Assembly: GCA_945863115.1 (NCBI GenBank)
Contig: CAMAYZ010000003.1
Coordinates: 1 to 64,000, forward strand
Source of the DNA: Bifidobacterium breve
Lineage (GTDB): Bacteria; Actinomycetota; Actinomycetes; Nanopelagicales; Nanopelagicaceae
Reading direction: 5' to 3'
Length of the DNA: 64,000 nt
Shown: piece by piece, positions 1-64,000 of the stretch
Layout: every line of letters begins with the position of its first letter
Position numbering within the stretch: position 1 is the first letter of the stretch
Program-made: the position numbers and the translations under genes
The notes under the pieces: model-generated
Database searches by the model: none
Told to the model about the DNA's origin: nothing
The model's input: only the letters and a program-made list of their open reading frames with translations

Positions 1-130
1 TGCTTCAAGATTAGGTTTCTCACCGATTTATCGGGTAAGGCCCCCAGAAGACCACTGGGTTGATAGGCCGGAAGTGGAAGCGAAGCGATTCGTGGAGCTG
101 ACCGGTACTAATAGGCCGAGGATTTAACTA
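1..130 (+). rRNA. rrl: 23S ribosomal RNA, 3' end (partial)
   Basis: The first ~130 bases match the conserved 3' end of bacterial 23S rRNA: the segment around 60-128 contains the familiar GGAAGTGGAAGC, GAGCTGACCGGTACTAATAG and CGAGG motifs that close domain VI. The gene begins outside the window. The exact 3' end is placed by analogy with other 23S genes, at the run GGATTTAACTA. The 5S gene follows about 150 bases later. Confidence 0.95.
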
Positions 131-180
131 CATTTTTTAATTAACTTTATGTTGATTAAATGCATCGCGTTCACTGTGTG

Positions 181-203
181 GTTCCCGAGCTACGGTCGGG
201 AAC
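181..203 (+). other. Hairpin in the 23S-5S spacer
   Basis: A perfect 8-bp inverted repeat, GTTCCCGA and TCGGGAAC, flanks a 7-base loop. No T-run follows, so it is not a Rho-independent terminator. It probably folds in the pre-rRNA spacer, perhaps as part of the processing region between 23S and 5S. The rest of the spacer (131-282) is AT-rich, with no tRNA or ORF that I can see. Confidence 0.5.
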
Positions 204-282
204 TGTTAAATTTCTAGAGACTATAATTTATTTCATGAATTATTAGTTAGATAGAAATGCAACTGACTGATAACTCAATAGA

Positions 283-401
283 GTTTCGGCGGCCATAGCG
301 AGAGGGAAACGCCCGGTCCCATTCCGAACCCGGAAGCTAAGCCTCTCAGCGTCGATGGTACTGCAAGGGGGACCTTGTGGGAGAGTAGATCGCCGCCGGA
401 C
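283..401 (+). rRNA. rrf: 5S ribosomal RNA
   Basis: The segment starts GTTTCGGCGGCCATAGCG and ends CGCCGCCGGAC, giving the terminal helix I pairing of 5S rRNA (CGGCGG with CCGCCG). The internal CCCGGTCCCATTCCGAACCC block is the conserved loop B/helix III signature. Length of about 118 nt is typical. It lies downstream of the 23S gene, as in a standard rRNA operon. Ends are good to a few bases. Confidence 0.95.
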
Positions 402-409
402 ATCATTAT

Positions 410-458
410 AAAAAGGAGCTATTCCTTAACTTCGGTTATGGGATTGGCTCCTTTTTTA
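410..458 (+). terminator. Rho-independent terminator of the rRNA operon
   Basis: A long, mostly paired stem starts AAAAAGGAGC and closes with GCTCCTTTTTT, with a C-TTCG-G tetraloop at the tip and a T-rich tail on the 3' side. The stem also has A-runs on its 5' side, so it could act in both directions. Its position just after 5S fits termination of the rRNA operon. It is the only textbook terminator I found in the window. Confidence 0.9.
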
Positions 459-487
459 TTTGTTTCTTCCACAATACATTCCGCTCC

Positions 488-501
488 ACAAGTTTACTTG
501 T
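488..501. promoter_or_regulatory. Perfect palindrome upstream of the SSB-like gene
   Basis: ACAAGTTTACTTGT is a perfect inverted repeat (6-bp arms, 2-bp centre). It lies just upstream of a plausible promoter for the next gene. The 14-mer GCTCCACAAGTTTA that contains its left half (483-496) recurs exactly upstream of gcvP at 18368-18381. Shape and position suggest a protein-binding operator; the binding protein is unknown. Confidence 0.4.
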
Positions 502-521
502 CGATGTTGCGAGCGAGACCA

Positions 522-550
522 TTGAGAAACATCCTTACCTAGCTTAGAAA
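522..550 (+). promoter_or_regulatory. Putative promoter of the SSB-like gene
   Basis: TTGAGA (522-527) and TAGAAA (545-550) are separated by 17 bp, a good sigma-70-type spacing. The predicted start lies near 557, leaving a short leader with a purine-rich ribosome-binding stretch (GAAGG/AGGA) before the ATG at 580. Prediction only. Confidence 0.45.
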
Positions 551-579
551 ATTTTTAAGTCAAAGAAGGTTAGGAATTT

Positions 580-999
580 ATGGCTAATTCAAAAACAAAA
601 GCGGTTCTTGCAGTAAAAAAAGTAAAGAAGATAAATAAAGTTGCTGCCAGGAAAACTAAGGCCACAAATAAAATTGCTATTGAAGAATTTACTCCGATCA
701 ACGAAGTGCGTTTGGTCGGAAGGGTAACAAGCTTGGCGGTTGAGAAGGAACTGCCCAGTGGTGACAAAGTTGTGGAATTTCGTGTTGTTATCGGTCGTGA
801 GAAGTCGCGTAACGGGAAGAAGGAAGTTGATTCTCTGGATATCGCCGCTTGGTCCGCAAAGGCACGTCGAGCGGCTTTAGCGGTGAAAATTGATACCTGG
901 GTTGAAGTTAAGGGTTCGGTTCGGAGACGATTTTGGCGTGCTCCAACAGGTCTTGCGAGTCGCTGGCAGGTAGAAGCGAGCGAGGTTGTTCGACTTTAG
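580..999 (+). CDS. Single-stranded DNA-binding protein (SSB/OB-fold) with lysine-rich N-terminal tail
   Basis: 139 aa. Residues ~40-139 look like an SSB-type OB-fold: the start NEVRLVGRVT, the strand VVEFRVVIGRE, the SLDIAAWSAKARRAAL helix region and the WVEVKGSVRRRFWRA strand follow the SSB plan. Residues 2-32 form a basic tail rich in Lys with Ala/Val spacers. There is no acidic C-terminal tip of the kind canonical SSB uses to recruit partners; the protein ends EVVRL. It may therefore be an SSB paralogue for DNA metabolism rather than the replication SSB. The ATG at 580 has an AAGAAGG/AGGA stretch upstream. It is followed closely by another basic-tailed small protein. Family assignment rests on pattern recognition alone. 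Confidence 0.75.
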   Translation: MANSKTKAVLAVKKVKKINKVAARKTKATNKIAIEEFTPINEVRLVGRVTSLAVEKELPSGDKVVEFRVVIGREKSRNGKKEVDSLDIAAWSAKARRAALAVKIDTWVEVKGSVRRRFWRAPTGLASRWQVEASEVVRL

Positions 1000-1012
1000 A
1001 TACGGTTAAGCC

Positions 1013-1357
1013 ATGGCAACTGATATCAATTCAATACTGAAAAAGTATCTAGCGGCGATGGGTAAAAGCGAGGTTTCAGCTAGCGAGTTGACGAAAGATT
1101 TGCGAGTTTGGCTTGTCGAAAATGGGGAAGTCGTAAAGGAGAAGATTGAGAATCGCATTGATGAGACCGCAAGTCGAATGGGTTTTGTCAAAGTTTCGGA
1201 TCTAGATAATTTATTAGCCCGTATCTCGGACTTAGAATCACGTCTCCCTGAATCAAAAACTAAGGTAAAAAAGTCTGTTAAAAAAAGTGTTAAGAAGGCA
1301 GTTAAGAAGCGCCCGGTAACAGTCAAAAAAGGTGTTAGAGAAAGAACTAAAGGTTAG
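1013..1357 (+). CDS. Small protein with helical core and histone-H1-like lysine tail
   Basis: 114 aa, family not recognised. Residues 1-80 look helical: an N-terminal segment (INSILKKYLAAMG), a charged middle (ENGEVVKEKIENRIDETASRMG) and a short leucine-rich, possibly coiled-coil segment (SDLDNLLARISDLESRL). Residues 81-114 form a strongly basic tail with about 13 lysines in VKK/SVKK repeats, like the C-tails of bacterial histone-H1-like proteins. It lies 13 bases after the SSB-like gene and 8 before the next small ORF, so it is probably co-transcribed with them. A nucleic-acid-binding or nucleoid role is inference. The ATG at 1013 lacks a strong Shine-Dalgarno. Confidence 0.7.
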   Translation: MATDINSILKKYLAAMGKSEVSASELTKDLRVWLVENGEVVKEKIENRIDETASRMGFVKVSDLDNLLARISDLESRLPESKTKVKKSVKKSVKKAVKKRPVTVKKGVRERTKG

Positions 1358-1365
1358 GAGCTGAA

Positions 1366-1518
1366 ATGGAAGATACAACGAATTCACAGGCGCAACTCGA
1401 TGAGATTAAATCTCGAATCTCAGAGGTTCAGAGCAAGCCAGTAGATACACATTCCCAAGAGTTTGAAGGTATTCATGCAGATTTGAGCCGAGTGCTTTCG
1501 GAAATCGATGGGTTATAG
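1366..1518 (+). CDS. Small 50-aa acidic protein upstream of tlyA
   Basis: 50 aa. ATG at 1366 is preceded by TTAGGAGCTGAA, a good Shine-Dalgarno (AGGAG), and the frame is open to TAG at 1516-1518. The peptide is helical and acidic (LDEIKSRISEVQSK, then FEGIHADLSRVLSEIDGL), with a likely coiled-coil heptad pattern. It begins 8 bases after the preceding gene and ends 8 before tlyA, so it sits in the operon. Other actinobacteria carry a similarly small hypothetical ORF just before tlyA, which supports it being real. Function unknown. Confidence 0.7.
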   Translation: MEDTTNSQAQLDEIKSRISEVQSKPVDTHSQEFEGIHADLSRVLSEIDGL

Positions 1519-1526
1519 ATTTTTAG

Positions 1527-2315
1527 ATGAAAACTAGATTAGATGCTGAATTAGTCAGACGTGGCTTAGCGCGTTCTAGAGATCATGCAGCTGATTTAAT
1601 TGAATCTCGTTCGGTTTTAGTAATTGGAATCCCAGCCTCGAAACCAGCGACGCAAGTTGATGCCGAAACTTCCATCACAATCCAAGGAGATCGAGATGAT
1701 TTCGTTTCACGTGGTGGACACAAACTTGCTGGCGCCTTAGATGCTTTTCCTGAAATTGTAGTTTCTGGTAAGCGGGCTTTAGATGCCGGAGCATCGACTG
1801 GTGGCTTTACTGATGTCCTACTTAAACGCGAAGTGGAAAGTGTTGTTGCAGTTGATGTTGGTTATGGTCAACTTGCTTGGGAACTACGCAATGACCCACG
1901 TGTAACAATTCTTGATCGCACTAATGTTCGCCACTTAACAATTGAGCAAGTGGGTGAACCAGTTGATTTAGTGGTGGCTGATTTATCGTTCATTTCGCTA
2001 ACTTTAGTTTTACCTGCCTTGGTCTCGGTTTCGAAAACAGATGCCGATTATCTAGTAATGGTTAAGCCCCAATTTGAAGTTGGACGAGAAAAATTGGGGG
2101 CCGGTGGTGTTGTTCGGGATGTCTCATTGCGGAAAACCTCAGTCATGGAAGTCGCCGATTGCGCTTACGATATGGGACTAGGTTGCCAGGGTGTTGTGGC
2201 TAGTCCGCTTCCTGGACCATCTGGAAATGTCGAATACTTCCTTTGGTTAAAGCGTGGAGCAAGCGAATTATCGCAAGCTTCATTGGATAGCGCCGTAGAA
2301 AGAGGACCGCAATGA
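1527..2315 (+). CDS. tlyA: TlyA-family 2'-O-ribose rRNA methyltransferase
   Basis: 262 aa, the normal TlyA length. An N-terminal S4 RNA-binding domain (1 to ~60, starting KTRLDAELVRRGLARSRDHA) precedes a Rossmann methyltransferase domain of the FtsJ/RrmJ kind. The SAM motif DAGASTGGFT is at 86-95, followed by VVAVDVGYGQL; VVADLSFISL and VMVKPQFEVG are the later conserved motifs. Family members methylate 16S and 23S rRNA at cytidines and set capreomycin sensitivity in mycobacteria; the old 'hemolysin' label comes from early work. It overlaps nadK by 4 bp, an order (tlyA-nadK-recN) common in actinobacteria. Confidence 0.93.
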   Translation: MKTRLDAELVRRGLARSRDHAADLIESRSVLVIGIPASKPATQVDAETSITIQGDRDDFVSRGGHKLAGALDAFPEIVVSGKRALDAGASTGGFTDVLLKREVESVVAVDVGYGQLAWELRNDPRVTILDRTNVRHLTIEQVGEPVDLVVADLSFISLTLVLPALVSVSKTDADYLVMVKPQFEVGREKLGAGGVVRDVSLRKTSVMEVADCAYDMGLGCQGVVASPLPGPSGNVEYFLWLKRGASELSQASLDSAVERGPQ

Positions 2316-3163
2316 AAAGTGTTTTGTTGGTAGTTCATCCAACACGTCCTGCCGCGGCGAAATTTGGAAACTTATTGGCTGAGAAATTTACTGCTGAAAA
2401 ATATCAAGTGTTCTCAAATTTTCCAGATCTCATTAACTCTGCGAAAGAACTAGAGACGATTGATGGAATATCTGCTGCAATCGTTCTAGGTGGCGACGGA
2501 ACAATTCTTAGAGCAGCGGAGCTAGTTCGGGGTCATGACATTCCTATTATTGGTGTTAATTTAGGGAATGTTGGATTTCTAGCTGAAATCGCGCAACCTT
2601 CAGTTGATGAGATCGTAAACGCAGTTCAAAAAGGCGAGCTCCATAGGGAACCGCGTCTAGTTTTGAAATATGAAATTATCAGAGCAGGAAAAGTCTTTTC
2701 GCAGGGATGGGCATTGAACGAAGTTGCGGTAGAACGTAGTTCAACGCAGATGCTAGAACTTTTTGTGCAGATAGATGGTCGCCCATTATCCAAGTGGGGA
2801 TGTGACGGCGTTATTTGTGCAACACCTACCGGTTCAACAGCGTATGCATTCTCAGCGGGCGGACCAGTTCTCTGGCCTGAAGTTAGCGCCCTAGTGTTGT
2901 TGCCACTTGCTGCGCATGCGCTCTTCTCACGTCCGATGGTGGTTTCACCAGATTGTGAAATTGTTATAGATGTTTCATCACAAAATGCGCAGATTTCATC
3001 TGATGGATTACGGCAGACAGATTTGATTGCGGGCGATCGAATAGTTCTTACAAGAGACGCTAGCAAAATTCAATTGGCATATATCGCAAATGGGAAATTC
3101 ACTGATCGCTTAGTTGCTAAGTTCAAATTGCCAATCGAAGGCTGGCGCGGAGAATCTTCTTGA
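2312..3163 (+). CDS. nadK: NAD kinase
   Basis: 283 aa. Phosphorylates NAD+ at the 2' position to make NADP+, in the cytoplasm. The signature GGDGT is at 60-64, an NE pair lies in GWALNEVAVER (~132-142), and the glycine-rich GSTAYAFSAGGP is at ~174-185, all in family order. The ATG start overlaps the tlyA stop (ATGA), indicating translational coupling. No unusual insertion or truncation. The tlyA-nadK-recN order is a recurrent actinobacterial arrangement. Confidence 0.95.
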   Translation: MKSVLLVVHPTRPAAAKFGNLLAEKFTAEKYQVFSNFPDLINSAKELETIDGISAAIVLGGDGTILRAAELVRGHDIPIIGVNLGNVGFLAEIAQPSVDEIVNAVQKGELHREPRLVLKYEIIRAGKVFSQGWALNEVAVERSSTQMLELFVQIDGRPLSKWGCDGVICATPTGSTAYAFSAGGPVLWPEVSALVLLPLAAHALFSRPMVVSPDCEIVIDVSSQNAQISSDGLRQTDLIAGDRIVLTRDASKIQLAYIANGKFTDRLVAKFKLPIEGWRGESS

Positions 3164-3194
3164 TTAGGTTGGAAAAACTGAGTTGCAGGTTTGA

Positions 3195-4937
3195 ATGAGA
3201 AAGAAAGCAGCTCCTAAGACTTCGCTACGCGAATTAACAATTCGAAATCTGGGCGTAATTGATACTGCTGAGATTGAATTCAAGTCTGGATTAACGGTAA
3301 TAACCGGAGAAACTGGAGCCGGTAAAACCATGGTCTTGACAGCACTTAACTTAATTTTAGGTGGCAAATCTGACTCGGACTTCGTTCGAAGCGGACAAGA
3401 GCGGCTGGTAGTTAGTGGAAAATTCGAAATTGGCGATGCTATATCCGCTGTAGTGGAAGATGCCGGTGGCTTTGTCGAGGAGAACGAAGTGATTATCAAT
3501 CGTTCAGTGACAAATCAAGGTAAGTCGAAAATTTCTCTTGGTGGTGCGGTGAGTAGCGCAGCACAAGTAAGTGAAATCGCGGAGGACTTGATTGAGATCC
3601 ACGCGCAAGCCAGCTCAGCAAGGCTTAGCAAATCGGCTGTTCAATTGGATCTCTTGGACGCGTTCGCGGGCCATGAGCAACTAGTAACCGAGTATTCCGA
3701 AAATTATGAGAAGCACATCCTGTTAAGAAAACGGATCGTAGAATTAGAGAAACAACTTTCTATCCGCGAAGTGGAGATTGCTAAGTTAGAAGGAATTGTT
3801 AAAGATTTTGAGAGAATTAGACCTCTTCCCGGAGAAATTGCCACTTTGGATAATGAAATCAACAAATTGGGAGCGGTCGAAGAGTTGAACTCGGGGATCA
3901 TCGAGGGGCTGGGAACTCTGAATAGTGAAGAAAATTCAGCGATGGTTGCTCTGGGCATCTCCAAAAAGATTCTAGATAACCTCAGAGGAAAAGACTCGGT
4001 TCTAGACGCGCTTATTGAAGATCATTCGGAAAGCATTTATGAATTGATTGAGGTCACCGGCAAGCTGGAGCGGTATTTATCCCAATTGGAAGCAGATCCG
4101 ACAGGGTTTGATTTCTTGCAAAATCGGAAGAGTGAATTACTTGGATTAGTGAAGAAGTATGGCAAAGGCACTGATCGGGAGATTGCGTATGAGAATTTAC
4201 TTTCGGAGGGAGCTGATGCGAGTTCGCGCTTAGCGGATTTGCAAGGCGGAGATTTAAGGCTGGAAGAACTGCAGGTTGAGAGCACGAAACTCTTTGCAGA
4301 ATTAAAGAGTACGGCAAAAAAACTTTCGAAATCGCGGATTGAATGGGCCAGCAAATTATCCGCGGACATCACCAAAGAATTAGCCCTTCTAGCCATGCCG
4401 AATGCGAAATTGCTAGTTGATGTATCCGAGAATGATATGGATAATGCAAAAGTTTATTCTGCAAGTGGCGTCAATGAAGTGAGCTTCCTCTTTACAAGCC
4501 ACAACGATGGGAAACTTCTGTCAATCGCGAAGGGCGCAAGTGGTGGTGAGCTATCTCGTGTGATGTTGGCCGTGGAAGTAGTCTTAGCAAAAAATTCTGC
4601 TGTTGGAACATATATTTTTGATGAAGTGGATGCAGGCGTTGGTGGCAAGGCTGCTGTTGAAGTTGGAAAACGACTTGCATTATTGGCCAAGAATTCTCAA
4701 GTTATTGTTGTTACTCACTTAGCCCAAGTGGCAAGTTGGGCCGACAATCATTTAGTTGTTACGAAGAGCGAAGCAGGTTCTGTAACTCAGAGCAACATCA
4801 TTGAGGTAACCGGTAGTGAACGTCGGCGAGAGATCGCTCGGTTGCTCTCTGGGCAGGATGAGTCAATTTCTGCACAGGAACACGCTGGAGAATTGCTCGA
4901 TATGGTCGCGAAAGCAACGGCGGAAATGATAGGTTAG
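3195..4937 (+). CDS. recN: DNA repair protein RecN
   Basis: 580 aa SMC-like ATPase acting in double-strand-break repair. The Walker A motif GETGAGKT is at 38-45. The middle (~150-370) is charged and coiled-coil-like. The ABC signature (GASGGELSRVMLA) and Walker B/D-loop (YIFDEVDAGVGG) come near residues 450-490, followed by a switch histidine (VVTHLAQVA). Length is close to standard (~555-590). It starts 31 bases after nadK and ends 6 before pyrG. The ATG at 3195 has only a weak upstream Shine-Dalgarno (GCAGG). Neither a LexA box nor a clear promoter was seen in the short gap. Confidence 0.95.
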   Translation: MRKKAAPKTSLRELTIRNLGVIDTAEIEFKSGLTVITGETGAGKTMVLTALNLILGGKSDSDFVRSGQERLVVSGKFEIGDAISAVVEDAGGFVEENEVIINRSVTNQGKSKISLGGAVSSAAQVSEIAEDLIEIHAQASSARLSKSAVQLDLLDAFAGHEQLVTEYSENYEKHILLRKRIVELEKQLSIREVEIAKLEGIVKDFERIRPLPGEIATLDNEINKLGAVEELNSGIIEGLGTLNSEENSAMVALGISKKILDNLRGKDSVLDALIEDHSESIYELIEVTGKLERYLSQLEADPTGFDFLQNRKSELLGLVKKYGKGTDREIAYENLLSEGADASSRLADLQGGDLRLEELQVESTKLFAELKSTAKKLSKSRIEWASKLSADITKELALLAMPNAKLLVDVSENDMDNAKVYSASGVNEVSFLFTSHNDGKLLSIAKGASGGELSRVMLAVEVVLAKNSAVGTYIFDEVDAGVGGKAAVEVGKRLALLAKNSQVIVVTHLAQVASWADNHLVVTKSEAGSVTQSNIIEVTGSERRREIARLLSGQDESISAQEHAGELLDMVAKATAEMIG

Positions 4938-4943
4938 TGTTCC

Positions 4944-6578
4944 ATGACCGCCCAGCATGTAACCAAACATCTTTTTGTCACCGGCGGAGTGGCTTCCAGT
5001 TTAGGTAAAGGTTTAACTGCTTCCAGTCTTGGTCGTCTGTTAACTTCTCGTGGCTTGCGCGTAACAATGCAGAAATTGGATCCTTATTTGAATGTCGACC
5101 CAGGAACCATGAACCCATTCCAGCATGGTGAAGTTTTTGTTACCGATGATGGAGCCGAGACAGATTTAGATATCGGACATTACGAGCGATTTTTGAATGT
5201 TAATTTGCATGGTTCGGCGAACGTGACAACGGGCCAGGTTTATTCGAACGTGATTGGGAAAGAACGTCGTGGCGAATACTTAGGGGATACGGTTCAAGTC
5301 ATTCCTCACATTACTAATGAAATTAAAGAGCGAATTAAAGCGATGGCAGGGCCAAATATTGACTTGGTCATCACTGAAGTTGGCGGAACTGTTGGTGATA
5401 TTGAATCTCAGCCTTTCCTAGAAGCTGCACGTCAGATTAGACAAGATGTAGGAAGAGATAACGTCTTCTATTTGCACGTGTCTTTGGTTCCTTACATTGG
5501 GCCTTCGGGAGAGTTGAAAACTAAACCAACTCAACACAGCGTTGCAGCACTTCGTTCAATAGGTATCGCGCCGGACGCGATAGTTATTAGGTCAGATCGT
5601 CCGATACCTGATTCTGTGAAGCGCAAAATTTCATCGATGTGCGATGTTGATCTCGAAGCAGTGGTTGCAGCAGTCGATGCGCCATCGATTTACGATATTC
5701 CTAAAGTTCTTTTCAGCGAAGGCCTGGATAGTTATGTAATAAGACGACTCGGACTTCCTTCGCAAGAATTAGTTTGGGGCGAATGGGATGAATTGTTAGA
5801 GCGGGTGCATAACCCGGCTCATCAAGTAACTGTTGCCCTGGTCGGAAAATATGTTGACCTGCCGGATGCATATCTCTCGGTTACCGAAGCACTCCGTGCT
5901 GGTGGTTTCGCGAACAATGCAAAGGTAAATATTAAATGGGTCGCAAGTGATTATTGCGAAAGCGAAGCAGGCGCACTAGCCGCGCTAAAAGATGTGGATG
6001 CAATTTGTGTTCCTGGAGGTTTTGGAGTTCGGGGAATTGAAGGCAAATTAGGAGCTTTGAAATTTGCACGTGAGAAAAAGATTCCCACACTAGGTTTGTG
6101 TCTAGGATTGCAATGCATGGTCATTGAAGCCGCTAGAAATTTGGGCAATATTCTTTTAGCAAATTCTGCTGAATTTGATCCGGAAACTAAAGATCCAGTT
6201 ATTTCCACAATGCAAAATCAAGAAGATATCGTTGCAGGCAAAGGGGATATGGGCGGAACCATGCGCCTTGGCTTGTATCCAGCAGTTTTGGCTGCGGGTT
6301 CAGTTGTCGCAGAGGTTTATGGTTCTACTGAAATTCAAGAACGTCATCGCCATAGATACGAAGTTAACAATAAATATCGCGATCAACTCGCTGCCACTGG
6401 TTTAGTGTTTTCGGGCCTATCGCCGGATGGGAATTTAGTTGAGTTTGTGGAGTTACCGCAAAAAGTTCACCCGTTTTATGTCGGGACCCAGGCTCATCCA
6501 GAGTTCTTATCCCGTCCGACTGCAGCGCACCCATTATTTAGTGGCTTGATTGCTGCTGCGATCAAAAATGGCAAATAG
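4944..6578 (+). CDS. pyrG: CTP synthase
   Basis: 544 aa, standard length. Converts UTP to CTP with glutamine and ATP. The N-terminal amidoligase domain opens with [20 protein letters not shown], including the P-loop. The C-terminal class I glutamine amidotransferase domain has the oxyanion segment PGGFGVRG, the nucleophile Cys at about 386 in LGLCLGLQ, and the His/Glu pair in [12 protein letters not shown]. Key residues are intact. It lies 6 bases after recN and its 3' end overlaps xerD by 11 bp. The recN-pyrG-xerD order resembles mycobacteria with the intervening genes lost. Confidence 0.97.
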
Positions 6579-7491
6579 AACCGAGATAACAAGAGCCGTA
6601 AACGATTACCTTAGTTTCGCCGCTATTGAAAAAGGTCTCTCAAAAAATACAATTTCATCTTATCGTCGTGATTTGAATAAATTTTTAATCTATTTAGATG
6701 CTAACGATGTTGATTTTGAACAGATTGATCATGCAGAAATCGATAAGTTTCTAGGGTGGCTGCGCGGATCAGGTGGCAACAACCCTAGTAGCGAGAGTTC
6801 GAATTCTAGGGTTATCGTGACAATTCGGAATTTGTTTAAATTTATTTCAACGGGTAGCAGAGTTCCAAATCCATTGCAGGATTACTCACCGCCTAGAATT
6901 CCTAAGAGGTTACCCAAAGCCTTAAAAATCGATGAAATTCTTCTGTTGCTCGAGGCTTCTAAGTTTGATGAGGAGACTTTTGCAACCCGTAACAACGCGC
7001 TGCTGGAGATTCTCTATGCAACCGGTGGTCGAATTAGCGAGATAGTAGATTTGGATATTTCGAATATTTCAGAAATTTCCGAAACCTTCACGGTAAAACT
7101 AACGGGTAAAGGCGGTCGGGAGCGAGTCGTTCCCATCGGAAACTACGCACGGAAAAGTCTTGAAAAATACTTAACGACGAGTAGACCGGCATTGCTAAAG
7201 AATAAGAAAAGTGGTCGAGTTTTTCTAAATACTAGAGGGAATCCATTAAGCCGACAGAGCGCGTGGGAAATAATTATTAATTGTGCAGAGCGGGCGAAGA
7301 TTGAAAGTCACGTTACTCCACATGCGATAAGGCATTCTTTTGCTACGCATTTATTAGATGGCGGGGCCGATATCAGGGTGGTTCAGGAACTTCTTGGCCA
7401 TTCGTCCGTTACAACAACGCAGATCTATACCTTGGTTACCATCGACAAGTTGCGTGAAAGCTATGCCGGCTCGCACCCTAGAGCTAAATAG
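6568..7491 (+). CDS. xerD: Tyrosine recombinase XerD
   Basis: 307 aa from ATG 6568. An in-frame TTG at 6550 would add six residues inside pyrG and is less likely. The N-terminal SAM-like core-binding domain (~1-95) contains [13 protein letters not shown]. The catalytic domain carries the full set R155 (GGRISE), K181 (GKGGRER), H252 and R255 ([15 protein letters not shown]), H278 ([11 protein letters not shown]) and nucleophile Y287 (IYT). It resolves chromosome dimers at dif with a partner recombinase. The location after pyrG and near scpAB matches other actinobacteria, so this is the housekeeping enzyme, not an integrase. It converges on the RHH gene with only 18 bases between. Confidence 0.93.
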
Positions 7492-7509
7492 AGAAATATA
7501 GCTTTTAGA

Positions 7510-7902
7510 TTATTTTCCGCGCAGCCTTCTAGCGATAATACTTTGATCGCCTTTGGTTTCCAGATCAGCAATAATAATTGCGAGAGATTCACGAACAATA
7601 CGACCGCGATCTACTGCTAAACCTAAATCTCCACGGAGTGCTAAACGCGCTTGTTCAAGATCGTAAAGTTCTTCGGGGGATAGATAAACGGTGATTTTTT
7701 CATCATGGCGTTCGCGACCACTTGGTGACTTATCAAATGAATTAACTCGACGACGAGGAGTTGTGCGCACTGATTTTTTATTTGTTATCGGAGCTGTTGG
7801 GACATCCTCAATCGGTGTAGGTGTTTGCGATGGCACCGCACTTAGTGTGGTTGTTTGTCTAAAAAGTTCGTCGGCACCTGGCAGGCTCACTCTGCGACTC
7901 AT
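7510..7902 (-). CDS. Ribbon-helix-helix protein partnered with ParA
   Basis: 130 aa. Residues 1-65 are low-complexity and basic (TPTPIEDVPTAP, then RTTPRRR), probably disordered. Residues ~67-115 fit a ribbon-helix-helix DNA-binding fold: strand EKITVYLS, helix PEELYDLEQARLALRGD, then a turn and second helix GRIVRESLAIIIADLE. The start overlaps the parA stop by 4 bp, so the two are translationally coupled. Small RHH proteins coupled to ParA act as centromere-binding partners or autoregulators in plasmid systems (ParG/Omega type). That this one pairs functionally with ParA is inference from coupling and fold. Confidence 0.8.
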   Translation of the reverse strand: MSRRVSLPGADELFRQTTTLSAVPSQTPTPIEDVPTAPITNKKSVRTTPRRRVNSFDKSPSGRERHDEKITVYLSPEELYDLEQARLALRGDLGLAVDRGRIVRESLAIIIADLETKGDQSIIARRLRGK

Positions 7903-8819
7903 TTTGCTCCTCCTCGATGTATTAGTTCACGTGCAAGTCTGCGATATGACACAGCACCGGTAGAGCTGCTGGCATAAGTTGTTATTGGTTCACCCTTAAC
8001 GGTTGATTCAGAGAATCGAACAGTTCGCGAAATAATTGTATCTAGAAGGTCATCCGGAAATTCCTTGTAAATCAGTTCCAAGACTTCTCTAGAGTGAGCA
8101 GTTTTGCGCTCAAACATTGTGGCTAAAATTCCATCAATTTCCAAGTGCGGATTGGTATTTGACTTAACTTTATCGATTGTCTCGCGCACTAACCCAAGAC
8201 CTAGCACCGCAAAATATTCGCATTCCATCGGTATCAAAACACCATTCGAGGCTGTTAAGGCGTTAATGGTTAGCGTGCCGAGTGATGGGGAACAATCGAT
8301 AAGAATGTCGTCGTATTGATCAATGATTGGTTCTAGCATTTTCCGGAGTTTGTGTTCTTTGGCTAATTCTGAAACGAAAGCGGCATCCGCTGCAGCTAAA
8401 TCCTTGTGACCACGAATGAAATCAAGACCCGGAACATTAGACTTTAATATGAACTCTGCAATATTTGCTTGTGAATCATTTAGTAGATACCAGATTGATC
8501 CATACTGTTCTTTGATTTGCTGCGGTTTAATTCCTAGACCGGTTGTCATACTCGCTTGTGAATCAAAGTCTATTAATAAAACTCTACGACCAAGTTCAGC
8601 GAGAGCTGCTCCAAGATTTATAGTTGTAGTTGTTTTACCAACTCCACCTTTTTGATTAACTACAGAGATAACTCGTGCTGGCCCAGATGCTGGTGGTGTC
8701 TTTATTTGTGGGAAATCGCGCAATTTCTTTCCAAGAACGCTCGAGGTCGCGGAGAGTTCCTCTTCACGAATTGTCGATTTAGTTCCTAAGCGAGAAACCT
8801 TCGAATTGCTTTTTGCCAT
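7899..8819 (-). CDS. ParA-family ATPase
   Basis: 306 aa. Residues 1-45 form a variable basic leader. The ParA core starts VISVVNQKGGVGKTTT, with the deviant Walker A KGGVGKTT at 57-64. Walker A' lies in RVLLIDFDSQASMTTGLG and Walker B in DDILIDCSPSLG. It belongs to the chromosomal orphan ParA/Soj-like group found beside scpAB in actinobacteria, a second ParA separate from the oriC-linked parAB. Here it points away from scpA, whereas in mycobacteria the equivalent gene is co-directional with scpAB. It is coupled to a downstream RHH protein and has a leaderless-type promoter. Role (segregation or positioning) is inferred. Confidence 0.88.
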   Translation of the reverse strand: MAKSNSKVSRLGTKSTIREEELSATSSVLGKKLRDFPQIKTPPASGPARVISVVNQKGGVGKTTTTINLGAALAELGRRVLLIDFDSQASMTTGLGIKPQQIKEQYGSIWYLLNDSQANIAEFILKSNVPGLDFIRGHKDLAAADAAFVSELAKEHKLRKMLEPIIDQYDDILIDCSPSLGTLTINALTASNGVLIPMECEYFAVLGLGLVRETIDKVKSNTNPHLEIDGILATMFERKTAHSREVLELIYKEFPDDLLDTIISRTVRFSESTVKGEPITTYASSSTGAVSYRRLARELIHRGGAK

Positions 8820-8825
8820 GGCCGG

Positions 8826-8854
8826 ACTCTACGGCGGTGCGATTGGGTGTGCAA
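8826..8854 (-). promoter_or_regulatory. Leaderless promoter of parA
   Basis: Reading the minus strand, TTGCAC (8854-8849) and TAGAGT (8831-8826) are 17 bp apart. TAGAGT lies at -12 to -7 from the parA ATG, so transcription would start at the A of the start codon, with no Shine-Dalgarno. It interleaves with the scpA promoter on the other strand, so the two probably interfere. Confidence 0.6.
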
Positions 8855-8872
8855 GCGTAAGTGCATTACCTT
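8843..8872 (+). promoter_or_regulatory. Leaderless promoter of scpA
   Basis: TTGGGT (8843-8848) and TACCTT (8867-8872) are 18 bp apart. TACCTT lies at -12 to -7 from the ATG at 8879, which argues for that start over the GTG at 8861. No Shine-Dalgarno is present. Its -35 overlaps that of the divergent parA promoter. Confidence 0.55.
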
Positions 8873-8878
8873 TGCGCC

Positions 8879-9775
8879 ATGAATGCCAGCAATGAGGGTG
8901 TAATTGACGAAGCCGAAGCGCAAATTCCGGGTGTAACACCGGAAACGCCAGCGGGTTTTTCCGTTCACCTGTCCAATTTCGAGGGTCCATTCGATTTATT
9001 GCTCCAGTTGATTTCTCGCCACAAGATGGATGTCACTGAGATAGCGCTCGGAGTCGTCACGGATGATTTCATTGCTTACATCCGAGCTTTGGAAGGCTCT
9101 GAGGATGGCTGGGACCTTGAGAAGACAACAGAGTTTCTAGTGGTAGCGGCGACACTTCTGGATTTGAAGGCAGCCAGGCTGCTTCCTTCTGGAGAAATAG
9201 AGGATGAGGGGGATCTAGCGCTCCTTGAGGCTCGCGACCTACTTTTTGCCCGCTTATTGCAATATCGCGCCTTCAAGTCGATTGCAACGATCTTTAGCGA
9301 GCGGTTGGCCCGAGAAGAGCGGAGTTTTGCCCGCGTGGTCGCCCTCGAGGCTCATTTCTCAAGTTTGCTACCTGAGGTTCTAATTGGGGTTGGAGCTGAG
9401 CGCTTTGGCGCCATAGCTCAGCGCGTGCTTTCACCGAAAATTGCCCCCTCCGTAGGGATTTCCCATATTCATAGTCCGCTGGTGAGCGTTGCCGAAGAAG
9501 CTATTACCATCGTTAATGAGTTGCGCCGGACCGGTAGGAGCACCTTTCGCCACCTTGTTAGTGATGCCAGCTCAGTATTAGTGGTCGTGGCTCGGTTCCT
9601 GGCCCTCCTTGAGTTGTATCGCGAGGGCGTAGTGCGATTTGAGCAGGTAATTGCTCTAGGCGAATTGGCAATAACTTGGACCGGCAGCGCTGAGGGCGAA
9701 ATTGAAGTGAGTGACGAGTTCGATATTCCGTTAGTTCAATCCGAAGATAATACAAATGGAGAGTCAAATGTCTAA
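8879..9775 (+). CDS. scpA: Segregation and condensation protein A
   Basis: 298 aa from ATG 8879; a GTG at 8861 would add six residues. This is the kleisin subunit that bridges SMC heads with ScpB in the chromosome-condensation complex. The kleisin N-terminal signature FSVHLSNFEGPFDLLLQLISRHKMDVTEIALG is clear near residues 27-58, followed by DFIAYIRALEG and TEFLVVAATLLDLKAARLLP. The C-terminal winged-helix part includes ALLELYREGVVRFEQ. Upstream is a leaderless-type TACCTT box; the divergent parA shares the intergenic region. It overlaps scpB by 8 bp. Confidence 0.93.
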   Translation: MNASNEGVIDEAEAQIPGVTPETPAGFSVHLSNFEGPFDLLLQLISRHKMDVTEIALGVVTDDFIAYIRALEGSEDGWDLEKTTEFLVVAATLLDLKAARLLPSGEIEDEGDLALLEARDLLFARLLQYRAFKSIATIFSERLAREERSFARVVALEAHFSSLLPEVLIGVGAERFGAIAQRVLSPKIAPSVGISHIHSPLVSVAEEAITIVNELRRTGRSTFRHLVSDASSVLVVVARFLALLELYREGVVRFEQVIALGELAITWTGSAEGEIEVSDEFDIPLVQSEDNTNGESNV

Positions 9776-10325
9776 TCTTGAACTTAATAGATCACTTGAA
9801 GCCATCCTCATGGTCGTCGATGAGCCGGTTTCTGAGCTAATTCTAGCTCAGATCACCGAAACACCAACAGAAACTGTAATGAGCGCACTTCAGGACTTGG
9901 CTCGCGAGTATGAGGAATCAGGGCGTGGCTTCGAGTTACGCCAAATTTCCGGTGGCTGGCGGTTTTATAGCCACCCAGATCTCGCACCAATAGTCGAGAA
10001 ATTTGTTTTAGATGGCCAGCAATCACGCTTAACTCAGGCAGCTCTAGAGACTCTTGCCGTGATTGCTTACCGCCAACCAGTGTCCAGAGCTCGAGTTTCT
10101 GCAATTCGTGGAGTAAACGTTGAAGCCGTCATGAAGACTTTGGTCACCAGGGGATTGGTGGAGGAGAGCGGAATTGAGCATGAAACTGGGGCAATTCTCT
10201 ACAGCACAACTAGTTTCTTCTTAGAGAAGCTGGGGCTAAACAATGTGGCCGATCTTCCGGCGCTAGCTCCATTCCTGCCAGATGTAGATGCTCTTGATGA
10301 AGTGCTTTCTACGCTCACTGACTAG
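9768..10325 (+). CDS. scpB: Segregation and condensation protein B
   Basis: 185 aa from ATG 9768, preceded closely by GGAGAG; an in-frame ATG at 9756 would add four residues. ScpB is a tandem winged-helix protein that binds ScpA in the SMC-ScpAB condensin. Conserved segments are LEAILMVVDEPVS, GRGFELRQISGGWRFY, LTQAALETLAVIAYRQPVSRARVSAIRGVN and VMKTLVTRGLVEE. Length is normal. It overlaps scpA, so the two are made together, and is followed by an RluB-type synthase as in many Gram-positive bacteria. Confidence 0.93.
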   Translation: MSNLELNRSLEAILMVVDEPVSELILAQITETPTETVMSALQDLAREYEESGRGFELRQISGGWRFYSHPDLAPIVEKFVLDGQQSRLTQAALETLAVIAYRQPVSRARVSAIRGVNVEAVMKTLVTRGLVEESGIEHETGAILYSTTSFFLEKLGLNNVADLPALAPFLPDVDALDEVLSTLTD

Positions 10326-10448
10326 ATTTCAAGGGCACCCACGATTAGGGGAGCCGCTGATTTTGCCGTAACCTACGGTTGTAAGAACTCCTAAATGGTT
10401 CCAAAATCCAAATTCCACGCTGTTGAAGCCGTTGAAAAGAGAAATAAC

Positions 10449-11183
10449 ATGGGTCTAATACGTCTACAAAAAATCCTTGCTGATGCCGGTATTGCAAGCA
10501 GAAGAGCAAGCGAGCAGATGATTCTCGATGGCAGAGTCAGCGTTGATGGTTCACAGATTTTTGAGCTCGGGAGCAAGTATGACCCGGAAATCTCTAAAGT
10601 TGAAGTTGATGGTGAAGCAATTAAGCTCAATAAGACTAAGACTTACCTTGCATTTTATAAACCTCGGGGGGTAATTTCCACTATGTCAGACCCTGATGGA
10701 CGTGCCAATTTGGGAGATTTCTTTGAAAGCAGAAACGAACGCCTTTTCCATGTGGGGCGCCTAGACAAGGAGAGCGAGGGCTTGATCTTGTTGACTAATG
10801 ATGGTGCTTTTACCCATAGAGCTACTCATCCAAGTTACGGAATGAACAAGAAGTATCTTTTAGAGATAGAGGGGCAGTTCCTAAAAGAACATATTGACCA
10901 GTTATTGAAGGGTGTTGTTCTTGAGGATGGTATGGCCCGAGCTTTGGAAGTAAAGGTCGTTCGCGAAGTCAATCCCAAGCACCACTGGGTTGAAGTGTCG
11001 ATTCATGAAGGTAGATTTCACATCATTCGACGAATGTTCGAATTCTTGGAGCTAGAGGTTCTTCGCTTGATTCGAACCGACTTCGGCCCGATCTCGATTG
11101 GGGAGACCAAGGAAGGGCGTTGGCGCACCTTGAACTCGGTTGAACTCGAAAACCTATATAAGGTTTTAAAGCTAAATCTATAA
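10449..11183 (+). CDS. rluB: RluB-family 23S rRNA pseudouridine synthase
   Basis: 244 aa from ATG 10449; an in-frame ATG at 10395 would add 18 residues unlike the family's usual N-terminus. Residues 1-~60 form an S4 RNA-binding domain (IRLQKILADAGIASRRASEQMI). The synthase domain has YLAFYKPRGVISTMSDPDG and the catalytic loop GRLDKESEGLILLTNDG with Asp at about 106. RluB modifies helix 89-90 of 23S rRNA; substrate specificity here is by homology. It follows scpB, the usual context. A small palindrome (CCGTA-acc-TACGG, 10366-10378) and a TACGGT box lie upstream, so it may have its own promoter. Confidence 0.88.
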   Translation: MGLIRLQKILADAGIASRRASEQMILDGRVSVDGSQIFELGSKYDPEISKVEVDGEAIKLNKTKTYLAFYKPRGVISTMSDPDGRANLGDFFESRNERLFHVGRLDKESEGLILLTNDGAFTHRATHPSYGMNKKYLLEIEGQFLKEHIDQLLKGVVLEDGMARALEVKVVREVNPKHHWVEVSIHEGRFHIIRRMFEFLELEVLRLIRTDFGPISIGETKEGRWRTLNSVELENLYKVLKLNL

Positions 11184-11428
11184 ATAGAATTGCACAATAG
11201 ATATATAACTATTTATCGGTTTAAAGAGTGACCCCCAAAAAGTGATTTATCTATATTATCACGCTGATTATCTTCGATTGAATCTATTTATCGATATTTA
11301 GTATTTTTCATGCAGAACCAGAAATATAATGTCGATATTAAGAAGGAACTATTAATCGACATATTGTTTAACATCTTAATGGGTTTAAACCTTTCCCCTG
11401 GGAAGAGTGCGCAGGGTAGAATCTCCCA
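11184..11428. other. AT-rich intergenic region with repeated TCGAT-type elements
   Basis: This is one of the longest gene-free stretches in the window (245 bp), much richer in A+T than its flanks. Similar elements recur: ATCGATATTTA near 11291, TGTCGATATTAA at 11330 and the inverted TTAATCGACA at 11352, the last two forming an imperfect inverted repeat around a purine-rich centre. GTGAT...ATCAC (about 11238-11260) and the palindrome GGTTTAAACC (11382-11391) also occur, as does TTCCC-CT-GGGAA just beyond it. No convincing ORF or terminator. It probably holds control sites for aroH-tyrA. Confidence 0.5.
11417..11422 (+). promoter_or_regulatory. Leaderless -10 box of aroH
   Basis: TAGAAT lies exactly at -12 to -7 from the aroH ATG (11429), placing the transcription start at the ATG. 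No Shine-Dalgarno is present. A clear -35 is not obvious; TTCCCC lies near the expected position. Confidence 0.55.
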
Positions 11429-11839
11429 ATGAAATCGGTTAGAGCTTTTCGAGGCGCCACCCAGTTATCAGCGGATACAAAAGCTGAGATGCGGGAAGCA
11501 GTGGTAGAACTCCTTCAAGATCTCCTGAAGGCAAACTCGATTTCTGACGATGACTTGATTTCAATCCTATTTACCGCCACTCCAGACATTCAGAGTGATT
11601 TCCCGGCCGCTGGAGTCCGAGAACTCGGTTTGGTGGATCTGCCTTTGATTTGCGCTCAAGAGTTGGACGTTGCGGGTTCGTTGCCTCGCACAATCCGCCT
11701 ACTGATTCATGCGAATTCTTCGCTGACTAGGGGCGAAGTTACACATAAGTATTTGCGGGGAGCTGTCGTTCTGAGACCAGATTTGGTTGCGAGAGCCGAT
11801 AAGTCGGGCATTGATTTAAAGATAGATGGAGAAAAGTGA
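11429..11839 (+). CDS. aroH: Chorismate mutase, AroH class
   Basis: 136 aa. Converts chorismate to prephenate at the entry to tyrosine and phenylalanine synthesis. It is the trimeric AroH type known from Bacillus and Streptomyces, not the helical AroQ type: the start RAFRGATQLSADT matches the RGATT motif with its active-site Arg, and FTATPDIQSDFPAAGVRELG, the acidic ELDVAGSLPRTIRLLIH (active-site Glu and Arg) and YLRGAVVLRPDL follow in order. It overlaps tyrA by 4 bp (GTGA), so the two steps to the tyrosine precursor are translationally coupled. A leaderless-type promoter precedes it. Confidence 0.93.
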   Translation: MKSVRAFRGATQLSADTKAEMREAVVELLQDLLKANSISDDDLISILFTATPDIQSDFPAAGVRELGLVDLPLICAQELDVAGSLPRTIRLLIHANSSLTRGEVTHKYLRGAVVLRPDLVARADKSGIDLKIDGEK

Positions 11840-12906
11840 CCCTAAGCGGACCGATTAAAGTTATTGGTTGTGGCTTGATCGGAACCTCCATCGCCCTACG
11901 CCTAAAAGAGGATGGGCTTGAGCTCATTCTTGCTGATAGCAATAAAAAGAATTTGGATTTGGCTTCCGATTTGCTAGGAGCCAGGGGGGTTTCATCTGAT
12001 CCGGCTCTGATTCTGATTGCGGTTCCGCCTGAACATGTTTTTGAAGTAGCGAAGAGTGAATTTGCGGTTCATCCGAAAGCTACATTTATAGACGTTAGTG
12101 GCATAAAGTCTAAACTCATGAATGAAGTTGAGGGTTTTCCGGAGTTGGCTCAGAATTATGTTTCAGTGCACCCGATGGCTGGACGGGAAACCTCTGGTCC
12201 GCAGAGCGCTAGATCGGATCTCTTTAAATCTCGAGCTTGGATTATCTCTAAATCAACGAAGTCGAGTTCTAAATCGGTAGCCGTTGCTCGTGAACTCGGG
12301 TCGCTTCTGGGTTCAACAATTTATGAGCTCGATGCGGAAACACATGATTCAGTCATTGCCTCGATTTCTCATCTGCCGCAGATTTTGAGTTCGGCTCTCG
12401 GCGCCAGCCTTACAGAGGTTGGTGTTGATGAACTTAATCTGGCCGGTCAAGGTTTAAGGGATGTTTCAAGGCTTGCCGACTCAGATCCTGAGTTATGGAG
12501 CGGCCTACTAATTGGAAATTCTAGGGAGATCTTGCCAAAAATCAGTGAAGTAATAAATCGACTTTCTGATCTTGCATCAGCGCTAGAAAAGAATGATCAA
12601 AACTCTGTTATCGAATTTCTCGCCGAAGGACGTGAGGGTAGAAACCGAATTCCTGGGAAACATGGTCTTGCTAAACGCGATTACACATATTTGCCAATCG
12701 TCATTGACGATAAGCCCGGTGGACTTGCACGAATATTTAATGAATGCGCAGAAATAGATGTCAATATTGAAGATTTGAGTATGGAACATAGCCCAGGGCA
12801 GGCAGTAGGACTTATTACTCTTGCATTGACTTCAGATGATGCTAATAAATTGCAGAAACATTTAATATCTAAGGGTTGGTTAGCACACGCACCGCGTAAA
12901 GGTTGA
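11836..12906 (+). CDS. tyrA: Prephenate dehydrogenase with C-terminal ACT domain
   Basis: 356 aa from GTG 11836, overlapping the aroH stop. An NAD-binding Rossmann motif, VIGCGLIGTSIALRLKEDG, lies near the N-terminus. The catalytic part has FIDVSGIKSKLM and the prephenate-binding VSVHPMAGRETSGPQSA, then a helical domain including IASISHLPQILSSALG. The last ~80 residues form an ACT-like domain (DDKPGGLARIFNECAEIDVNIEDLSMEHSP), suggesting allosteric control by an amino acid, probably tyrosine. The product is 4-hydroxyphenylpyruvate. With aroH it forms a two-gene module upstream of cmk-der, as in Streptomyces. Confidence 0.93.
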   Translation: MTLSGPIKVIGCGLIGTSIALRLKEDGLELILADSNKKNLDLASDLLGARGVSSDPALILIAVPPEHVFEVAKSEFAVHPKATFIDVSGIKSKLMNEVEGFPELAQNYVSVHPMAGRETSGPQSARSDLFKSRAWIISKSTKSSSKSVAVARELGSLLGSTIYELDAETHDSVIASISHLPQILSSALGASLTEVGVDELNLAGQGLRDVSRLADSDPELWSGLLIGNSREILPKISEVINRLSDLASALEKNDQNSVIEFLAEGREGRNRIPGKHGLAKRDYTYLPIVIDDKPGGLARIFNECAEIDVNIEDLSMEHSPGQAVGLITLALTSDDANKLQKHLISKGWLAHAPRKG

Positions 12907-12945
12907 TTTATCGGCTACTAAGTTTTTAGAGTGATGTTAAGGCAG

Positions 12946-12951
12946 TAAGGT
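12946..12951 (+). promoter_or_regulatory. Leaderless -10 box of cmk-der
   Basis: TAAGGT lies exactly at -12 to -7 from the ATG at 12958, in the 51-bp gap after tyrA. This suggests an independent, leaderless transcript for the Cmk-Der fusion, although AAGG could also act weakly as a Shine-Dalgarno. Confidence 0.5.
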
Positions 12952-12957
12952 TCGGGT

Positions 12958-14922
12958 ATGGCCGGAATAGTTGTAGCAATTGACGGTCCCAGCGGATCTG
13001 GAAAATCGAGCACATCTAAAGCTATCGCAATCCGCGCAAACTGGAATTATCTAGATACTGGAGCGCTTTATCGCGCAGCAACTTGGATTGCACTCAACAA
13101 AGGCGTCTCTGAAGGTTGGGAAATTATTTCTGCAATCAAGGAGCAACCAATTGTTTTTTCAAGTGACCCAAAGAATCCAAAGATATTTTGCGGGGATGTT
13201 GATGTAACAGATGAGATTCGTGGGGTAAGAGTCACAGACAATGTGAGCCGGATAAGTCAAATAGCTGAACTTCGTTCTTATCTTGTTGATATGCAGCAAA
13301 CAATTATTTCTAAAAGTGAAAACGGCATCGTGGTTGAAGGTAGAGATATTGGAACAGTTGTCGCCCCAGATGCAGACCTGAAAGTATTTCTTTATGCTGA
13401 TTTGCAGGCCCGAACTCTGCGCCGTGAGAGCGAAGAGATAAGGGCCGATAAGCCAACTGATGTTGCTCAATCGTTAAGCAGTAGAGATCATTTAGATTCA
13501 ACGAGAAAAATATCTCCTCTACGCCCCGCTGTAGACGCACTAGAACTTGATTCCACGGAACTCGATCTCGATGAAGTTGTTGATTTGATTTGGGAATGGC
13601 TTACTCGTAAAAGTTTATTGGGATTGCCTAAGGTCGCCGTGATTGGTCGACCAAACGTTGGTAAGTCCACTTTGGTAAATAGAATTATCGGAAGACGTGA
13701 AGCGATTGTTGAAGATACGCCGGGTGTGACTCGTGATCGCGTTAAATACGAGGCCGAGTGGAATGGTCGTCGCTTTATTATGATTGACACTGGTGGCTGG
13801 GAAGTAGCACCAGAAGGAATATCCGAGAAGATTACCGCCGGTTCCGAAGCAGCTATTGCAGAAGCTGACATTGTTCTGTTTGTAATTGATGCACAGGTTG
13901 GCGCGCTCGATGAAGACCAATCTCTTGTGAATTTGCTCCGTAAGTCGAAAAAGAAAGTTATCGTTGCTGCAAACAAGGTTGATGGAACTACTGAAGAAAC
14001 TGAAGCCCACGCGCTTTGGAATTTAGGATTCGGGGAACCGCGATTTGTCTCTGCGCTGCATGGAAGAGGAAGCGGAGATTTACTAGATTACTTAGTAAAA
14101 GAGTTACCTGAGATTGGATCAGAGAAGGCAGATGATGGATATCGTCGGATTGCTTTAGTTGGCAGACCGAATGTTGGAAAATCTAGTCTCTTAAATATTC
14201 TTGCTGGAGAATCTCGCGTGATCGTTGATGATGCAGCTGGAACTACTCGAGATCCAGTGGATGAGCTCATTGAAATTGGTGGATCTACTTGGCGTTTTAT
14301 CGACACTGCAGGAATTCGAAAGCGAGCTCATCAAGATAGCGGCACCGATTATTACGCCTCACTTAGAACAGCATCTGCTCTCGAAAGAGCGGAAGTGGCT
14401 GTTGTCGTCCTTGATGCATCGGTTCCATTGACCGAGCAAGATCTGCGAATAGTAAGTATGGTCGAAGAAGCAGGCCGCGGCCTTGTGATTGTTATGAATA
14501 AATGGGATTTAGTAGATGAAGAGCGCCAGCTTCAATTAGATAAAGAATTAGAACGAAATCTAGAACGCTTCCCATGGGCACAGCGGGTAAATGTTTCGGC
14601 GAAGACCGGTTGGCACAGAGACCGCTTGGCTCCAGCACTTCGAACTTCTATTTCCAGCTGGGAGAAACGAATTCCGACCAGCAAACTTAACTCGTTCTTG
14701 GGTGCACTCATCGGAGCAACTCCGCCACCTGTGCGCAGTGGTAAGCAACCAAAAATTCGCTTCGCAACACAAGCCGCGATTTGTCCACCCAAGTTCGTTG
14801 TCTTCGCAACTGAATTCGTCGAAACTTCTTATCGCCGATTCATTGAGCGCCGTTTACGTGAGGAATTTGGCTTCCCTGGAACACCGGTAGAAGTAGTGGT
14901 AAAAGTAAAAGAGCGGGATTAA
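12958..14922 (+). CDS. cmk-der: Bifunctional cytidylate kinase / ribosome-assembly GTPase Der
   Basis: 654 aa, a fusion. Residues 1-~218 are CMP kinase: P-loop [14 protein letters not shown], then [33 protein letters not shown] and the lid RRESEE. From ~225 follow two GTPase domains: first [12 protein letters not shown] (~229) with [14 protein letters not shown] and ANKVD; second [12 protein letters not shown] (~402) with [17 protein letters not shown] and MNKWD. A C-terminal KH-like domain ends the protein. Cmk makes CDP from CMP; Der acts in 50S assembly. The two genes are adjacent in many bacteria and fused in several actinobacteria. No internal Shine-Dalgarno was noticed at the junction. 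Confidence 0.95.
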
Positions 14923-14923
14923 C

Positions 14924-15496
14924 GTGTTTAGCCGCAAGGAAATTCTGACTATCCCGAATGCGATAACCGGCATCAGGGCTCTAGGGATTCCATTTTTCCT
15001 TTACGCATACCTAGGATTAGAAAATACTGGACTTGCCTTCGTGATTTTAACTATCGGAGCAATCTCAGATTATTTCGATGGAAAAGTTGCACGTTACCTC
15101 AAGCAAGAGTCCGCACTTGGCGCGATGTTAGATCCGACGATAGATCGTCTATATATTGCAGCAACAGTTATAGCCCTTGTCGTCAGTGATGTTGTTCCGT
15201 TATGGCTTCTAATACTTTTGATAAGCCGCGATCTTTGGATGACAGTAATTCTTGCAATAAAGAAGTCTCAAGGCACAGGGGTCTTCGAAGTTACTTTCTT
15301 AGGGAAAGCTGCGACCTTCAATCTCCTCTACGCCTTTCCATTTCTCTTGGTCGCAGGCGATAACGGAATTGGCCAGGTGTTCTTTATCGCGGGTTGGGGT
15401 TTTGCAATCTGGGGCGTTGGGCTTTATTGGGTTACTGCTATGCAATACACATATGTTGCACTCAGGGAAATTAAGGGCAATAATGCGCCAAATTAA
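14924..15496 (+). CDS. CDP-alcohol phosphatidyltransferase family protein
   Basis: 190 aa integral membrane enzyme with several predicted transmembrane segments. The CDP-OH-P signature D-x2-D-G-x2-A-R-x8-G-x3-D-x3-D is complete: DYFDGKVAR then ESALGAMLDPTIDR. It transfers a phospho-alcohol onto CDP-diacylglycerol. The position between der and gcvH parallels pgsA2 near gcvH in mycobacteria. Phosphatidylglycerophosphate synthase or cardiolipin synthase are the likely activities; substrate cannot be settled by eye. The start GTG 14924 comes 1 base after the cmk-der stop. Confidence 0.85.
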   Translation: MFSRKEILTIPNAITGIRALGIPFFLYAYLGLENTGLAFVILTIGAISDYFDGKVARYLKQESALGAMLDPTIDRLYIAATVIALVVSDVVPLWLLILLISRDLWMTVILAIKKSQGTGVFEVTFLGKAATFNLLYAFPFLLVAGDNGIGQVFFIAGWGFAIWGVGLYWVTAMQYTYVALREIKGNNAPN

Positions 15497-15522
15497 ATCA
15501 AAGAGAGTTGATTGGGGTTCGA

Positions 15523-15903
15523 GTGTCCACTGTGCCAAGTGATTTACAGTTCACCAAAGAGCACGAGTGGGTTGCCTCAACCTCAACGGCAAATATTTAT
15601 CGAGTCGGAATAACCGACTTCGCACAATCTGCACTTGGCGACATTGTTTATGTGCAATTGCCTAAATTAGGGCAAGCTGTCACAGCCGGCGCGGTCTGCG
15701 GGGAGATCGAATCTACGAAGAGCGTTTCCGAGATTTATTCACCACTAACAGGTGAAGTTTCTGCCATAAACACGAATTTGGATGGCGCTCCAGAAGTAAT
15801 CAACTCCGAACCATATGGTTCTGGTTGGATCCTAGAAATTTCAGTATCAGGGGAGCTCCCTAAGCTTCTGAGTGGTCAGGAATATACAGAACTCACGGCT
15901 TGA
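15523..15903 (+). CDS. gcvH: Glycine cleavage system H protein
   Basis: 126 aa from GTG 15523, preceded by GGGG at 5-nt spacing; an in-frame TTG at 15508 and GTG at 15532 are alternatives. The N-terminus LQFTKEHEWVA is canonical. The lipoylation site is Lys ~66 in EIESTKSVSEIYSPLTGEV; NSEPYGSGWILEI is the usual C-terminal block. It carries the aminomethyl group between GcvP and GcvT. gcvP lies 2.5 kb downstream, separated by GarA-like and MerR genes as in mycobacteria; gcvT is not in the window. Confidence 0.95.
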   Translation: MSTVPSDLQFTKEHEWVASTSTANIYRVGITDFAQSALGDIVYVQLPKLGQAVTAGAVCGEIESTKSVSEIYSPLTGEVSAINTNLDGAPEVINSEPYGSGWILEISVSGELPKLLSGQEYTELTA

Positions 15904-15941
15904 CCCGCTCAAATACTTTCAATAGTGTCAGCCTGTAGTTG

Positions 15942-15960
15942 AACCTCAAGGTTTGAGGGT
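15942..15960. promoter_or_regulatory. Palindromic operator-like site upstream of the FHA gene
   Basis: AACCTCAAGGTTTGAGGGT contains the inverted repeat CCTCAA-GGT-TTGAGG. It lies in the 77-bp gap before the garA-like gene. The ten bases AACCTCAAGG recur at 17689-17698, upstream of the second MerR gene. Short dyads of this sort are typical of MerR-family targets, and two MerR genes are next door. Binding is inference. Confidence 0.45.
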
Positions 15961-15980
15961 GAGATTAGGGGGATGAGTTA

Positions 15981-16478
15981 ATGGGTTTACCACCATCTGA
16001 CGCCCCGAAAGATTCAATCGAAATAGATCTAACTAGCACGCTGAATATCGCGTCTCTGCGGTCGGTTCCAGATTTTGTTTCCGAGAAATCACTTCTAGAT
16101 TCACTAAGTTCTGAAGAGTTCAATGTTTTAAAGGACCTACCAAAAGATAGCGGGATGCTTATCTCTTTAGCGGGCCCAGGTAAGGGAGCCAGATTTTTAC
16201 TTGACACCGATTGCGTAACAATCGGGCGCGATTCTTCAAGTGAAATTTTTCTAGATGACGTAACTGTTTCACGGAAGCATTGCCAAATTCTTAGAACAAA
16301 GAGCGGCACAGCAACAACCTTTGAAGTTGAAGATTTGAAGAGTTTGAATGGAACATATGTAAATGCAGTCTCCAAGGTTAAAACTTCCCTCAACCAAGGT
16401 GACGAAGTGCAAGTTGGCAAGTATCGATTAACGTTCTTTCGTCCAGTAATTGGGCAAAGAACTGGCGAGATTCATTAG
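15981..16478 (+). CDS. garA: GarA/OdhI-like FHA-domain regulator
   Basis: 165 aa. Residues ~60-155 form an FHA phosphothreonine-binding domain with all landmarks: TIGRDSSSEIFLDDVTVSRKHC and LKSLNGTYVN. Synteny (gcvH-garA-merR-bfn-merR-gcvP) matches mycobacterial GarA / corynebacterial OdhI, which bind 2-oxoglutarate dehydrogenase and glutamate enzymes and are switched by PknB/PknG phosphorylation of an N-terminal ETTSVFR motif. That motif is absent: residues 12-26 read DSIEIDLTSTLNIAS, which still offers threonines. The ATG follows GGGGGA at good spacing. Orthology is strong from synteny; the switch mechanism here is uncertain. Confidence 0.88.
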   Translation: MGLPPSDAPKDSIEIDLTSTLNIASLRSVPDFVSEKSLLDSLSSEEFNVLKDLPKDSGMLISLAGPGKGARFLLDTDCVTIGRDSSSEIFLDDVTVSRKHCQILRTKSGTATTFEVEDLKSLNGTYVNAVSKVKTSLNQGDEVQVGKYRLTFFRPVIGQRTGEIH

Positions 16479-16498
16479 AAATTAATTAAGGGGAGTTT

Positions 16499-17212
16499 AT
16501 GAGTGTTCCAGCGCGTGCCTATTTAAGTATCGGCGAAGTTCTAAGCAAGCTTCGTGGTGAATTCTCAGATATCACGATTTCCAAGATTCGCTTTCTTGAG
16601 TCAGAAGGTCTGATAGACCCACAGCGCACCCCATCTGGATATCGTAAATTCACAAATGTTGATCTAGAGCGTCTTCGCTACGTTCTAGCCGCTCAGCGCG
16701 ATCAGTATCTTCCATTACGCGTTATCAAAGAGAACTTGGACGCGTTAGACCGAGGCTTGACTCCATCAGCAACACCAGGTTCACCAGCAGCTCCAAGGCT
16801 TGCAACGGTTGATGGCGAATTCGCTGCATCGAATTTTATTCACGACAGTCAACTTCGCTTATCGAGGGAAGAGCTACTGCAGTCATCTGGGTTGCTGGAT
16901 GCGCAATTGACTCAAATTGAATCTTTCGGACTAATCGAAATGAAGGGCCGATACTACGACGCTGATGCACTTTCAGTTGCCCGCGCAGTCGCGGAAATGT
17001 CTTCATTCGGAATTGAAGCCCGGCACCTGCGTAGTTTTAAAACTGCCGCAGACCGTGAGGTTGGATTAGTAGAACAAGTTATTACACCGCTGCTCCGTCA
17101 GAAAAATCCAGAAGCACAAGCCCGAGCCGAGGAAGTGCAGCGCGAGCTAGCATCTCTTTCAATCCGATTACATGCAGCTTTGGTGGCATCCGGTTTACAC
17201 AGATCTAAATAA
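16499..17212 (+). CDS. MerR-family regulator (FtsR/Rv1828-like)
   Basis: 237 aa. The N-terminal MerR winged helix (~1-80) contains LSIGEVLSKLRGEFSDITISKIRFLESEGLIDPQRTPSGYRKFT, then DLERLRYVLAAQRDQYLPLRVIKENLDALDRG. A second helical region (~115-180) resembles the effector domain of the Rv1828 group (LSREELLQSSGLLDAQLTQIESFGLI). The orthologous position next to garA is occupied by FtsR in Corynebacterium, a regulator of ftsZ. A strong Shine-Dalgarno AAGGGGAG precedes the ATG. Target genes are unknown; the palindromes at 15942 and 17689 are candidates. Confidence 0.88.
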   Translation: MSVPARAYLSIGEVLSKLRGEFSDITISKIRFLESEGLIDPQRTPSGYRKFTNVDLERLRYVLAAQRDQYLPLRVIKENLDALDRGLTPSATPGSPAAPRLATVDGEFAASNFIHDSQLRLSREELLQSSGLLDAQLTQIESFGLIEMKGRYYDADALSVARAVAEMSSFGIEARHLRSFKTAADREVGLVEQVITPLLRQKNPEAQARAEEVQRELASLSIRLHAALVASGLHRSK

Positions 17213-17215
17213 TTC

Positions 17216-17689
17216 GTGAGTGATTTGCATCTAGTAGAAGTTGTCGGCGTAAGAGTCGAGATGCCTTCCAACCAACCAATAGTTCTGCTTAAAGAAGTTG
17301 ATGGAATTAGATATCTGCCGATTTGGGTTGGAGCGACTGAGGCCACAGCGATCGCCTTTGCACAACAAGGACTCACTCCGCCTAGGCCATTAACCCACGA
17401 CCTTATGAAAAACATTATTGGTGACTTGGGATCGAATGTTGAATCTGTGCAGGTCACTCATTTATCCGATGGCGTTTTCTATTCAAAGATTATGTTGGAA
17501 AAAGGTGTTGAAGTTTCAGCCCGCCCGAGCGATGCCATTGCCTTGGCTCTGCGAACCGGTGCATTGATTTACGCAACTGAAGATCTTTTCCAAGCCGCAG
17601 GAATTGAGATCCCGGATCAGGCCGATGACCAGGTAGAAGCGTTCCGAGAGTTCCTGGACCAGATAAACCCAGAGGACTTCTTAGGCTAA
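17216..17689 (+). CDS. Bifunctional nuclease family protein (DUF151)
   Basis: 157 aa from GTG 17216, three bases after the previous stop. The sequence matches the bifunctional-nuclease/DUF151 family: EVVGVRVEMPSNQPIVLLKEVDG, LPIWVGATEATAIAFAQQG, RPLTHDLMKNIIGDLG and the signature SARPSDAIALALRTGALIYA. Family members include a plant BFN with DNase and RNase activity and a Thermotoga structure; bacterial physiology is poorly known. In actinobacteria it sits between two MerR genes, as here. Function in this organism is not established. Confidence 0.87.
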   Translation: MSDLHLVEVVGVRVEMPSNQPIVLLKEVDGIRYLPIWVGATEATAIAFAQQGLTPPRPLTHDLMKNIIGDLGSNVESVQVTHLSDGVFYSKIMLEKGVEVSARPSDAIALALRTGALIYATEDLFQAAGIEIPDQADDQVEAFREFLDQINPEDFLG

Positions 17690-17712
17690 ACCTCAAGGGA
17701 AACTTTAGGGTT
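17689..17712. promoter_or_regulatory. Operator-like imperfect palindrome upstream of second MerR gene
   Basis: CCTCAAG (17691-17697) and CTTTAGG (17703-17709) form an inverted repeat (6 of 7 positions) around five bases. The left half with its flank, AACCTCAAGG, is identical to the site at 15942-15951. It lies about 90 bp before the downstream merR ATG, at the head of a 112-bp gap. Confidence 0.4.
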
Positions 17713-17801
17713 TTGCGTGTCGGTCGTTGCTCTCATCAGGCTCCCGAACTAATCTTCTCTTAAATCCGATAAGGATCTTCCCCCATAGAAGTGAGTTAGA
17801 A

Positions 17802-18335
17802 ATGTCCCAAGTGACTGACCCTTCGGCACCTGAAATAGGTTACCGCGGTGCAACCGCATGTGTAGCAGCTGGAATAACTTATCGTCAGTTAGATTATTGG
17901 GCACGCACCGGGCTTGTTGAACCAAGTGTTCAAGGTGCAAGTGGTTCGGGTTCACAACGACTTTATGGTTTTCGTGACATCTTAGTTTTAAAGATTGTAA
18001 AGAGATTGCTTGATACTGGAGTGTCACTTCAGAACATACGCTCTGCGGTAGAACACCTTCGGATGCGCGGTGTAAATGATTTGGAGCGAATGACCCTTAT
18101 GAGTGATGGTGCGACAATTTACGAGTGCGCTAGCGCTGATGAAATTGTTGACTTGCTTCAAGGTGGTCAAGGTGTATTTGGAATTGCAATTGGTAAAGTT
18201 TGGAGCGAAGTAGAGGGCTCACTTGCGAATCTTCAAGGTGAGAATATTTCGACTGGAGAAAGCGTAGTAGGTGGTTCTACAATTGGAACCGTTGGTGATG
18301 AACTTTCAGTTCGACGAAAGCGTAAATTAGCTTAA
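17802..18335 (+). CDS. MerR-family regulator (Rv1830-like)
   Basis: 177 aa from ATG 17802; the frame stays open back to a TTG at 17727, but that part is unlike the family and overlaps the control region. The MerR helix-turn-helix is IGYRGATACVAAGITYRQLDYWARTGLVEPSVQGASGSGSQRLYGFRDILVLKIVKRLLDTGVSLQNIRSAVEHL. The C-terminal part (IYECASADEIVDLLQGGQGVFGIAIGKVWSEVEG) is typical of the actinobacterial group that sits before gcvP. It ends 58 bp before gcvP. The target may include gcvP and the garA cluster; this is inferred from position and nearby palindromes. Confidence 0.85.
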   Translation: MSQVTDPSAPEIGYRGATACVAAGITYRQLDYWARTGLVEPSVQGASGSGSQRLYGFRDILVLKIVKRLLDTGVSLQNIRSAVEHLRMRGVNDLERMTLMSDGATIYECASADEIVDLLQGGQGVFGIAIGKVWSEVEGSLANLQGENISTGESVVGGSTIGTVGDELSVRRKRKLA

Positions 18336-18370
18336 ATTATTTCCTTCCCCTAGGAATCGGAGTGGTTGCT

Positions 18371-18385
18371 CCACAAGTTTAGGGG
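18371..18385. promoter_or_regulatory. Operator-like site upstream of gcvP
   Basis: CCACAAGTTTAGGGG lies inside CTCC...GGAG and resembles the sites at 15944 and 17691 (CC-N-CAAG core). The 14-mer GCTCCACAAGTTTA (18368-18381) is identical to 483-496 upstream of the ssb-like gene. Its 3' end overlaps the gcvP Shine-Dalgarno (GGGGGAG), so a bound protein or an RNA fold would affect expression. Inference only. Confidence 0.35.
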
Positions 18386-18393
18386 GAGTATTA

Positions 18394-21258
18394 ATGAGTT
18401 CGGTTCGTTCGAATTTCGCGGATAGACACATTGGTCCGGATGACGCGCAACTTAACTCGATGCTTGGTGCCCTTGGTGAAGCAAACTTATTAGATTTCAT
18501 TAGCAAAGTGGTTCCAGAAAATATTGCCCTAACCGAAAAAATCGCAAACACTCTTCCCGCGGCAGCCTCTGAAGTCGCCGCAATAGCAGAGCTTCGGGAA
18601 TTAGCTGATGAAAATGTAGTTGCAAAATCTTTAATTGGCCTGGGGTATTTCGGAACGATTACGCCGCCGGTTATTCTCCGTAATGTTTTAGAAAATCCTT
18701 CTTGGTATACCGCGTATACGCCATACCAACCTGAGATCTCACAGGGTCGGTTAGAAGCGATATTTGCTTTCCAAACAGTTGTCACCGATTTAACTGGTCT
18801 GGATGTTGCTAACGCTTCAATGCTTGATGAAGCTACTGCGGCTGCTGAATCAATGACACTTGCTAGAAGAGTCTGGCAGGGGGGAGATGAAGCGGTCTTT
18901 CTTGTGGACAAAGGTTTACATCCTCAAATCAAGGCGGTAATTGCTACTAGAGCTGCCCCTCTTAAGATTGATGTAATTGAAATTGAACCTGATCTTTCGA
19001 CGATTACAGATGTTCAGAAGCCAGTGTTCGGCGCCATCTTTGCGCAAATTGCGAGCACGGGTGAAGTGAACGACCTTCAGCCATTAGTAGCCGCAATTCA
19101 CGAAAAATCTGCTTTAGCGATCGTTGCTTGCGATTTATTAGCGCTAACAATTTACAAAACGCCCTCTGATGTTGGCGCAGATATCGCTATTGGTTCAGCC
19201 CAGCGCTTTGGAGTTCCGATGGGATTCGGGGGACCGCATGCCGGATTTATGTCGGTGCGTAGTGGACTCGAACGATCACTGCCAGGCCGCTTAGTAGGTC
19301 AGAGTTTAGATTCTCATGGAAATCGAGCGCTTCGTCTTGCACTGCAAACTCGCGAGCAACATATTAGGCGCGATAAGGCGACATCGAATATCTGCACAGC
19401 TCAAGTTCTTCTTGCGGTTATGTCAGCGTTCTACGCAATGTGGCATGGCCCGAAGGGCTTAAATCGGATTGCGAATGAGATTAGAAATAGTGCCAACAAT
19501 TTGCGCGATGCATTAGGCGCCGATGGCATGAATGTAACTAAGGGTGAAATTTTTGACACATTCACAATTTCTGAAGTATCCGCGAAACAAGTTACAGCTG
19601 ATTTATTTGCATCGGGTTTTAATGTCCGAATAATTGACGAGAAGACTATTGGTTTAACTTTCGACGAGACGATAACAAATGAGGACCTGCAGATAATCGC
19701 TGCTGCGTTCAAAACGAACCTTGCAAAAAACTTCTTAGCCCCCATAAATGCATTAATGGTTAGAAGTTCATTATTTTTACAACATCCACTTTTTAATTCA
19801 TATCACTCTGAAACTTCAATGTTGCGCTACCTGCGCAATCTCGCGGATCGCGACCTAGCGCTAGACCGAACGATGATTCCACTTGGTTCGTGCACAATGA
19901 AGTTAAATGCTACGACTGAAATGATTCCCGTAACTTGGCCAGAATTTTCGAGTTTGCATCCTTTTGCACCATCGAATCAGAGTTCCGGCATTCGTAAGTT
20001 AGTCAATCAACTATCAGAATGGTTGATTGAAATTACTGGCTACGATGCAGTGTCACTGCAACCGAATGCTGGTTCTCAAGGTGAGTTTGCCGGCTTATTG
20101 GCTATCCGAAATTATTTAGATTCAAAGAATGAGCAGCACCGGAATATCTGTTTAATTCCATCTAGCGCTCATGGAACGAATGCCGCAAGTGCGGTTATGG
20201 CAGGCATGCAGGTAGTTGTGATTGCATGCGATGAACAGGGCAATGTAAGTGTTGAGGACCTGAAGGCAAAAATTGAACAATACAGAGATTCACTGGCTGC
20301 TCTTATGGTTACTTATCCATCTACACATGGAGTTTTCGAAGAAGCAATCACGCAGATTTGTGGATTAATTCATGATGCTGGCGGACAGGTTTATATTGAC
20401 GGCGCAAACTTAAATGCCTTAGTTGGCTTGGCGCAACCCGGAAAATTTGGAGCAGATGTTTCGCATTTGAACTTGCATAAAACATTCTGCATTCCACATG
20501 GGGGAGGCGGACCAGGAGTCGGACCAGTAATTGCAAAAGCACATCTCGCACCATTCCTGCCAAATCATCCACTCGATATTTCTGCCGGACCTGCAACAGG
20601 TCCCGGACCAGTAAGTTCCGCACCTTTTGGATCTGCAAGTATTCTGCCTATTTCCTGGGCTTACATTCGAATGATGGGGGGAGATGGGTTAACAAAAGCT
20701 ACTCAAGTTGCAATTTTGTCAGCGAATTATCTAGCAGCGAAGTTAGACCCACATTTCCCAGTTCTATATCGAGGTGCAAATGGATACATTGCACACGAAT
20801 GCATCATCGATTTGCGTGAAATCACCAAAAATACTGGAGTCAGTGTTGATGACGTAGCTAAACGTCTGATGGACCATGGTTTCCACGCACCAACAGTTAG
20901 TTTCCCGGTTGCAGGAACTTTGATGATCGAACCAACTGAATCCGAAGATTTAAATGAAATGGAACGGTTTATAAGTGCAATGGTCTCTATACGAGCCGAA
21001 ATTGCAGATATTGAAGCCGGAGAATTAACGATTGAGGAATCACCGTTACGGTTTGCACCTCATACGAGTTCAGATTTAATGCGTAATGAATGGGACCGCA
21101 AATATTCACGCGAAGTTGGTGCTTTCCCATCTGGCGATAATTCCGATTTAGGCGCGCGAGGTAAATACTGGCCAACAGTCGGGCGAATAGATGGGGTATA
21201 CGGGGATAGGAACCTGGTTTGCTCTTGCTTGCCGATATCCGAGTTAGCAATCAACTAA
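18394..21258 (+). CDS. gcvP: Glycine dehydrogenase (decarboxylating), P protein
   Basis: 954 aa single-chain GcvP. The N-terminal half starts FADRHIGPDDAQLNSMLGALG, and the C-terminal half carries the PLP site: Lys ~696 in HLNLHKTFCIPHGGGGPGVGP, with IDGANLNALVGLAQPG just before. It decarboxylates glycine and passes the aminomethyl group to lipoyl-GcvH, encoded upstream. The ATG follows GGGGGAG. The upstream gap (58 bp) is too short for a glycine riboswitch, so control is more likely by a protein. It converges on the ppm gene with a 32-bp gap and no clear terminator. Confidence 0.97.
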   Translation: MSSVRSNFADRHIGPDDAQLNSMLGALGEANLLDFISKVVPENIALTEKIANTLPAAASEVAAIAELRELADENVVAKSLIGLGYFGTITPPVILRNVLENPSWYTAYTPYQPEISQGRLEAIFAFQTVVTDLTGLDVANASMLDEATAAAESMTLARRVWQGGDEAVFLVDKGLHPQIKAVIATRAAPLKIDVIEIEPDLSTITDVQKPVFGAIFAQIASTGEVNDLQPLVAAIHEKSALAIVACDLLALTIYKTPSDVGADIAIGSAQRFGVPMGFGGPHAGFMSVRSGLERSLPGRLVGQSLDSHGNRALRLALQTREQHIRRDKATSNICTAQVLLAVMSAFYAMWHGPKGLNRIANEIRNSANNLRDALGADGMNVTKGEIFDTFTISEVSAKQVTADLFASGFNVRIIDEKTIGLTFDETITNEDLQIIAAAFKTNLAKNFLAPINALMVRSSLFLQHPLFNSYHSETSMLRYLRNLADRDLALDRTMIPLGSCTMKLNATTEMIPVTWPEFSSLHPFAPSNQSSGIRKLVNQLSEWLIEITGYDAVSLQPNAGSQGEFAGLLAIRNYLDSKNEQHRNICLIPSSAHGTNAASAVMAGMQVVVIACDEQGNVSVEDLKAKIEQYRDSLAALMVTYPSTHGVFEEAITQICGLIHDAGGQVYIDGANLNALVGLAQPGKFGADVSHLNLHKTFCIPHGGGGPGVGPVIAKAHLAPFLPNHPLDISAGPATGPGPVSSAPFGSASILPISWAYIRMMGGDGLTKATQVAILSANYLAAKLDPHFPVLYRGANGYIAHECIIDLREITKNTGVSVDDVAKRLMDHGFHAPTVSFPVAGTLMIEPTESEDLNEMERFISAMVSIRAEIADIEAGELTIEESPLRFAPHTSSDLMRNEWDRKYSREVGAFPSGDNSDLGARGKYWPTVGRIDGVYGDRNLVCSCLPISELAIN

Positions 21259-21290
21259 AGGTTGAGCCTTCTATTCTGACATAATGTGGA

Positions 21291-22046
21291 TTATCGGCGA
21301 TTATGAACCCTAGTCAGACGCTTAATCCCATTCCTTGAAGTGAATATTAACGCCTCAAGGGCTATCCAACCGTTCATTTTCGAGCTTCCCTTACTTCTTT
21401 CTATAAAGGTTATTGGAACTTCTGTTGCATTGGCTCCTGCAGTATTTGCAGCCATAGCCATTTCTATCTGAAAACAATATCCAGTTGCGTGCATTTGATT
21501 GAAATCAAAGCAGTTTAAGAGATCAACGCTATATATTCGAAAGCCACCAGTGAGGTCGTTTAGATTGATGCCCAGTGCAAACTTTGCATATCTGGTTCCG
21601 GATTTTGAAAGCAATTGCCGATATTTCGGCCAGTTAACAACACTGCCTCCTGGCATCCAACGAGTTCCTATGACTAAGGTCTTATTCGAATTGCTCGATT
21701 CCATGGGTCCTAAAAGTGCTGGGAGATCTTCTGCTCGGTGAGAGCCATCTGCGTCCATCGTGATGACATGAGAGTATTGCGGATCTCCCAATACTTTTAA
21801 AAAGCCAGCACGGTAAGCCGCACCGAGCCCATCTTTTTGCGGGCGTCGTAGGAGTTGCACCCAAGGCAGGCGCATAGCCTCCACAATATCTGCTGTTTTA
21901 TCCGGTGAGTTATCATCTATAACAACTAAGTCAAATTTGTATTGGCTCAATCTCCGGAATTCAACTAATTTATTTATTAGTTCGCATATGGTTTCAGCTT
22001 CATTGTAGGTCGGAATAAGTATTACGATTTTTGTTGACGTTGTCAT
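21291..22046 (-). CDS. ppm: Polyprenol monophosphomannose synthase
   Basis: 251 aa family-2 glycosyltransferase. VILIPTYNEAETI opens the domain; DLVVIDDNSPDKTADIV and VITMDADGSHRAEDLP give the nucleotide- and metal-binding Asp residues. There is no C-terminal membrane domain, as in the catalytic part of mycobacterial Ppm1. It makes polyprenyl-phosphate mannose, the donor for mannolipids and protein O-mannosylation. It overlaps lnt by 4 bp; in M. tuberculosis the two functions are one protein, here they are separate coupled genes. The mannosylation pathway itself is not in the window. Confidence 0.9.
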   Translation of the reverse strand: MTTSTKIVILIPTYNEAETICELINKLVEFRRLSQYKFDLVVIDDNSPDKTADIVEAMRLPWVQLLRRPQKDGLGAAYRAGFLKVLGDPQYSHVITMDADGSHRAEDLPALLGPMESSNSNKTLVIGTRWMPGGSVVNWPKYRQLLSKSGTRYAKFALGINLNDLTGGFRIYSVDLLNCFDFNQMHATGYCFQIEMAMAANTAGANATEVPITFIERSKGSSKMNGWIALEALIFTSRNGIKRLTRVHNRR

Positions 22047-23359
22047 CGATAAATCCGATTGATTAAAGTTTTGTGCGTGCTGAGTTTTAATTCTCCAATG
22101 AGAAAGGACTTCTTGTTTTCTGAAGTTTTGGAGATGATGCGCCCATTATTATCGATAAATGCCGATATACCAACAGTTGAAACCGCAAGAATATCGCGGG
22201 AATGTTCGACAGCCCTAATGCGCATAATCGCAAGTTGTTGTGCGCTCTCAGGGGTGTTTGCGAATGTGGCGCTATTTGTTTGGACTATTAGCGCCTTGGA
22301 ATTTTTTGCAATATCTCTAACAAGATTATCCAAAATGATTTCATAACAAATTATTGGTCCTATTTTCTCTCCAGAAATTACGTGCACTACCCGTTTATTC
22401 CCTGGGATAAAATCTATAACGCGTTCAGCTTGTGGGCTGATGAATTCGGCAATTTTACGGAACGGCATATATTCACCAAATGGTGTCAATCCCCGCTTTA
22501 TGTAGGAACTCTGAAGAAGGCCTTCTTCGGAATACATAATGGAGGCATTTTCAGGGCCATCAACTCCCTTTTGAACCACGCCGGCTATAAGCGGTGCTCC
22601 CAATTCTTTTGTCAGTGTAGTTATGTCGGCAGCAACATCAGGATGAAGCTTAGGATCAATGTCGATTGAATTTTCTGGCCAAACTATTGCGTCATAATTT
22701 CCTTGCGAATATTCGCGAGTTGCGTCTCGATGAAGATTAAATACCGCCTTCGCTCTTGAATTAAAATTCAAACCTACTTCAGGAGTATTTCCCTGAACGG
22801 CAAGTAGGCGGATGGAGCCACTCCCCTCCGGGTTCGCTGGAAGAAAATTGGCAGCTAGAAAGATCATCGCCACAGTTAAAAGATTTCTTAGTTGCATTTT
22901 TGTCAGAAGAATCGCAATCAAAATCGTGAGCGCCGTGAGGGCTAGCACGCCTCCTGATGAAACTATCGGTAACGCTGGTGAATCAACTTGGCTGAATGCA
23001 ACACGCGTCCAACCGAAGCCGCCAAATGGGACCCGTGATCGCAACTCCTCCATTAGAAGGAGAGTTAATGCACTCCACCAAAGGCTACGAGTTCTTAAGT
23101 AAATCCACCCGATTGGAAGATAAAAAACTGCTTGCAACGACGCCAATAGCAACCAAGGAAGTGCACCTACATACTTTCCGCTCCAATGAAGAACTATCGC
23201 ATTTAAGATGAACCCGAAAAAGAGGCTATGTCGCAGTGGATTATTTGAACTTCGAAGTTTACGGAAAAATAGGGCGAACCCAACTATCGCGGCATACCAG
23301 ATACCGATTGGCTCAAATGCAGCGCTCGCGAGAAATGCTGAAATAAATACGGTCACCAT
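22043..23359 (-). CDS. lnt: Apolipoprotein N-acyltransferase
   Basis: 438 aa. The N-terminal ~165 residues are hydrophobic with several transmembrane helices. A nitrilase-like domain follows, with the catalytic set: Glu in DAIVWPENSIDID, Lys in YIKRGLTPFGEYMPF, and Cys in GPIICYEIILDN. It N-acylates diacylglyceryl-Cys lipoproteins at the membrane. The window encodes at least one predicted lipoprotein substrate (FKBP at 29659). It overlaps the upstream exonuclease gene by 7 bp and ppm by 4 bp. A little shorter than E. coli Lnt (~512 aa) but complete in motifs. Confidence 0.9.
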   Translation of the reverse strand: MVTVFISAFLASAAFEPIGIWYAAIVGFALFFRKLRSSNNPLRHSLFFGFILNAIVLHWSGKYVGALPWLLLASLQAVFYLPIGWIYLRTRSLWWSALTLLLMEELRSRVPFGGFGWTRVAFSQVDSPALPIVSSGGVLALTALTILIAILLTKMQLRNLLTVAMIFLAANFLPANPEGSGSIRLLAVQGNTPEVGLNFNSRAKAVFNLHRDATREYSQGNYDAIVWPENSIDIDPKLHPDVAADITTLTKELGAPLIAGVVQKGVDGPENASIMYSEEGLLQSSYIKRGLTPFGEYMPFRKIAEFISPQAERVIDFIPGNKRVVHVISGEKIGPIICYEIILDNLVRDIAKNSKALIVQTNSATFANTPESAQQLAIMRIRAVEHSRDILAVSTVGISAFIDNNGRIISKTSENKKSFLIGELKLSTHKTLINRIYR

Positions 23360-24252
23360 TGAAGGGCTGCAATAAGACGATCGACGCTAGCTCCTAGACC
23401 ATAATCTCTTTGATATTGGTAGATTTCATCTAAATTATTCGGACGCTTTGGTAAGTCAATATTCAATTTGGGTAGTGGAACATCTAAAGCGCAATGGACC
23501 AATTTAGGTGCAATTCGAGCGTAATCAGCAGATTCAAGAAGTTTCTTTCTGGCGTTCGGAGTTAATCTCTCATCATTATTCTTTGCTGCCAACATAACTT
23601 CTTCTAGGTTTTCAAATTGCTTGGCAATTATAGCCGCACCTTTTTCCCCGATTCCCCTAATACCTGGCAATCCATCGGAAGCATCCCCGCGAATCATTGC
23701 AAAGAGTGCATACCTCTCCCCTGGGATGTCATATTTCTCTGCAATCCAACGTAAATCTACTAAATCATGATTCGCTATTCCCTTGGCTAAATAAACGACA
23801 GATATTTTACGTTTGTCGTCAACCAACTGAAATAAATCGCGATCCCCAGTGACTATCTTTATCGGTCCAGGTTCGGAGACAGTGTAAGAAGCCATGACAT
23901 CGTCCGCCTCGTAATCATCAACTCCAACAATTGGAATTTTAAAAGCTTCCAATAAATCAAGAAGGATTGGAATTTGCGGACCGAGAGTATCTGGCTCCTC
24001 CTCTTCGCCTTCGACATCTAAGCGATTTGCTTTATATTCAGGGAATAAATCAACACGCCAACTTGGACGCCAATCACCTTCAATACACGCAACTAATCGT
24101 TTGGGTTTGTAAATCGATATCAATTTAGAAGTCATATCTAAATAGCCTCGAATAGCATTAACTGGTTCCCCGCTTGGTGAAAGAAGCGTGTCTGGCATTC
24201 CGAAATATGCGCGATACCAGAGTGATGCACTATCTAAAAGCATTAAGGTCAT
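23353..24252 (-). CDS. 5'-3' exonuclease (flap/PIN-domain, PolA-N-like)
   Basis: 299 aa stand-alone relative of the DNA polymerase I 5' nuclease domain. Metal-binding acidic residues occur in MLLDSASLWYRAYFG, GVDDYEADDVMAS and IVTGDRDLFQLV; the helix-hairpin-helix is GDASDGLPGIRGIGEKGAAIIAKQF. Length excludes a fused polymerase. It would remove RNA primers or flaps. It overlaps helY by 4 bp and lnt by 7 bp. In mycobacteria a similar exonuclease gene lies next to helY, so the pair is conserved and probably linked in nucleic-acid processing. Confidence 0.9.
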   Translation of the reverse strand: MTLMLLDSASLWYRAYFGMPDTLLSPSGEPVNAIRGYLDMTSKLISIYKPKRLVACIEGDWRPSWRVDLFPEYKANRLDVEGEEEEPDTLGPQIPILLDLLEAFKIPIVGVDDYEADDVMASYTVSEPGPIKIVTGDRDLFQLVDDKRKISVVYLAKGIANHDLVDLRWIAEKYDIPGERYALFAMIRGDASDGLPGIRGIGEKGAAIIAKQFENLEEVMLAAKNNDERLTPNARKKLLESADYARIAPKLVHCALDVPLPKLNIDLPKRPNNLDEIYQYQRDYGLGASVDRLIAALQW

Positions 24253-26627
24253 ACGACAGCTCCTGCGTAGGCGATAACACCGCGATCTATTCTTCCTAAT
24301 GCATCAGAAACTATTGGCGAAAGATGTGGTGAAGCTATTGCAATTTGGCGAAGCAAATCAATTATCTGCTTCATCGAACGAACAAAATCCCCCACCGTTA
24401 ATTCGGTCCCTTTAAGGATTGCTGTTAAAGAGTGGCCACTGGCCCATCTATAGGACGCCCAACAGAAGCCAGCATCTGGTTCACGAATTGGCTCCAACCC
24501 TAAATCGACCTCCAAGTCATTGATTTCAATCCACACTTTAACGAGATCTGAAAGCACTTCTTCGACCTGACCTCTTGGGAGTTTGGGTGGAGCATCTTTC
24601 CGACTTTCATAAACGAAGACCGAAACAATAGACACTAGTTCTGCTGCAGTAAGTTGTCCGAAAGCTTCACGACGAATCATTTCGGCAATCAAGATATCTG
24701 TCTCACCATAAATCTTGGAAAGTAATTTTCCGTTTGCGGTTATGGCATCATTGTTCAGATAACCAAATTTCTCGAGCATGACTTTTATCAAATCAAATCG
24801 TCGAGCGATAACGTGCGTGCGATTTGCAACCCTGGCACTTAAACCACTATTTTCTCGTCGCAATCGATCTGCTCGTTCAGCGATGCGGGCATGCGTTTCG
24901 CGGTCACTACATCCATGACAGGAATGGTTTCGGAGCGCTTTTCGCGCATCAGCAATTTTCTCTTCTTCAAACTCTCGAGCCTTTCTACGCTTGGTGGAAA
25001 GTCCGCGTTCTAATTCCTTGATCTCGAAACGAATCTGCGCATATTCCACAAAATCTCCAAGATGGCAACTAATCTCTTCTTCTAACTCCGAGATAGCATC
25101 GTTGTTACGCTTTATCTGGCGAGCTAAGCCAACAACCGCTTTATCCGCCTGGAATTGAGCAAAAGATGACTCCAATGAAGTTCGCGCACGAGCTGCGCCA
25201 AATTGCGATATCAAATTTATAGTCATGTTGTAGGTTGGTTTAAAAGAACTCTTTAGCGGATAAGTTCTGGTGGATGCGAGACCAGCGGCGGAAGCGCTAT
25301 CGATATCCTTGTTCCAAAGTATGACCGCGTTACCCTCAATATCAATTCCGCGTCGCCCAGCGCGACCAGTCAGCTGGGTGTATTCACCTGGGGTAACAGA
25401 CACATGCGATTCACCGTTCCATTTAGTTAACTTTTCTAAGACCACTGTTCGCGCCGGCATATTTATGCCGAGTGCAAGAGTCTCGGTAGCAAATACTGCT
25501 TTGATCAACCCCCGCTGAAACAACTCTTCAACGCACTCTTTAAACGCTGGTAGCAGCCCAGCATGGTGTGAAGCAATTCCTCTTTCCAATGAATCTACCC
25601 ACTCATGGAAACCGAGAACGATCAGATCATCTTCCGGCAACAACTTGGTCTTTTCTGAAATAACTTCACGAATTTGAGAACGCTCTTCGGCATTTGTAAG
25701 GCGTAAACCAGCGGCGAGACACTGTTTAACCGCGTTGTCACATTGCGCTCTGGAGAAAATAAATGTTATCGCTGGGAGCAAGCCCTCGCGATCTAATTTT
25801 TCAATGACTTCTGCACGTCCAAGAGCTTTGATCGTAGGTGTTATTTGTGAACTATCCCGCCAATTTTTCTTTCCGCCACTGTTACCGTATTTCGTGCGCA
25901 CTGCTCTGAGCGACTCTTTTTCTAACCGCAGGATTTCAGGGTTAACTTTGGTGCTCGATGAGAACAAATCGAGAAGGCGATTTCCAAATAAGACATGTTG
26001 GTAAAGTGGCACTGGGCGGGATTCACTAACAATTACTTGCATCTCACCACGCACCGTTTGCAACCAATCTCCGAATTCTTCAGCATTGGAAACCGTGGCC
26101 GACAAAGCTGCGACTTGGATACTTTCAGGCAAGTGAATCAAGATCTCTTCCCAAACCGCACCACGGAAGCGATCGGCGAGATAATGGACTTCGTCCATAA
26201 CCACATAGCGCAGATCTGTCAGTGTTGAAGACGCGGAATAGATCATGTTGCGAAGGACCTCAGTTGTCATGATTACGATTGGCGCTTCGGAATTAATGCT
26301 CGTGTCCCCAGTCAAAAGCCCGACATTGGATTCACCAAACATTGCCGACAAATCCTGAAATTTCTGATTCGATAACGCCTTAATTGGAGTTGTATAGAAA
26401 CATTTCTTCCCAGACTCCATTGCGAGGAATGCAGCAAACTCTCCAACTATAGTTTTGCCTGCACCTGTAGGAGCTGCGACCAAAACTGATTTACCGTTTT
26501 CTAACGCTTGGCAACCTTGGATTTGAAAATCATCCATGCTGAATGGGTATCTTCCTAGGAATTCATTTGTTAAACGATGAAGATTGCGGGCTTTAGCCTC
26601 GGCAAAGCGTTCTGCCGGAGTAGACAT
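24249..26627 (-). CDS. helY: DEAD/DEAH-box helicase HelY (Ski2/Mtr4-like)
   Basis: 792 aa from ATG 26627; an in-frame ATG at 26642 would add five residues. It is a superfamily-2 helicase: motif I VAAPTGAGKTIVGEFAA, motif II VVMDEVHYLADR (DEVH), motif III ALSATVSN, motif VI LTGRAGRRGID. A C-terminal helical part (DSHCT-like) contains the cysteine segment HSCHGCSDRETHARIAERA, seen in actinobacterial HelY. Mtr4/Ski2 relatives act on RNA; HelY's role is little studied. It is the first of four overlapping genes (helY-exo-lnt-ppm) and lies 67 bp after tatC. Confidence 0.92.
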   Translation of the reverse strand: MSTPAERFAEAKARNLHRLTNEFLGRYPFSMDDFQIQGCQALENGKSVLVAAPTGAGKTIVGEFAAFLAMESGKKCFYTTPIKALSNQKFQDLSAMFGESNVGLLTGDTSINSEAPIVIMTTEVLRNMIYSASSTLTDLRYVVMDEVHYLADRFRGAVWEEILIHLPESIQVAALSATVSNAEEFGDWLQTVRGEMQVIVSESRPVPLYQHVLFGNRLLDLFSSSTKVNPEILRLEKESLRAVRTKYGNSGGKKNWRDSSQITPTIKALGRAEVIEKLDREGLLPAITFIFSRAQCDNAVKQCLAAGLRLTNAEERSQIREVISEKTKLLPEDDLIVLGFHEWVDSLERGIASHHAGLLPAFKECVEELFQRGLIKAVFATETLALGINMPARTVVLEKLTKWNGESHVSVTPGEYTQLTGRAGRRGIDIEGNAVILWNKDIDSASAAGLASTRTYPLKSSFKPTYNMTINLISQFGAARARTSLESSFAQFQADKAVVGLARQIKRNNDAISELEEEISCHLGDFVEYAQIRFEIKELERGLSTKRRKAREFEEEKIADARKALRNHSCHGCSDRETHARIAERADRLRRENSGLSARVANRTHVIARRFDLIKVMLEKFGYLNNDAITANGKLLSKIYGETDILIAEMIRREAFGQLTAAELVSIVSVFVYESRKDAPPKLPRGQVEEVLSDLVKVWIEINDLEVDLGLEPIREPDAGFCWASYRWASGHSLTAILKGTELTVGDFVRSMKQIIDLLRQIAIASPHLSPIVSDALGRIDRGVIAYAGAVV

Positions 26628-26694
26628 AATTAAGCTGTCCATGTTCGCAAGGCACGAGGCATGACTTCAATCGATATCGTTTTAGACACTTGCG

Positions 26695-27468
26695 TTACTC
26701 GCTTCTGTTTTTGCGCTTTAACCGAGATTTATCAATCAGCAAAGAGATTCCGCCCGCTGCCAGATAGAGAAGAATCAGCGGACCAGCTAAGAAGAACAAT
26801 GTGATTGGATCTCCGGTTGGTGTTGCGATTGCTGAAAATAAAGTTATACCAAAGATTGCATAGCGCCAAGGACGGAGAATAGACCTACCGCTCAAGATGC
26901 CAGCTAAATTGAGTGCAATTAAAAAGACTGGAAGTTCAAAGGCAATCCCAAAAACCAAAATAAGTTGGGTGACGAAAGTTAAGTAGTCATCAAATTTCAC
27001 CAGGTTCGTCAACGAGCTAGGTGTAAAACTAAGAAGCACTTCTATTGCGATCGGTAAGACTAGATATCCAGCGAAAATTCCAACTGCAAAAAACGGAACA
27101 GCTCCTATTACGAAGAAGATGGAATTTCTTCGCTCTTTTTTATGTAGACCTGGGGAGATGAAGGCCCAGATTTGATAGAGCCAGACCGGCGAGGCGATAA
27201 TTAGTCCAAGAAGTATCGAAATCTTAACCTTTAAATCCAATGGCCCAAGAACTCCATTTATGTAGAGAATTCCGCAACTGTTATCTCCGGCAGAAGTTGC
27301 CGCTTCCAAATCACAAATGGGATTGGCAAGCCTTGCAATAATCTTTTCGTAAAAAATCCAGCCGATACAACTAGCTAAGGCGATTCCAATTGCCGATTTG
27401 AAGGCTCGAGAACGCAGTTCATTTAGATGTGAAAGCAAAGGCATAGCCTTTGCATTTTTACCGTTCAC
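26695..27468 (-). CDS. tatC: Sec-independent protein translocase TatC
   Basis: 257 aa from GTG 27468, with six predicted transmembrane helices. LLSHLNELRSRAFKSAIGIAL is the conserved N-terminus that binds twin-arginine signals, and SPVWLYQIWAFISPGLHKKERR is the family hallmark with its conserved Pro, Trp and Phe. It ends in a basic cytoplasmic tail. It starts 6 bases after the tatA stop. TatC with TatA exports folded proteins; a TatB was not seen. The pafBC-tatA-tatC-helY order is conserved across actinobacteria. Confidence 0.96.
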   Translation of the reverse strand: MNGKNAKAMPLLSHLNELRSRAFKSAIGIALASCIGWIFYEKIIARLANPICDLEAATSAGDNSCGILYINGVLGPLDLKVKISILLGLIIASPVWLYQIWAFISPGLHKKERRNSIFFVIGAVPFFAVGIFAGYLVLPIAIEVLLSFTPSSLTNLVKFDDYLTFVTQLILVFGIAFELPVFLIALNLAGILSGRSILRPWRYAIFGITLFSAIATPTGDPITLFFLAGPLILLYLAAGGISLLIDKSRLKRKNRSE

Positions 27469-27474
27469 TAATGT

Positions 27475-27651
27475 TTAGGAATCGGACTTAGTGGTATCGC
27501 CCTTTTCGTCGCCATCTTTCAACTCACTCTTAAATATTTTCAATGACTTAGCAATCGATTTTGCTGAGTCTGGAAGTTTCTTGGCGCCAAATAAAACAAC
27601 AAAAAGGACTACAACTATAATTAAGTGCCAACCTTGAAGTCCGCGTAGCAT
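27475..27651 (-). CDS. tatA: Sec-independent protein translocase TatA
   Basis: 58 aa. The ATG at 27651 is preceded by GGGGAG at good spacing. The sequence has the TatA plan: a short N-terminal stretch, one transmembrane helix ([21 protein letters not shown], with the FGAKKLP hinge), an amphipathic helix ([16 protein letters not shown]) and an acidic, charged tail. It is smaller than most TatA proteins but complete. It lies between pafC and tatC, which it joins to form the translocase; the TatC start follows within 6 bases. Confidence 0.95.
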
Positions 27652-27699
27652 CTGCGCTCCCCTGCTCTCTTTTAGTTTTACTCATCTTGTTATGCTTGA

Positions 27700-27705
27700 A
27701 ATATA
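27700..27705 (-). promoter_or_regulatory. Possible -10 box for tatA
   Basis: TATATT on the minus strand lies in the 80-bp gap between pafC and tatA, about 50 bases before the tatA ATG. A TTGACG occurs just upstream, but only 12 bp away, too close for a standard -35. Weak evidence for a separate tat promoter. Confidence 0.25.
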
Positions 27706-27731
27706 GCCTAACTCACCCGTCAAATACTAGT

Positions 27732-28646
27732 TCAATACAACGCTCGAATAGCCCTAGCCCGCTCTTGTATTTCGTTGGCAAGAACCTTTGGTGCTGCGAC
27801 CTGGATTCCCGACCCGAAACCGATGATTGTTCTTATTAACCATTCGACATCTATTGGGTGAAGCTTTACCTGGAAGACATCTCCATCTTCAACGCTCTCA
27901 ATGATGGCTCGATTCTCCTCGATGAAGTGTCGGGCCGCTTTAGAAACAACTAACTCAATGTTTGAAATCCCACCCTTATGTTGCTGAGTCGTAGGTGTGT
28001 AGCTAATTTCGTCCCCACTTGATGTTTCAAAACTCAAAATGCGATCAACACGAAATGTTCGGTCGCCCATCGAGGTCTGACACCAAGCGTTTAGATACGT
28101 GTTGCTATTTGCTTGATAAATTTCGAGCGGAAGGATCAAACGCTCTGTAGTTTCATCTTTCTGGCCGCTGAGATAAACGATTTTCAGAGCATTTCCTTTA
28201 ACGATTGCCGCTTCAATCTTTTCCACCATTTCGGAGTTTTTTGAATCCACGACAACAACATAAGGATTTTCAAAAGAAAGGCTGCTCTTCAACTTAATCT
28301 TTAAAGCTTCAATCTCATCTGCAATTGAATCTGATCTGACCGATTTTAAAAGGTCAAGTGATACCAACAGTGAAGTGATCTCTGAACTAGTCATGCTTCT
28401 CGGTTTCTTCAAACTCTGCGGATCCGAAACTGTGACATAGCCATCCTCATAATACATTTCGATCAACTCAAGTGGTGTGTAGCCGGGAAGCCCACACATG
28501 TGAATCAAAATCAAGTCATCATTAATCTGTTTCTCCGAGACGCCAAATACCTGCGCGAGTTCAGCAATTGATATTCCCTGATGCTCAAGCAAGTAAGGCA
28601 CTAAATCGAGCGCTCTAGCTGTTCGATCTAGCGCTGATTCGCTCAC
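27732..28646 (-). CDS. pafC: WYL-domain transcription activator PafC
   Basis: 304 aa. An N-terminal winged-helix HTH (TARALDLVPYLLEHQGISIAELAQVFGVSEKQINDDLILIHMCGLPGY) is followed by a WYL sensor domain (~150-220; LPLEIYQANSNTYLNAWCQTSMGDRTFRVDRIL) and a C-terminal WCX extension. PafB and PafC form a heterodimer in mycobacteria that activates the LexA-independent DNA-damage response, probably by sensing single-stranded DNA. It overlaps pafB by 4 bp. Despite the name (proteasome accessory factor), these proteins are not part of pupylation, and no pupylation genes are present here. Confidence 0.92.
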   Translation of the reverse strand: MSESALDRTARALDLVPYLLEHQGISIAELAQVFGVSEKQINDDLILIHMCGLPGYTPLELIEMYYEDGYVTVSDPQSLKKPRSMTSSEITSLLVSLDLLKSVRSDSIADEIEALKIKLKSSLSFENPYVVVVDSKNSEMVEKIEAAIVKGNALKIVYLSGQKDETTERLILPLEIYQANSNTYLNAWCQTSMGDRTFRVDRILSFETSSGDEISYTPTTQQHKGGISNIELVVSKAARHFIEENRAIIESVEDGDVFQVKLHPIDVEWLIRTIIGFGSGIQVAAPKVLANEIQERARAIRALY

Positions 28647-29578
28647 GCTAAAACCCCATCAACTATGGCTAGAAGTTCTTCCTTGAGATTAACTGGTTCC
28701 AATATTCTCACATTCACACCATGCCAAATTAATTCTCGTAGAAATATTCGTTCATTCTCATAATTAATTACATAGGTGTCATATTCGCTCCCCTGCGATA
28801 GACGCTTTCCACGCTGTCTCAGCAGCGCCCCGGTCTCTCGCCTGATTTCGATCTTTGATGAGTGAATTACTTCGACATCGCTCTTTGGTAGATGATCGGC
28901 AACAGTAAAATCGGAGGGAATTTCGAACTCATTCTTCCTTTTTGATGTTTCGATAGCACCTAAGAACCTTGATAGTTTGAAAAGTCGGATCGCCTTGCGG
29001 TCGACATCCATACCAATCAGATACCAATAGCTATTCCAAAAAACTATTCGATAGGGTTCGAGCTGACGCAGTTTCAACGACGAGGAATCGTAAGCAAATT
29101 TGATTCTAGATTTCTGGAGGATTGCCTTGGCAATCTGTTCTAACAATTCAGAAGGATTATCGAATCGATATTTCATTCGGAATTCAAATTCAAGAGTTGC
29201 TGGGATCCCAAGAGACTGCAATTTACGGATTCCAGATTGAGCATTTGGCCCAAGAACTGAGTCATTCCAAAAACTACTAGCAATCGAGAGCAGGGCTAAC
29301 TCTCGACCTGAAAGATTAGGGACATTTAGTTCATAAGATTTCTGAGGAATCCGATAGCCCGGTTCATCTTCAAAAAAGATATCTAAATCCCCTACCTCAA
29401 TTTCAATACCCAAGGAACGCAGATCATCCTTATCGCGTTCAAACATCCGCTCCTTAGCTTCTTGGGTGCCTTCATAACCCGCAACGTTGCTGAGAATCTC
29501 TGACTTCTTCAGGTAGCGCTTTGTCGCGAGCAAGGCCAAAGTGAGGTTAATCAATCTCTCAGTTTTGCGGTCTGACAC
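28643..29578 (-). CDS. pafB: WYL-domain transcription activator PafB
   Basis: 311 aa from GTG 29578. The N-terminal HTH (RLINLTLALLATKRYLKKSEIL, then FERDKDDLRSLGIEIEVG) is followed by a WYL domain (YRIVFWNSYWYLIGMDVDRKAIRLFKLSRFLGAIE) and a WCX domain near the C-terminus. It partners PafC, coupled by a 4-bp overlap. The GTG has no Shine-Dalgarno but has TAGGGT exactly at -12 to -7, a leaderless promoter. In mycobacteria pafB follows pafA; here it is the first gene of its transcript. Confidence 0.92.
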   Translation of the reverse strand: MSDRKTERLINLTLALLATKRYLKKSEILSNVAGYEGTQEAKERMFERDKDDLRSLGIEIEVGDLDIFFEDEPGYRIPQKSYELNVPNLSGRELALLSIASSFWNDSVLGPNAQSGIRKLQSLGIPATLEFEFRMKYRFDNPSELLEQIAKAILQKSRIKFAYDSSSLKLRQLEPYRIVFWNSYWYLIGMDVDRKAIRLFKLSRFLGAIETSKRKNEFEIPSDFTVADHLPKSDVEVIHSSKIEIRRETGALLRQRGKRLSQGSEYDTYVINYENERIFLRELIWHGVNVRILEPVNLKEELLAIVDGVLA

Positions 29579-29584
29579 ACGAAA

Positions 29585-29590
29585 ACCCTA
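29585..29590 (-). promoter_or_regulatory. Leaderless -10 box of pafB
   Basis: TAGGGT on the minus strand lies at -12 to -7 from the pafB GTG (29578). No Shine-Dalgarno precedes that GTG. The 80-bp gap is shared with the divergent FKBP gene, which has its own Shine-Dalgarno. Confidence 0.55.
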
Positions 29591-29658
29591 GCGGTTTGGT
29601 AACCTTCACGCACCATTAACACCAATTGCTTTTGCAACAACTTCGAATCTGGAGACTC

Positions 29659-30207
29659 ATGGACCGTTTAAACACACGTAAAGTCAGAAGTTCGAAATCC
29701 TTACTCATAATCGGAGCTCTTGTTCTTACTGCATCATTAACTTCCTGCTCATTAGACGGTGGTTCTCCAAAAGCAAATACAGCACAAGGACAAGAGGAGC
29801 AAAATATGTCTGATTCACAACGCGAATATCTCTCAGTTTCCGATAACCCGGGCGTTGAACCAACAGTTGGAAAGCCAATCGGCGACGCTCCAACCTCATT
29901 GATTTCGCGAGATATTATTGTTGGAACTGGTGATGAAGTTGTTGCAACTTCAACGTTAACCGTTCACTACCAATTAATTTCTTGGCAGAGTGGCGAAATT
30001 TTGCAATCTTCTTGGAAATCAGCACCGATTGATTTCCCATTAAATGGAGTTATTGCAGGATGGCAACAAGGAATGCCTGGTATGAAAGTTGGCGGGCGTC
30101 GCCTCTTGGTAATCCCACCTGAACTTGCCTACGGAGCTTCTGGTAGCGGACCAATCGGGCCAAATGAAACTTTAGCTTTCGTTGTAGACCTCGTTGGTCT
30201 TCAGTAA
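29659..30207 (+). CDS. FKBP-type peptidyl-prolyl isomerase, lipoprotein
   Basis: 182 aa from ATG 29659, preceded by GGAG. A signal peptide with lipobox LTSC near residue 30 (LIIGALVLTASLTSC) indicates a membrane-anchored lipoprotein, to be processed by Lgt/Lsp and the Lnt encoded here. A single FKBP domain occupies ~90-182: SRDIIVGTGDEVVATSTLTVHYQLISW, FPLNGVIAGWQQGMPGMKVGGRRLLVIPPELAYG, GPNETLAFVVDLVGLQ. It catalyses proline isomerisation in exported proteins. FKBP genes commonly lie between pafA and pafB in actinobacteria; this is the only member of that stretch left between trmI and pafB. Confidence 0.93.
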   Translation: MDRLNTRKVRSSKSLLIIGALVLTASLTSCSLDGGSPKANTAQGQEEQNMSDSQREYLSVSDNPGVEPTVGKPIGDAPTSLISRDIIVGTGDEVVATSTLTVHYQLISWQSGEILQSSWKSAPIDFPLNGVIAGWQQGMPGMKVGGRRLLVIPPELAYGASGSGPIGPNETLAFVVDLVGLQ

Positions 30208-30211
30208 ATAG

Positions 30212-31060
30212 TCAGCTTTCAATTTCGTTAGTTCCATAGGCGCCTTTCGAAGGGCGTCTACGACGTGCTGGTGCAATTGTGTTTGGCGCTAAGCGTCTAG
30301 CCATTATCAGGAACGCAGTATGGGCGATCATCCGATGTTGTGGTCGAACTGCAAGTCCTTCATGATGCCAACCGCGGACCATCGTTTCGCTGCTCTCTGG
30401 TTCTGTGAAATTTCCGGAAGTCTTGATTGCTTCAGCGGTCTGTGAAAGTTGGGTTGTTGTAGCGACGTAAGCAATGAATACGCCGCCCGGAACGAGGGCT
30501 CGAGCCGCCATTTCAATACATTCCCAAGGTGCCAACATATCCAGAACAACTCTGTCATATTCACATTTGTGATCATGGTCTTGAACCGCGCCCATGCTTA
30601 AATTCCAGTTCTCAGGTATCCCACCAAAATATTGGGTTACATTCTTACTGGCAATTGTTGCGAATTCTTCTCGTTTCTCAAATGATTCAAGTTTTCCAGT
30701 CGGGCCAATCGCTCTTAAAAGTGAAATTGAAAGTGCACCAGAACCAACTCCGGCTTCTAAAACTCGAGTCCCTGGCGCAATGTCTGCCAATCCTAAAATC
30801 ATTGCAGCATCTTTCGGATAAACGATTGTTGCGCCCCTAGGCATAGCGAGAACGTAATCCGCTAACAGCGGTTTAAAGGCCAGAAACTTAAGTCCCCCAG
30901 TTGTTTCAACTACAGATCCCTCTGGTAATCCAACAACCTCATTGTGAACTAACCAGCCGTTGTGGGTATGCCACTCTTGATTTAACTGAAGGGTAATTGT
31001 GTGCATCTTCCCTTTTGCATCGGTAAGTTGAACCCGATCCCCTACTTGAAAATTAGACAT
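30212..31060 (-). CDS. trmI: tRNA (adenine-58-N1)-methyltransferase TrmI
   Basis: 282 aa. An N-terminal beta-barrel-like region (NFQVGDRVQLTDAKGKMHTITLQ) is followed by a Rossmann methyltransferase with SAM motif VLEAGVGSGALSISLLRAIGPTGKLESFEKRE and the later VVLDMLAPWECIEMAARALVPGG. It makes m1A58 in the T-loop of tRNAs. AGGAG lies ~9 bases before the ATG. In mycobacteria this gene flanks the proteasome cluster (arc/mpa, dop, pup, prcBA, pafA); none of those is present here. It converges on the FKBP gene with 4 bases between. Confidence 0.92.
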   Translation of the reverse strand: MSNFQVGDRVQLTDAKGKMHTITLQLNQEWHTHNGWLVHNEVVGLPEGSVVETTGGLKFLAFKPLLADYVLAMPRGATIVYPKDAAMILGLADIAPGTRVLEAGVGSGALSISLLRAIGPTGKLESFEKREEFATIASKNVTQYFGGIPENWNLSMGAVQDHDHKCEYDRVVLDMLAPWECIEMAARALVPGGVFIAYVATTTQLSQTAEAIKTSGNFTEPESSETMVRGWHHEGLAVRPQHRMIAHTAFLIMARRLAPNTIAPARRRRPSKGAYGTNEIES

Positions 31061-31079
31061 AACGATTCACTCCTAAAAT

Positions 31080-34000
31080 CTAATTTGCGTTGAAGTATTT
31101 AGCTTCGGGATGATGAACGATAATTGCCGAAGTAGATTGTTCTGGATGTAATTGGAACTCTTCACTTAGTTCAACACCGATGCGCTCTGTTTCAAGTAAT
31201 GCGCATAGTTGCAACTGTTGTTCTAGATCGGGACATGCGGGATAGCCGAATGAATACCTTGAACCTCGATAACCTTGATCGAGAATCGCGTCTATATCTG
31301 CTGCATCCTCGCTAGAAAAACCCAACTCTTCGCGAATTCGAGCATGCCAATGTTCTGCAAGTGCCTCGGTTAGCTGAACCGAAAGCCCATGTAGTTCTAG
31401 ATATTCCCGATATTCATTAGCTGCGAAAAGCTTTGCTGTTGCATCGCTAACACTCTGCCCCATGGTGACAACATGAAACGCTACGGTATCAATTTCGCCG
31501 CTATCTTTACTTCGGAAGAAGTCGCTCAGACATAACCTGCGGTCTCGAGTCTGTCTTGGAAATGTAAATCTAGTTCGTTCGCTTCCTTTTTCTGGGCCCT
31601 CGTGATGGAGAATTACTAGATCATTTCCTTCGCTGTAGCAAGGAAAATAACCGTAAACAACGGCAGCATTCAACCAACCATTTGATTGCACATCATTTAA
31701 TAACGAACGTAATCTTGGACGGCCTTCATTTTCAACCATTGCCTCGTATTCACCACGTTTGCCTTGCAACCCCCATTGGCCAACGAAAAGTGCTCTCTCG
31801 TCGAGTGCTCCAAGATATGAAGCCAGCGCAATCCCCTTAACTATTCGAGAACCATAGAATGGTGGGGTTGGAAGTTTATTCTTACTATCGACATCACTTC
31901 GATTAGTGTCAAGATTTGGAACTCTATTCGCACGAGTATTAGGTGTTCGGCGTTCGCGCAATGGTGGCAGAGCGGCACTTTCATCACCACGTTTTATCGA
32001 CATAATGGTGTCCATCAAACTTAAACCTTCAAAGGCATCTTTTGCGTAGCGAACAGTTCCATCAAAAGCTCCAGCGAGATCTTGTTCCACAAAGCTTCGC
32101 GTTAGTGCGGCGCCACCGAGAATAATGGGCCACTTTTCAGCCAATCCTCGACTCGATAACTCCTCTAGATTTTCTTTCATGATCACAGTTGATTTAACTA
32201 GTAAGCCAGACATTCCAATTACATCAACATTTGACTCTGTTGCAGCATCAATAATTTGATTCACAGTCTGCTTAATTCCAATATTTACAGTCTTATATCC
32301 ATTATTCGAGAGAATAATATCTACTAGATTCTTGCCGATGTCATGAACATCTCCCTTTACGGTGGCAAGCAGAATCGTTCCCTTGCCGGCATCTTCGCTC
32401 TTCTCCATATGTGGTTCGAGAAGAGCTACCGCAGTTTTCATAACCTCTGCAGATTGCAATACGAATGGAAGTTGCATTTGCCCGCTACCAAAAAGTTCGC
32501 CAACAGTTTTCATTCCCGATAGCAAATGCTCATTGATAATTGCTAGTGGTTTAATTCCAGATGTCATCGCTTCGTCAAGATCGGCTTCGAGTCCAACTTT
32601 CTCACCGTCAATAATTCTGCGCTCCAAGCGCTCGATGAGTGGAAGGGCGGCGAGCTCTGCGGCTCTAGTTATCTTTGAAGTTTTTGTTTCAACACCATCA
32701 AAAAGATTCAAGTAAATCTCTAAGGGATCGTAAGTGCAATTTCCATCCGCATCAAAGATCCGCTTGTCATAAACCAGATCCATTGCAACTTCTAATTGCT
32801 TCGGGTCAATTCGAGATATCGGTGTGATTTTTGAAGGGTGCACGATTGCAGAATCGAGTCCCATTTTTACTGCCTCAGCAAGAAAGACCGAGTTCAGGAC
32901 AATACGTGCTGCTGGGTTTAAGCCGAAGGAAACATTGGAAACGCCAAGCGTGGTTTGAACATCTGGATACTTTTTCTTTAATTCAGAGATTGCGTTGAGA
33001 GTTTCGATTCCATCACGTCTGGTTTCTTCTTGCCCAGTTGCAATCGGAAAGGTAAGACAATCTATTAAGATGTCACTGGTTAACATTCCCCAATTCTTAG
33101 TTAAATCTTCAATTAATCTACTTGCTACCGCAACTTTCCACTCTTGAGTTCGAGCCTGACCGGTTTCGTCAATCGTTAGAGCAACTACGGCCGCGCCATG
33201 CTCCTTAACTAACGGCATGATATTCGCGAATCTAGAAGTAGGACCATCACCATCTTCGTAATTAACAGAATTGATAACTGATCTGCCACCAAGGTGTTCA
33301 AGCCCAGCCTTGAGAACTGCGGGCTCGGTTGAATCTAGAACAATTGGAAGTGTAGAACTCGTTGCTAGTCTCGAAGCAAGTTCGTTCATGTCTGCAACAC
33401 CATCGCGGCCGACGTAATCAACCGATAGATCAAGCATATGAGCGCCATCACGGATTTGATCACGCGCAATTTCGATACAACTCTGCCAATCTTCAGCTAG
33501 CAGTGCATCTCTAAATGCTCGTGAACCATTTGCATTCGCGCGTTCCCCAATAGCCATGTAAGCAAGATCTTGACGGAATGGCACAAACTGATAAAGCGAA
33601 GAAGCGCCTATTTCGCGGGAAATTTTTCTTGAAACAAGTTTGTGGTTTCCAATCTGTTTAACAACTGCATCCATATGTGCCGGAGTAGTTCCGCAACATC
33701 CGCCGACTAAGGTCAGGCCATATGAATCAACAAAATTCTCAAGATAGTCCGCTAACTCATCCGGCCCAAGTGGATAGCTTGCTCCCTTAGGTCCAAGTTG
33801 CGGCAGCCCAGCATTTGGCATTACCGAAATTCCGATTGTGCTGTTTTTTGCGAGGACTCTTAGATGCTCACTCATCTCAGCAGGGCCAGTTGCGCAGTTC
33901 AGGCCAATTAGATCGATGTTCAATGGCTCCAGAGCATTTAGGGCAGCTCCGATTTCAGAGCCCAATAACATTGTTCCAGTTGCTTCAACCGTGACCTGCG

Positions 34001-34568
34001 CGATTAAAACGATATCCCGTTCGCATTTATCAATAGCTTCGCGAGCTCCATTTATTGCTGCTTTTGCTTGAAGCAAATCCTGTGTTGTTTCAATTAGCAG
34101 AGCATCTACTCCGCCATCCAGCAAACCATTAGACGCGATGCAATAGGCATCCTTGAGTTTCAAGTAATCCGTATGCAATAAAGTTGGAAGCTTTGTTCCC
34201 GGTCCAAGCGAACCCAAGACCCAACGAGGCTTATCGATTGATGTAAATTCGTCTGCAACTTCTCTCGCCAATTTTCCGCCAGCGAAAGCGAGTTCATAAA
34301 TTCGATCTTCAATTCCATATTCCGCAAGATTCGCCCAGTTGGCACCAAAGGTATTGGTCTCAATAGCGTCGACGCCCACATCTAGGTATTTCCGGTGAAC
34401 CGATTTAACTAGCTCAGGTTTTGAAACATTGAGAATCTCATTGCAACCTTCGTGCCCTTGAAAATCTTCTAAAGTTGGATTCGCGTCTTGAAGCATTGTT
34501 CCCATTGCGCCGTCGGCGATAATTACCCGCTCAGACATAGCGCTGCGTAAGGAAGAAATAATTTTCAT
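31080..34568 (-). CDS. metH: Cobalamin-dependent methionine synthase
   Basis: 1162 aa with the four MetH modules. (1) Homocysteine-binding barrel (~1-310): ADGAMGTMLQ at the start and the zinc cysteines GLNCATG and VGGCCGTTPAHM. (2) Pterin-binding, methyl-tetrahydrofolate domain: AIGERANANGSRAFRDALL. (3) B12 domain: cap helices, then the cobalt-ligand motif GDVHDIGKNLVDIIL. (4) C-terminal SAM-dependent reactivation domain: PCYSEGNDLVILHH and RGSRYSFGYPACPDLEQQ. Remethylates homocysteine; needs B12, whose synthesis is not in this window. There is no room upstream (16 bp to mshC) for a cobalamin riboswitch. Confidence 0.96.
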   Translation of the reverse strand: MKIISSLRSAMSERVIIADGAMGTMLQDANPTLEDFQGHEGCNEILNVSKPELVKSVHRKYLDVGVDAIETNTFGANWANLAEYGIEDRIYELAFAGGKLAREVADEFTSIDKPRWVLGSLGPGTKLPTLLHTDYLKLKDAYCIASNGLLDGGVDALLIETTQDLLQAKAAINGAREAIDKCERDIVLIAQVTVEATGTMLLGSEIGAALNALEPLNIDLIGLNCATGPAEMSEHLRVLAKNSTIGISVMPNAGLPQLGPKGASYPLGPDELADYLENFVDSYGLTLVGGCCGTTPAHMDAVVKQIGNHKLVSRKISREIGASSLYQFVPFRQDLAYMAIGERANANGSRAFRDALLAEDWQSCIEIARDQIRDGAHMLDLSVDYVGRDGVADMNELASRLATSSTLPIVLDSTEPAVLKAGLEHLGGRSVINSVNYEDGDGPTSRFANIMPLVKEHGAAVVALTIDETGQARTQEWKVAVASRLIEDLTKNWGMLTSDILIDCLTFPIATGQEETRRDGIETLNAISELKKKYPDVQTTLGVSNVSFGLNPAARIVLNSVFLAEAVKMGLDSAIVHPSKITPISRIDPKQLEVAMDLVYDKRIFDADGNCTYDPLEIYLNLFDGVETKTSKITRAAELAALPLIERLERRIIDGEKVGLEADLDEAMTSGIKPLAIINEHLLSGMKTVGELFGSGQMQLPFVLQSAEVMKTAVALLEPHMEKSEDAGKGTILLATVKGDVHDIGKNLVDIILSNNGYKTVNIGIKQTVNQIIDAATESNVDVIGMSGLLVKSTVIMKENLEELSSRGLAEKWPIILGGAALTRSFVEQDLAGAFDGTVRYAKDAFEGLSLMDTIMSIKRGDESAALPPLRERRTPNTRANRVPNLDTNRSDVDSKNKLPTPPFYGSRIVKGIALASYLGALDERALFVGQWGLQGKRGEYEAMVENEGRPRLRSLLNDVQSNGWLNAAVVYGYFPCYSEGNDLVILHHEGPEKGSERTRFTFPRQTRDRRLCLSDFFRSKDSGEIDTVAFHVVTMGQSVSDATAKLFAANEYREYLELHGLSVQLTEALAEHWHARIREELGFSSEDAADIDAILDQGYRGSRYSFGYPACPDLEQQLQLCALLETERIGVELSEEFQLHPEQSTSAIIVHHPEAKYFNAN

Positions 34569-34584
34569 TTGGGAGAAGGTTACC

Positions 34585-35826
34585 TTAGGGGGCTAAGCCC
34601 AAGGCTCCATCGATAAACCTTGAGAGCTCTCCAACGGAGCCGCCTATCTCTCCATTAGAGGTATCTAGCGCCCACTTATCCAATAAGTCTAAAGCTGCAG
34701 GTGTGTTCAGATTATCCGCGATTTTCAGCGCAATTGCTCTGATTATTTCATCGGTTGGCGCACATTCAATTCTTGATAACGCAGACCTCAATTTAGCAAC
34801 GCGTTCTTCTGATTGCTTCAAGGTTTCGCTACGCCACATTCTATCTTCTGAGTAGTTCTCTGAAAGTAAAGCATGACGCAAAACCATTGGATCAACGCCT
34901 TGCGAAAGTAGCTTTGAAACAAATACTAAGTTGCCCTTGCTCTTGCTCATTTTTTCACCATCAAGACCGACCATCGCTGCGTGTAGATATGCATCAGCGA
35001 AATCTGAATTTGTCAGCGCCTTGGCGAGTGCAGAACTCATAAAATGATGTGGAAAAATCAGATCGGAACCACCACCCTGCAGCGCTATTGTCTTAGAACT
35101 TGTAGCACCAGCATCCAAATAATCCTTGCCAATCAAATTTTCAAGAGCAATCACTGAACATTCAATATGCCAACCTGGTCTGCCAAATCCCATCTTGGAA
35201 TCCCAGCCTGGTTCCCCATCCTTATTTGCGATCCAAAGTATTGGGTCTAGCGAACTCTCTTTCCCTACTCGCTCTGGATCGCCACCACGTTCAGCGAAGA
35301 TTAAGAGCGCCGCATCTAGCGCTACCGGTAGCTCATTTAGGTAAGGTGTTATGCGGAAATAAATATTTCCTGATAATTCATATGTGAGGCCTTTTTCAAC
35401 TAAGAATTCTATGGCCCGAATAATCGAGGACATAGCTTCTGTTACTGCCACATAATTCTTCGGTGGCAGAATTCTTAGACTGGTCATATCACTCTCAAAG
35501 AGCGCAACCTGTGACTCCCCTAGCTTCGACCAAGATTGATTATCGCGTTTTGCCCGTTCAAAGAGCGGATCATCGATATCAGTGATGTTCTCCACGAAAT
35601 CAACGTCGCGACCAGAGATCTTTAAATATCGATGGATCAGGTCGAAAGTTAGATAAGTTGCGGCATGACCCAAATGCGTTGCGTCATATGGAGTGATTCC
35701 ACAGACATACATTTTAAAACTTTCATTTTTACCTAATTTCGGTTGCCGGCCAGAAGTTAAACTCAAATTCAGTTCAGGCAACTCTTGATGCCACTTAGGT
35801 ATGTCTAGGGTCGGCCAATTACTCAC
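34585..35826 (-). CDS. mshC: Mycothiol ligase MshC (cysteine:GlcN-Ins ligase)
   Basis: 413 aa relative of cysteinyl-tRNA synthetase that joins cysteine to GlcN-inositol in mycothiol synthesis. YVCGITPYDATHLGHAATYLTFD is the MshC form of the HIGH region, with the zinc Cys, and GEKMSKSKGNLVFVSKL is the KMSKS loop. The C-terminal anticodon-binding domain of CysS is reduced. Neighbours (PI-kinase-like, DUF3090, histidine phosphatase upstream; metH downstream) are the actinobacterial mshC context. This implies mycothiol as the cell's main thiol. The GTG start has TAGGAT at -12 to -7, a leaderless pattern. Confidence 0.93.
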   Translation of the reverse strand: MSNWPTLDIPKWHQELPELNLSLTSGRQPKLGKNESFKMYVCGITPYDATHLGHAATYLTFDLIHRYLKISGRDVDFVENITDIDDPLFERAKRDNQSWSKLGESQVALFESDMTSLRILPPKNYVAVTEAMSSIIRAIEFLVEKGLTYELSGNIYFRITPYLNELPVALDAALLIFAERGGDPERVGKESSLDPILWIANKDGEPGWDSKMGFGRPGWHIECSVIALENLIGKDYLDAGATSSKTIALQGGGSDLIFPHHFMSSALAKALTNSDFADAYLHAAMVGLDGEKMSKSKGNLVFVSKLLSQGVDPMVLRHALLSENYSEDRMWRSETLKQSEERVAKLRSALSRIECAPTDEIIRAIALKIADNLNTPAALDLLDKWALDTSNGEIGGSVGELSRFIDGALGLAP

Positions 35827-35832
35827 TGAGCC

Positions 35833-35838
35833 ATCCTA
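35833..35838 (-). promoter_or_regulatory. Leaderless -10 box of mshC
   Basis: TAGGAT on the minus strand lies exactly at -12 to -7 from the mshC GTG start (35826), in the 43-bp gap after the PI-kinase-like gene. No convincing -35 hexamer was seen. Confidence 0.5.
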
Positions 35839-35869
35839 GTTTACGAGCCCGCTAAATTCTTTGTAATTC

Positions 35870-36556
35870 TTAATAGGGCGGCCAAGGAACTGCAGGCCAG
35901 TTGGGGCTAGGTGTAGCAAACCGGCCATCTTTCAATAAGAAACCAACTCTTTCAAATATTGCATCAATCTCAGTTGCGCTGAGTAAGTTCTTCAAATAAT
36001 CCCGATCAATCGCATTTAAAAGATTTGAAAGTTGGTCTTTCTCGGATGCGGTTAGATCTAATTCAGCGAATTGCCAGATAACCGTACGCAATTTATTTTC
36101 TTCGTGCAGACTAACGCCGTGATCACAGCCGAAAACTTCTTGATCTGACTTAATGAGAATATGCCCAAATTTACGATCAGCGTTATTTATGACAATATCG
36201 AAGAGGGCCAAATTCCTTATTTCAGAATCGTGACTTTGCGCTGTTGCGATAACGTCGGCTTCTTCACTCACTTCGATCCATTCTTGCACTGCTCCTAAAC
36301 CAAAGGGGCCTTCTCGCAGAACTGTTTTTGGGACTACCTTGAAATTACCAACCTCGCTTAAATAGTAAGCAGCAACTTCTCTGCTCGCTAGGTTCCCATC
36401 AGGAAAATCCCATAGCGGACGTTCTCCCGCTATCGGTTTGTAAATAACCTTTGTTTCATCTGGCAACTGACACAGAAGAGAGGCATTTGATGCGTCCACT
36501 AATCGGCCGATGATTTCTAATTCACCAGTTTCGATTAGGTTAGCGTCGGTAGCCAT
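35870..36556 (-). CDS. SCO1664-family protein (phosphatidylinositol 3/4-kinase-like)
   Basis: About 228 aa from ATG 36556; upstream in-frame starts reach to 36601. The family begins with GELEIIGRLVDASNASLLC, then VIYKPIAGERPLWDFPDGNLASREVAAYYLS (an ATP/lysine-like segment), NLALFDIVINNADRKFGHIL (catalytic-loop-like NNADRK) and FGCDHGVSLHEENKLRTVIWQF (DHG in place of DFG). It thus resembles a minimal PI3/4-kinase fold. Always found beside DUF3090 and mshC in actinobacteria; the substrate is unknown. It overlaps the DUF3090 gene by 17 bp. Confidence 0.82.
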   Translation of the reverse strand: MATDANLIETGELEIIGRLVDASNASLLCQLPDETKVIYKPIAGERPLWDFPDGNLASREVAAYYLSEVGNFKVVPKTVLREGPFGLGAVQEWIEVSEEADVIATAQSHDSEIRNLALFDIVINNADRKFGHILIKSDQEVFGCDHGVSLHEENKLRTVIWQFAELDLTASEKDQLSNLLNAIDRDYLKNLLSATEIDAIFERVGFLLKDGRFATPSPNWPAVPWPPY

Positions 36557-37109
36557 TTGCCCTAGGACAGAGATGTCCGGTCGCATCAATTGGCAAACCA
36601 CAGAATGGGCAGACTGAGCGCCCTGCTTGTAGAACGTTTTCAGCGCGGTTACAGAAACCCTTTACTTGATTTAAACGAAGCGTTAAACGAAGTAAGTCTG
36701 GTGGATCTTCAACACCGGCTAGTTCCTCGTCATCCGAAATCAACTCAGTAAATTCACCATCAGCTATAGATTGAATTTCAATAGCAACCCTTTGAGTCTG
36801 CGGGTCCCACGAAATACCCATTACGCCAGCTCTGAACTCTTCATCAAGTGGAAATTCTAAATTATCGTTATCGATTGTTGCGGGTAGATCTAACTCATCA
36901 AGACTTGCTAATTTATTTCTGCGAACCTCTGTTATTAGCTCGTGCAATCTCTCGGTCAAAGCGGCAACTTGGCTTTTCTCCACAGCCACTGTAGTTGTTC
37001 CTGCGACTGAGGAAGCTTGAACAAAAAAAGCGCGTTCACCAGGAACTCCGACTGTTCCTACTATGAATCTAGTTGCATCTTCGTGATTAAAAATTATTCG
37101 CTCACTCAC
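36540..37109 (-). CDS. DUF3090 family protein
   Basis: 189 aa from GTG 37109; GTG codons at 37118 and 37121 are alternatives. The start SERIIFNHEDATRFIVGTVGVPGERAFFVQAS matches the actinobacterial DUF3090 family. The C-terminus ends with a likely zinc-binding cluster: FCNRAENVLQAGRSVCPFCGLPIDATGHLCPRANGYR (Cys-x2-Cys then His-x-Cys). Conserved in the mshC neighbourhood, overlapping both the phosphatase upstream and the kinase-like gene downstream, so the three are probably made together. No biochemical role is known to me. Confidence 0.85.
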   Translation of the reverse strand: MSERIIFNHEDATRFIVGTVGVPGERAFFVQASSVAGTTTVAVEKSQVAALTERLHELITEVRRNKLASLDELDLPATIDNDNLEFPLDEEFRAGVMGISWDPQTQRVAIEIQSIADGEFTELISDDEELAGVEDPPDLLRLTLRLNQVKGFCNRAENVLQAGRSVCPFCGLPIDATGHLCPRANGYRR

Positions 37110-37782
37110 GGCTCGCACCACTGCCGCCGCCTAAACTCAGATTGGGATTTCCATTACCCGTAAATTTTAGATCGTTTAAAAAATCTGTATTATTCAAAAG
37201 CCGAAGGCGTGCGCTATCCCCCGACAAATCGATGATACTAATTGATGCTGGATCAATGGCTAGGCTCTGAAAATTATCAAGATTAAGGCCGACGAACCCG
37301 GCAACGATAGCTTTGATTACATCGCCATGCGAGGATAGAAGAATTGTTTGTCCCGGTAGAGCGATACTTCTTACAGCTTCGAGCGCGCGATTCTGCATCT
37401 CCAAGAAACTCTCCCCATTTGGGAATCTGACCAGGCTCGGACGAGTTTGAATACTTTTCCAAAGTTTTGTTCTAGAGAGCAAGGCTAATTTTTTACCAGA
37501 CCAGTCGCCGTATTCCATTTCAATGACGCCATCCAAGATTTCAATTTCTTTATTGAGAGACGTTGCCAGTGGTTCTAAAGTTTGAATACATCTTGGAAGT
37601 GGGCTGCTATAAATCTTTGCAAAAACTTTGCCCCTTAACTCGGCTTGAACTGCGAGTGCTTGTTTCTTTCCCGTTGAAGATAATGAGACCTTAAAATCTC
37701 GCCCAGCTAGAACGGATTTCGCATTCGCGGTCGAATGTCCGTGGCGAAGAAGATAAATAGTTGCTGGTTTTTGGGCTCGCAT
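37102..37782 (-). CDS. Histidine phosphatase family protein
   Basis: 226 aa. The catalytic motif YLLRHGHSTANAKSVLAGRD (RHG) is at the N-terminus, IYSSPLPRCIQTLEPLA follows, EMEYGDWSGK carries the acid, and LLSSHGDVIKAIVAG the second histidine. Closest to the MSMEG_4193-type phosphoglycerate-mutase-like proteins that head the mshC cluster in actinobacteria; the true substrate is unknown. It overlaps DUF3090 by 8 bp. Upstream, TAACCT at -13 to -8 suggests an essentially leaderless mRNA, divergent from the aldo/keto reductase. Confidence 0.87.
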   Translation of the reverse strand: MRAQKPATIYLLRHGHSTANAKSVLAGRDFKVSLSSTGKKQALAVQAELRGKVFAKIYSSPLPRCIQTLEPLATSLNKEIEILDGVIEMEYGDWSGKKLALLSRTKLWKSIQTRPSLVRFPNGESFLEMQNRALEAVRSIALPGQTILLSSHGDVIKAIVAGFVGLNLDNFQSLAIDPASISIIDLSGDSARLRLLNNTDFLNDLKFTGNGNPNLSLGGGSGASRE

Positions 37783-37789
37783 AGGGCCA

Positions 37790-37795
37790 AGGTTA
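37790..37795 (-). promoter_or_regulatory. -10 box of the histidine phosphatase gene
   Basis: TAACCT on the minus strand lies at -13 to -8 from the ATG (37782), one base off the strict leaderless spacing. It faces the TAGGGT box of the divergent aldo/keto reductase within a 49-bp gap. Confidence 0.4.
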
Positions 37796-37819
37796 CCGAT
37801 TAATTAGCAACCAACTTGC

Positions 37820-37825
37820 TAGGGT
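37820..37825 (+). promoter_or_regulatory. Leaderless -10 box of the aldo/keto reductase gene
   Basis: TAGGGT lies exactly at -12 to -7 from the ATG at 37832. There is no separate Shine-Dalgarno at normal spacing, so the transcript probably starts at the ATG. Confidence 0.55.
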
Positions 37826-37831
37826 GGCGTC

Positions 37832-38785
37832 ATGGAGAAGCGCATACTCGGTAACTCAGGGCTACGCGTTTCTAGGCTGGGACTTGGCACAATGACTTGG
37901 GGCCGAGATACCGACGAGCATGAGGCGGCCGATCAATTAAAAACCTTCATCGATGCTGGTGGTAACTTGATTGATACTGCTGCGATGTATGGCGATGGCG
38001 ATAGCGAACGAGTTATTGGCGGATTCATCGGAACTTTAGCAAAGCGTGAAGATTTGATTATCGCTACAAAAGCTGGCATCTCATTCAATGCCGGAGAACG
38101 AAGTGTAAATAATTCACGAACCAATCTCCTAAGTGATCTCGATAAATCATTATCTCGATTAGGTGTTGACTACATTGATTTATGGCAGATTCACACTTGG
38201 GATCCTATGGTTCCACTAGAAGAATCTCTCTCGGCAATCGATCAGGCAGTATCTTCTGGTCGCGTTCGATATGTTGGCGTATCAAATTTCTCTGGTTGGC
38301 AATTAGCTCGTGCCGCAACACTGCAGAATCCACTATTCGGAAAAGCTCCGATAATTTCAAGCCAAGTTGAATACTCATTACTGAACCGCAGCATTGAGGC
38401 AGAAGTGATTCCAGCAAGTATCGAAATGAATATCGGCGTATTGGCTTGGTCCCCGATTGGTCGAGGTGTTCTGACCGGTAAATATCGAAGTGGTTCACCT
38501 TCTGATTCACGTGGCGCTAGCCCGCATTTCAGTGGGTTCATCGCGCCATATCTAGATGAACGCTCTCGCAAAATTGTTGATGCGGTTTGTGTGGCCAGCG
38601 ATGGTTTAGGTTACTCACCACTTGAGGTTGCACTTTCCTGGGTGCGCGAAGGTTATGGCGTTACTAGCGCAATAGTTGGAGCACGAACTGCGGCACAACT
38701 GCGAGGAATTCTTACCGTGGAGGAGATATCTCTTCCTGATCAAGTTCGAGCCGCTTTAGATGAAATTTCTGCAGATATCAATTAG
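37832..38785 (+). CDS. Aldo/keto reductase
   Basis: 317 aa TIM-barrel NADPH oxidoreductase. The start RILGNSGLRVSRLGLGTMTWG is typical of the YghZ/Tas-like group. The catalytic tetrad residues are visible: Asp and Tyr in NLIDTAAMYGDGDSERVIG, Lys in IIATKAG, His in DLWQIHTWDP. The cofactor-binding end contains AIVGARTAAQL. The substrate is unknown; such enzymes reduce aldehydes and ketones. It stands alone, divergent from the histidine phosphatase gene, and its last 4 bases overlap the convergent M20 gene. Confidence 0.92.
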   Translation: MEKRILGNSGLRVSRLGLGTMTWGRDTDEHEAADQLKTFIDAGGNLIDTAAMYGDGDSERVIGGFIGTLAKREDLIIATKAGISFNAGERSVNNSRTNLLSDLDKSLSRLGVDYIDLWQIHTWDPMVPLEESLSAIDQAVSSGRVRYVGVSNFSGWQLARAATLQNPLFGKAPIISSQVEYSLLNRSIEAEVIPASIEMNIGVLAWSPIGRGVLTGKYRSGSPSDSRGASPHFSGFIAPYLDERSRKIVDAVCVASDGLGYSPLEVALSWVREGYGVTSAIVGARTAAQLRGILTVEEISLPDQVRAALDEISADIN

Positions 38786-40113
38786 CTATTCTGTAAAAAC
38801 TCATTCAAAACTTTAACGCCAAACTTAAGACCATCAACTGGAATTCTTTCATCAACGCCGTGAAATAACGCGAAGAAATCTAAATCAGGTGGAAGTTTCA
38901 CTGGGCTAAATCCATAGCCGATAATTCCTAAATCAGAGAGCGCTTTATTATCTGTTCCACCGCTCATTAAATACGGAACCGGAATTCCCTCAGGATCAAA
39001 TTTTGCCAGTGCTGCTTTCATTGCATCGACGAGAGGCCCTTCAAAATCAACCTCTAGAGCTTTATCGCGGACTAAAACTTCAATTTCAATCTCGTCGCCG
39101 GCTAGTTTCGAGATCGTTTCCAACAACTCATCTTCGAAACCCGGCAAGAATCTTCCATCGATTACTGCAGTCGCTTGTTGTGGAATCACGTTCGCTTTGT
39201 ATCCCGCATTCAACATAGTTGGATTTGCGGTGTTTTGAATCGTTGCACCAAGCATCCGGGCAGCTTCACCGATATGTTTCAAAAGCGGTCGAGTATTTTT
39301 AGGATCATATTTATCGCCAGTTAACTCAGCAATCTTTGACCAGAATTTTGCACCTGTTTTAGTCTCAAGCTGTGGCCATTCGTAAGAGCCGATTCGTGCA
39401 ACTGCGGCTGCAAGTTTAGTCACTGCATTCTTTGGATTAATGAAAGAGCCGTGTCCGGCTTCACCTTTTGCCTTAAGTTGTAACCAGTTTATTCCCTTTT
39501 GTGCGCCTTCAATGAAATAAAGTCGATGGCCGCCGGTTATCGTTACTGAAAATCCACCGACTTCAGAAATTGCTTCGGTGTAACCTTCAAAAATCTCTGG
39601 CCTATTCTTAACAAGATAACGTGAGCCATACTCACTACCCGCTTCTTCGTCAGCAAAGAAGACAAGCAGAATGTTTCTCGGTGGTTGATAGTTTGCACGC
39701 TTCCAGGCCCTGACAGTTGCAATAATCATTGCATCCATATCTTTCATATCCACGGCGCCGCGGCCCCATAGATATCCATCTTTGATGATTCCACCGAATG
39801 GGTCCACCGACCAATCCGCTTCATTTACTGGAACTACATCTAAATGACCATGCACAACGAGACCCGGACGAGCAGAATCTCGTCCCTCAATTTTTGCAAC
39901 GACGTTAACTCGATTTTCTCCAGTGACAATCAATTCACTTTTGATTCCAACTTCGTTAAGTTTCTCTGCAACGTATGCGGCAATCGCTCTTTCATCGCCT
40001 TTACCTTCACCGTGATTTACACTGGGAATACGAATCATTTCCTGGCAGATCGAAATGCACTCTTCTTCTAAGAGCGCGATGTCGATTGCATTTGGATTAT
40101 CCGTATTGGCCAC
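38782..40113 (-). CDS. M20-family metallopeptidase/deacylase
   Basis: 443 aa from GTG 40113. Zinc ligands and catalytic residues of the M20 family are present: VVHGHLDVVPVNEADW (His, Asp), WGRGAVDMKDMD, and FADEEAGSEYGSRYLV (Glu-Glu). The dimerisation domain lies between, and SGGTDNKALSDLGIIGYGF is the C-terminal metal region. It belongs to the ArgE/DapE/CPG2/aminoacylase group found commonly in actinobacteria; it could be a dipeptidase or deacylase. Upstream, CAAGAT lies at the leaderless -10 position. Substrate not determinable. Confidence 0.9.
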   Translation of the reverse strand: MANTDNPNAIDIALLEEECISICQEMIRIPSVNHGEGKGDERAIAAYVAEKLNEVGIKSELIVTGENRVNVVAKIEGRDSARPGLVVHGHLDVVPVNEADWSVDPFGGIIKDGYLWGRGAVDMKDMDAMIIATVRAWKRANYQPPRNILLVFFADEEAGSEYGSRYLVKNRPEIFEGYTEAISEVGGFSVTITGGHRLYFIEGAQKGINWLQLKAKGEAGHGSFINPKNAVTKLAAAVARIGSYEWPQLETKTGAKFWSKIAELTGDKYDPKNTRPLLKHIGEAARMLGATIQNTANPTMLNAGYKANVIPQQATAVIDGRFLPGFEDELLETISKLAGDEIEIEVLVRDKALEVDFEGPLVDAMKAALAKFDPEGIPVPYLMSGGTDNKALSDLGIIGYGFSPVKLPPDLDFFALFHGVDERIPVDGLKFGVKVLNEFLQNS

Positions 40114-40142
40114 ACACCTATCTTGCCGTAGATGTCGGGCGA

Positions 40143-40172
40143 TTGTGATGATGTCCGCCTGATTGGTATCCT
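40143..40172 (+). promoter_or_regulatory. Putative promoter of tRNA-Leu
   Basis: TTGTGA (40143-40148) and TATCCT (40167-40172) are 18 bp apart, predicting a start near 40179, about 25 bases before the mature tRNA. It sits just upstream of the divergent M20 gene. Prediction only. Confidence 0.4.
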
Positions 40173-40203
40173 TGCGCCAAGATTTAAAGAGGTTTCAACA
40201 CTG

Positions 40204-40290
40204 GTCCGGGTGGCGGAATTGGCAGACGCGCTAGCTTGAGGTGTTAGTTCCCGCAAGGGATTAGGGGTTCAAGTCCCCTCTCGGACACCA
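40204..40290 (+). tRNA. tRNA-Leu (anticodon GAG)
   Basis: 87 nt including encoded CCA. The acceptor arms GTCCGGG and CTCGGAC pair with one G-T. The D arm is TGGCGGAATTGGCAGACGCG. The anticodon arm CTAGC-TTGAGGT-GTTAG shows GAG, which reads CUU/CUC leucine codons. A long variable arm (TCCCGCAAGGGA region) marks a class II tRNA. The T arm AGGGGTTCAAGTCCCCT is canonical. Confidence 0.97.
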
Positions 40291-40335
40291 TAAGAACCAT
40301 TAATCAATCGATGGCCAATAAATAAGGAGCAATAA

Positions 40336-41376
40336 ATGCAATCCAAGGGATACGCAGTTCTCGAAGCGTCTAAACCGTTAGTTCCATTCACTTTTTCGCG
40401 CAGAGAATTACGCCCAACTGATGTTGCACTTTCTGTTTCCTATGCCGGAATTTGTCACTCAGATATTCATCAAGCTCGCGAAGAATGGGGTCCGGCGCTA
40501 TTTCCAATGGTTCCTGGTCATGAAATTGCTGGGGTGGTTACTGCAGTTGGTAACAATGTAACCAAATTTAAAGTTGGTGACCAGATTGGTGTTGGAGTAT
40601 TTGTTGACTCTTGCCGTCAATGTTCATCATGCAAGTCCGGCCTCGAGCAATATTGCTTACAAGGAATGACTGGAACCTATAACAATTACGAACGTGATGG
40701 AAAAACTTTGGCCCAAGGTGGTTATGCGGATAGTTTCATCGTTGATCAGGACTACGCGATTTCAATTCCAGCGAATCTAGATATGGCTGGCGTTGCTCCA
40801 TTGCTATGCGCGGGAATAACTCTCTATTCACCACTTAAGAATTGGAACACCGGTCCAGGCAAGAAAGTTGGCGTAATAGGTCTTGGTGGACTTGGACATA
40901 TGGGACTTAAGTTCTCGGCTGCATTGGGTGCTCATACAACAGTTTTCTCACACTCTCCAAATAAAGAGAAGGATGCACGTACGATGGGGGCAAACGACTT
41001 CGTCGTCACAAGTAATCCTGAAAACCTAGCAGCACTACCGAAAGACTTTGATTTAATTCTTAACACTGTGTCGGCAGATATGGACTTGACGCCTTATCTT
41101 CAACTTCTAAAGCTAGATGGCACTCTGGTTCTGATTGGCCTGCCTATTAACCCATACAAAATTAACACCCCAGTTTTATTGGCGCAGCGCCGTTCTATCT
41201 CTGGATCCATGATCGGCGGAATAAAAGAAACTCAGGAAATGCTGGACTTCTGTGGGGTTCACAATATTGTAAGTGAAGTTGAAGTTGTCGATCCTGAATA
41301 TATTAACCAAGCTTATGAACGCACGATTGCCAGCGATGTGAAATATCGCTTTGTAATCGACGCCAAAAAGTTCTAA
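40336..41376 (+). CDS. Zinc-dependent alcohol dehydrogenase (CAD/YahK-like)
   Basis: 346 aa medium-chain dehydrogenase. Catalytic zinc ligands: Cys in AGICHSDIHQ and His-Glu in VPGHEIAGVV; structural zinc: four Cys in DSCRQCSSCKSGLEQYC. The NADPH-binding motif is GVIGLGGLGHMGLKFSAALG. The motif pattern fits NADP-dependent aldehyde reductases such as YahK. Its ATG has a strong AAGGAGC Shine-Dalgarno, unlike the leaderless genes nearby, and the gene lies 45 bp after tRNA-Leu, so it could be read through from the tRNA. It converges on the DUF554 gene with 4 bases between. Confidence 0.93.
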   Translation: MQSKGYAVLEASKPLVPFTFSRRELRPTDVALSVSYAGICHSDIHQAREEWGPALFPMVPGHEIAGVVTAVGNNVTKFKVGDQIGVGVFVDSCRQCSSCKSGLEQYCLQGMTGTYNNYERDGKTLAQGGYADSFIVDQDYAISIPANLDMAGVAPLLCAGITLYSPLKNWNTGPGKKVGVIGLGGLGHMGLKFSAALGAHTTVFSHSPNKEKDARTMGANDFVVTSNPENLAALPKDFDLILNTVSADMDLTPYLQLLKLDGTLVLIGLPINPYKINTPVLLAQRRSISGSMIGGIKETQEMLDFCGVHNIVSEVEVVDPEYINQAYERTIASDVKYRFVIDAKKF

Positions 41377-41380
41377 CTGA

Positions 41381-42115
41381 TTATTTAAATTGATGCAAAG
41401 CGCCAGCGATTATTGGTGCTAAAAAGAGTGCTGGTAGTAAATTCCCAACCGTTACCTGCTTTATCTTCATAACTCGAAGCGATATTCCCAATAACAAGAT
41501 TCCGCCCGTTGCTGTCATGGCGAGTATTTGATACTCCGGTAAAACACTTCCTAGGAATAATCCAACTCCGGTCCAAGCAAACTGATAAATGCCTACTGGG
41601 ATAGTTGAAACCGCGACTCCCCAACCGAGCGATGCCGCAAATGGAATTGAGATAACGCCATCGAGGATGCTCTTCAAAACTAGTTGATCAATTCCGGTTC
41701 CCATGCCGTCGCTAATTGAACCGAGAATGGCCATCGGACCAATAACAAAGAGCAGTGATGCTGTAACGAAACCGTCAACAAAAGGACTAGAGCCATTTGG
41801 ATCAAATCTTGATTTGAGCTTAACGCCCAGCACTTCAAGTCGATTCTCGATATCTAGGGCGTTTCCAATTAGCGCACCCATAAGCAGTGCCATCAAAATT
41901 GCGAAGATTGGCCAACCTCGAGGTAATTCGGAAACGAATTTTTGGTTCCACAACTCTTTGATTGCATCCGCAGCAGCCAAGAGAGTGATGAATCCAAGAA
42001 CAGTTATCACAAGTTCTCTTGTATGTTCACGGAACTTCGCTCCAACAAAAATTCCCACAGTGGATCCAACAAGTATGGCAGCGATATTAATTATCGTACC
42101 GAGCCCTACAAACAT
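41381..42115 (-). CDS. DUF554 family membrane protein
   Basis: 244 aa from ATG 42115, chosen because GGAGGT lies 7 bases upstream; the frame stays open to 42199 without support. Hydrophobic with about six to seven transmembrane segments: GTIINIAAILVGSTVGIFVG, LVITVLGFITLLAAADAIKELW, WPIFAILMALLMGALIGNALDIE, and glycine-rich GGILLLGISLRVMKIKQVTVGNLLPALFLAPI. This matches the DUF554/YdfK group, putative transporters of unknown substrate. Divergent from the YczE-like gene with a 35-bp gap. Confidence 0.88.
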   Translation of the reverse strand: MFVGLGTIINIAAILVGSTVGIFVGAKFREHTRELVITVLGFITLLAAADAIKELWNQKFVSELPRGWPIFAILMALLMGALIGNALDIENRLEVLGVKLKSRFDPNGSSPFVDGFVTASLLFVIGPMAILGSISDGMGTGIDQLVLKSILDGVISIPFAASLGWGVAVSTIPVGIYQFAWTGVGLFLGSVLPEYQILAMTATGGILLLGISLRVMKIKQVTVGNLLPALFLAPIIAGALHQFK

Positions 42116-42144
42116 TGTTAATACCTCCGTTGAATCGGTAGACT
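42115..42144 (+). promoter_or_regulatory. Leaderless promoter of the YczE-like gene
   Basis: TTGTTA (42115-42120) and TAGACT (42139-42144) are 18 bp apart; TAGACT is at -12 to -7 from the GTG at 42151. The -35 lies on top of the DUF554 start and the promoter overlaps that gene's Shine-Dalgarno. Confidence 0.5.
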
Positions 42145-42150
42145 CTAACA

Positions 42151-42840
42151 GTGAAAGGCGCAGATATTCGACAAAAAATCTGGCATTTCCTTCAACCATC
42201 TAAGACGATTCCACATACATCTTGGACCGCTAAAAACCTTTGGTCTGTAACACCCAAAATTTTTCTCTTCTTAATATTCGGGTTGTCACTCTTCGGTATT
42301 GGTGAAGCGCTTCTGATTCAATCTACGATTGGAAATTCACCATGGTCAGTATTTGCGCAAGGTCTAGCCCTCCAAACTCCACTCACAATTGGGCAGAGCA
42401 CAGCAATCACTAGCCTCGGAGTTTTAGCGCTATGGATTCCGCTACGACAGCGGCCCGGCTTCGGGACGCTTGCCAACATTGCAGTCATTAGTATTTTCAT
42501 TCAAATAGGTGTCGATCATATTCCACAGGTAACTTCAAATTTCCCATTGCAGTTGCTCTATGTGATTGTTGGAATAGGTTTGGTCGGCTTCGGAACAGCA
42601 ATCTATATAACGTGCGGCCTCGGACCTGGACCTCGCGACGGCTTAATGACCTCGCTGCATAAGCGAACTGGGATTCGAATTGCACGAGTTCGGTTAAGCA
42701 TCGAAATTTGTGTATTGATTGCCGGAAGCGCGTTAGGTGGGTCAGTCGGCTTAGGGACTGCAATGTTTGCCCTCATTATAGGTAACGCAATCGCTACAAA
42801 CTTAAATTTAGTGGCTAGATTTTCCAATCGACAGAGCTGA
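42151..42840 (+). CDS. YczE/YyaS-like integral membrane protein
   Basis: 229 aa from GTG 42151. Several transmembrane segments: IFLFLIFGLSLFGIGEALLIQS, TIGQSTAITSLGVLALWIP, LLYVIVGIGLVGFGTAIYITCGLGPGPRDGLMTSL, then GLGTAMFALIIGNAIATNL. The glycine-rich GLGPGPRDGLM motif is characteristic of YczE-type membrane proteins, which lie near transport or surfactin genes in Bacillus and have no firm function. Divergent from another membrane protein (DUF554). Its 3' end overlaps the convergent ung gene by 26 bp. Confidence 0.85.
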   Translation: MKGADIRQKIWHFLQPSKTIPHTSWTAKNLWSVTPKIFLFLIFGLSLFGIGEALLIQSTIGNSPWSVFAQGLALQTPLTIGQSTAITSLGVLALWIPLRQRPGFGTLANIAVISIFIQIGVDHIPQVTSNFPLQLLYVIVGIGLVGFGTAIYITCGLGPGPRDGLMTSLHKRTGIRIARVRLSIEICVLIAGSALGGSVGLGTAMFALIIGNAIATNLNLVARFSNRQS

Positions 42841-43444
42841 TTCCTAGTTCAGCTAAGCGGTTATTCGCAGCGCTAAAAGGTTTTGATCCAAAAAAACCGC
42901 GATAAGAAGATAACGGGCTCGGATGCACTCCAATTAAACAATTACCTTCCGGGATAAATCTTGCCAACGCTTCTGCGCTCTTTCCCCAGAGGATGAATAC
43001 AACTGGACGCTTTGCCAGGTAAGCGACAACTTCATTCGTAAATTTCTCCCAACCAACTTTTGAATGTCCCTGACTTAGATTCGGGATAGTTGTTAGCGAA
43101 GTGTTCAATAGCATTACTCCCCTAGATTGCCATTTCGATAAATCGCCATTTAACGGCGTGATTCCGAGATCACTCTCAAGTTCTTTAAGAATATTTCTCA
43201 ACGTAGGTGGAAGATTCGAAACATCCCGCGGAACGCTAAAAGCTAATCCCATAGCGTGTACCGGATTTGGGTAAGGATCTTGACCGATTATACAAATCTT
43301 AATCTCCGATATAGGTTGCGCAAAAGCAGCAAAGATACTCTCTCGTTTAGGAATAAAGGGTTCTTTTAAATCTAAGCTATCTAATATCTCTTTCGCTGCC
43401 GGTATTGCTGACTGCCATTCTTTGGGCAATAAATCGAAGAGCAT
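42815..43444 (-). CDS. ung: Uracil-DNA glycosylase, family 1
   Basis: 209 aa. Removes uracil from DNA to start base-excision repair. The catalytic water-activating motif GQDPYPNPVHAMGLAFSV and the leucine-loop motif HPSPLSSYRGFFGSKPF are both intact, with VFILWGKSAEALA between. Length is normal. Its ATG follows directly on the upstream ABC gene's stop (1-base overlap), indicating co-translation. Its last 26 bp overlap the end of the convergent YczE-like gene. Confidence 0.96.
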   Translation of the reverse strand: MLFDLLPKEWQSAIPAAKEILDSLDLKEPFIPKRESIFAAFAQPISEIKICIIGQDPYPNPVHAMGLAFSVPRDVSNLPPTLRNILKELESDLGITPLNGDLSKWQSRGVMLLNTSLTTIPNLSQGHSKVGWEKFTNEVVAYLAKRPVVFILWGKSAEALARFIPEGNCLIGVHPSPLSSYRGFFGSKPFSAANNRLAELGISSVDWKI

Positions 43445-44229
43445 TAGCTAATTGCGTTGGCGGAGAAACGGTTATTCAGCATAGTTACGCTAATTGGCAT
43501 GTCATAGGCAACACTTAAATTTTCTGACGTGATTACATTTGAAATTGGTCCGCTTCCAACAGTCTTTCCACTCTTGAGCAACAGAGCATGTGTGGAACCT
43601 GCAGGAATCTCTTCAATATGGTGAGTAATAATTAGCGTGACCGGCGCAAAAGGATCATTAGCCAGAAGGTCAAATCTATTTAGTAAGTCTTCTCGCCCGC
43701 CCAGATCTAACCCTGATGCTGGTTCATCTAAAAGAAGAATTTCAGGATCGGACATTAAAGATCTTGCTATCAGCACCCGCTTCTTCTCGCCTTCACTTAA
43801 GGTATTAAAATTACGCTGGCCTAACTCTCTAACTCCTAAGGTTGTTAATAATCCCTGTGCTCTTGATTCATCCCAGAGTTCGTAGCTCTCATTCCAACGC
43901 CCAAGCATTGCGTATGCAGCAGTTAGAACTATATCTATTACCTTTTCATCCTCAGGCAATAAATTCACAAGAGTTGATCCCATGAATCCGATTCTGGGTC
44001 TAACTTCGAATACATCTACCGACCCTAATTTGGAACCGAGAATTTCAACCGTTCCAGAAGTTGGATGAATTTGCGCGGAGCAGAGCGAAAATAACGTAGA
44101 TTTTCCAGCTCCATTAGGGCCCAAAATTACCCAACGTTCGTTCTCATTTACTTGCCAATCCAAAGGACCTAAAATTGTTTTGCCATCGCGGACCACAGAA
44201 ACACTTTGTAGATTAAGGACTGGAATCAC
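43444..44229 (-). CDS. ABC transporter ATP-binding protein
   Basis: 261 aa stand-alone ATPase from GTG 44229. Walker A GPNGAGKSTL, signature LSEGEKKRV, Walker B ILLLDEPASGLD, H-loop LIITHHIEEIP. No permease or binding protein lies next to it. The LxHHxEEI and DVFEVRPRIG segments resemble the ModF/YlmA-type iron or molybdate group in actinobacteria; the substrate, or whether it is a transporter at all, cannot be said. It is coupled to ung. Confidence 0.88.
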   Translation of the reverse strand: MIPVLNLQSVSVVRDGKTILGPLDWQVNENERWVILGPNGAGKSTLFSLCSAQIHPTSGTVEILGSKLGSVDVFEVRPRIGFMGSTLVNLLPEDEKVIDIVLTAAYAMLGRWNESYELWDESRAQGLLTTLGVRELGQRNFNTLSEGEKKRVLIARSLMSDPEILLLDEPASGLDLGGREDLLNRFDLLANDPFAPVTLIITHHIEEIPAGSTHALLLKSGKTVGSGPISNVITSENLSVAYDMPISVTMLNNRFSANAIS

Positions 44230-44236
44230 AGGCGTA

Positions 44237-44242
44237 AAGATA
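44237..44242 (-). promoter_or_regulatory. -10 box of the ABC ATPase-ung transcript
   Basis: TATCTT on the minus strand lies at -13 to -8 from the GTG at 44229, giving a leader of about one base or none. It faces the serB promoter in a 59-bp divergent gap. Confidence 0.4.
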
Positions 44243-44276
44243 CCCGTAAGCGACGCGGCTTAACGCTACAAACCGC

Positions 44277-44282
44277 TAATCT
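44277..44282 (+). promoter_or_regulatory. Leaderless -10 box of serB
   Basis: TAATCT lies exactly at -12 to -7 from the serB GTG (44289). No Shine-Dalgarno at usual spacing. Divergent from the ABC ATPase promoter. Confidence 0.5.
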
Positions 44283-44288
44283 AGGCAA

Positions 44289-45494
44289 GTGAGCCAAATC
44301 AATACTGAACATACTGGCCTAATTCTTATTTCTGGAGTGGATGCCCCAGGGGTAACACAGGCGCTATTCGCAGCGCTTGAGCCATTCTCAATTACAATTT
44401 TGGATATTGAGCAAGTTGTAATCCGAGGCAGATTGATACTTACGACTCTGATAGCCCTCGATCCAGCACACGCTTCGGCCATCGAAGCAGATCTAATTGA
44501 AACTACGAACAAACTCGACTTAGATCTTGCGATTGATTTTTCAGATCAAGTGAAGGGCGAACCTAAGAATTCAAATCTGCACATCGTTGTTCTTTCAGAA
44601 GACTTACGCCCGGCCAGTATCGGGGCCTTAGCGAGAAAGATCGCAGAGCAAGGCGGAAATATTGATCGTATTCATCGAACTGCTTCCTATCCATTAACGG
44701 CAATCGAATTCGAAGTTTCACTCGATCTCAATGATGAAAATCTTAAGGTTATTCAGCGCGAACTCGCGGAAATCGCTCAAAGTAATGGGATAGATATCGC
44801 TGTAGAACAGAGTGGCTTAGCACGCAGAGCAAAAAGAATAGTCCTCCTAGATATGGATTCCACACTAATACAACAAGAGGTAATCGATCTTCTTGCTGAT
44901 AAATGTGGAGTCGGCGATAAAGTATCGGCGATAACTGAATCTGCTATGCGCGGTGAACTGGATTTCGCAGCATCACTAAATGCTCGAGTTAAGTTGTTGG
45001 CAGGCGCTGATGTAGAGATCCTTCAATCGGTCAAAGCCGGCATTACTTTGACCCCGGGTGCAAGGACTTTGATCCGTACGCTGCACAAACTTGGTCATAA
45101 AGTTGGTGTGGTATCTGGCGGATTTCTCGACGTAATTGAGCCACTATTGCAAGAGCTAAAGATTGATTTTTATCGGGCAAATAAGTTGGAAATTACAGAT
45201 GGAAAATTAACTGGAAATCTTCTTGGTGCCATAATCGATAAGGGTGCGAAAGCAGATGCGCTACGCGAATTTGCTGCCGCTGAAAACGTTAGCTTGGCAC
45301 AAACTATTGCGATCGGCGATGGTGCAAATGATCTTGGAATGTTGGAAATCGCTGGTCTGGGAATTGCATTCAATGCAAAACCTGCGGTTAGAGCAGCGGC
45401 AAATAGTTCAATCAATTCCCCTTATTTAGATTCAGTCCTCTATCTCATGGGAATTACTCGTAGCGAAATTGAAGATGCTGAGCGAAATAACTAA
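44289..45494 (+). CDS. serB: Phosphoserine phosphatase with N-terminal ACT domains
   Basis: 401 aa from GTG 44289. An N-terminal regulatory half (~1-180) with two ACT-like repeats (HTGLILISGVDAPGVTQALFAALEPF and HIVVLSEDLRPASIGALARKIAEQGGNID) precedes a HAD phosphatase. HAD motifs: DMDSTLIQQEVIDLLAD, the Ser in VVSGGFLDVIEPL, Lys ~DKGAKADAL, and IGDGANDLGMLE. It catalyses the last step of serine synthesis, feeding glycine and one-carbon pools. The ACT pair is the form common in mycobacteria and suggests serine feedback. It converges on hisG with 3 bases between. Confidence 0.95.
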   Translation: MSQINTEHTGLILISGVDAPGVTQALFAALEPFSITILDIEQVVIRGRLILTTLIALDPAHASAIEADLIETTNKLDLDLAIDFSDQVKGEPKNSNLHIVVLSEDLRPASIGALARKIAEQGGNIDRIHRTASYPLTAIEFEVSLDLNDENLKVIQRELAEIAQSNGIDIAVEQSGLARRAKRIVLLDMDSTLIQQEVIDLLADKCGVGDKVSAITESAMRGELDFAASLNARVKLLAGADVEILQSVKAGITLTPGARTLIRTLHKLGHKVGVVSGGFLDVIEPLLQELKIDFYRANKLEITDGKLTGNLLGAIIDKGAKADALREFAAAENVSLAQTIAIGDGANDLGMLEIAGLGIAFNAKPAVRAAANSSINSPYLDSVLYLMGITRSEIEDAERNN

Positions 45495-45497
45495 GAG

Positions 45498-46346
45498 CTA
45501 AAGTCGGCAGGCATGAATATCGGTTACCAAGATTCCACGGGCGCCGACTTCCCAGAGTTCGTCCATAATTCGATTGATGTCAGATCTCTTGACCATTGCA
45601 CGAACTGCGTTCCAATCACTCTTTTGTAGTGGTGAAATTGTTGGAGACTCAATACCTGGGGTTAGAGCACACGCTCGATCTAAATCAACGCTCTTTACGT
45701 CGTAATCCACTAAAACATATTGTCTTGCAATAACGACTCCACTTAACCTGCGAATCAAAGTTTCAATAGCTGGTGAGATTGGAACTCCGTTTCGAGTAAT
45801 CAAAATTGCTTCACTCTCTAGAAGCGCTTCACCAAAAATCGTAAGGCCGGCAGCTCGCAACGTTCCTCCGGTGGAGACCACATCTGCAATAACATCGGCC
45901 ACACCTAGACGAATAGAACTTTCAACCGCGCCATCCAATCGGACGATTGAAGCTTTGATCTTCTTTCTTTCAAGGAAACTTTCGAGTAGTCCTGGATAAG
46001 CAGTAGCAATTCGTTTTCCTTGTAGATCTGAGATTTCCATTTTTGCACCCGATGTTGCAGCGAATCTAAATGTGCTTTTGCCAAAATCCAATCGCAAAGC
46101 TTCAGATGCCGCTGCGCCCGAATCAAGAAGGAGATCACGTCCAGTAATTCCCGCTTCTAACTCCCCGCTACCCACATAAACTGCGATATCTCTTGGTCGA
46201 AGATAATAAAACTCAACTGAATTATCTGGATCGATAAACACCAAATCACGTAGATCATTGCGCTGGCGATAACCGGCCTCTTTCAACATTAAGGCTGAAC
46301 TTTCCGACAGCGAACCCTTATTTGGAACCGCAATTTTTAAAGTCAA
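45498..46346 (-). CDS. hisG: ATP phosphoribosyltransferase, long form
   Basis: 282 aa. First step of histidine synthesis. The type I phosphoribosyltransferase core opens IAVPNKGSLSESSALMLKEAGY, with EAGITGRDLLLDSG and the PRPP loop DVIADVVSTGGTLRAAGL. The C-terminal ~75 residues form the ferredoxin-like regulatory domain that binds histidine (ESPTISPLQKSDWNAVRAMVKR). As a long-form enzyme it does not need HisZ. It follows hisE by 12 bases at the end of the long minus-strand block; the other his genes are not in the window. Confidence 0.96.
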   Translation of the reverse strand: MTLKIAVPNKGSLSESSALMLKEAGYRQRNDLRDLVFIDPDNSVEFYYLRPRDIAVYVGSGELEAGITGRDLLLDSGAAASEALRLDFGKSTFRFAATSGAKMEISDLQGKRIATAYPGLLESFLERKKIKASIVRLDGAVESSIRLGVADVIADVVSTGGTLRAAGLTIFGEALLESEAILITRNGVPISPAIETLIRRLSGVVIARQYVLVDYDVKSVDLDRACALTPGIESPTISPLQKSDWNAVRAMVKRSDINRIMDELWEVGARGILVTDIHACRL

Positions 46347-46358
46347 TTTTCTTCCTAA

Positions 46359-46628
46359 CTATAGGTTCTTGTAAATATCTTCTATTTTAATATTGCGCGC
46401 AATCATTAGAACCTGAAGATGGTAAAGCAACTGACTAATCTCAAGAGCTAACTCGCTATCACTCTGATATTCCGCGGCAATCCAGACTTCACCGGCTTCT
46501 TCAATAATCTTTTTTCCAATAGCATGGATACCGGACTCGAGTTCGCGAACTGTCTTTGAATCCTGTGGCTTAGTTATAGCTATCTCATTAAGCTCATTCC
46601 ACAACGAATCAAAATTCTTCATAGCCAA
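46359..46628 (-). CDS. hisE: Phosphoribosyl-ATP pyrophosphohydrolase
   Basis: 89 aa all-helical MazG-like hydrolase, second step of histidine synthesis. ETGIHA-type family features are present: [50 protein letters not shown], including the metal-binding EEAGE and SQLLYHLQ. Not fused to HisI. It lies between rpe and hisG, the arrangement seen in actinobacteria where hisE-hisG follow the riboflavin and rpe region. Confidence 0.95.
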
Positions 46629-46647
46629 ATTTTAACCTAACTCTCCG

Positions 46648-47316
46648 CTATCTCGTCTGCGATTTAAGCGCTAGGGAACGTAATGAATCGACCATTCCCC
46701 CAGGGTCATCTGACCTGAAAACCGCACTACCTGCTACGAATGTGTCGGCTCCGGACTCTGCCGCTCGTGCAATTGTTTCGAGTGAAACTCCACCATCAAC
46801 TTGGAGCCAGATTTTGCCAAGATATTGAGAATCAATCTCTTTTCTAGCTTGTCTTACTTTCTCCATCATATCCACCATAAAACTCTGGCCACCAAAGCCT
46901 GGTTCTACGGTCATTATCAAAACCATATCGAGATGCTCCATCAATTCGGAAATATCATGAAAAGAAGTAGCTGGCTTCAAAGCTAAACCGACTCTTGCTC
47001 CTTCATCCTTTATTTTGAAAATAGTTTCTAGCGGTTTAGAACTCGCTTCGTAGTGAAAAGTTACGCTATCGGAACCGGCTCTTGCGTATAAATGAGCGCT
47101 CTCATCGGGATCTGCGATCATTAAATGGCTATCTACCGGAATAGGACATTCTTCAATTATTTTCTTGCTCTGTTCGAATGTAAAAGTGAAGTTGGGAACG
47201 AAGATATTGTCCATCACATCTAAATGAAGAAGATCAGATTGCTCAGATATACGAGATATCTCACTTAAGAGATTATCGCGATCAGCATTCAAGATACTCG
47301 GACAGATGCGAATCAA
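46648..47316 (-). CDS. rpe: Ribulose-phosphate 3-epimerase
   Basis: 222 aa TIM-barrel enzyme of the pentose phosphate pathway. Motifs: ICPSILNADRDNLLSEI, LHLDVMDNIFVPNFTF (Asp, metal), PVDSHLMIADPDE (His), VLIMTVEPGFGGQSFMVDMMEKV and LQVDGGVSLETI (Asp). The start is taken as TTG 47316, preceded by GGGGG at 6-nt spacing. It follows rsmB by 43 bp. No unusual features. Confidence 0.95.
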   Translation of the reverse strand: MIRICPSILNADRDNLLSEISRISEQSDLLHLDVMDNIFVPNFTFTFEQSKKIIEECPIPVDSHLMIADPDESAHLYARAGSDSVTFHYEASSKPLETIFKIKDEGARVGLALKPATSFHDISELMEHLDMVLIMTVEPGFGGQSFMVDMMEKVRQARKEIDSQYLGKIWLQVDGGVSLETIARAAESGADTFVAGSAVFRSDDPGGMVDSLRSLALKSQTR

Positions 47317-47359
47317 AATCTGCCCCCTTTGTTTTCCAACTTAGGTAATCCTATTTCAA

Positions 47360-48718
47360 TCACTCTGAAGGTTTTTGGAGCAACGCCATGAACATCGAGT
47401 CCGAACCATCCAAATGCGTCCAAAGCTGGAGCGAGCCATCCGGATTAACACCTGTATTACCTGCAGGTGAGAACTTCGAAATATCCAAAATCTCTAGTCC
47501 TTTATGGCGATATTTTGCATCTAGGATCTGACTCTTAGTCTCTGCCAAAAGCGGTGAACAAGTTGCGAAACCTATAATTCCGCCTGGATTTAGCATCTCG
47601 TAAGCTGAATCAATTAATTCGCGTTGCAATGGCAATAATTCCTTAAGATCATTTAAAGATCTACGCCATCTGGATTCCGGTCTCCGTCGCAATGCGCCTA
47701 ATCCAGAACACGGAGCATCGATCAAGATCCGATCAAATTTCTCGCCGAAACTCTCCCAATCTCTGCCGTCAAAGGAAACTATCTTGTCTTTAGGAACAAC
47801 TCGTGCAACTAAGTCTGCGCGATGGGCAGTTGGCTCGTTAGCCAGAAAAGAATCCTTTGAATCATTTGTCTGCAATAAATTATTCAGAAGCGCAGCTTTG
47901 CCGCCCGGGCCAGCACAGAGATCTAGCCATTTCAGGGGCCGCTCGCTCTTGGTTGCATAAAAAATCTCAGCAACAAGTTGTGAACCCATATCTTGTATAC
48001 CTGCACGTTTATCTTTTATCGCCGGATAATCATTTGGCAGTGTGTTTGATAAAACAGAGTATGTTCCTAGTGGTAATTTCTCGCCGCCAACTTCCAAAAT
48101 TTCAGAAACACTTGATTTACCGGGCCAAGCCACAATATGAGGAGCAACTGGAACATTATTTGTTCGCAGCAATGCCTCAACAGCTTCCCAATCTTTTAGT
48201 TGGTCGAAATATGCGTTGATAATCCAGGTTGGATGCGAATGCAGAATTGATAGTTTTTCAATCGCTGGAATATTTGGGTCTTTTGATAAATCGTCATACA
48301 TATCTAGGTCAGACGATATCGAACGTAGTAGGGCGTTTACATAACTCGCCTTCGACTCCCCTGCTACGGCTCTTGCCACTTCCACTGTCTCACCAACAGC
48401 CGCATGTATTGGAACTCGCATTTCGAAGATCTGATGAATGCCAAGTCTTAAGAGGTCAACAATTTTCTCATCCAGCTCGCTGATTGGCCGATCAGCTTTT
48501 TTCGAGATCGCGTAATCGTGCTTGCCTTGTAGGCGCAGTGTTCCGTAGGCAAGTTCGGTAACGAAGGAGCGATCTCGCAAATCTAGTTCGGAATCTGATA
48601 GCAATTCTGGCAATCGAAGATTTGCGTATGCGCCATTGCGATTAACTTGGCTAACTAAATCGTAGGCTAATAATCTTGCGCCACCTGGTTTAGGTTTAGC
48701 GAAGCCCTTACTATTCAA
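47360..48718 (-). CDS. rsmB: 16S rRNA m5C methyltransferase (RsmB/Sun)
   Basis: 452 aa. An N-terminal NusB-like domain (~1-150; ARLLAYDLVSQVNRNGAYANLRLPELL) precedes a Rossmann methyltransferase. The SAM motif is WLDLCAGPGGKAALLNNLL; the catalytic cysteines appear in LIDAPCSGLGALRRRPESRWRR and GFATCSPLLAETKSQ. It makes m5C967 in 16S rRNA in E. coli. It overlaps fmt by 8 bp. The fmt-rsmB-rpe order is as in mycobacteria (fmt-fmu-rpe). Confidence 0.95.
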   Translation of the reverse strand: MNSKGFAKPKPGGARLLAYDLVSQVNRNGAYANLRLPELLSDSELDLRDRSFVTELAYGTLRLQGKHDYAISKKADRPISELDEKIVDLLRLGIHQIFEMRVPIHAAVGETVEVARAVAGESKASYVNALLRSISSDLDMYDDLSKDPNIPAIEKLSILHSHPTWIINAYFDQLKDWEAVEALLRTNNVPVAPHIVAWPGKSSVSEILEVGGEKLPLGTYSVLSNTLPNDYPAIKDKRAGIQDMGSQLVAEIFYATKSERPLKWLDLCAGPGGKAALLNNLLQTNDSKDSFLANEPTAHRADLVARVVPKDKIVSFDGRDWESFGEKFDRILIDAPCSGLGALRRRPESRWRRSLNDLKELLPLQRELIDSAYEMLNPGGIIGFATCSPLLAETKSQILDAKYRHKGLEILDISKFSPAGNTGVNPDGSLQLWTHLDGSDSMFMALLQKPSE

Positions 48719-49628
48719 ATTTAGAACCTGAATCTAAACGTGCGCCACGAGAAAAGTCGGCGCCGCTCATTCGCTTTTTACCGGCTGGCGTTACCTCTTT
48801 TACTTCGAGGACACTGTCTGAGGTTCTAACTAGTAGTTGGTCCCCTACCAATTCGATATCGCCTGGGGCCTTTAGGTTATTTGCAACTAGAACTTCACTC
48901 AGCCCGTGAAGCGAGATTCGTTCGTCGTTAAACATGGTCCAGATTCCTGGGTTATCCGAAAGTGCTCGATCTTGGCGCAATACAGTTTCAATTGAGCTCT
49001 TCCAAATAATTCGTCCCATATCCTTTGAGATCTTTGGCGCCAAGGTCGCACCAGACAGAGGTTGTGGCGTGGCTCTGGTCTTCCCAATCTTTGAAACTAA
49101 ATCTAGAAGGTCAGGTATTGCTAATTCTGTAAGGCGATCCAACAAAATAGGAGTTGTATCATCCTCTGAAATGTTCACCTCTTTGGTGATGTAAACCGGG
49201 CCGGTATCCATTCCCTTATCTAATTTAAATATTGTGAAGCCAGTTTCAGTCTCGCCATTTAGGATCGCCCATTGAACGGGTGCCGCTCCTCGTAACTTAG
49301 GTAGTAGCGAAAAATGTAAATTAATCCAACCGAATCTAGGACCATGCAATAGCTCAACTGGAATTAACCTGCCGTATGCACAAGTAATAATTAACTGTGG
49401 TTGTGAGGCTAGGAGATGACGATTTAACTCAGAAGTGTCTGCAGGTTTAGAAACATCTAAGCCCTTAAGTTCTGCCCACTTAGCTAACTCATTAGCTTCA
49501 ATTTTCTTGCCACGTCCGGTGGGTTTATCTGGGTTGGTGATTATCGAACCTAACGTATGTTCACTCGCCAATATCGCTTCGATAATTGGAATCGAGATAA
49601 GTGACGAAGAAGCTATTGATAACTGCAT
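48711..49628 (-). CDS. fmt: Methionyl-tRNA formyltransferase
   Basis: 305 aa. Formylates initiator Met-tRNA using 10-formyl-tetrahydrofolate. The catalytic segment INLHFSLLPKLRGAAPVQWAILNGETETGFTIFKLDKGMDTGPVY contains the Asn/His/Asp set. The N-terminal NTNDKPTGRGKK-like loop reads TNPDKPTGRGKK. The C-terminal domain contains LLVRTSDSVLEVKEVTPAGKKRMSGADFSRG. The ATG is directly after the def stop, so the formylation and deformylation genes are coupled. Confidence 0.96.
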   Translation of the reverse strand: MQLSIASSSLISIPIIEAILASEHTLGSIITNPDKPTGRGKKIEANELAKWAELKGLDVSKPADTSELNRHLLASQPQLIITCAYGRLIPVELLHGPRFGWINLHFSLLPKLRGAAPVQWAILNGETETGFTIFKLDKGMDTGPVYITKEVNISEDDTTPILLDRLTELAIPDLLDLVSKIGKTRATPQPLSGATLAPKISKDMGRIIWKSSIETVLRQDRALSDNPGIWTMFNDERISLHGLSEVLVANNLKAPGDIELVGDQLLVRTSDSVLEVKEVTPAGKKRMSGADFSRGARLDSGSKFE

Positions 49629-50189
49629 CTATAGCGCCCGACCATTTGTTGAATGTGGACTAATTTTAAATTGAGGTGCACCTTGGCTAGATGCCAATTC
49701 GCCGAACCATTCGGAATTGCGGATATCGGCCATGGCTAACTTGCGATCCTCCAGCAGCAGGCGATCAATAAAAACGATTCCATTTAGATGATCTGTTTCG
49801 TGCTGTAAAACTCTCGCCAAAAGTTCAGTTCCTTCAATCGTTACAGGCTCTCCATGCATATTGAAACCCTTTGCGACCGCTCGAAATGCCCGCGGTGTTT
49901 CGTAAGTTAGGCCCGGGAAACTTAAGCAGCCCTCTTCGCCATCCTGTAGATCAGCAGAGAGATCAAGAGTTGGGTTGATTAAATGACCTTCGCTCTCCTC
50001 AATATTCCAGACGAATACTTGCAATGAGACTCCGATTTGTGGGGCGGCCAGTCCGGCGCCAGGAGCATCAAGCATTGTTTCCGTTAAATCTTTAACTAAA
50101 TTTCGCAATTCTTTGTCAAAAGTGGTGACCAAACTCGCTGGTGTTGTAAGGACGGGATCACCAAATAATCTAATTTCTTGAACTGACAC
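49629..50189 (-). CDS. def: Peptide deformylase
   Basis: 186 aa. Removes the N-formyl group from new proteins. All three motifs are present: GAGLAAPQIGV (motif 1), EEGCLSFPG (motif 2, Cys metal ligand) and LQHETDHLNGIVF (motif 3, HExxH). It opens QEIRLFGDPVLTTPA. The C-terminal tail extends ~20 residues beyond motif 3, as in other actinobacteria. It lies between priA and fmt. No anomalies. Confidence 0.96.
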   Translation of the reverse strand: MSVQEIRLFGDPVLTTPASLVTTFDKELRNLVKDLTETMLDAPGAGLAAPQIGVSLQVFVWNIEESEGHLINPTLDLSADLQDGEEGCLSFPGLTYETPRAFRAVAKGFNMHGEPVTIEGTELLARVLQHETDHLNGIVFIDRLLLEDRKLAMADIRNSEWFGELASSQGAPQFKISPHSTNGRAL

Positions 50190-50222
50190 CAGAGAATTCT
50201 ATTCCAATAACAACGCAATTGC

Positions 50223-52091
50223 CTAAATTGAAAATGGATCCATGCGAAGTTGGAACGGTGCCAAGCCTTTAATCCCTCGATATCGCGCTAGGTCTCGGAA
50301 GAACTCCGAGAATTCACTAGAGCGTGAGATCTCACTTCGTAGCACTAATCTTGATTTACCTTTACTACCCGCAGAATCTTCGAAGTTTTCTTGTAAGGCA
50401 ACTGCACTAAATAAATCATTTCCCTCAAGATTACGAGATAGCTGTCTTATTGCGGAAGTATCCCCTTGCACTACCGCTATTCTGCAGAACGGTGGAAGAT
50501 CTAAATCCTTTCGCTCATTTAATTCAGTTAGCGAATTAGCATAAGAATCATTCTTCAGTAGGCCTTGCGCTAAAACGTTGTCACTCGCGAGATCTATATA
50601 CATAACTCCAGAATCTGCGCTACTCAAACGGCCACGATTCTCGAAGATCAACCTTCTAACATTCTCTAAGCTACGAAGATCAACACGATTACTCAGATTC
50701 TCCAGTGAACGTAGAATCACGGTCGAATAATCTCCAACTGGCTCACATCCGTAACTCGCAAGAACCAGAACGTTCTCTCTTACATCAGAAATATCATCGA
50801 TTCGTGAACCGCCCTTGCTTAATAAAACGCGGTAGCCAGGCACCGCTTTTGCTATTTCATCTGCAATTCGAGAAGAGCCCTTGGCCATCGAACGAATAGT
50901 TTTCCCATCACACCATGAACAAACGAATTCCTTGGAAGTGTTCTCGCAGATGGCGCAGGTAAGTAGCGAACTCTTGCTTGGTAGATAGATTTTGCCACCA
51001 CACTTGCATCTCGCTTGGTTGCGACATTTCTGGCAAGCGATTGCATTTATATAACCGGTTTCCGCCATTACTACTAAAACATTCCCCTTCTTCAATCCTG
51101 CCTTCATCAATGCGATATCAGAAGTTCCAGAGTCCGCGAAATGAACGATCGCTCTTCGTTGTGGTGGGATTTTCGTAGCCTTCGATTTGATCCAACCCAG
51201 CTCTGCCAGACGAATAATCTCTAAACTTGGACTTGCGCCGATGAAATGAAGAGAGAATTCACCACTTCTAAGCATCGCGATATCTCTGACATTCCAGCTC
51301 GGAAATCTACGTTCATACATAGATTCATCACCGTCATTGAAGATTAAAATTATCGAATTGCTGACTAGTGGTGTGAATACTGCGCTTCGCGTGCCAATGA
51401 TGAAAGGTGATTGCAAAAATCTGGTCTTTAGATAATTTTCATAGCGTTCAGATTTAGGCATATCCGATGTTAAAAGCACCGGCTCAAGATCTAATTTAAA
51501 GGTGAGCAACTGATTAATGTCTCGTTCATCAGGGACGATTAACAACAGCTGTTGACCCTTTTCAAGGTTTCCCAGGATTTCATTAATCGTATTAGGCAGA
51601 CCCTCGAGGCTCTTGGTAATTGTGAATCGGTGGTCTAACTTCGGCTTGCTCCCATTATTTTTTGGAATCGGCAGCCCTAGATAGCTCTTCTCTACTGCTG
51701 CAACCCGGGCCGGTATTGCACTTCTAATAACATCCCAGGGCTTGCACGCATAACGTGTGCAAGTTAGATATATGATTTCGATTAATTCATCTGTTAATAA
51801 CGGAATTGGTGAAATCAACTTATTGATTAACTTCAGGGATTTTGGATCGAGTTGGGATGCATTGCGGGATTGAACGTAACCCATCACCTCTGTCCTACCG
51901 AAAGGAACTTTTACGAAGACTCCTGGAACAACCAACTCTGATAAAGCTTCAGGGACCAGATAGTCGTAAGTATCAGGCAAGTGAAAAACACCGGTATCAA
52001 CGCAGATTTGCGCAACTGGATTTTCTAGCGCAATGGCAGGTTTTTTAGCTACCCGTTGCGTTTTTAAACGCAGTGGCTTTACTTCAGCCAC
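50223..52091 (-). CDS. priA: PriA-like primosomal protein without helicase motifs
   Basis: 622 aa, shorter than E. coli PriA (732). The N-terminal 3'-DNA-binding domain is recognisable (VAQICVDTGVFHLPDTYDYLVPEAL, VFVKVPFGRTEVMGYV). Where the Walker A should stand the sequence reads EKGQQLLLIVPDERDINQLLT, with no GxGKT, and no DExH is present (LIFNDGD instead). Zinc-binding cysteines remain: ACQKCRNQARCKCGG and TCAICENTSKEFVCSWC. Actinobacterial PriA is known to be an inactive helicase; this one fits. It probably helps restart by binding forks. Position between metK and def matches mycobacteria. Confidence 0.9.
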   Translation of the reverse strand: MAEVKPLRLKTQRVAKKPAIALENPVAQICVDTGVFHLPDTYDYLVPEALSELVVPGVFVKVPFGRTEVMGYVQSRNASQLDPKSLKLINKLISPIPLLTDELIEIIYLTCTRYACKPWDVIRSAIPARVAAVEKSYLGLPIPKNNGSKPKLDHRFTITKSLEGLPNTINEILGNLEKGQQLLLIVPDERDINQLLTFKLDLEPVLLTSDMPKSERYENYLKTRFLQSPFIIGTRSAVFTPLVSNSIILIFNDGDESMYERRFPSWNVRDIAMLRSGEFSLHFIGASPSLEIIRLAELGWIKSKATKIPPQRRAIVHFADSGTSDIALMKAGLKKGNVLVVMAETGYINAIACQKCRNQARCKCGGKIYLPSKSSLLTCAICENTSKEFVCSWCDGKTIRSMAKGSSRIADEIAKAVPGYRVLLSKGGSRIDDISDVRENVLVLASYGCEPVGDYSTVILRSLENLSNRVDLRSLENVRRLIFENRGRLSSADSGVMYIDLASDNVLAQGLLKNDSYANSLTELNERKDLDLPPFCRIAVVQGDTSAIRQLSRNLEGNDLFSAVALQENFEDSAGSKGKSRLVLRSEISRSSEFSEFFRDLARYRGIKGLAPFQLRMDPFSI

Positions 52092-52097
52092 CTACAT

Positions 52098-53291
52098 TTA
52101 CCTGGAAGCTGCTTCTTTTAGTGCAGCAGCCCGATCAGTTTTCTCCCATGTGAAGTTGGGAAGTTCGCGACCGAAGTGACCATATGAAGCTGTTGCAGAG
52201 TAGATCGGACGAAGCAAGTTGAGGTCGCGAATGATTGCGGCTGGTCGCAGATCAAAGACCGCCATAACTGCATCAACAATCTTATTTGGTGCAACCTTCT
52301 CAGTTCCAAAAGTTTCAATGAAAAGGCCTACTGGTTGTGCCTTACCAATTGCATAAGCAACTTGGACTTCGCAGCGTGAGGCAAGACCGGCTGCAACAAC
52401 GTTCTTGGCAATCCAACGCATTGCATAAGCGGCGCTTCGATCAACCTTAGAAGGATCTTTACCTGAAAATGCGCCACCGCCGTGACGAGCCATTCCGCCG
52501 TAGGTATCAACAATGATTTTACGACCAGTTAAACCAGCATCTCCCATTGGTCCGCCGATAACAAATCTTCCAGTTGGATTGATAAGAATTCGAACATCCG
52601 AGGTATCAATTTTTAGGTCAGCGATCATCGGATCAATAACCAATTTCTTCAAATCTGGAGCTAACGTTTTCTCTAGATCAACGGAAGGTGAATGCTGGGT
52701 AGAAATCACAATGGTATTTAGCGCAACCGCTTTGTCGCCATCATATTCAATCGTAACCTGAGTTTTGCCATCGGGACGCAGATAATCCACTTGTCCGGCT
52801 TTGCGCACCGCTGAAAGTTGAAGCGCAAGTTTGTGCGCTAATGAAATAGGAAGTGGCATCAATTCTGGAGTGTCATCACATGCGTAACCAAACATCAAAC
52901 CTTGGTCACCAGCACCTTGTAGATCGAGTGGATCGGCTGAAGAAGAAATACGCTTCTCGAACGCTGAATCAACACCTTGTGCAATGTCGCTGGATTGTTG
53001 TCCGATTGAGAGCGAAACACCGCAAGAATTTCCATCGAAACCTTTTTCAGAAGAGTCATAACCGATATTTAGAACAGTGTCACGAACAATTGTCATAACA
53101 TCTGCGTAGCCGTTTGTTGTAACTTCACCAGCAACATGAACTTGACCAGTTGTAATTAGTGTTTCAACTGCTACTCGACTTTTAGCATCTTGGGAAAGTA
53201 ACGAATCCAATATCGCATCTGATATTTGATCTGCCATCTTATCTGGGTGGCCTTCGGTTACGGATTCTGATGTAAATAGTCGTTTAGTCAT
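52098..53291 (-). CDS. metK: S-adenosylmethionine synthetase
   Basis: 397 aa. Makes SAM from methionine and ATP. The start [28 protein letters not shown] is canonical; [23 protein letters not shown], and the C-terminal metal loop [23 protein letters not shown] follow. Its substrate comes from MetH, also in the window. Upstream TAAGGT lies exactly at -12 to -7 from the ATG inside the end of the coaBC region, suggesting an internal leaderless promoter; no SAM riboswitch fits in the 4-bp gap to coaBC. Confidence 0.97.
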
Positions 53292-53295
53292 TGGG

Positions 53296-54495
53296 TTACC
53301 TTAACTTATTTAGGGCTCGATCTAGCAACAGATCAGCTAGCGTGTCTTTGGACTGGTTCTTGAATTCAATCGTTTCGCCATTGCTATCGATCAATAATCC
53401 TGCGGTCTCATCCGCGCCGAAAATTGCACCATTGCTTACATTATTTAGATAAATAAGATCGGCACCTTTGTTGACCATTTTTGATTTTGCAGATTCAATA
53501 GTTGTCTGATCTATTTCTGATGTTTCGGCAGCAAAGGCAACCAGAAATTGTTTTGCGCTTCGTATCTTAGAAAGACTTGCCAAGAGATCAGGGTTGGTTT
53601 CGAGTTCAATACTTTGATAATTCGCTTTTTTAATCTTTACAGTGGATGTATTGGCTGGTTTTGCATCTGCCACGGCAGCAGCCATAAGAAGTATTTCGCA
53701 GGTTGGAAATCGCTCAGTTAGCGCTTTCTGCATTTGTTCGGCCGATGAAACGTGAACAATTTCAACACCAGGTAAGTCCGCCAGATTTGAATTCGCCGCA
53801 ATAAGAACGACTTCTGCGCCTCTATTCCGCGCAGCCTTAGCGATTGCGTAACCTTGTTTGCCAGTTGAATGATTAGCAATAAAACGAACAGGGTCAATTG
53901 CTTCACGAGTTCCGCCTGCAGTGACCAGAATCTTCTTACCTAATAAGTCGGAATTGATGTTAGCAAAGTTAGAAATCTCTAAAACGATCCTTGAAACCTC
54001 AGGGTATCGGCCAATTCCAAAATCTTCACCCGTCATTCGTCCTTCATCGGGCTCGATAACTAGAACCCCACGTGACCGAAGCGTTGCGACATTCGCCTGA
54101 TTTGCTGCGCTTAACCACATTTCTGGATGCATCGCAGGAACCAGAATTATCGGACTAGTTGCCGCACTGATCACATTAGTAAGTAGATCGTCAGCAATCC
54201 CATTTGATATCTTTGCAATCAAATCAGCGGTAGCTGGCGCTACAACAATTAGATTTGCTTCTCTCGCGCTTTTAATATGCGGGACTTCGTGGACGTTATT
54301 CCAAAGATTTTCATTTACGCTACGCCCGGAGAGAGCTTCCCAAGTCGCACTACCCACAAAATTGAGACTGGCTCTGGTGGGAATTACAGTTACGCCGAAA
54401 CCAATGTCCTGCAATCTGCGCAACAGATCAGCTGATTTGTATGCCGAAATTCCGCCGCCGACACCAAGAATTAGTTCCCTACCCAGGAGTGTCAT
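53296..54495 (-). CDS. coaBC: Bifunctional phosphopantothenoylcysteine decarboxylase/synthetase
   Basis: 399 aa, coenzyme A synthesis. N-terminal CoaC flavoprotein (~1-185): [47 protein letters not shown] and PAMHPEMW. C-terminal CoaB (~190-399): [45 protein letters not shown], with NPDLL and VAFAAET. Order rpoZ-coaBC-metK-priA is the actinobacterial standard. It starts 26 bases after rpoZ. No fusion changes. Confidence 0.95.
53298..53303 (-). promoter_or_regulatory. Leaderless -10 box of metK
   Basis: TAAGGT on the minus strand lies at -12 to -7 from the metK ATG (53291), within the last codons of coaBC. It could give metK its own start inside the long operon; the AAGG might instead serve as a weak Shine-Dalgarno. 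Confidence 0.4.
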
Positions 54496-54521
54496 TTATT
54501 TGGCCGGTTAGATTAGATAAA

Positions 54522-54800
54522 TTATTCGGTAACGCTAACTTCAGGAGCGACTGGCTCCAAATTTTCGATAGTTAGTAGGCCCTCATTGATTTCGCGGAGC
54601 GCGATTGAGAGTGGCTTTTCATGAACATAAGTTTCAACAAGTGGACCTACATATTCAAGTAGGCCTTCGCCAAGTTGGGAATAGTATGCATTGATTTGGC
54701 GCGCACGCTTTGCTGCATAAAGGACCAGACTGTATTTAGATCCGGCTGCATCCAAAAGTTGATCGATTGGTGGGTTTGTAATGCCATCCATTGTTGTCAT
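54522..54800 (-). CDS. rpoZ: RNA polymerase omega subunit
   Basis: 92 aa. [38 protein letters not shown] is the omega core that binds the beta' tail; the extension [18 protein letters not shown] is typical of actinobacteria. A strong purine-rich site (AAGGAAGG) lies before the ATG. The preceding 68-bp gap (54801-54868) is AT-rich; no certain promoter is called there. It follows gmk as usual. Confidence 0.95.
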
Positions 54801-54868
54801 AACGTGCCTTCCTTTAATAACTCAAAATAAAATTCATTCTACAATTGAGTGAAATCTACGTAATTGGC

Positions 54869-55759
54869 TTAATCGAGCCCTTTACTTCTAGAAGTGGCCA
54901 AGGATAGCAGTGCGGCAGCCACTTCCTCGACTTGATGATTTACCAAGACCTCATCAAACTCGCCTGAACAGGCCATTTCTTCCTCAGCTAAGGCTAAGCG
55001 TGCGGCCCGTCGTTCTGGCGAATCAGTCCCCCGCGATGTCAATCGATCAACCAATTCCTGCCATGAAGGCGGCGAAATGAAAATTAAGAGGGCTTCGGGA
55101 TCAGCTTTTCTAATCTGTCTGGCACCAGCAATTTCTATCTCCAATAAAACGTGCTTGCCCACATTAATCGCGTCAGCGACAGCGTTTCGCGGAGTTCCAT
55201 AACGTGCGCCAGCAAATTCTGCCCATTCAAGCAGAGCATTCTGTGCGATTAATTGATCGAATTTTTCTTCCGTAACGAAATGATAATCATGTCCATCTTT
55301 TTCATTTTCTCGAGGCTCACGAGTTGTTACTGACACACTTATCCAAATCGCTGGGTGATCACGTAAGAAAGATGTAATCGTGCTCTTTCCAACTCCCCCG
55401 GGCCCAGACATGACGATGAGGGTTCCGGGATTAATCGGCACTTTATTCAAAATCATCTCACTTCTTAACTTCTGCAATTGATGCGAACCTAGTCCGCCTA
55501 TTCTACGCGTCTCGGAGATGCCAGCTTTCGCCATCAGAGTAAACGCGCGCCTTGAACCTACTCCAGGAGCGGCATCCAATAATTCTCGGACTCGCATCCG
55601 TTGGATTGATTCACGACCATCGTTAATAACATCGAAGATTCCAATCGAACCAGCTGCAAGTTGTGCCTTAACGGCTGCTCGTTCGCGTCTAGAAGCTACA
55701 GCTTTAACCCCAGCCGCTGCGCGTACTTCCGCAGTTAAATTCGGCGGTTGCTTAGTCAT
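54869..55759 (-). CDS. gmk: mIHF - guanylate kinase fusion protein
   Basis: 296 aa in one open frame. Residues ~1-101 match actinobacterial integration host factor (mIHF): LTAEVRAAAGVKAVASRRERAAVKAQLAAGSI, then RMRVRELLDAAPGVGSRRAFTLMAKAGISETRRIGGLGSHQLQKL (helix-two-turn-helix DNA-binding part). Residues ~108-296 are guanylate kinase: P-loop SGPGGVGKST (118-127), SVSVTTREPRENEKDGHDYHFV, EWAEFAGARYGTP and LLEIEIAGARQIRKADP. In most actinobacteria mihF and gmk are neighbouring genes; here no stop separates them. An internal ATG at 55456 (residue 102) lacks a Shine-Dalgarno. Gmk makes GDP; mIHF compacts DNA. Confidence 0.93.
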   Translation of the reverse strand: MTKQPPNLTAEVRAAAGVKAVASRRERAAVKAQLAAGSIGIFDVINDGRESIQRMRVRELLDAAPGVGSRRAFTLMAKAGISETRRIGGLGSHQLQKLRSEMILNKVPINPGTLIVMSGPGGVGKSTITSFLRDHPAIWISVSVTTREPRENEKDGHDYHFVTEEKFDQLIAQNALLEWAEFAGARYGTPRNAVADAINVGKHVLLEIEIAGARQIRKADPEALLIFISPPSWQELVDRLTSRGTDSPERRAARLALAEEEMACSGEFDEVLVNHQVEEVAAALLSLATSRSKGLD

Positions 55760-55762
55760 GTT

Positions 55763-56464
55763 CTAATTCAAACTATCCAATATCAGCGCCGAACCTTTTC
55801 GCATCTCATCTAGAGAAACTTTTGCTAAATCTGTAATTGGTCTGCCAATCACGATGAAATTTGCACCTGCAGATATTGCTTCCTTTGGAGTCATAACTCG
55901 TTTTTGATCACCGAGATCCCCGCCGACCGGGCGCACTCCGGGAGTGATTATTTCAATTTGCTCTCCCACAACTTTCCTAATTTCAGAAGCCTCAAATGGT
56001 GAACAGACGATAGACCGTGCGCCGTTTGCAACAGCTAATTTGGCCAGAGTTACCGCAGAATCTTTAGCACTGCTGGCAAAACCTATTTCCAAAAGATCAG
56101 AATCAGAGAGCGAAGTAAGGATTGTTACTGCGGTAATCGAAATGCTTGGAACAGCTGCACTCGCAGCGCTAATCATTGAAGCGCCACCACTTGCGTGAAT
56201 CGTTAGGAATTTGGGTTTTAGTTCTGCAACCGAAGAGACCGCCGCTGAAACTGTGTTCGGAATGTCATGCAGTTTCAAATCCAAGAAGATTTCAAAATCA
56301 CCGGCATTGGCCAACTCTTTGAGTCCAGTAGCGCCAAACTTCAAGTAAAATTCAAGGCCAAACTTATAAGTATTAATTGATAAATTTGTGGCTTGTATCC
56401 AACTTTTGGCAGTATCCAGATCCTTGGTATCCAAAGCCAGAATAATTGGTGACTTCATACTCAA
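55763..56464 (-). CDS. pyrF: Orotidine-5'-phosphate decarboxylase
   Basis: 233 aa, last step to UMP. The catalytic motif FLDLKLHDIPNTVSAAV (Asp-x-Lys-x2-Asp) is the short, group-1 form found in Bacillus and E. coli, unlike the longer group-2 PyrF of mycobacteria at the same operon position. Other blocks: ILALDTKDLDTAKSWI, GARSIVCSPFEASEIRK, TPGVRPVGGDLGDQKRVMTPKEAI and FIVIGRPITD. Start overlaps pyrD by 4 bp; the stop lies 3 bases before the mIHF-Gmk start. Confidence 0.95.
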   Translation of the reverse strand: MSMKSPIILALDTKDLDTAKSWIQATNLSINTYKFGLEFYLKFGATGLKELANAGDFEIFLDLKLHDIPNTVSAAVSSVAELKPKFLTIHASGGASMISAASAAVPSISITAVTILTSLSDSDLLEIGFASSAKDSAVTLAKLAVANGARSIVCSPFEASEIRKVVGEQIEIITPGVRPVGGDLGDQKRVMTPKEAISAGANFIVIGRPITDLAKVSLDEMRKGSALILDSLN

Positions 56465-57396
56465 TTTCCCCCTTCGCTGCGATGGGCGTAACCAACTGCT
56501 TCACGCAATGAATCAAAACCGTGAGATATTAATTCATTTCGCAACTCTTCTTTAATCTTCATCGCTGCCATGGGATTCCCGAAAGATGCAGTTCCCACTG
56601 ATACTGCTGAAGCACCCGCCAGAATTAATTCAAAGGCGTCTTGTCCGCTAGAAATTCCGCCCATTCCTAATATTTTTACATGCGGCATAGCTGCGTGAAC
56701 TTGGTAAACCGCTCGCACCGCAATCGGTCGAATAGCTGGACCTGATAGACCGCCAGTTTTCCCCGCAAGCTTTGGACGCATCGTGTTGGTATCAATAACC
56801 ATTCCCAAAACCGTATTGATAAGTGCGAGACCATCAGCGCCTGCTGCAACAACTTCTTTAGCAATTTCAACAATACTTGTTACATCTGGAGTTAACTTCG
56901 CAATTATCGGAAGTTCTCCTCCTATGTTTCGTCGAACCGATTCTATTGCCGCACGAGCAGTTTCTGGGTGACAAGCAAAAACCTGCCCCCGATTTTCAAC
57001 ATTGGGGCACGAGATATTTACTTCTAGGGCTGAAATTCCTGGGACCGCTCGTAATTTCCGAGCAAGCACCGCATAGTCTTCGACGCTTTCACCAGCAATA
57101 CTGACGACGATAGTTGCCCCTTGATCGCGTAACCAGGGAACATCATTTTCAAGAAATAGATCGATGCCTGGCCCTTGCAGGCCGATTGAATTAAGCATTC
57201 CACTTGGTGTTTCTGCCATCCGCGGCGTTGCTCTACCAGACCTCGCCTTTAGCATTATGGACTTGGTAACAACAGCTCCAAGTTGATTCAGTTCAAAAAA
57301 TTGACTTAACTCTTTACCGGAACCGGCACAACCGCTTGCTGTAAAGATCGGATTTTCAAATTCAGCTTGCCCTAAAGTGGTTTGAAAGTTAAACAT
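56461..57396 (-). CDS. pyrD: Dihydroorotate dehydrogenase, class 1B catalytic subunit
   Basis: 311 aa from ATG 57396, which shares one base with the pyrK stop (TGATG). FMN barrel enzyme: ENPIFTASGCAGSGKELSQFF, the active-site loop EVNISCPNVENRGQVFACHPE, ALINTVLGMVIDTNTMRP, KTGGLSGPAIRPIAVRAVY and ILGMGGISSGQDAFELILAGASAVSVGT. Pairing with PyrK makes it class 1B, passing electrons to NAD+. Mycobacteria and corynebacteria use the quinone-linked class 2 enzyme from a separate locus, so this operon differs. Confidence 0.94.
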   Translation of the reverse strand: MFNFQTTLGQAEFENPIFTASGCAGSGKELSQFFELNQLGAVVTKSIMLKARSGRATPRMAETPSGMLNSIGLQGPGIDLFLENDVPWLRDQGATIVVSIAGESVEDYAVLARKLRAVPGISALEVNISCPNVENRGQVFACHPETARAAIESVRRNIGGELPIIAKLTPDVTSIVEIAKEVVAAGADGLALINTVLGMVIDTNTMRPKLAGKTGGLSGPAIRPIAVRAVYQVHAAMPHVKILGMGGISSGQDAFELILAGASAVSVGTASFGNPMAAMKIKEELRNELISHGFDSLREAVGYAHRSEGGN

Positions 57397-58253
57397 CAAT
57401 GCGCACCCCAAGTTCCCTCAGGGATAGTGCGTTTAGCGCTCCAAATTACGCTTTCACCAGCAACCACAGGTCCATCAATACAGGAACGGAGCATTCGAAT
57501 TTGACCATCTTCGCCCTTTATCGGAAGCACGCAAGTCATGCAAACACCGATTCCACACGCCATTGATTCCTCGATGGAGCATTGGTGCACTAAATTAAAT
57601 TCTTCTGTGATGTTGTTGATTGCTTCTAACATTCCCATTGGACCACATGAATAAACAATGTCTATTTCATTCGAAGTAATAATCTCCCGTAAAACATCAG
57701 TAACTTTCCCAGTTTTACCGGTCGATCCGTCTTCGGTAGTAATGGTCAAACTACTTACAGATCGCTTGCCATCTAGTGGTGCATAAATTTTCATTGCAGT
57801 GCTTGCGCCAATAACCATATCAACGCGGCAGCCACGATTCTTTAGAACATCTGATAGTCCAAAAAGTGGTGCACTTCCATAACCGCCACCTACCAATAAC
57901 GCACGGACTGGTTCAGTAGGAATTCCAAATGCAGTTCCAAGTGGCGCAATTAAATCAATCTTCACTCCCGGTTGTTGATTAGCCAACCAGGTGCTTCCGG
58001 CACCATGAGGTGCAACAACAATCTCTAATAACCCACCCGAGGCTCCACGATCAAAAGTTCGGTAAATGGCAAAAGCCCTTCGCAAAACTAATTGACTGCT
58101 CTCTCCCCCGACAGAAATCGCAACAAAATTTCCGGGCTTCGCTGCATTAGCAATGTCGCCAACTGCGAAAACCATGTGGTGATATGCGCCAACCTTTTTA
58201 TTGCTAACTATCTCGGCAATAACCTGCTTCGCATTACTGTTGATGCCCATCAT
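57396..58253 (-). CDS. pyrK: Dihydroorotate dehydrogenase electron-transfer subunit
   Basis: 285 aa from ATG 58253, overlapping the carB stop (ATGA); the frame continues up to 58271. FAD/2Fe-2S reductase: flavin motif [22 protein letters not shown]-binding [19 protein letters not shown], and C-terminal cysteine cluster [19 protein letters not shown] then [10 protein letters not shown] for the 2Fe-2S centre. Carries electrons from PyrD to NAD+. Coupled to carB and pyrD by overlaps. Confidence 0.95.
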
Positions 58254-61200
58254 TCGATAATTGCCAACCAATCCTGGATGGATTTAATGCTGAAACTCTT
58301 CCCTTGAAGCTCTGAGATTCCAGCGACGGCGGCTTTAAATCCAGCAATAGTTGTGATGCAAGGAACCCCGCGCTGAATTGCCGCAGTACGAATCATCCAA
58401 CCATCCATCCGCGTTCCTCTACCCAAAGGCGTATTAATAACAAGCCCAACTACGCCCTCAGTAATTAAATCTACTGCCGTGAATTCACCGGCCGGACCTC
58501 TACCTTGGGAGTGCTTACGAACTAACTCGGATGCCACACCGTTTGCCTCTAAGAAGTCATGCGTTCCTTGCGTAGTAAAAAGTTTAAAACCTAATTCATT
58601 CAAAGTTTTAGCTGGATAAAGCGAAGCTTGCTTGTCACGTTCGGATAATGAAAGAAATACAGATCCCGTTAATGGAAGTGCACCGAAGGCAGCGGTCTGG
58701 CTCTTTGAATAGGCTTCACCAAATGTCTTTGCGATGCCCATAACTTCGCCGGTGGATCTCATCTCTGGTCCTAATATCGAATCAACACCGGTGCCATCAT
58801 TTCTACGGAATCTATTCCAAGGAAGAACAGCTTCTTTTACCGAGATTCCCTTTGGAACCCCATCACCAGATTTTGGTAAGAGGCCTTGGGCTCGAAGTTC
58901 GGCGATAGTTACTCCGGTTGAAATCAACGCTGCACATTTAGCTAGCGGGTTACCGGTTGCCTTGCTTACAAATGGAACTGTTCGCGAAGCTCTTGGATTC
59001 GCTTCCAAAACATAAAGTTTTTCGGCGACCGTTGTGTTTGCTACCACGGCGAATTGAATGTTGATTAAACCTCGAACTCCAATACCTCTAGCCAATTTCT
59101 CAGTCGCAAATCGAATTTCATCCTGCAGAGTTGAACCAATCGAGAAACTTGGAAGCACACAAGCCGAATCACCTGAATGGACTCCTGCTTCTTCAATGTG
59201 CTCCATAACGCCAGCCAAGTAAAGTTCTTCGCCATCAAATAGGGCATCAACATCTATTTCAACTGCATCATCCAAGAATTTATCAATTAGAACTGGATGG
59301 TTGGGAGTAATTTCCGTTGCTTTCTTGATGAAATCTGCAAGGGATTCATCGTCATAAACAATTTCCATTCCACGTCCCCCAAGAACGAAGGATGGACGAA
59401 CTAGAACTGGGTATGAGATCTCATGTGCAATTTTTAGCGCTTCTTCGAAGGTATTTGCCATACCAAAGGTTGGTGCATCCAGTCCATTAACTCGAAGTAG
59501 TTCACCAAACTGACCGCGATCTTCAGCCAAATCAATTGCGTCAGGAGATGTGCCAAGAATTTTCACCCCTGCATTTTGCAATCCGCGGGCAAGCCCAAGT
59601 GGTGTTTGACCACCAAGTTGTGCAATAACTCCTACAACTGGACCAGCTTGTTCCTCCGCGTAAATAACTTCTAATACATCTTCTAAAGTGAGAGGCTCGA
59701 AATAAAGTCGATCCGAAGTGTCGTAATCAGTCGAGACTGTCTCAGGGTTGCAATTAATCATAATTGTTTCGAAGCCAGCCTCTTTCAGAGCGAAGGCAGC
59801 ATGGACGCATGAATAATCAAATTCCACACCCTGGCCAATTCGATTGGGGCCACTTCCAAGGATTATCACTGCAGGTTTGGTTCGAGGAATAACTTCAGTC
59901 TCTAAGTCATAACTCGAATAGTGATATGGAGTGTGTGCTTCAAACTCCGCCGCGCAAGTGTCAACGGTCTTATAAACCGGACGCAGGCCAATACGAATTC
60001 GAGAAGCCGTGACTTCTGCGAGCGATTGATCAGTCAAATCTGCAATCTGGGAATCTGAGAAACCATTTCCTTTTGCAAGTCTGAAGAGATCTTCTGATAA
60101 CACTTTGCTGTCTGCAATTTGTTTTGCGATGGCATTTATCTCAGTGATTTGCGACAGAAACCAACGATCAACTTTTGTTGCTGCATAGATTTCTTCAATA
60201 GTCGCCTCTAAATAGAGCGCTAGTTGGATTTGTTGCAGACGATGTTCGGTTGGAATCGCCATCGCTGCAAGCAAATAATCTTTCGTGACGCCACTGGTAT
60301 TCCAATGAAAACTTGTTCCTTTTTTCTCAACTGATCGAAGGGCTTTCTGTAGTGCTTCCGGAAATGAACGGCCGATAGCCATTGCTTCGCCAACGCTCTT
60401 CATCGTTGTTGTAAGTCTGGTATCTGCTTCAGGGAATTTCTCAAAAGCGAATCTTGGAACCTTTACGACGATGTAATCAAGGGTTGGTTCGAACGATGCA
60501 GGAGTAGATTTCGTAATATCGTTCTGAATTTCATCAAGGGTGTATCCAATTGCTAATTTCGTTGCAATCTTTGCAATTGGAAAACCAGTTGCTTTCGAAG
60601 CCAAAGCGGATGATCTTGATACCCGCGGGTTCATCTCGATGACGATAATCCGGCCATCATCTGGATTAATAGCAAATTGAATATTACATCCACCTGTTGC
60701 AACGCCAACTTCACGAATGATATCTATTGATAAGTTGCGTAGTTGTTGATATTCAACATCCGTCAAAGTTAAGGCTGGAGCAACTGTTATTGAATCTCCG
60801 GTGTGTACACCCATAGGATCAATATTTTCAATACTGCAAACAATTACAACATTGTCTTTGTGATCGCGCATTACTTCTAATTCGAATTCTTTCCAACCGA
60901 TAATTGACTCTTCAAGCAATACTTCAGTGGTTGGGCTATGACGTAAACCGGCTCCAGCAATTAGCTCTAAATCGCTCTTGTTGTAGGCGATTCCAGAACC
61001 AAGTCCACCCATCGTAAATGATGGACGAACTACAACTGGATACTTTAAAACCTCTGCGCCTGCCAAACATTCCGCCATTGTGTGACAAATAACGGACTTG
61101 GCTGAGGACCCACCAATTTTCTCAACAATCTCCTTGAAAGTTTCCCGATCCTCCCCGCGCTTGATTGCCGGGATATCTGCACCGATTAACTTAACGCCCA

Positions 61201-61531
61201 GTTTTTCTAATGAACCACGTTCATAAAGTTGCATCGCAGCATTTAACGCGGTCTGCCCACCAAGAGTTGCAAGGATTGCAGTTGGCTTCTCTTTAATTAT
61301 TATCTGTTCGATTATCTCCGGCGTAATAGGTTCTATGTAAGTAGCATCGGCAAATTCTGGATCTGTCATGATAGTTGCAGGATTTGAATTAATAAGAATT
61401 ACGCCAATGCCTTCACTTCTAAGAACCCGACATGCCTGTGTGCCTGAATAATCGAATTCGCAAGCCTGGCCAATAACAATTGGTCCGCTACCGATAACGA
61501 GAACGCTTTCGATTGAAAGATCTTTAGGCAT
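58250..61531 (-). CDS. carB: Carbamoyl-phosphate synthase, large subunit
   Basis: 1093 aa from ATG 61531, overlapping carA by 8 bp; an in-frame upstream start at 61546 is less likely. The usual tandem plan: ATP-grasp half 1 ([50 protein letters not shown]), oligomerisation part, ATP-grasp half 2 ([53 protein letters not shown]), and a C-terminal MGS-like allosteric domain ([45 protein letters not shown]). Supplies carbamoyl phosphate for pyrimidines and arginine. Complete. Confidence 0.97.
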
Positions 61532-62657
61532 TAGCCACCTTCGCATCCTTCATTAAAGTTACAAATTTATCGAAGAGATAGCTTGCGTCGTGTGGTCCCG
61601 CTGCAGCTTCTGGGTGATACTGAACGCTGAACGCCGGAGTTTCCAGCAACTCTAAACCTTCAACAACTCCATCATTCAAACAAATATGACTTACGAAACC
61701 CGCACCGTAAATCGTGTTGAAGTTTCCTTCTATCGGTGCTGCAACTGCGAAGCCATGGTTGTGAGCGGTTATCTCGATTCGACTTGATATTAAATTCTTT
61801 ACTGGTTGATTTATTCCACGGTGGCCGAATGGCAACTTATAAGTATCAAATCCAAGAGCTCGTCCCATTATTTGATGGCCGAAACAGATTCCAAAGAGTG
61901 GAATTCGGGCGCTCAAAATTTCTCGTACTAGTGAAATCATCTCAGTCATTGTTGCCGGATCACCAGGACCATTCGACAGGAAGACGCCATCTGGTTTCAA
62001 AGCCAAGATGTCCTCGAGAGTGCTTCGCGATGGAAAAACATGAACTTCAATTCCGCGCTGCGACATGGACCTTGGTGTTGCGCCCTTAATTCCCATATCC
62101 AGTGCAACAACCGTGAATTTCTTCTCGCCGATAGCAGGAACAACATAGGAAGCATCCGTAGAAACATCATCGGAGAGAAACGCTCCGGCCATCGAAGGAG
62201 ATTTGCGAACCTTGAAAACCATTTCTTCACGAGTAAGTTGGGTATTTGAAAAAATCCCGACTCGCATTGCTCCTAAATCTCGCAAATGCCTTGTAATGGC
62301 ACGAGTGTCAACGCCTCTAATCCCTACGACGCCATTACTAATTAGATCGTCCTCAAGGGTTCGCTCTGCGCGCCAATTACTCACTACCGGAGATGGGTTT
62401 CTAACCACGAAACCACTCACCCAAATTTTTCTTGATTCTTCATCAGTGGTATTCATTCCGGTATTACCAATATGAGGCGCAGTCATAACTACAACCTGCT
62501 TGTGATAAGACGGATCCGTAAGTGTCTCTTGGTAGCCCGTCATGCCAGTTGAAAAAACTGCTTCACCGAAGGTCTCACCTTCGCAAGCCCAACTCTCACC
62601 TTCAAAAATTGTTCCATCATCCAAAACTAGGAAAGCTTTACTCAAGTGCTCCCCCAT
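61524..62657 (-). CDS. carA: Carbamoyl-phosphate synthase, small subunit
   Basis: 377 aa from ATG 62657; a TTG at 62645 would give the more usual [10 protein letters not shown] start. Class I glutamine amidotransferase: nucleophile Cys in [17 protein letters not shown]; His/Glu in [14 protein letters not shown]-terminal domain has [32 protein letters not shown] and [14 protein letters not shown]. It overlaps pyrC by 20 bp and carB by 8 bp, so the three are coupled. Confidence 0.96.
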
Positions 62658-63933
62658 TCATAATTACGCCGTCCTTTAAAACCTGTTTACCATTTAGAAA
62701 AGTATGGAGAACTTGCGCGGGAAGCTGCATGCCTTCAAAAGGTGTGTTCTTGCTCTTGGATGCAAGTCTATTGCGGTCAACAATCCAATTCGCGCTGGTG
62801 TCGATTATTGTTAAATTTGCAGCGGTTCCAACCTTGATTTGCTGTCCATGTCGCTCATATCCCGCGATTTTTGCAGGGGTGATTGACATTCGATTAACAA
62901 GATCGGCCCAACTCATCAGCTTGGTATCAATCATTGCCTTAACAACAACTGAGAGCGCAGTCTCAAGTCCAACCATTCCGAATGCAGCGCTCTGCCATTC
63001 GCAATCCTTATCCTCTGTTGGGTGTGGGGCGTGATCCGTCCCTACGATATCAATCGTGCCATCCGCCAATCCATTTCGAAGTGCTAACACATCTCTCTCG
63101 GTGCGCAGTGGTGGATTCACTTTGAATACTGGATCATAATTTGAAACTAAATCATCGGTAAGAAGTAGATGATGCGGTGTTACTTCTGCAGTTACATTGA
63201 TTCCTCGAGATTTCGCAAAACGAACTAAATCTACGCCACCAGCTGTTGTTAGATGACAGATGTGAAGTCGGCTTCCAACATGTTCTGCAAGAAGAATATC
63301 GCGAGCAATTATTGCTTCCTCTGCAACTGCCGGCCAGCCAACCAATCCCAGCTTCGATGAGACGACTCCTTCATTCATTTGGGAATCAACTGTTAACGCT
63401 GGCTCTTGTGCGTGCTGGGCAATGATGCCATTGAAAGTTTTTACATATTCAAGTGCCCGACGCATAAGAAGTGAATCAGAGACGCATTTTCCATCATCGC
63501 TAAAGATTCGAACTCTGGCCTTTGAATTCGCCATTGCTCCCAGTTCCGCCAATGACTTACCGGCAAGTCCCTGTGTTACTGCGCCAATCGGAAAAACATC
63601 ACAGAAACCCGCTTCTTGACCGAGTCGATAAACCTGCTCTACAACTCCAGCCGTATCGGCTACTGGAAAAGTATTTGCCATTGCGGATATTGCAGTGAAG
63701 CCACCCTTAGCAGCAGCCATGCTTCCGGTCGCAACAGTTTCAGAATCTTCGCGACCTGGTTCGCGAAGGTGGGTATGTAAATCGACTAGTCCGGGAATTA
63801 AAAGATTTTTAGCCGCATCAACTTTCTCACCTTTATTCAATCCATTTCCAATTTCAGAAATGACGCCATTTGTAACAGATACATCTACTACAGAACCGTC
63901 GAGCAAGCGAGCGTTTGCAATTGTGAATTCCAT
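62638..63933 (-). CDS. pyrC: Dihydroorotase
   Basis: 431 aa class I, long-form dihydroorotase. Metal ligands: [22 protein letters not shown] (HxH and the Arg), [11 protein letters not shown] (His), [15 protein letters not shown] (His) and [17 protein letters not shown] (Asp). The C-terminus carries [28 protein letters not shown]. Catalyses ring closure of carbamoyl-aspartate. The ATG follows the pyrB stop directly; in this order (pyrB-pyrC-carA-carB) the genes match actinobacterial pyr operons. Confidence 0.96.
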
Positions 63934-64000
63934 TTAGACACTAACCTCTCCGGTAAGCGCTGCGCCTCCGAGTAATTGATACAGGACTGCCATTCGAACT
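63934..64000 (-). CDS. pyrB: Aspartate carbamoyltransferase, C-terminal end (partial)
   Basis: The last 67 bases, read on the minus strand, encode VRMAVLYQLLGGAALTGEVSV followed by TAA (63936-63934). VRMAVLY is the conserved C-terminal helix of aspartate carbamoyltransferase. The rest lies beyond the window. The stop abuts the pyrC ATG, fitting the operon order pyrB-pyrC. Confidence 0.88.
   Translation of the reverse strand, partial: VRMAVLYQLLGGAALTGEVSV

Follow-up and report, generated by a model that had tools for sequence, protein, structure and literature searches.

A ParA-family ATPase gene and a small ribbon-helix-helix (RHH) gene, which lie between xerD and scpA, probably form with an array of palindromes approximately 3 kb away a single type-I-like partition system, located on the chromosome, with an RHH adaptor and acting on the terminus region. 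Comparison of sequences across relatives reveals an old ParA-RHH pair, a near-invariant peptide on a variable linker, and palindromes enriched at loci that carry the RHH gene (RHH+, as opposed to RHH-). The adaptor is predicted to have the RHH fold. A preliminary description had proposed a second chromosomal partition or positioning module at this place, and the fold, the co-occurrence of the two genes and the discovery of an iterated site support that proposal. The window, which is the whole stretch of DNA that was analysed, is 64,000 nt in length (C3:1-64000) and belongs to the genome of a tiny freshwater actinobacterium, 1.32 Mb in 31 contigs.

The ParA-RHH gene pair and its neighbours

The layout reported from the ORFs was reproduced: the ParA and RHH genes, both on the minus strand, are inverted between xerD and scpA, both on the plus strand, and overlap by 4 bp (7899-7902). 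The ParA-family ATPase (7899-8819, minus strand; 306 aa) occupies the PldP/parA2 position, matches Pfam AAA_31 at 2.8e-55 and carries the deviant Walker A motif KGGVGKT at residue 57. Directly downstream, as in type-I RHH partition, is the gene for the adaptor with the predicted RHH fold (7510-7902, minus strand; 130 aa), a candidate centromere-binding protein. The pair is flanked on one side by a xerD-like tyrosine recombinase gene (6550-7491, plus strand; Phage_integrase, 3.9e-44), and on the other by scpA (8861-9775, plus strand; SMC_ScpA, 2e-50; likelier ATG start at 8879) and scpB (9756-10325, plus strand; SMC_ScpB, 9.2e-51). These are followed by a pseudouridine synthase gene (10395-11183, plus strand; PseudoU_synth_2, 4.5e-21; S4, 1.6e-8), presumed from its position to be rluB, which forms the upstream boundary of the array. 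The next gene after the array encodes a chorismate mutase (start 11429; CM_1, 5.6e-40).

The sequence places a divergent region of 59 bp between parA and scpA (8820-8878). Read on the minus strand, it contains TTGCAC (8849-8854), 17 bp, TAGAGT (8826-8831), 6 bp and ATG, and the two boxes before parA constitute a putative promoter. No copy of the array palindrome occurs in this gap, and inspection by eye of the parA/scpA intergenic regions of 53 divergent loci revealed promoter-like boxes only, with no common palindrome.

The pair is not the origin system, because the genome has its own parAB and parS-like sites on contig C5. A second ParA is encoded there next to a ParB with ParB_N, HTH_ParB and ParB_C domains. 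Scanning the genome with what we take to be the parS consensus, allowing up to one mismatch, located parS-like sites only at C5:77487 and C5:78116 and none at the ParA-RHH locus. The RHH adaptor had no Pfam match to ParB domains at E up to 1.

Fold and N-terminal peptide of the RHH protein

The RHH protein had no match in Pfam or NCBIfam at E up to 1, and a sequence profile search of the PDB found no relative; among 24 family members submitted to these profile searches, one touched RHH_3 at 0.019. The AlphaFold2 model reached pLDDT 92-97 over residues 71-130, with helices at 76-93, 99-120 and 122-129; because the ribbon pairs only in the dimer, it was not called as strand in this monomer model. 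Foldseek alone returned nothing significant (best E 1.5). The top four rows of a second-look structural alignment were 7ycv (PrpA RHH, Z 4.7), 7ycw (ParD RHH, 4.7), 2wvd (NikR, 4.5) and 3no7 (ParB of plasmid pCXC100, 4.4), Z values that are low in absolute terms; we take 2wvd and 3no7 to be RHH folds. The model and these matches support the previous assignment of the protein to the RHH fold. The N-terminus, previously described as disordered and basic, is indeed basic, but it is not merely disordered, as its first 17 residues are near-invariant (MSRRVSLPGADELFRQT; 7852-7902).

Nearly every member of the family that was read has the same build: M-S/T-RR-x-x-LPGADELFR-x-T, a variable linker of 22-115 residues and the RHH domain (residues ~68-130, about 7510-7701 in the window), with the block EKITVY...DRGRIVREA...ADLEAKG...RRLR. 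The peptide is conserved as strongly as the DNA-binding domain, and in G005 it is kept where the RHH domain has diverged. Further exceptions were L201, without most of the peptide, and L036, whose frame as read shows no peptide at all; L190 and L202 have other N-termini. The last two (L190 in G228, L202 in G540) are divergent pairs of ParA and an RHH-like protein with different basic N-termini, and are possibly separate systems or contamination.

In two other actinobacteria (G460 and G493) the peptide, as M.RRASLPGADELF, heads a protein of the O-methyltransferase family. The peptide-headed ORFs, L204 3219..3938 and L203 within 3284..4405, both on the minus strand, match Methyltransf_3 at 8.6e-9 and 5.8e-15, respectively; L201, the RHH protein without most of the peptide, comes from the ParA locus of G460. 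The sequences suggest that the peptide may be a portable docking tag. By eye, the RHH tail RRVSLPGADELF resembles the ParB tail RKGGLGRGLDSLI, as does, within one genome and with no statistic attached, the RHH tail RRVSLPGADELFRQT the canonical ParB tail RKGGLGRGLDSLIPT. PMC13245405 describes the ParB motif as making contact with ParA; like the other papers cited here by accession, it is represented by excerpts.

Searches at E up to 1 through 72,556 plasmid records and through phages yielded no relative of the RHH protein. The closest among the best 80 of 446 confirmed relatives in named genomes was the MAG PowLak16_MAG7, whose RHH protein is 98% identical, and Nanopelagicaceae or Planktophila account for many of the next-best in that set.

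An iterated palindrome array downstream of rluB

The preliminary description reported no iterated repeats beside the RHH gene. There are none directly beside the pair, but downstream of rluB, at approximately 3.3 kb from the RHH gene, palindromes do form an iterated array that is a candidate centromere (11214-11361). The five sites are TATCGGTT (11214-11221), TATCTATA (11248-11255), TATCGATA (11289-11296), TGTCGATA (11330-11337) and AATCGACA (11354-11361), spaced at 34, 41, 41 and 24 bp within the 245 bp gap between rluB and the chorismate mutase gene (11184-11428). Two of the five match TRTCGAYA exactly, and three are off by one or two letters.

The array is a regular feature of related loci. 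Among 67 pieces, 52 (including the window) had a readable rluB end and at least 120 bp beyond it, and the 400 bp after rluB in these loci contained 124 exact TRTCGAYA sites, none of them beyond the first 250 bp; although no two arrays are identical, these related loci do not count as independent. At least one site was present in 49 of the 52 loci and at least two in 42, with zero exact sites in L117, L133 and L136. Site density was 6.04/kb after rluB versus 0.10/kb in the rest of the same loci, and 11 control palindrome families reached at most 0.34/kb after rluB.

Paired sites 20-50 bp apart occurred in the window's own genome at this array only. A genome-wide search of 16 Nanopelagicaceae found them at the array in 13 (G103, G114 and G193 being without); the remaining matches came from four genomes that share a similar sequence and from a single place in G025, and the reversed-pattern control in the 16 genomes gave none. 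The resultant for helical phasing was 0.42 at 10.5 bp versus about 0.30-0.33 at other periods, and because the genomes are related, we do not claim phasing. Iterated centromere-like sites are present at the locus, though not in every RHH+ locus.

Palindromes in GC-rich relatives and other classes

TRTCGAYA is the AT-rich form of the palindrome of GC-rich relatives, TGTCGACA. A k-mer comparison of xerD-parA intergenic regions found TCGACAA, which is half of the palindrome TTGTCGACAA, in 14 of 26 RHH+ and none of 14 RHH- loci (p 4.6e-4, not significant after the thousands of k-mers tested). In class pieces surrounding scpA, at most 13 kb long, TGTCGACA occurred 20 times in 20 RHH+ pieces and twice in 20 RHH- pieces; 13 RHH+ pieces carried it and 7 were without, versus 2 of 20 RHH- pieces with it. 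In the RHH+ pieces its count was the highest among 96 palindromes of that composition, although GACATGTC (5:0) exceeds it by ratio of RHH+ to RHH-. Twelve of the 20 copies were before or at the start of parA, 2 right after rluB and 6 elsewhere; in the window there is none before parA. The k-mer discovery set included 10 RHH+ and 11 RHH- genomes of this count, and among genomes outside that set TGTCGACA was found in 9 of 10 RHH+ versus 2 of 9 RHH-. Genomes of one family are not independent in these site counts, and a tree-based test had only two usable pairs.

At the scale of whole genomes, YTTGTCGACAAR was present in 22 of 38 RHH+ versus 2 of 20 RHH- genomes, with 27 sites in the former (reversed control 10) and 4 in the latter (reversed 3). 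Of the 31 sites, 13 are no more than 11 kb away from the pair, and the distant ones may be chance, since the reversed pattern gives 13 against 31. The strict form, AYWTGTCGACAWRT, had 39 sites in 396 genomes of the phylum (reversed pattern 13). Nineteen of these fall in 12 of the 35 RHH+ genomes from outside the class, where the reversed control was 0, and 17 of the 19 are within 20 kb of the RHH gene; the strict site is absent from the other 23 of the 35. Two genomes of family f41 (G380 and G418) have strict matches and were not counted as RHH+, since the profile search lists no RHH match for them. Inside the class the strict form is rare, with 22 sites in 197 genomes (reversed control 3), 4 of them at the locus (G027, G042, G061 and G171), and 17 of 91 RHH+ genomes versus 5 of 106 others have one anywhere. 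In family f41 sites are spread over up to 20 kb, and in G197 the 20 kb running from the parA promoter contain seven copies of TGTCGACA, versus a single copy in the remaining 100 kb read.

Some single cases deserve mention. G137 (f39), in which no RHH gene was detected, has three YTTGTCGACAAR sites (C2:24168, C3:100984 and C5:91445), and its relative G147 has the RHH gene and no TGTCGACA on the piece read. In the RHH+ genome G063, TTGTCGACAA lies ~55 bp past the matched end of canonical parB, near dnaA (C1:4202149-4202160). In Streptomyces (12 loci, e.g. L041 and L137-L153) a long, strongly conserved stretch lies before and over the start of parA2, whose leader contains GACACA/TGTGTT elements, with GAGTCGACATTT at the start codon.

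Position relative to dif and the terminus

The replication terminus is marked by a dif-like site, CGCCGATAATCCACATTATGTCA (21277-21299, minus strand); the distance is ~10 kb to the array and 13.8 kb to the pair. It differs by one letter over 23 from the predicted Frankia dif given in the excerpt of PMC3025954; a looser generic dif pattern has a chance expectation of 0.26 in the window, and the GC skew changes sign near the site. In all Nanopelagicaceae examined (13 genomes and the window, 14/14) the dif-like site was 13.0-14.6 kb from the pair and 9.4-10.3 kb from the array. The cumulative GC-skew maximum of the piece fell within 1.1 kb of it in 8 of the 14 and at 1.6-12.3 kb in 6, and in 14 of 14 complete genomes the pair was located 0.46-0.54 of the chromosome from dnaA. 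Seven of the 14 Nanopelagicaceae, including the window, also have extra TRTCGAYA sites close to dif, on one side and no more than 1 kb away (11 sites, 0.79/kb); examples are G044:C1:669787-670148 and G077:C1:727934-728262.

Outside this family the terminus link is weaker and comes from one genome, G271 of f41, in which 25 kb separate the pair from a dif-like site (one mismatch) on the side of the palindromes. Scanning with up to two mismatches found nothing near the pair in the other 11 of 12 RHH+ regions from outside the Nanopelagicaceae, and none in RHH+ G063, G115 and G166 or RHH- G030, G129 and G188. The pair is roughly opposite dnaA in G063, G115 and G166, and less so in G104, G026 and G171; in the last two it does not lie opposite. 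Because RHH- loci are likewise terminus-proximal (0.53-0.57 from dnaA in G030, G188 and G129), this proximity may belong to the xerD-scpAB cluster.

Distribution and history of the pair

Strong matches to the RHH gene (E <= 1e-18) were found in 91 of 197 genomes of the class, including 16 of 16 in the window's own family. A further 22 of the 113 matches in the class search were weak (E 5e-4 to 0.1) and were counted as noise, except that of G005, a diverged RHH copy sitting in place. Across the phylum, 48 of 396 genomes were positive with the RHH profile, 35 of them outside the class and some weakly, with at most 10 candidates scored per genome. Pairing with ParA, which the preliminary description had left to be compared across relatives, holds: ParA is immediately upstream of the RHH gene in all 20 sampled RHH+ loci of the class, both genes are on the piece in 78 of 81 loci, and both are present on 18 of 20 pieces picked from other classes by their RHH match (xerD on 12, scpA on 10). 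As far as these sequences go, the RHH protein is an old actinobacterial family that is paired with ParA.

The usual order is xerD-ParA-RHH-scpA-scpB on one strand, and the inverted order of the window was found in its own family and in one f39 genome. The start of the RHH gene overlaps the end of ParA by 4, 16 or 28 nt in 28, 12 and 2 loci, respectively, which make up the 42 readable ones of 50 loci, the other 8 having an unusable ParA end; for 6 of the 50, the genome had already contributed another piece. In the 20 RHH- pieces, one of which (L065, from G029) is without any ParA match, scpA follows ParA directly or within about 200 bp, with two exceptions among the 19, where a membrane-protein-like ORF lies between them.

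In a poorly resolved ParA tree, whose rows from outside the class were all fetched as RHH positives, RHH- rows were scattered; parsimony gave 14 changes, and supported branches force at least 5. Repeated loss of an old RHH partner would be the simplest reading. Given the RHH+ distribution, and ParA usually running straight into scpA where the RHH gene is absent, the 'orphan' ParA (PldP) looks like an old pair that has repeatedly become partner-less. Tested for relaxed constraint, ParA in RHH- lineages showed only mild shifts, which we do not count as evidence. The incomplete genome G438 has a decayed-looking RHH remnant, MTRRTRLPGADEPFRST..., ~1.5 kb before scpA (L206 1803..2117, plus strand).

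Comparison with known systems

We suggest that the system would work most like archaeal SegAB. In excerpts of PMC12284271, SegB of Sulfolobales is an RHH protein that binds palindromes located upstream of the operon and clustered in the surrounding ~50 kb, and its gene overlaps that of the ParA-like SegA. The pair described here shares with SegAB a chromosomal ParA gene overlapping an RHH gene and palindromic sites. The motifs differ, however (TCTAGA-S-TCTAGA versus TRTCGAYA), as do the positions, SegAB lying in the oriC1 region and the Nanopelagicaceae pair near dif; moreover, the pair has scpAB and xerD as neighbours, and its bacterial hosts possess ParAB-parS as well. RHH partition of type I on plasmids (ParFG of TP228, delta-omega of pSM19035, ParAB of pCXC100; described in part in PMC13245405 and PMC7022226) likewise combines ParA, a small RHH adaptor and an iterated centromere, and pCXC100 ParB is among the best fold matches of the RHH protein. 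Unlike those systems, the pair is chromosomal, old within the phylum and equipped with a fixed N-terminal peptide, and its array is split from it by scpAB-rluB.

To judge by their position between xerD and scpA, PldP, Rv1708 and SCO1772 (parA2) are ParA proteins of this kind (PMC3989709, PMC10482377 and PMC4255298, in excerpt); the window has the same xerD-ParA-scpA-scpB synteny and a ParA distinct from the oriC parA. PldP is described in the excerpt of PMC3989709 as entirely without a partner ParB, whereas the window ParA has an RHH partner and candidate sites. In the open-licence literature searched, we found no described partner or site for a PldP-type ParA. Chromosomal ParAB-parS likewise has a ParA, clustered sites and an adaptor whose N-terminal peptide is basic, but differs in adaptor (HTH-CTPase versus RHH), in site and in location (origin versus terminus). 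A 2026 paper names HTH-ParB as the only partition type on bacterial chromosomes (PMC13245405, in excerpt).

Proposed mechanism and alternatives

In the partition system that we propose, RHH dimers would bind the palindromes and form a partition complex, as we infer from co-occurrence and from the conserved strand K-T-Y, of which the near-invariant K69, T71 and Y73 would be the expected DNA contacts. The N-terminal peptide may dock on ParA and stimulate its ATPase as ParB tails do, and nucleoid-bound ParA-ATP would then pull or hold the complex. The array is about 10 kb from dif, so that the likely cargo would be the terminus region, placed at the division site near XerCD and condensin. PldP forms septal foci, gives minicells and interacts with ParB, and Rv1708 has been linked with ScpA and ParB (PMC3989709 and PMC10482377, in excerpt); these data, the foci at the nascent septum and the division defects among them, fit the proposal, though they come from other species. 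In GC-rich relatives, a palindrome before parA may add autoregulation.

An unlikely alternative is that the RHH protein only regulates the parA-scpAB-rluB region, as an autorepressor with the palindromes as operators and no partition, and that ParA alone acts in division-site selection. RHH proteins are commonly repressors, the majority of the TGTCGACA copies in RHH+ class pieces (12/20) are before or at the parA start, and the array of the window is upstream of the chorismate mutase gene (11429). However, arrays of 2-5 sites are more than one operator needs, the f41 sites extend over up to 20 kb, the Nanopelagicaceae array is away from the parA promoter, and a peptide conserved like the DNA-binding domain speaks against a mere repressor.

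It is also rather improbable that the protein is a terminus organizer of the MatP type that folds or tethers the terminus and marks the septum by binding sites near dif, with ParA as a tether or divisome regulator and not a mover. MatP-matS (PMC12756933) and CdbA (PMC7156744) are described, in excerpts, as RHH nucleoid organizers linked to chromosome order and division. The RHH protein resembles them in predicted fold and in its putative ties to chromosome order and division, and differs in motif. The matS motif is GTGACRNYGTCAC, with sites scattered in the terminus, whereas the site here is TRTCGAYA; to our knowledge, neither MatP nor CdbA is coupled to a ParA gene. An organizer of this type would suit the constant distance of the array from dif (9.4-10.3 kb, 14/14), the modest surplus of sites that flanks dif on one side out to 1 kb (11 sites, 7/14), and the minicells and division-site foci published for PldP (PMC3989709, in excerpt). 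Against it, sites in Nanopelagicaceae are concentrated in one array with no macrodomain-wide spread, and coupling of ParA to an RHH protein is a hallmark of partition cassettes. The organizer overlaps with the partition reading, and the two are hard to separate by sequence.

That another protein binds the array, such as a replication fork trap or an unrelated repressor, with an indirect link to the RHH gene, is very unlikely: fork traps occur at the terminus, which the array adjoins, and RHH- G137 carries sites, but fork traps are polar, whereas the array sites are palindromic, and sites track the RHH gene across classes and positions (before parA, after rluB, over a 20 kb spread).

Beyond the window, we consider it possible, while stopping short of calling it probable, that actinobacteria ancestrally carry a second, RHH-type chromosomal partition system opposite the origin. 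ParA (PldP), the RHH protein and a centromere beside dif would serve the terminus, and ParAB-parS the origin; the corynebacterial and mycobacterial 'orphan' PldP would be remnants without adaptor and sites. If true, an RHH partition cassette equipped with its own centromere would be present in much of the phylum, associated with condensin and Xer genes and, for one family or more, located near the terminus. PldP would gain a partner and a DNA site, and the placement of septum and terminus in Min-less actinobacteria, for example Streptomyces, would become directly testable.
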